This document shows positions 1 to 14,938 of a stretch of DNA of 14,938 nucleotides, piece after piece. A program made the position numbers and the translations under genes. Source of the DNA: a bacterium (GTDB lineage: Bacteria > CAIWAD01); the NCBI GenBank assembly GCA_030429345.1, contig JAUIFJ010000052.1:1-14938 (forward strand), written 5' to 3'. The notes beneath the pieces were generated by a model. That model saw only the letters and a program-made list of their open reading frames with translations, did not search any database and was not told the origin of the DNA. Numbering within the stretch: position 1 is the first letter of the stretch; every line of letters begins with the position of its first letter.

Positions 1-49
1 ACGGGGGATTTCGTTTTCACCGCCGGTGGTTTGTGTTTTGATCCGTTTC

Positions 50-77
50 GTAGGGGTCGATCGCGATCGACCCTTAC
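50..77 (+). repeat. REP hairpin 1 with GTAG foot
   Basis: This 28-nt near-perfect palindrome has arms GTAGGGGTCGATCG and CGATCGACCCTTAC, which differ from full complementarity by one G.T pair. The 5' end is the tetranucleotide GTAG. The duplex has no obvious loop, so as single-stranded DNA or RNA it would open a few central bases. Confidence 0.8.
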
Positions 78-123
78 GGGGATTTCGTTTTCACCGTCGG
101 TGATTTGTGTTTTGATCCGTTTC

Positions 124-172
124 GTAGGGGTCGATCCCCGCGCGGAATCGGGATTCCACGATCGACCCTTAC
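124..172 (+). repeat. REP hairpin 2, long-loop variant
   Basis: It has the same foot and arms as hairpin 1 (GTAGGGGTCGAT at 124-135, ATCGACCCTTAC at 161-172), but with 25 nt between them. Those 25 nt include a small imperfect GGAATCGGGATTCC repeat. The TTA at 169-171 is the reverse complement of the TAA stop of the transposase ORF, so gene and repeat overlap. Confidence 0.75.
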
Positions 173-819
173 GAGGGTTTCCCGTTTTCACCGCCGGTGG
201 CATGTGTGAACCATCGGTGGGAACCACCGCATGTATTTCGCCGATGTCGGCATGCCTGTGAAGGGCGTGATCCATAGGGATGTTCCGGACGCTCTCGAAG
301 GGGTGGCAGGGAGTTCCCATCGTTTTCCCGTCCGCCGTACTCCGAATGGCAACGAAGCCATTCAGGGCGTGGGTGGCGATGGATGTAGGTTTGCATGTTC
401 CGCAAGGCATTCTCGTCCTCGACAATGCGATCGTGGAAGCTACGCTGCCACAGGACGTTGCCTTCCCACCCCTGCCTTCTGTTCACTTCCTTTGCGCAGA
501 CCGTCTTGAATGCCCCCAGGAGCCTGCCAAGCGGCTTGATCGGCAAATCCTTGTCCAGTGGATCCGGGTGCAGGGCAAGAATCGCGTGGATGTGTTCCGG
601 CATCATCGTCCAGGCATCCAGGGAACAGGTCGTGTACATGCCCGGCAAGGTGGTCCAGAAACGTCTCACGATGTTTCCGATCGGGCTGGGGATGAACCAT
701 CCTCCCTGCACCGATCCCAGCCAGGGCTCGCGATCTCGTGTAAGGATCGTCACGAAGTACAAGCCCGGGTCCGAGTAGCAGTGGCCAGGCTTTCTCAAGC
801 TGTTCTTCCGTTCACGCAT
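169..819 (-). CDS. REP-associated tyrosine transposase (RAYT, Y1/HUH, IS200-like)
   Basis: This is a 216-aa single-domain HUH endonuclease of the TnpA_REP (RAYT) type, which cleaves single-stranded DNA at GTAG next to REP hairpins through a tyrosine 5'-phosphate link. The visible signature is complete. YFVTILTRDR (about 21-30) is the first strand. MMPEHIHAIL carries the metal-binding pair H76/H78. The helix with FHDRIVEDENALR leads to YIHRHPRPEW, where Y145 is the predicted nucleophile. Conserved sequence ends near W154. The last 62 residues are rich in R, G, H and P, resemble no known domain, and are encoded by DNA that merges into the REP array; the stop lies inside REP hairpin 2. The start ATG has AGGA directly next to it, so the Shine-Dalgarno is poorly placed. 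With REP units as neighbours this is a REPtron-like pair. Activity is not known. Confidence 0.88.
   Translation of the reverse strand: MRERKNSLRKPGHCYSDPGLYFVTILTRDREPWLGSVQGGWFIPSPIGNIVRRFWTTLPGMYTTCSLDAWTMMPEHIHAILALHPDPLDKDLPIKPLGRLLGAFKTVCAKEVNRRQGWEGNVLWQRSFHDRIVEDENALRNMQTYIHRHPRPEWLRCHSEYGGRENDGNSLPPLRERPEHPYGSRPSQACRHRRNTCGGSHRWFTHATGGENGKPS
215..229. repeat. Short inverted repeat inside the 3' part of the transposase ORF
   Basis: CGGTGG and CCACCG are exact complements separated by GAA. The motif resembles the CACCGNCGGTG element of the neighbouring REP units. This suggests that the 3' end of the transposase ORF is made of decayed or related repeat DNA. Confidence 0.5.
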
Positions 820-844
820 GTCCTGGGTTTCCTAATGTCATACA

Positions 845-870
845 CCCGGACCGCTGCCGATCGGTCCGGG
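845..870 (-). terminator. Hairpin between the protease and transposase genes
   Basis: The arms CCCGGACCG and CGGTCCGGG are perfect 9-bp complements with an 8-nt loop, 13 nt past the stop codon of the S8 protease. On the minus strand the stem is followed by TGTATGAC rather than a T run. It is therefore a weak intrinsic terminator at best, and may instead be a 3'-end stabilising or Rho-assisted stem. Confidence 0.45.
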
Positions 871-883
871 CGCTGCCATGCTT

Positions 884-3800
884 CTATTTCAGCAGCAGCA
901 TCTTCTTCATCTGCACGCCCTGAGCGTGCTCGAGGCGCAGGATGTAGGCTCCGCTGGCCAGCGCGGCGGCGTTCCAGCTCAGCTGGTGGTGGCCGGCGGG
1001 CAGGGTCGTGTCCAGCAGCACGGCGACCTGCTGGCCCAGCAGGTTGTAGACGCTGGCGCGAACCGGCTGGGCGCGGGGCAGGCCGAAGGCGATCCGTGTG
1101 ACAGGATTGAAGGGGTTGGGCCGCGGCTCTTTCAGGTAGAAGGCCGCCGGCAGTCCCGCGTCTCCGATGCCGGTGAAGTCGGCCTCGACGACCAGCGTGT
1201 CCGAGTGCAGGCTCTCGCCTCCGGCATAGCGGGCGCTGATCGCGTAGTGGACTTCGCCCGGTGTTTCCAGGGTCTCGCCGAAGGCCGGCTCGTCGATGTT
1301 CGAGACATGGGTCTGCAGCTCCGTGTCCCCTTCAGCCGTGTGCATGCGGTAGACGCGGTAGTCGCTGAACTCGTCCGTTTCGTGTGCCGTACCCTTGCGC
1401 GCATTCAGCGTTTCGTCCCATTCGGGCTCCAGCCACTGCAGCGAGATCTCCGGACCATCCTGGCTCACAAGGCTCAGGCCGCGGGGAGGCAGCAGCTGGA
1501 AGAGGTCGTAGAGTGGGAGGTCCAGGGTGTCCCCGACGGGCACGGTTCCCAGTTGCAGAAGGGTCTCCACTCCATCGGGACCGATGGCCCAGAAGGGGCG
1601 CTGGCCCGGGGCCAGGCTGTCCAGCAGGAAGCTGCCGTCTTCCGGATCGATGGCGACCGTGTCCCCGACCGTGGCGAAACGGATCTGCTCGAAGAGGCCG
1701 GCGTCCCAGGGAGTCAGGCTCACCGTGCCGCGCACGGCACCCAGGCTGTTGATCGAAGTGAAGAGGATCGCCGTGCCCTCCGAGATCGCCGGAGCGTTGG
1801 GGTGATACTCTCCATTGTTGTAGACCTGCAGGCCCGCGTCCTCGGCGCTGTTCTCGATGCCGACGGCGATCTCGCTGATGTCCTCGAGCACACCGTACTG
1901 GAAGAGGATCTCGTTGTTGCCGCTGCTCGTCGGGTAGAGCAGGGGATCCCGCAGGATCACCTGGAAGGTCTCGTGCGCCGTTTCCGGGGTATACTGCTCG
2001 ACCTCCATGAATTCGACGATGAAGAGTCCGGCCATGGCGTGGTGATACCAGCTGATGGACCCGCTGGTCGGCCGCTGCGGACTCAGGTCCTCCCAGAAGG
2101 GAGCCAGGATGGCCGGCGGACCGTCGGGGTCGGGGAAGCCCTCGTCGCCGCTGTAGTCCGTGTCGTCCGTATTGCCCAGGGCCACCCAGCCGTTTCCGCA
2201 GACGCTCAGCTGGGTGAAGTCCTCGCCGTAGTGGGTGAAGGCGAAGGGCAGGTCGAGCACCTGGGTCTCGTCGTCGCCGGTGAAGACCATGGCCATGCCT
2301 GGACCGCCGGTGGCGGGGTCGATCTCGAACCAGTCGTAGACCGGCGCCTGCGGGTGCAGGTCGCGGTTGTCGATCATGATGTAGCCCTCGTCGGTGGGCT
2401 CGCTGGCGAGGAAGCTCTGGCCTTCGATCTGCAGGGCGACCTCGATCCCCTCTGCCGGCAGTTCGATCCCCGGATGAAGCTGGCTGTCCCTTGAATAGGC
2501 GACTTCGATGTCGTACGCCTGGCCGACGGGCAATTCGAAGGGTGCGCCAACCTGTGTGGTTACCCCTTCCGCCAGCAATTCCTGGTTCCACCAGACCTTG
2601 ACGGTTGCCCCTGCGATCTGGGTGGTTTCATGCATCACGCGGACCACGAGCCAGTCCAGTGGGCGGGCTTCCAGGTCCAGGTCGAGCCAGGTCGTGTCGC
2701 TGCCGGCGATCGAGAGCAGCGTGTCCAGGGTGAAGTATTCCGGGTGCGAGACGCTCAGCGTGTAGTCGCGGCCGACGGGCATGCGCAGGCGATAATCGCC
2801 CAGCCCGTTGCTCTGCGTCTGCGCGGGATGCTCCAGCAGCTGCAGCTGCGCCTGGATCACGGGGCTCTCGTCCTCGCTGTCGGCCAGGCGGCCGGCGAGC
2901 ACGCCGGTGTTGCCTTCCTGCAGCGGCAGATCGGCGGCCAGGGCGAAGTCCTGCTCGCCCAGGGCGATGCTGCTGCCCGTGACACGGATTGTCCAGGTGC
3001 CGGGCAGGGGATCGCTCACCGTGACCTGCTCGACCGTGTTCAGGCTGTCCACGCCGCTGGAGGCGGCGCTGCCGGGACTTGCCGGGTTCAGCACCCAGGG
3101 ACGATGCAGCTGCTCGTCGGGGGCCACCAGGACCAGGTCCAGGTCGTTGACCAGCTCGCGGACATCCAGGTAGGCGCCGGGCTCGTCGATCCAGGCCATG
3201 CTGACCTGGAAGCGCTCTTCGCCGGCAGGCACTTCGACCTCGTAGGTGCGCACCTGGTCCTGCGTGATCCGGTCCTCGAGCCAGCGGCCGGAAGTCAGCG
3301 CCATCACCGCCTTTTCGCTGTGGATGTTGCCGAAGCCGTACTGGTAGTCGGGGCCGCTATTGCCGCGATCGGTGGCGGTCTGGATCACAAGGGTCTTGGC
3401 CAGGGCCGGCGGCATGTGGGTGGCGCCGGGAATGCTGCGGCGGTACTCCTGCACCAGCTGTGCCACACAGCCCGCCGTCACGGGAGTCGCCATGCTCGTG
3501 CCGCTCATCGCCCCGGTGCCGCCTCCGGGCAGGGTGCTGGTGATGTTCTGTCCGGGAGCGCAGACATCGGGCTTGACGCGGCCGTCATCGGTGGGCCCCC
3601 AGCTGCTGAAGCCGGTCATCGTGTCGTTGGCGTCCTTGACTGTCGCGCCGACGATGATCGGGTTCTTGGCGCCGGAGGGCACGCTCATCGTCTCGTAGCT
3701 CGTGCCGCAGGGACCGCCGCTGCGCTCGTTGCCCGCGGCCCAGGTCATGATCACCGGCCGCCCGAGGCTGCCTCGGACGATGCCGTCGATCAGGATCGAG

Positions 3801-4843
3801 CTGTTCTCGTAGTCGCCCTGCCATTCGCAGGGGTAGCCGTTGGAATAGATGTTGGCGCCGAGGCTGACGGTGATGATGTCCGTGTCGTAGACGGCGATCG
3901 CCTCGCCGTGATCCGCCTCGATGTCCACCGGGCTGTCGTAGAGGCAGTTCGGATCACAGCCTTCGTACTCGTAGCTGATGATCTCGCAGGCCGGCGCCAT
4001 GCCGTACTGCGAGGCGTGGTTGCAGCCCACGCTGCCGGCCACGTGCGTCGGATGATCGCTGACCGCGCCGCTCTCGCTCAGGCCGACGATGGCCCGTCCC
4101 TCGAAGGCCGGGTGCCCGGTGTCGACCAGGCCGCCGTCGTATACGGTGACCGTCACGCCCTCGCCGCGCAGGTTGTGCGGTTCGCCCTGCGCCTCCTGGG
4201 CGTGAGTATACTGGCGCGCCCCGGAATTGACCGGGACCAGGGAAGGGTTCTTCTCCTGGATCCAGAGCACTTCGTCCGTTTCCAGCAGGAAGGGCAGCAG
4301 CTCGGGATCGAAGGCGCAGACCCAGGTGTGCGTCGTCTGGATCACGTGGTCGGCGGTGACGCCCTCGCCGCGCAGCCAGTCGCCGGCCTGCTCCAGATCC
4401 ACGTCGCGGTGGAACACGACCTGGAAGATCCGCTCGTGCTCCCCGTAGAGGCTGTGTTCGCTGAAGCGCCGGCCGTATACGCCCGGGCCCTCCTTGTCCA
4501 GGGGCAGGATCGCTTCGGCCCACTCGACCCCCGGCAGCGCGGCCAGGTCCCTGGCCGAGGGCTTGCAGCCGGCGATCCAGACCCCGTCCCCCAGGGGCTG
4601 CAGCAGGTGCAGGCCCCGGGTCTTCAGGGCATCGTGGCCTGCCTGGTCCAGGACCCCGGCCACCTTGACCAGGTTGTGGCGGATGTCGTTTCCGCGGAAG
4701 CTCCGCGAGCCCGGCGCGAAACGGAACTCGCCCTTCTGGACTTCCAGGCTGCGGTGCTTGAGCTGCAGGTGCTCCGCCGACAGGGGCAGGCTGATGGCCA
4801 GGCCGAGCAGGGCGATCGGCATCCAGTGGATCCGCAAGGACAT
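884..4843 (-). CDS. Secreted subtilisin-like S8 serine protease, multidomain, with PNPFNP-type C-terminal tail
   Basis: This is a 1319-aa exported protease. Residues 1-23 form a signal peptide (hydrophobic IALLGLAISLPLSA). Residues 24-210 look like a propeptide region. The S8 catalytic domain spans about 225-520: Asp236 in VTVYDGG, His264 in DHPTHVAG, oxyanion Asn372 in AAGNE and Ser450 in MSGTSMATP. The His motif has Pro where HGTHVAG is usual. Residues 525-640 form the jelly-roll domain common behind KP-43-type proteases (LVNDLDLVL, GTWTIRVTG). A carboxypeptidase-regulatory-like module (645-725), a second similar one, a large beta module (820-1030) and an FN3-like stretch (1120-1225) follow. 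Residues 1236-1319 are a FlgD-like/T9SS-type sorting module (RPNPFNPVTRIAF, YNLLGQQV, SGAYILRL, KKMLLLK). GGGAGA 5 nt before the ATG supports the start. The likely role is degradation of extracellular protein, either at the surface or released. The substrate is unknown. Confidence 0.93.
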   Translation of the reverse strand: MSLRIHWMPIALLGLAISLPLSAEHLQLKHRSLEVQKGEFRFAPGSRSFRGNDIRHNLVKVAGVLDQAGHDALKTRGLHLLQPLGDGVWIAGCKPSARDLAALPGVEWAEAILPLDKEGPGVYGRRFSEHSLYGEHERIFQVVFHRDVDLEQAGDWLRGEGVTADHVIQTTHTWVCAFDPELLPFLLETDEVLWIQEKNPSLVPVNSGARQYTHAQEAQGEPHNLRGEGVTVTVYDGGLVDTGHPAFEGRAIVGLSESGAVSDHPTHVAGSVGCNHASQYGMAPACEIISYEYEGCDPNCLYDSPVDIEADHGEAIAVYDTDIITVSLGANIYSNGYPCEWQGDYENSSILIDGIVRGSLGRPVIMTWAAGNERSGGPCGTSYETMSVPSGAKNPIIVGATVKDANDTMTGFSSWGPTDDGRVKPDVCAPGQNITSTLPGGGTGAMSGTSMATPVTAGCVAQLVQEYRRSIPGATHMPPALAKTLVIQTATDRGNSGPDYQYGFGNIHSEKAVMALTSGRWLEDRITQDQVRTYEVEVPAGEERFQVSMAWIDEPGAYLDVRELVNDLDLVLVAPDEQLHRPWVLNPASPGSAASSGVDSLNTVEQVTVSDPLPGTWTIRVTGSSIALGEQDFALAADLPLQEGNTGVLAGRLADSEDESPVIQAQLQLLEHPAQTQSNGLGDYRLRMPVGRDYTLSVSHPEYFTLDTLLSIAGSDTTWLDLDLEARPLDWLVVRVMHETTQIAGATVKVWWNQELLAEGVTTQVGAPFELPVGQAYDIEVAYSRDSQLHPGIELPAEGIEVALQIEGQSFLASEPTDEGYIMIDNRDLHPQAPVYDWFEIDPATGGPGMAMVFTGDDETQVLDLPFAFTHYGEDFTQLSVCGNGWVALGNTDDTDYSGDEGFPDPDGPPAILAPFWEDLSPQRPTSGSISWYHHAMAGLFIVEFMEVEQYTPETAHETFQVILRDPLLYPTSSGNNEILFQYGVLEDISEIAVGIENSAEDAGLQVYNNGEYHPNAPAISEGTAILFTSINSLGAVRGTVSLTPWDAGLFEQIRFATVGDTVAIDPEDGSFLLDSLAPGQRPFWAIGPDGVETLLQLGTVPVGDTLDLPLYDLFQLLPPRGLSLVSQDGPEISLQWLEPEWDETLNARKGTAHETDEFSDYRVYRMHTAEGDTELQTHVSNIDEPAFGETLETPGEVHYAISARYAGGESLHSDTLVVEADFTGIGDAGLPAAFYLKEPRPNPFNPVTRIAFGLPRAQPVRASVYNLLGQQVAVLLDTTLPAGHHQLSWNAAALASGAYILRLEHAQGVQMKKMLLLK

Positions 4844-4986
4844 GGGGCTCTCCCAGGATTGATATTGGTGCGGCCCGCCGGATCCGGGCGCGTGACGCGA
4901 CTGATTCAGAATTGGAAGCTTTTAAGGTATGGCTTGCGCGAGCGCGCATCAAGCGGGGAAGAGGCGGTCCGCAAGACGCGGGCCGA
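4844..4986. other. Intergenic spacer with two small palindromes
   Basis: The 143 bp between the lectin-like gene and the protease gene hold a hairpin with one G.T or mismatched pair (4965-4985, CGGTCCGC and GCGGGCCG around AAGAC). It starts 1 nt after the lectin-like gene's stop. A palindrome TGCGCG-AG-CGCGCA sits at 4935-4948. Neither is followed by a T run on the minus strand. A possible but weak minus-strand promoter (TTGATG, 17 nt, TACCTT) runs through the second palindrome, so the protease may be transcribed separately. This is not firm. Confidence 0.35.
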
Positions 4987-5850
4987 TCAGTCGTGGGACT
5001 GGGTTACTCGAAAGACCCGCAGGCCTTCGTTCAGGGGCCAGGTCGCAGTGCCGTTCCCGGTCGGATAGTCGCCGGCCACGTTCCAGGCTGCGGGCCATGC
5101 GGCATCCGCAGTGGCAGCCCACCAGAGCCGGGAGGGCAGCTCGGGGCATCCCGTCCAGTCCAGCTGCACCAGGGAATCGACCCTGGCGATCGACAGCTGC
5201 GGCTTTGAAGGCGCTCCTTCCACGCGGACACGGTCCACGCGCAGGTCGCCCATAGTGCTGCCCGGACGCTCCCAGTGGGCAAAGTGGATTTCCAGGAGGG
5301 TCGCCGAGGGCAGGCTTGCTCCTTCCGCCCGCAGGACATCGTCTATCCAGAGTTCCAGCCAGCTGGATACGCGACGCAAGCGTACGGCCACCGTCCCGAC
5401 GGAGGGCGTATGGCCGTTCCCCGTGTCCCAGCTGCTTCCGTCGAGCACGCCCCCGCCCAGCGCTCCCTGCTGGCCGACCCAGGCGTCCCGGTACCCGCCC
5501 CAGGCCAGCTGTTCCTCTTCGTGGTACAAGCGCAGCCGGGCGTACTGCATGATCTGCAGGCCCGAACCGGTCCACTGCAGATCGGCGCGAATGTCGAAAT
5601 CCCCCAGGCAGGGAAGATCCCGCTCCAGCACCACGCCGGCCCACTGCAGGGGTTCCGTGTGGGCGATGTCGGTCACGCGGAAGGTCGTCCCCAGTTCCTC
5701 ACCGGCCCAGGCGCTGACATATTCCGTGTGGATCGTCCACGCGGAGTCGAGGCTTCCGTCGTCGAAGTGGTCTTCGAAGACGAGCTGGGCCTGCGCCGCT
5801 GTCGCCAGGAGCAGGGCGGTCAGGACAAGGATGGGTGTGCGCTGCTGCAT
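4987..5850 (-). CDS. Secreted concanavalin A-like lectin/glucanase-fold protein, hypothetical
   Basis: This is a 287-aa exported protein of unknown function. The signal peptide is residues 1-21 (VLTALLLATAAQA, cleaved before QLVF). The mature protein opens with FEDHFDDGSLDSAW, a pattern typical of LamG/ConA-like jelly rolls, and this fold appears to run to about residue 212 (FDIRADLQW, WLELWIDDVLRAEG, GDLRVDRVRVEG). Residues 215-287 resemble an FN3-like C-terminal module (LVQLDWTG, RVFRVTQ). No glycosidase catalytic motif is seen, so binding to a polysaccharide or surface is more likely than hydrolysis. The start at 5850 was chosen because GGAG lies 6 nt upstream and the signal peptide then begins correctly. 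An in-frame ATG at 5892 adds 14 residues but has no Shine-Dalgarno. It lies 79 bp behind bshA on the same strand; read-through from that operon is possible. It lacks a PNPFNP tail. Confidence 0.7.
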   Translation of the reverse strand: MQQRTPILVLTALLLATAAQAQLVFEDHFDDGSLDSAWTIHTEYVSAWAGEELGTTFRVTDIAHTEPLQWAGVVLERDLPCLGDFDIRADLQWTGSGLQIMQYARLRLYHEEEQLAWGGYRDAWVGQQGALGGGVLDGSSWDTGNGHTPSVGTVAVRLRRVSSWLELWIDDVLRAEGASLPSATLLEIHFAHWERPGSTMGDLRVDRVRVEGAPSKPQLSIARVDSLVQLDWTGCPELPSRLWWAATADAAWPAAWNVAGDYPTGNGTATWPLNEGLRVFRVTQSHD

Positions 5851-5856
5851 CTGCGA

Positions 5857-5860
5857 CTCC
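5857..5860 (-). promoter_or_regulatory. Shine-Dalgarno that decides the lectin-like gene start
   Basis: GGAG on the minus strand, 6 nt before the ATG at 5850. The upstream alternative ATG at 5892 has no purine-rich site in front of it. Confidence 0.6.
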
Positions 5861-5929
5861 GCGTTGCCGGGGTTTGCTGTCATTGGTGGCAAACTTTGGC
5901 GGACCGAACAAGAAGAATTCCGCTAGCGG

Positions 5930-7060
5930 CTAGGAACTCTTCTGCTCGATCACCCGGCGGTAGACAGCTTCGTACTGGGGCACGATGGTTTGGGGAGTGA
6001 AGCGCTCGATCGCTGTCTGCCGCGCCGCCTCGCTGATTTCCCGGTAGTGGGTGGAGTCCTTGAACAGGCGGACGGCGCGGCCGGCGAAAGCTTCGGTGTC
6101 GCCCCGGGGACAGAGCCAGGAATTGCGCCCGCTGTCGATCAGCTCGCGCAGGCCGCCCACTTCGCTGGCGATCACGGGCACGCCGCAGGCCATCGCTTCC
6201 AGGGCCACCAGGCCGAAGCTCTCCGTTTCCGAGGGCAGCAGGAACAGGTCGGCCACCCTCAGCAGATCGCGGATCGAGCCCTGGTTGTCGAGGAAGTGCA
6301 CGCGCTCCTCCAGTCCCAGCTCCCTGGCCAGTTCCTCGCAGGCGTGGCGGTCCGGCCCCAGGCCCATCAGCACCAGCCGCGCCGGGCATTCCCGCGCCAC
6401 GCGGGCGAAAATGCGGATCACGTCCAGCGTCCGCTTGACGGGGCGGAAGTTGCTGGCGTGCGCCAGCAGGAACTCGTCCTCCCCGGCGAAGCGCGCGCGC
6501 AGGCCCGGATCCCGCTCGGGACGATAGATTTCCGTGTCGACGAAGTTGTAGATCGTGTCGATGACCAGGTCCTGGCAGAAGGTCTCGCGCGTGGCGCGGG
6601 CCAGGTCCTCGCTGACCGCCGTCAGGGCGTTGCTGGCCCGCAGGGCGAAACAGGTGATCTCCTCGTAGGAGGGTTCCTGTCCCACCAGGGTGATGTCCGT
6701 GCCGTGCAGAGTGGTGACGATGGGCAGGTCGCGGTCCTGCAGCATCTCGCGGGCCATCCAGGCGCTGACCGAATGGGGAATCGCGTAGTGGGCGTGGATC
6801 AGGTCCAGGTCCTCGCGCCGTGTGACGTCGAGGATCGCCGTCGCCAGCGCCAGGCTGTAGGGCGGGTACTTGAAGAGCGGGTACTCGTTGACCTGCACCC
6901 GGTGGTAGTAGACATTGGGCTGCAGGCGCTCCAGGCGGAAAGGGCGGTTGTAGCACATGAAGTGCACGTGGTGCCCGCGGCGCGCCAGTTCCAGGCCCAG
7001 CTCGGTGGCGACGACGCCGCTGCCGCCGTGCGTCGGATAGCAGGAGATGCCGATCTTCAT
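5930..7060 (-). CDS. bshA: N-acetyl-alpha-D-glucosaminyl L-malate synthase BshA
   Basis: BshA catalyses the first step of bacillithiol synthesis: it transfers GlcNAc from UDP-GlcNAc to L-malate to give GlcNAc-malate. It is a 376-aa retaining GT-B glycosyltransferase of family GT4, the usual length for BshA. Visible family motifs are CYPTHGGSGVVATELG (7-22) for the N-terminal glycine-rich loop, LIHAHYAIPHSVSA (88-100) and TTLHGTDITLVG (116-127). SNFRPVKR (203-210) lies at the donor site. The E-x7-E pair E280/E288 is in ETESFGLVALEAMACGVP. The start was set at MKIGISCYP. Upstream in-frame ATGs would add 75 residues of low-complexity sequence read from inside bshB1. The start overlaps the bshB1 stop as ATGA, so it is probably translated by coupling; only a G-rich GGGGGGAA lies upstream. 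It is the last gene of the BSH operon. A 10-bp palindrome CCGCTAGCGG directly follows the stop, without a T run. Confidence 0.95.
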   Translation of the reverse strand: MKIGISCYPTHGGSGVVATELGLELARRGHHVHFMCYNRPFRLERLQPNVYYHRVQVNEYPLFKYPPYSLALATAILDVTRREDLDLIHAHYAIPHSVSAWMAREMLQDRDLPIVTTLHGTDITLVGQEPSYEEITCFALRASNALTAVSEDLARATRETFCQDLVIDTIYNFVDTEIYRPERDPGLRARFAGEDEFLLAHASNFRPVKRTLDVIRIFARVARECPARLVLMGLGPDRHACEELARELGLEERVHFLDNQGSIRDLLRVADLFLLPSETESFGLVALEAMACGVPVIASEVGGLRELIDSGRNSWLCPRGDTEAFAGRAVRLFKDSTHYREISEAARQTAIERFTPQTIVPQYEAVYRRVIEQKSS

Positions 7061-7776
7061 CCCGCGTTCCCCCCGAAGAGCGCCACGGGGTCGGCGACGG
7101 CAAGCGTCTTCTCGACGAAGAAGGCCTCGCCGTGGCTGGCGCCGATCAGCTGGCCGTAATACATGGCCCGCCCCTCGACCCAGTTCCAGAAGTCGGGCGA
7201 GCTGATCTGGGTCTTGCGCTCGGTGCTCTGCGGGTCGTGGAACTGGCTCTTGTAGCACATGGCCGCCTCGCGGCGACGCTCCCACTGCGCGCTGATGTCG
7301 ACGACGAAGGACGGACGGAATTCCTGGCGGGCCGGGTAGTAGAGCAGGGCGCCGGCGCGCCAGGCCGCGTGTTCCGTCTCCACGCGGGACATGCCGGCCA
7401 TGAAGTGGGCCGCCTTGACCAGGCGCGATCCGGCCTCGTGGTCCGGGTGGTCGTCGTGGTGCCAGGCGTTGAGGATCACGCGGGGCCGGCAGGCGCGGAT
7501 CACATCCAGCACCTTGAGCCGGTTGTCCGGCGTGTCGAGCAGCCGGCCGTCTCCCAGGTCCAGGTTGCAGCGGTAGTCCAGGCCGAGCACGCGGCTGGCG
7601 GCCTGGGCCTCCGCGGCGCGGATCTCGCGGCTGCCCCGCGTGCCCATTTCCCCGCCGGTCAGGTCGCAGATGCCGATGCGGTGGCCGGCTTCCTTCATTC
7701 GGATCAGGGTGCCGGCGGCGCTGATCTCCACGTCGTCGGGATGCGGGCCGAAAGCCAGCAGGTCGATCGCCTTCAC
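7057..7776 (-). CDS. bshB1: Bacillithiol biosynthesis deacetylase BshB1
   Basis: BshB1 removes the acetyl group from GlcNAc-malate to give GlcN-malate, the second step of bacillithiol synthesis. It is a 239-aa zinc-dependent LmbE/PIG-L-type deacetylase of the usual length. The metal and catalytic motif GPHPDDVE (10-17) gives H12, D14 and D15. The third metal ligand is H113 in HHDDHPDHEAG. Conserved LTGGEMGTRG (39-48), YYPARQEF (146-153) and YKSQF (175-179) favour BshB1 over other LmbE proteins. The GTG start at 7776 has AAGGAG 7 nt upstream and overlaps the bshC stop as GTGA. In-frame starts farther upstream would read far into bshC in a low-complexity frame and were rejected. The 3' end overlaps the bshA start by 4 nt, so bshC, bshB1 and bshA are translationally linked. 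Confidence 0.94.
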   Translation of the reverse strand: MKAIDLLAFGPHPDDVEISAAGTLIRMKEAGHRIGICDLTGGEMGTRGSREIRAAEAQAASRVLGLDYRCNLDLGDGRLLDTPDNRLKVLDVIRACRPRVILNAWHHDDHPDHEAGSRLVKAAHFMAGMSRVETEHAAWRAGALLYYPARQEFRPSFVVDISAQWERRREAAMCYKSQFHDPQSTERKTQISSPDFWNWVEGRAMYYGQLIGASHGEAFFVEKTLAVADPVALFGGNAG

Positions 7777-9299
7777 TCCGTCTCTCCTTGTTGAAGGATG
7801 CGGCCCTGGTCGCAGCTCAGGACCTGTGTCACGCCGCTTTCCAGCGAAAGCGCCGGTACCAGCGCACTGGCGTCGCGCAGGCCGCAGTGATCCAGCAGCG
7901 CCAGGCTGTTGACGCGGCGCTCCTGCGGGGAGCCCGACTGGTCGAGCCATTGCCCGGCTGTCTGCAGGTCGCGCAGGGTGTCCTTGTGTTCCTTGCGGGC
8001 CCGCCCCAGCAGCCGTTCCTCGATCTGGCCCAGGGCGTTGGCGGCGCGTTCGGCCAGTTTGTCGATGTCCGGCCGGTTCTCGGCCTGCGCCACCTCGCCG
8101 ATCTGCGCCCGCAGCTCTTTGAGCTTCTCGCCGCTGCGGGCCACTTCTTCCATGCCCGGCAGGGACAGCAGGAAGTCTTCCGCCCAGGGCACTCCCGGCG
8201 CGGGAGCGCAGGAACCCTGGAAGCCGAATTCCGCCAGCAGGCGGGCCTCCGTCAGCACTTCCAGGCGCAGGTGCGGCCGGGGCCAATAGAGAGGCGGGGC
8301 GAGCGACAGCTCTTCGTGCGCGCCCTGCAGCTGCAGCGTATACAGCAGTTCGCCCGGACCGAGCACGCTCAGGGCGGGGCTCAGCAGCCAGTCCTGCAGC
8401 AGGGGACGGCTGAAGACATTGGGACTCAGGCGGTCCGGGTCGCCGCGCAGGCTGAAGGCGGCCTGCTGTTCGTCGAGGGGCCGCTGGCGGCGGCCTTCCA
8501 CGTCCACGAACCAGGGGGCGCGCAGGTCGTCGGCGGGCAGGGGCGCTTCCTTTTCGTGGGCCTGCAGGCGCTGCTGCCCGCGGTCCAGGAGCTCGGGAAG
8601 CTTCTTGTGCAGGGCATGCAGTTCGCCGTAGAAGGGACCGCAGAGGCTGCGCAGACCGGGCGCGGAAGGGTCAAGGCAGAGCAGGCCGCTGTCCGGAAAG
8701 GCTTCGCGCAGCAGGCGCATGAAGAATTCCGCCGGCGTCAGCGCATCCTCCAGGCAAGCCCCGATGCGCTCCTTCCAGTCGCTTTTCCACTCGTGTGTCG
8801 CCAGGAAGTCCTGCAGCTGCCGCTTCAGCGGGCGCTCCAGGGCCACCCGTCCAACGCTGTGTCCCTCGCGCCCGGGCGGGCAGGGCAGGCGGAACTCGGG
8901 CAGACCGGGAATCGTGATCCGAGTGGCCTCGACCCAGTCGTGGTCGTTGGCCTCGACCCAGAAAACGGGCAGCACGGGGCGATCGCCCAGGGCGCGCAGT
9001 TCGCGGGCCAGGGCCAGGATGGCGGCGGTCTTGTGCAAGGTATAGGCGGGGCCCAGCAACAGCCCGGCCTGCTGCCCGCTGACGAGCACGAGTGTCCGCG
9101 GGTCCTCCAGCAGCTTCAGCGTGTCGGCCGCGCCGGGGTTGGCCGCGCGCAGGGCGGGCAGCAGCGATCGCCTTCGGGCCAGCAGCTCCTCCTTGAGAGG
9201 CGCGCTCCGCAGAAGCCCGGACAAGGCCTCGCGTCCCGGCAGGGCCAGGCCGCAGTGGGCATAGAGTTCGCGCAGGACGGGGTCGGTCAGGGGACTCAC
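7773..9299 (-). CDS. bshC: Bacillithiol biosynthesis cysteine-adding enzyme BshC
   Basis: BshC is the proposed ligase of the final step, joining cysteine to GlcN-malate to give bacillithiol. The 508-aa product is slightly shorter than many BshC proteins (about 540). Family motifs are clear: LVSGQQAGLLLGPAYTLHK (72-90), PVFWVEANDHDWVEA (111-125), then LSPNVFSRPLLQDWLL (291-306) and LGPGELLYTLQL (313-324). A charged helical stretch (about 385-445) fits the long coiled coil that separates the BshC lobes. The GTG start at 9299 was chosen because GGAGAG stands 5 nt upstream, and because it gives a GTGA overlap with the methyltransferase stop, as at the next junction downstream. An in-frame ATG at 9419 would add 40 Pro/Arg/Gly-rich residues read from inside the methyltransferase. 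Expected partners are BshA and BshB1 encoded downstream. Confidence 0.93.
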   Translation of the reverse strand: MSPLTDPVLRELYAHCGLALPGREALSGLLRSAPLKEELLARRRSLLPALRAANPGAADTLKLLEDPRTLVLVSGQQAGLLLGPAYTLHKTAAILALARELRALGDRPVLPVFWVEANDHDWVEATRITIPGLPEFRLPCPPGREGHSVGRVALERPLKRQLQDFLATHEWKSDWKERIGACLEDALTPAEFFMRLLREAFPDSGLLCLDPSAPGLRSLCGPFYGELHALHKKLPELLDRGQQRLQAHEKEAPLPADDLRAPWFVDVEGRRQRPLDEQQAAFSLRGDPDRLSPNVFSRPLLQDWLLSPALSVLGPGELLYTLQLQGAHEELSLAPPLYWPRPHLRLEVLTEARLLAEFGFQGSCAPAPGVPWAEDFLLSLPGMEEVARSGEKLKELRAQIGEVAQAENRPDIDKLAERAANALGQIEERLLGRARKEHKDTLRDLQTAGQWLDQSGSPQERRVNSLALLDHCGLRDASALVPALSLESGVTQVLSCDQGRILQQGETE

Positions 9300-10066
9300 G
9301 AGGCTCTCCGGAAAAGCAGGATGCTGCGGGGCGAGTCCCCGCGGTAGGGTGCGCCGTCCAGGTCGCCCAGGTGGGCCTCCAGGCTGCAGCCGAGACGGCG
9401 GGCGCGTGACACGAACCATTCGGGATCGTAGAGCTTGACGGCCTCGTGGATCACGCGGGCTTCAGCGCCTTTCGGCCCGAAGCGGATCACCTTGCGCACC
9501 ATGTTGTCGGCTTTGTCGATCTCCCGCTCTTCGCGGACCTCCCAATCGCCGACCTGTCGTGTGCTCTCTGGCACCAGGTGTTCGCGCAGCCAGGCCGGAT
9601 TCAGGTAGTCGATCAGCAGGCGGCCTCCCGGCCGCGGCAGGCCCGTCATGGCCTGCAGCAGGGAGGCGTTTCGTTCGTCCTCGCGGTTGTAGCCGAAACT
9701 GGTGAAAAGGCTCAGCACCCAGTCGAAGACCGGCGCCAGGGGCGGGTGATGCATGTCGCCGCGCAGGTACAGCGCCGTGCCGCCCTGGCGCAGTGCCTCG
9801 TCCAGGAGCACGCGGGACCAGTCCAGGCCCAGCACACGAAAGCCGCGGCGGGCCAGTTCCCGTGTGTGACGCCCGCTGCCGCAGGCCAGGTCGAGCACAC
9901 GTGGAGCGGGGTCCCCGTCGGCGCGAAAGCCGTGGGCCTCTTCCAGCAGGTCGAGGAAATGGCGGGCTTCGGCGGGATCGCGGTGGCTGTAGAGCCTCAG
10001 GTAGTCCTGGTCGAACCAGTCCTGGTGCCAGGAGGATTCAAGAGGGGGGCTGGAAGGGCTTGGCAT
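9296..10066 (-). CDS. SAM-dependent class I methyltransferase in the bacillithiol operon (candidate bacillithiol N-methyltransferase)
   Basis: This is a 256-aa soluble Rossmann-fold methyltransferase. Motif I is VLDLACGSGRHT (57-68), the acidic end of strand 2 is D82 in VLGLDWS, GDM (103-105) follows, then SLFTSFGYN (119-127) and PGGRLLIDY (146-154). Substrate cannot be read from these motifs. It sits directly before bshC with a GTGA overlap. Established knowledge: some bacillithiol producers (Chlorobaculum tepidum) make N-methyl-bacillithiol with a SAM-dependent methyltransferase named NmbA. Methylation of bacillithiol's glucosamine nitrogen is therefore an attractive inference here, but orthology to NmbA was not tested. 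The start at 10066 was preferred because AGGA lies 5 nt upstream; ATG 10072 is the alternative with two more residues. Either start lies inside the 3' end of the histidine kinase gene (about 30-nt overlap), so coupling is likely. Confidence 0.85.
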   Translation of the reverse strand: MPSPSSPPLESSWHQDWFDQDYLRLYSHRDPAEARHFLDLLEEAHGFRADGDPAPRVLDLACGSGRHTRELARRGFRVLGLDWSRVLLDEALRQGGTALYLRGDMHHPPLAPVFDWVLSLFTSFGYNREDERNASLLQAMTGLPRPGGRLLIDYLNPAWLREHLVPESTRQVGDWEVREEREIDKADNMVRKVIRFGPKGAEARVIHEAVKLYDPEWFVSRARRLGCSLEAHLGDLDGAPYRGDSPRSILLFRRAS

Positions 10067-12155
10067 TCGCATCCTGCCGGGGGCTGTGCGCGGGGCCCAG
10101 CCGTTCGGGCAGGGTCTCCAGCAGTTCCTTGACCTCGTTGATCTTGAAGGGCTTGGCCAGCACGCGGTGAATGTGGTGCTCGCGGAGCTCCTGCTCGGAG
10201 ATCTGCGTGCCCCATCCGGTGACCAGGATCAGCACCACGTTGCTGTTCTCCTGGGCGCTGTGCCGCCAGACGGAGCGGGCCACGTCCCAGCCGCTGATCT
10301 GCGGCATGCCGAGGTCCGTGAAGAGCACATCATAGCCAACGCGACGGTATTTCTCCACGCCTTCGCGTCCGCCGGTCGCCTCGTCGACCTCGTGCCCCAT
10401 GGCGCGCAGGATCTCGACTAGCACGCCGCGCACGTCCTCCTCGTCGTCGACCACCAGGATGCGCCGCTTGTGGCGGCTGCGGATCGACTCCAGGTCATGG
10501 GCGACCCCGCCCGCCGGCAGACTGCCCTTGTCTTCCTGCCGGTGCAGCGGCAGACGGATCTCGAAGAGCGTGCCTTCGCCGGGATGGCTGTCGACCTTGA
10601 TTGTGCCGCCGTGCTGCTTGATGATGCCATGGCTCACAGACAGCCCGAGGCCGTTGCCCTGCACGCCCTTGGTGGTGAAATAGGGCTCGAAGATGCGCGC
10701 CGCGACGATCGAGGTCATGCCGCTGCCGGTGTCCTTGACGCGCAGGACGGCCTCTTCGCCTTCCTGGCGGCCGCTGATGCGGATCGCGCCGCCGTTGGGC
10801 ATGGCCTCGAGGGCGTTGTTCAGCAGGTTGTGCAGCACTTCGCGCAACTCGGTGTTGTTGCCCAGGACCCGCAGCTCGCTTTCCATGTTGCAGACCACGT
10901 CGTAGTTGATGCCGATCTTGCCGGCTTTCTGCTTCCACAGGGGGCGGGTCATTTCAATCACATCATCGACCACATCGCAGAGGTCGACGGCGTCCATGGG
11001 GCGCACGGTGGCGCCGCGCGTGAAGTCCTGGATCCGCTTGACCAGCACGGCGCCGTCGCTGGCGCTTTTCTGGATCATCGCCAGGCCCTTGGCCAGGGGC
11101 TCGGGCAGGTTCTCTTCGAGCCGCAGCAGCTCGAGCCGCGCCAGGATCGCGCCGAGGATGTTGTTGAAGTCGTGCGCCACGCCATTCGCCATCTGTCCCA
11201 TGGCTTTCAGCTTTTCGCTGCGCAGGAGCTGCTCCTGGGTCTCGCGCAGGCGGCGATTGCTTTCGCTGAGCGCCCGGTTGGTGTTTTCCACCGCCAGGGT
11301 CTGGCTCTGCAGGGTCAGCTTCTGGTCCTTGAGGTTCCGGTTCAGCTCCTCCAGGCGCTGGTTTTTCTCGCTCAGTTCCTCGCTCTGGGTCTTCAGGGCC
11401 ACGGCCTGTTTCTCCAGGCGTTCGCTCAGCTCCTGCATCTTGTTGTAGCGGCGCGTGTGCTGCAGAAGGTAGTAGAGGGGAAGGGCCATCAGGGCCACGC
11501 CGGCCCAGCCGGTGCGCTGGAAGAGGTAGTACAGGGTCACGCCCAGGAAGACGGCGAAGGTGTTGGCGCTCAGGTCGAAATAGTGGAAGCGGCTCAGCTG
11601 GCGGTGCAGGGGAAGGCCCTGTTCCAGGTAGATCGCCGTGCTGACCAGCAGCTGGTTGAGCAGGAAAAAGCCGAGACCCAGCACGATGAAGCCCGGCAGG
11701 TGCGCCATTTCCAGGGGCACGCCGGGCAGTACGGGATGGGTCCAGGAGTAGAGCAGGGCCGTGCCGGAGACGCTGAGGGCGATCTGGCCCACATTGAATC
11801 CGACGCGGTACCAGGGCTTCTTCAGCTGGAAGCCGTTGAGCCACAGGGCATTCAGGGCGGCGACCCAGGTGGCCGTCGCGCCGCCGAACTGCAGGATCAG
11901 GTAGAAATCGAGCACGGAATTCATCGTGCTCGCAACCTTGCTGCCTCGTGCGCGCACCGCGAAACGGTTGCCGACCAGCAGCACTCCCAGCCAGGGCAGC
12001 AGGAGCAGCAGATCCGAGGGATCCAGCTGCTGCTGCAGGGAGCGCGCGCAGAAGCCCAGCAGGAGCGTTCCCGCAAGGATCACCAGGAAGACATAGGTCT
12101 TCAGGGCGCTGTTCATGCCCTGGGGCATGGGGCTGTCAGTAGTCTGGACGGACAT
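10038..12155 (-). CDS. Membrane-bound hybrid histidine kinase with C-terminal receiver domain
   Basis: This is a 705-aa signal transducer. Residues 18-232 contain about seven hydrophobic segments and look like a membrane sensor of the MASE type (MASE9-like pattern, not proven). A charged coiled coil (about 235-315) links it to the HisKA domain with phospho-acceptor H328 in GVAHDFNNIL. The ATPase follows: N box HNLLNNALEAM (442-452), G1 KDTGSGM (474-480), FEPYFTTK and G2 NGLGLS (501-506). A REC domain occupies about 565-680, with D570/D571, phospho-acceptor D614 in FTDLGMPQ, T646 and K668 in LAKPF. No output domain follows, so signal flow needs a partner or the REC is a phosphate sink. It is the first gene of the bacillithiol operon, with a 29-35 nt overlap into the methyltransferase. 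Start 12155 lacks a clear Shine-Dalgarno; Met10 (12128) or Met14 (12116) are alternatives before the first membrane helix. Confidence 0.93.
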   Translation of the reverse strand: MSVQTTDSPMPQGMNSALKTYVFLVILAGTLLLGFCARSLQQQLDPSDLLLLLPWLGVLLVGNRFAVRARGSKVASTMNSVLDFYLILQFGGATATWVAALNALWLNGFQLKKPWYRVGFNVGQIALSVSGTALLYSWTHPVLPGVPLEMAHLPGFIVLGLGFFLLNQLLVSTAIYLEQGLPLHRQLSRFHYFDLSANTFAVFLGVTLYYLFQRTGWAGVALMALPLYYLLQHTRRYNKMQELSERLEKQAVALKTQSEELSEKNQRLEELNRNLKDQKLTLQSQTLAVENTNRALSESNRRLRETQEQLLRSEKLKAMGQMANGVAHDFNNILGAILARLELLRLEENLPEPLAKGLAMIQKSASDGAVLVKRIQDFTRGATVRPMDAVDLCDVVDDVIEMTRPLWKQKAGKIGINYDVVCNMESELRVLGNNTELREVLHNLLNNALEAMPNGGAIRISGRQEGEEAVLRVKDTGSGMTSIVAARIFEPYFTTKGVQGNGLGLSVSHGIIKQHGGTIKVDSHPGEGTLFEIRLPLHRQEDKGSLPAGGVAHDLESIRSRHKRRILVVDDEEDVRGVLVEILRAMGHEVDEATGGREGVEKYRRVGYDVLFTDLGMPQISGWDVARSVWRHSAQENSNVVLILVTGWGTQISEQELREHHIHRVLAKPFKINEVKELLETLPERLGPAHSPRQDANAKPFQPPS

Positions 12156-12204
12156 GTTCTGCTGTGGCGAGGTTCAGGCCGAAAGGGTCAGGAACCGTCC
12201 CTTC

Positions 12205-12234
12205 TTGACTGTCTGGGAACTCATTGGTTATTTA
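12205..12234 (+). promoter_or_regulatory. Possible sigma-70-type promoter of the 22-codon mini-unit
   Basis: TTGACT (12205-12210) is followed after 18 nt by TATTTA (12229-12234), inside an AT-rich patch that is unusual for this DNA. The -35 matches 5 of 6 bases and the -10 is poor. The same AT-rich patch could serve a divergent promoter for the histidine kinase operon. Confidence 0.4.
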
Positions 12235-12249
12235 AAGTATCGTTTGTCA

Positions 12250-12261
12250 CTTGCTGGCAAG
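12250..12261 (+). promoter_or_regulatory. Small dyad in the leader of the 22-codon ORF
   Basis: CTTGC and GCAAG are exact complements around TG. The dyad lies between the putative promoter and the Shine-Dalgarno. It could be an operator half-site pair or a small RNA stem. Nothing more can be said from sequence alone. Confidence 0.3.
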
Positions 12262-12287
12262 CACAACAATCCACGGAGGACGTCCGC

Positions 12288-12356
12288 ATGTTCATCGAAC
12301 TGGTGCTGATGGTTAAGGATCTCCTCAATGAGGTTCACTGGCTCATTGGTGGCTGA
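12288..12356 (+). CDS. 22-codon small ORF, hydrophobic/amphipathic peptide
   Basis: The ORF encodes a 22-aa peptide that starts MFIELVLMVKDLL and ends HWLIGG. A strong GGAGGA (12275-12280) stands 7 nt before the ATG. The peptide is mostly hydrophobic, with E4, K10, D11 and E15 spaced as on an amphipathic helix, so membrane association is plausible. It is bounded by a possible promoter upstream and a good intrinsic terminator 30 nt downstream. It therefore looks like an independent transcription unit between two minus-strand genes. I recognise no family. Possible roles are a small membrane peptide, a type I toxin-like peptide, or an ORF on a small regulatory RNA. The excellent ribosome site is the main argument for translation. 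Confidence 0.5.
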   Translation: MFIELVLMVKDLLNEVHWLIGG

Positions 12357-12385
12357 TCCGCGGGAAGCTCCCATGGAACAGAAGC

Positions 12386-12417
12386 GCTCCGACCCCGGTC
12401 GGGGCGTTTTGCTTTTT
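12386..12417 (+). terminator. Rho-independent terminator of the 22-codon unit
   Basis: The stem GCTCCGACC / GGTCGGGGC (12386-12405) has one G.T pair and a tight CC-containing loop. It is followed by GTTTTGCTTTTT on the plus strand. It ends 7 nt before the 3' end of the convergent FlgM-like gene. On the minus strand the stem is followed by GCTTCTG, so it would be a poor terminator for that gene. Confidence 0.8.
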
Positions 12418-12424
12418 CTGTCCT

Positions 12425-12730
12425 CTAGAGTAGATCCTGCAGACTGCGCAGGATCCGGTCGCCCAGAGTATCCAGCATGTTCTCGTTGAAGTAGCTGCCG
12501 CGCTGGACTTTCTGCCGCAGCTGATCCAGATGTCCCTCCTCGCCGAGGCCCGGCTCTTCCGCGAGCCGATCGTACAACTCGCCCGCCAGGGCCAGATCAA
12601 AGACCATTCCCTGCTGCAGCAGATCCCGCTGCATTGCCTGCAGCACGGCATCCCTCTGGCCGGGGGACTCTTCCATGTGGCGGACCAACAGCCGGCAGAC
12701 ATGGACGAATTCGGGTGTAGTCGTATGCAA
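12425..12730 (-). CDS. Small FlgM-like (anti-sigma-28) protein, TTG start
   Basis: This is a 101-aa cytosolic protein. Residues 67-97 (HLDQLRQKVQRGSY, then DTLGDRILRSL) fit the C-terminal pattern of FlgM, the anti-sigma factor that holds sigma-28 until the flagellar hook is complete: a short helix, basic residues, G-x-Y and a final amphipathic helix. Residues 1-65 are helical and acidic and resemble nothing I know. The TTG at 12730 was chosen because AGGAGG lies 5 nt upstream. The ATG at 12970 would add 80 residues of Arg-rich, stop-free reading that looks non-coding. A sigma-28-like promoter stands at the right distance upstream. No flagellar gene is in the window, so the assignment rests on the short C-terminal motif and the promoter. 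It could be an unrelated hypothetical protein. Confidence 0.5.
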   Translation of the reverse strand: MHTTTPEFVHVCRLLVRHMEESPGQRDAVLQAMQRDLLQQGMVFDLALAGELYDRLAEEPGLGEEGHLDQLRQKVQRGSYFNENMLDTLGDRILRSLQDLL

Positions 12731-12734
12731 GACA

Positions 12735-12740
12735 TCCTCC
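12735..12740 (-). promoter_or_regulatory. Shine-Dalgarno that supports the TTG start
   Basis: AGGAGG/GGAGGA on the minus strand lies 4-5 nt before the TTG at 12730. It is the strongest ribosome site on this strand around here. The frame it opens is the one that carries the FlgM-like motif. Confidence 0.55.
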
Positions 12741-12759
12741 TGGAACACGGATGACAGGT

Positions 12760-12786
12760 GTATCGGCAGCCTCTCGGAAATTCTGA
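12760..12786 (-). promoter_or_regulatory. Possible sigma-28 promoter before the FlgM-like gene
   Basis: On the minus strand TCAGAATT, 11 nt, GCCGATAC matches the sigma-28 consensus TAAAGTTT-N11-GCCGATAA at 7 of 8 positions in the -10 and about 4 of 8 in the -35. A transcript would start near 12753, leaving about 22 nt before the TTG with the Shine-Dalgarno inside. flgM is a classic sigma-28 target, so site and gene support each other, but the -35 is weak. Confidence 0.4.
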
Positions 12787-12942
12787 AGTCCCCAAGTGCC
12801 CAACTTCGGATTTTCCGGAGTGTTCTGCGCGGGGCGGGAACTCTTTGGCAGAAGGTGCCGTCCCAGCTTTGCCGCCTGCAAGGACGATGCCGCGACGGCA
12901 AGAAGATTCGGTTGGCGGTGCGGGCCGGATTCGCGACTTTTT

Positions 12943-12968
12943 GCCGGGCTTTCAAGGCGAAGCCCGGC
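12943..12968 (+). repeat. Perfect 9-bp hairpin in the leader of the CBS gene
   Basis: GCCGGGCTT and AAGCCCGGC are exact complements around an 8-nt loop. The stem ends 38 nt before the CBS start codon. No T run follows on either strand, so it is not an intrinsic terminator. The CGGGCTT core recurs in the hairpins at 14613-14630 and 14719-14738. It may be a dispersed REP-like element or an mRNA leader structure. The rest of the 276-bp divergent spacer (12731-13006) shows no gene. Confidence 0.55.
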
Positions 12969-13006
12969 ACACAGGCAACCAGATGAATTCAGCATGCGGA
13001 GGGGCG

Positions 13007-13438
13007 ATGTACGTCAGTCAGTTGCTCAAGCAGAAGGGCGGCGAAGTGTTCCGGATCTCTCCGGAGGCCACCGCCCGCCAGGCATTGGAAGAGATGGTGC
13101 GCGACCGGGTCGGCAGCCTGCTGGTGATGGAGGGCGGGAAAGTCGTCGGCATCATCACGGAGCGGGACATCATTCGCCAGGGCCTGACCGGCGGCAAGCT
13201 GCTGATCGACCAGCAGGTGAAGGACGTCATGTCCGGAGACGTGATGATCGCCACCCCGGAAGACAACCTGCAGTACGTGATGGGCGTGATGACCCGCAAC
13301 CGCATTCGCCACATGCCGGTCTTCGACAAGGACCAGCTGGTGGGTGTGGTCTCGATCGGCGACCTGGTCTTCGCCCAGCTCGAGCAGAGCGAGCAGGAGA
13401 ACCGCTACCTGAAGGACTACATCAGCGGCACCTGGTAG
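13007..13438 (+). CDS. Two-CBS-domain protein
   Basis: This is a 143-aa stand-alone Bateman module: CBS1 about 12-62 (VGSLLVMEGGKVVGIITERDI) and CBS2 about 70-125 (MSGDVMIATPEDNLQYVM, IRHMPVFDKDQLVGVVSIGDL). Such pairs bind adenosyl nucleotides (AMP, ATP, SAM or related) and act as energy or cofactor sensors; the ligand here is not predictable. The acidic tail EQSEQENRYLKDYI is common in free-standing bacterial CBS proteins. The start at 13007 was chosen because GGAGG lies 4 nt upstream. An in-frame ATG at 12983 adds 8 residues with a weaker site. It faces the FlgM-like gene divergently. A palindrome CCGGATCGATCCGG (13444-13457) follows the stop without a T run. Confidence 0.9.
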   Translation: MYVSQLLKQKGGEVFRISPEATARQALEEMVRDRVGSLLVMEGGKVVGIITERDIIRQGLTGGKLLIDQQVKDVMSGDVMIATPEDNLQYVMGVMTRNRIRHMPVFDKDQLVGVVSIGDLVFAQLEQSEQENRYLKDYISGTW

Positions 13439-13443
13439 CACGG

Positions 13444-13457
13444 CCGGATCGATCCGG
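13444..13457. repeat. 14-bp perfect palindrome after the CBS gene
   Basis: CCGGATCGATCCGG reads the same on both strands and can form a 5-bp stem with a TCGA loop, 5 nt after the CBS stop codon. No T run follows. It could be a weak 3' stem or a protein-binding site. The remaining spacer to 13567 shows no gene and no convincing promoter; TGTAAT at 13541-13546 has no good -35. Confidence 0.3.
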
Positions 13458-13567
13458 ACCGCTCACGATTCCGGGACCTTCGGGCCGTTTCCGGAAAACC
13501 GATCCCGGTCGCGACCCCCTTCGATCCACGAGTAACCATTTGTAATCCACCTGGGCACATCCTCGCC

Positions 13568-13912
13568 ATGGCCACCTCGATACGCGACTGGGAAGCCGAG
13601 CGCGCCTCCCTGCAGGAACACTTCATTGCCCACTCCAGCCTGAACGGCAAGCGCCTGCTCAGCCTGGAGCACAAGGTCTTCCGGGCCGGAGCACTGGACG
13701 AGCGCACCAAGGAGTTGCTGGGCCTGGCGGCGAGCCTGGTCCTGCGCTGCGAGGACTGCGTGCGCTACCACCTGCTCGAGTGTCACAAACGGGGCCTGAG
13801 CCTCGAAGAGCTGCAGGAGATCCTCGACATCTGCCTGATGATCGGCGGCTCGATCACCATTCCCGCCATTCGCCGCGCCCTGCGAGACTTCAACGAGCTG
13901 AAGGCCGAATGA
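13568..13912 (+). CDS. Carboxymuconolactone decarboxylase / AhpD-like family protein
   Basis: This is a 114-aa all-helical protein of the CMD family. The core is KELLGLAASLVLRCEDCVRYHL (48-69), with the AhpD-type C-x-x-C...H signature C61, C64 and H68, then ECHKRGLSLEELQEIL and IGGSITIPAIRRAL. In this family the CxxC pair supports alkylhydroperoxidase or other thiol-disulfide chemistry when a partner is present; the substrate here is unknown. The full length and intact cysteines suggest a redox-active rather than a gamma-carboxymuconolactone decarboxylase role. The start lacks a clear Shine-Dalgarno. The stop overlaps the sfsA start as ATGA, so the two are co-translated. A redox role would sit well in a genome that makes bacillithiol, but no direct link is shown. 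Confidence 0.9.
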   Translation: MATSIRDWEAERASLQEHFIAHSSLNGKRLLSLEHKVFRAGALDERTKELLGLAASLVLRCEDCVRYHLLECHKRGLSLEELQEILDICLMIGGSITIPAIRRALRDFNELKAE

Positions 13913-14604
13913 CCTTTGATCCCCCGCTGATCCCGGCCCGCCTGCTCAAGCGCTACAAGCGCTTCCTGGCCGATGTGCGCACGGAAGAAGGCGAGCTGCT
14001 GACGGTCCACGTGGCCAACAGCGGCTCGATGAAGACCTGCCTGGGCGAGGACTGGCCGGTGATGCTCAGCGACAGCCGGAATCCGAAGCGCAAATTGAGA
14101 TACAGCCTGGAGATGCTTCACGACGGGCAGGGCTGGATCGGCGTCAATACCTCGCGCCCCAACGCGCTGGTCGAAGAGGCGATCCTGGCGGCCGCCGTGC
14201 CCGGCTTCGAGGGCTGGAGCGACTGGCGCCGCGAAGTGCGCTACGGCAAGGGCAGCCGCATCGACCTGCTGGGAAGGCAGGGAGAGCGCCTGTGCTACGT
14301 CGAGGTCAAGAACGTGACCCTGCTGCACGAGGGGCAGCCCTCCTTTCCCGACGCAGTCACCGAGCGCGGCCGCAAGCACCTGGAAGAGCTGTCGGACATG
14401 GTCCGAGAAGGACACCGCGCCGTGCTCTTTCTCTGCGTGCAACGCCAGGGCGGGGAGCGCTTCCTGCCGGCGCGCCACATCGACCCCGCCTGGTGCGAGG
14501 CGCTGCAGGTCGCGATGCAGGCCGGCGTCGAAGTGCTGGCCTGGCGCTTCCGTGTGACACCGGAAGGCATCACTCCGCAGGAAGAGCTGGCCCTGGATTT
14601 GTAG
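13909..14604 (+). CDS. sfsA: SfsA family DNA/RNA-binding protein (predicted nuclease)
   Basis: This is a 231-aa protein of normal SfsA length. Conserved blocks are present in order: RYKRFLADV (15-23) in the N-terminal OB-like part, HVANSGSMKTCL (34-45), GVNTSRPN (78-85), then GSRIDLLG (115-122) and CYVEVKNVTL (129-138), FPDAVTERGRKHLEEL (146-161) and HIDPAW (190-195). D119, E132 and K134 form the PD-(D/E)xK-like nuclease core known from SfsA structures. The name comes from sugar fermentation stimulation in E. coli; the true physiological role is unsettled. The ATG overlaps the CMD stop (ATGA), with AAGG 4 nt upstream. Upstream in-frame starts inside the CMD gene were rejected. The final codons end in GTAG, which is also the foot sequence before the next hairpin. 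Confidence 0.95.
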   Translation: MTFDPPLIPARLLKRYKRFLADVRTEEGELLTVHVANSGSMKTCLGEDWPVMLSDSRNPKRKLRYSLEMLHDGQGWIGVNTSRPNALVEEAILAAAVPGFEGWSDWRREVRYGKGSRIDLLGRQGERLCYVEVKNVTLLHEGQPSFPDAVTERGRKHLEELSDMVREGHRAVLFLCVQRQGGERFLPARHIDPAWCEALQVAMQAGVEVLAWRFRVTPEGITPQEELALDL

Positions 14605-14612
14605 ACGGGGGT

Positions 14613-14630
14613 TGCGGGCTTGCGCCCGCA
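14613..14630 (+). repeat. REP-like hairpin after sfsA
   Basis: TGCGGGC and GCCCGCA are exact complements around TTGC. GTAG, partly formed by the sfsA stop codon, stands at 14601-14604, 8 nt before the stem. No T run follows, so this is not a standard terminator. The GGGC-TT..-GCCC centre is shared with the element at 14719-14738. Confidence 0.5.
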
Positions 14631-14691
14631 GCCAGGTGGGGTGGGTGCGCTTCGCGTCCTGTGAATCCGGATAGAATACGGACGCATCCCC

Positions 14692-14705
14692 CCGCTGCTC
14701 AGCGG
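14692..14705. repeat. Small dyad CCGCTG-CT-CAGCGG
   Basis: This is a perfect 6-bp inverted repeat 14 nt before the larger REP-like hairpin. It is probably part of the same repeat cluster. Nothing else is visible in 14631-14691. Confidence 0.35.
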
Positions 14706-14718
14706 CACAGAACGATAA

Positions 14719-14743
14719 CCCCGGGCTTCAGCCCGGGGACTAC
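14719..14743 (-). repeat. REP-like hairpin with GTAG foot on the minus strand
   Basis: CCCCGGGC and GCCCGGGG (14719-14738) pair perfectly around TTCA. On the minus strand GTAG (14743-14740) lies one base before the stem, which is the REP arrangement recognised by RAYT transposases. The stem sequence differs from the REP family at the left end of the window, so a different RAYT would be expected to act on it. Confidence 0.7.
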
Positions 14744-14781
14744 CGTGACACGCCGCGTCATCCCGCAAAACCCATTCAGTC

Positions 14782-14801
14782 GCCCCCGCGAAGGCGGGGG
14801 C
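14782..14801. repeat. GC-rich hairpin GCCCCCGC-GAAG-GCGGGGGC
   Basis: These are perfect 8-bp arms with a GAAG tetraloop. Its form, CCCGCGAAGGCGGG, is a very common dispersed intergenic repeat type in bacterial genomes. No GTAG is adjacent. It forms the right end of the repeat cluster after sfsA and is not followed by a T run. Confidence 0.6.
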
Positions 14802-14846
14802 CCATCTTCCCCGGTTGAGTCCGTAGATTTGTGCAAAAGCAGCTAA

Positions 14847-14905
14847 GCCCTTGAAAAAGGAAGGGCCATGGCCTTCTTTAGTGGTGCATAACCAAATCAC
14901 TAAGG
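14847..14905 (+). promoter_or_regulatory. Overlapping alternative hairpins in an mRNA leader
   Basis: Three stems overlap in series. Stem C pairs GCCCTT (14847-14852) with AAGGGC (14861-14866). Stem A pairs AAGGAAGG (14857-14864) with CCTTCTTT (14872-14879), 8 bp with one G.T. Stem B pairs CTTTAGTG (14876-14883) with CACTAAGG (14898-14905), 8 bp with one G.T. C excludes A, and A excludes B. The 3' arm of B contains AAGG, part of the Shine-Dalgarno of the next gene. This is the layout of an attenuator or translational switch; function is inferred. Confidence 0.45.
14868..14891 (+). CDS. Possible 7-codon leader peptide (MAFFSGA)
   Basis: ATG GCC TTC TTT AGT GGT GCA TAA lies 23 nt before the start of the next gene. 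AGGA (14858-14861), 6 nt upstream, could serve as its ribosome site. Its codons cover the 5' arm of stem B, so a translating ribosome would open that stem and expose the Shine-Dalgarno of the following gene. It may be chance, since such short ORFs are frequent. Confidence 0.3.
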   Translation: MAFFSGA

Positions 14906-14908
14906 AGG
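14902..14908 (+). promoter_or_regulatory. Consensus Shine-Dalgarno of the gene running off the right edge
   Basis: AAGGAGG stands 6 nt before the ATG at 14915. It is the best ribosome site in the window. Its first four bases can be buried in stem B of the leader. Confidence 0.8.
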
Positions 14909-14914
14909 AAAACC

Positions 14915-14938
14915 ATGGCCCAGCAGCATGAAGCCAAT
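14915..14938 (+). CDS. 5' end of an unidentified gene (partial)
   Basis: Only eight codons are visible (MAQQHEAN) before the window ends. A perfect Shine-Dalgarno with ideal spacing and a structured leader make this a convincing start. The product cannot be identified from eight residues. Confidence 0.75.

Follow-up and report, generated by a model that had tools for sequence, protein, structure and literature searches.

A predicted bacillithiol N-methyltransferase gene in a probable nmbA-bshC-bshB1-bshA operon, a gene order that recurs in several bacterial lineages

N-methyl-bacillithiol synthesis is known from Chlorobaculum tepidum, where a CT1040 deletion mutant has lost N-methyl-bacillithiol and still contains bacillithiol (PMC6282198). 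The purified NmbA enzymes of C. tepidum and Paenibacillus polymyxa, two organisms from different phyla, carry out the reaction in vitro, using SAM to methylate finished bacillithiol at its cysteine nitrogen, and 1765 species from validly named phyla are predicted to have an NmbA orthologue (PMC12719100). Hiras et al. propose bacillithiol as the ancestral state, with nmbA gained in different lineages. The word "operon" is absent from both primary NmbA papers (PMC6282198 and PMC12719100), and a full-text literature search of open-licence papers returned none on an nmbA-bsh operon. In C. tepidum the genes are scattered, as their locus numbers lie far apart (CT0548, CT1419, CT1558 (or CT1158 as printed) and CT1040). 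In contrast, the window analyzed here, by which we mean the whole stretch of 14,938 nucleotides, carries them in one cluster.

The cluster lies on the minus strand and reads, in the order of transcription, a membrane hybrid histidine kinase/response regulator gene (12155-10038, 705 aa), the nmbA orthologue, which encodes a predicted SAM-dependent bacillithiol N-methyltransferase (10066-9296, 256 aa), bshC for the cysteine-adding enzyme (9299-7773, 508 aa), bshB1 for the GlcNAc-malate deacetylase (7776-7057, 239 aa) and bshA for the GlcNAc-malate synthase (7060-5930, 376 aa). The initial annotation had described a GTGA overlap between the methyltransferase gene and bshC and the same four-nucleotide coupling on to bshB1 and bshA, and the minus-strand letters bear this out at each junction. 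The TGA stop of nmbA (9298-9296) overlaps the GTG start of bshC at 9299 to give GTGA (9299-9296), the stop of bshC overlaps the GTG start of bshB1 in the same way (GTGA, 7776-7773), and the stop of bshB1 overlaps the ATG start of bshA (ATGA, 7060-7057). The same annotation spoke of a methyltransferase "fused" into the operon, which holds only as a figure of speech: the methyltransferase and BshC occupy separate frames with a stop codon between them, and a fusion protein is ruled out. Its start codon for the methyltransferase, at 10066, is plausible; a second in-frame ATG at 10072 would give a protein of 258 aa. Depending on which of these two candidate starts is used, the 3' end of the kinase gene runs 29-35 nucleotides into the nmbA frame. 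All reading frames of the cluster are intact, and no RNA element was found within the window. The five genes from the kinase to bshA have a uniform GC content (65-70%), giving no sign that nmbA was inserted recently. The four genes nmbA-bshC-bshB1-bshA probably form one transcription unit that is translationally coupled through the four-nucleotide overlaps, and the preceding kinase gene may belong to it.

The product of 9296-10066 contains a methyltransferase domain (Pfam Methyltransf_25, 1.3e-12). Its closest solved protein is C. tepidum NmbA (CtNmbA; CT1040, PDB 9RI2), which phmmer matched over residues 14-255 with an E-value of 6e-35 and 124 bits, the runner-up PDB chain reaching 46 bits over the SAM-binding core only. 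The two proteins are 33% identical over 247 columns, that is over nearly their whole length, and these values lie inside the published limits for an NmbA orthologue (E <= 1e-20, coverage > 80% and identity > 25%; PMC12719100). In the reciprocal search, performed with residues 15-260 of the 9RI2 sequence, the best match of CtNmbA in this genome was the window methyltransferase (120 bits vs 68 for the next). We then placed the protein in a maximum-likelihood tree of 90 sequences, in which it grouped with CtNmbA in one clade of 85 (support 96/97) apart from an outgroup of five other methyltransferases, of which this genome supplied four. As these outgroups are few and long-branched, the separation supports rather than proves orthology to NmbA. 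The initial annotation had inferred this orthology, proposing an alignment with NmbA and naming a place in an unrelated methyltransferase clade as the finding that would speak against it. Alignment identifies a full-length member of the NmbA family, and the phmmer match, the reciprocal best match and the tree, where the protein nests with CtNmbA, all support the proposal. The window methyltransferase is thus supported as an NmbA orthologue, a further member of an already known family.

In 258-aa numbering, all of the clade-defining columns are kept in the protein (W15, F20, Y24, Y28, R31, A36, R68, H69, F123, G127, Y128 (equivalent to Y134 of CtNmbA), K194, E210, G236 and R249). Those invariant or nearly invariant in the clade, for example W15, F20, Y24, Y28, R31, R68-H69, Y128, K194 and E210, are mostly absent from paralogues. 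Also conserved are the SAM motif VLDLACGSGRH, shared with CtNmbA, together with D84, D106 and Y128, and an N-terminal signature common to both proteins, W-x3-WFD..Y..Y.HRD..EA. Two positions depart from the NmbA consensus in the window's family. The first corresponds to F135 of CtNmbA, which with a second aromatic residue is proposed to hold the SAM adenine, and is N in the window protein and N/L/L/H across the family; the second corresponds to R114 of CtNmbA and is H/A/G/S. An AlphaFold2 model of the window protein (pLDDT 93.9) adopts a class I fold, and its best VIA-align match is 9ri2_A (Z 25.5, 200 residues, rmsd 2.5). The fold does not discriminate between families, however, since YunM (Z 24.9) and CypM (Z 24.1) come within about one and a half Z units of 9RI2, and fold comparison was dropped as a discriminator. 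Moreover, AlphaFold is reported to misplace the strands of the NmbA cap (PMC12719100), so that the substrate pocket cannot be judged from the model. The substitutions at the F135 and R114 positions, together with this limit on the model, leave a small chance that the enzyme methylates a precursor or conjugate of bacillithiol, or another position, and so yields a methylated bacillithiol other than N-methyl-bacillithiol. This is the most probable of the alternatives, but it is improbable in view of the full-length similarity to NmbA, the shared invariant residues and the fact that, for the enzymes of C. tepidum and P. polymyxa alike, the cysteine nitrogen is the atom that receives the methyl group (PMC12719100).

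Next to nmbA, this operon of the genome holds a full bshA-B-C set. BshB1 scored 258 bits against the NCBIfam equivalog TIGR04001 (cut-off 182.5) and matched PDB entries 1UAN (1.8e-46) and 6P2T (2e-37), and BshA scored 512 bits against TIGR03999 (cut-off 273.7) and matched 2JJM (2e-113) and 5D00 (8e-109). In contrast, BshC stayed below the equivalog cut-off of TIGR03998 (221 vs 265.8 bits). It matched Pfam BshC (PF10079, 162 bits, 3.9e-47) and the solved BshC 4WBD (7e-27), and it is the only BshC in the genome. Because its only family and PDB matches are BshC proteins, we treated it as a divergent BshC. A search for YpdA, the bacillithiol-disulphide reductase, gave no match over the cut-off, a result that is uninformative in itself and that we enter against N-methyl-bacillithiol synthesis.

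Taken with family membership and conserved residues, the recurrent gene order described below leads us to read the window gene as nmbA. BshA would synthesize GlcNAc-malate, BshB1 would deacetylate it and BshC would add cysteine to give bacillithiol; the NmbA orthologue would then use SAM to methylate the finished bacillithiol on its cysteine nitrogen, and the main thiol of the cell would be, wholly or partly, N-methyl-bacillithiol. We put the probability of this reading as a whole, in which the nmbA orthologue N-methylates bacillithiol, the main thiol is N-methyl-bacillithiol at least in part and the four genes probably act as one unit, at about 0.88. From orthology and linkage, the enzyme most likely performs the same reaction as the known NmbA proteins, and from orthology and gene order the organism very probably makes N-methyl-bacillithiol; we infer in this way the substrate, the methylated atom and the presence of the thiol in this organism.

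To determine how often nmbA adjoins bshC, as the initial annotation had suggested examining, we aligned the window protein with CtNmbA and three relatives, used this alignment to scan species genomes and retained the loci of the best 80 matches. Out of these, 76 had enough downstream sequence to be usable, and all had been fetched by NmbA similarity alone, without regard to bshC. Within these best matches of one query, bshC lies directly downstream of nmbA on the same strand in 30/76 loci from many phyla, 17 of the 30 having a four-nucleotide start-stop overlap between the two genes. Since the adjacency recurs in so many independently fetched loci, it is not due to chance. In seven of the usable loci, all from other lineages, the complete order nmbA-bshC-bshB-bshA is found on one strand. 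They belong to Planctomycetota (L015), Acidobacteriota (L050), an unclassified bacterium, MAG26 (L057), Electryonea/Electryoneota (L061), Fibrobacteria/Fibrobacterota (L065), Lentisphaerales/Lentisphaerota (L068) and Eisenbacteria/Eiseniibacteriota (L091), and with the window included their NmbA proteins are 32-48% identical. Like the window, the L057 and L061 clusters have four-nucleotide overlaps at every junction. Gemmatimonadota carry pairs in which nmbA is directly 5' of bshC, often with the four-nucleotide overlap seen in the window; unlike in the window, bshB and bshA do not adjoin them. Among the Chlorobiota and Bacteroidota loci fetched, bshC does not adjoin nmbA.

Pairwise NmbA distances increase with those of BshC (r = 0.87, 32 loci; permutation p = 0.0002), and within the eight four-gene loci the correlations are 0.67 for nmbA-bshC, 0.59 for nmbA-bshB and 0.39 for nmbA-bshA. 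These correlations are consistent with the genes having been inherited together, whether vertically or through transfer of the complete operon, two routes that the test cannot separate. Recurrent linkage also largely refutes the idea that the window protein is a member of the wider CypM/daptide/sugar-N-methyltransferase superfamily with an unrelated substrate, placed beside bshC by accident. Its best NCBIfam match is indeed daptide_MTase and the folds are similar, but that match, at 59 bits, is far below the cut-off of 175 and the NmbA match is twice as strong (124 bits), so that a daptide-type methyltransferase was rejected; with bshC adjoining in 30 loci of many phyla and the distances correlated, we consider an unrelated substrate very unlikely.

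Two further observations were made on the upstream neighbours of these loci. In several Gemmatimonadota genomes a conserved gene of about 155 aa lies directly 5' of nmbA-bshC (L013:4347-4814; L026, L027, L031, L040, L043 and L045); its product is a SPOUT methyltransferase (RlmH-like), and a thiol-related role for it was rejected. In the Lentisphaerales locus the four genes are directly preceded by a gene for a metallo-beta-lactamase-fold hydrolase (L068:260-901), possibly a thiol-dependent hydrolase.

We examined five genomes of the phylum, the window's own included. By 16S the lineage is only distantly related to named bacteria, the best long match being Candidatus Electryonea at 81%. The same four, all from one family, have both nmbA and bshC, and the fifth, from another family and 67% complete, has neither. 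The nmbA products of the relatives are 47-52% identical to that of the window. The order kinase-nmbA-bshC is found in 4/4 genomes of the family (the three other loci being L096-L098); it runs on to bshB and bshA in G003 and does so in G004 as far as the contig goes, and the G002 contig ends inside bshC. A kinase of this type was not seen next to nmbA in any other fetched locus outside the family and, in contrast to the window, the seven other four-gene clusters lack a histidine kinase gene immediately 5' of nmbA. The N-terminal part of the kinase is without a Pfam match and appears by eye to be membrane-spanning; HisKA, HATPase_c and Response_reg (receiver) domains follow, and no DNA-binding output domain was found with Pfam. 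Its position suggests that it could regulate thiol synthesis. That the cluster is inactive or yields mainly plain bacillithiol, with nmbA expressed weakly or conditionally under this kinase, draws on the constant place of the kinase gene before nmbA in the family but is the least probable of the alternatives, the reading frames being intact and nmbA being kept in relatives at the identities given above.

N-methyl-bacillithiol synthesis in the window adds one more case to a known pathway, predicted now for this phylum, of which five genomes were examined, and its gene arrangement is widespread. The linkage connects nmbA with bacillithiol synthesis in some eight lineages, which neither PMC6282198 nor PMC12719100 mentions, and bears on the published idea of separate nmbA gains. 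Recurrence of the four-gene order argues modestly for a common unit of greater age. A fuller scenario, to which we give somewhat less than even odds, would have nmbA-bshC-bshB-bshA arise once, long ago, and reach many phyla as a set, by inheritance or by transfer; the scattering in Chlorobiota and Bacteroidota would reflect its break-up, and the window's family would have added a membrane hybrid histidine kinase dedicated to it, perhaps as a sensor of redox or thiol stress. Such a single old unit contrasts with the published gain of nmbA separately in different lineages, and it raises a testable question, namely whether the methylated thiol dates back further than has been assumed. The four-gene clusters also offer natural cassettes for producing N-methyl-bacillithiol in a laboratory host.

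The rest of the window contains several other genes. On the minus strand, 884-4843 encodes a secreted subtilase (Peptidase_S8) whose C-terminal sorting domain (Por_Secre_tail) suggests that this lineage has a type IX-like secretion system, and 169-819 is an IS200-like (Y1_Tnp) transposase-related frame just under the Pfam cut-off. On the plus strand, a carboxymuconolactone-decarboxylase-family gene and sfsA (13568-14604) are joined by an ATGA overlap at 13909-13912, and a gene for a protein with two CBS domains lies upstream of this pair.
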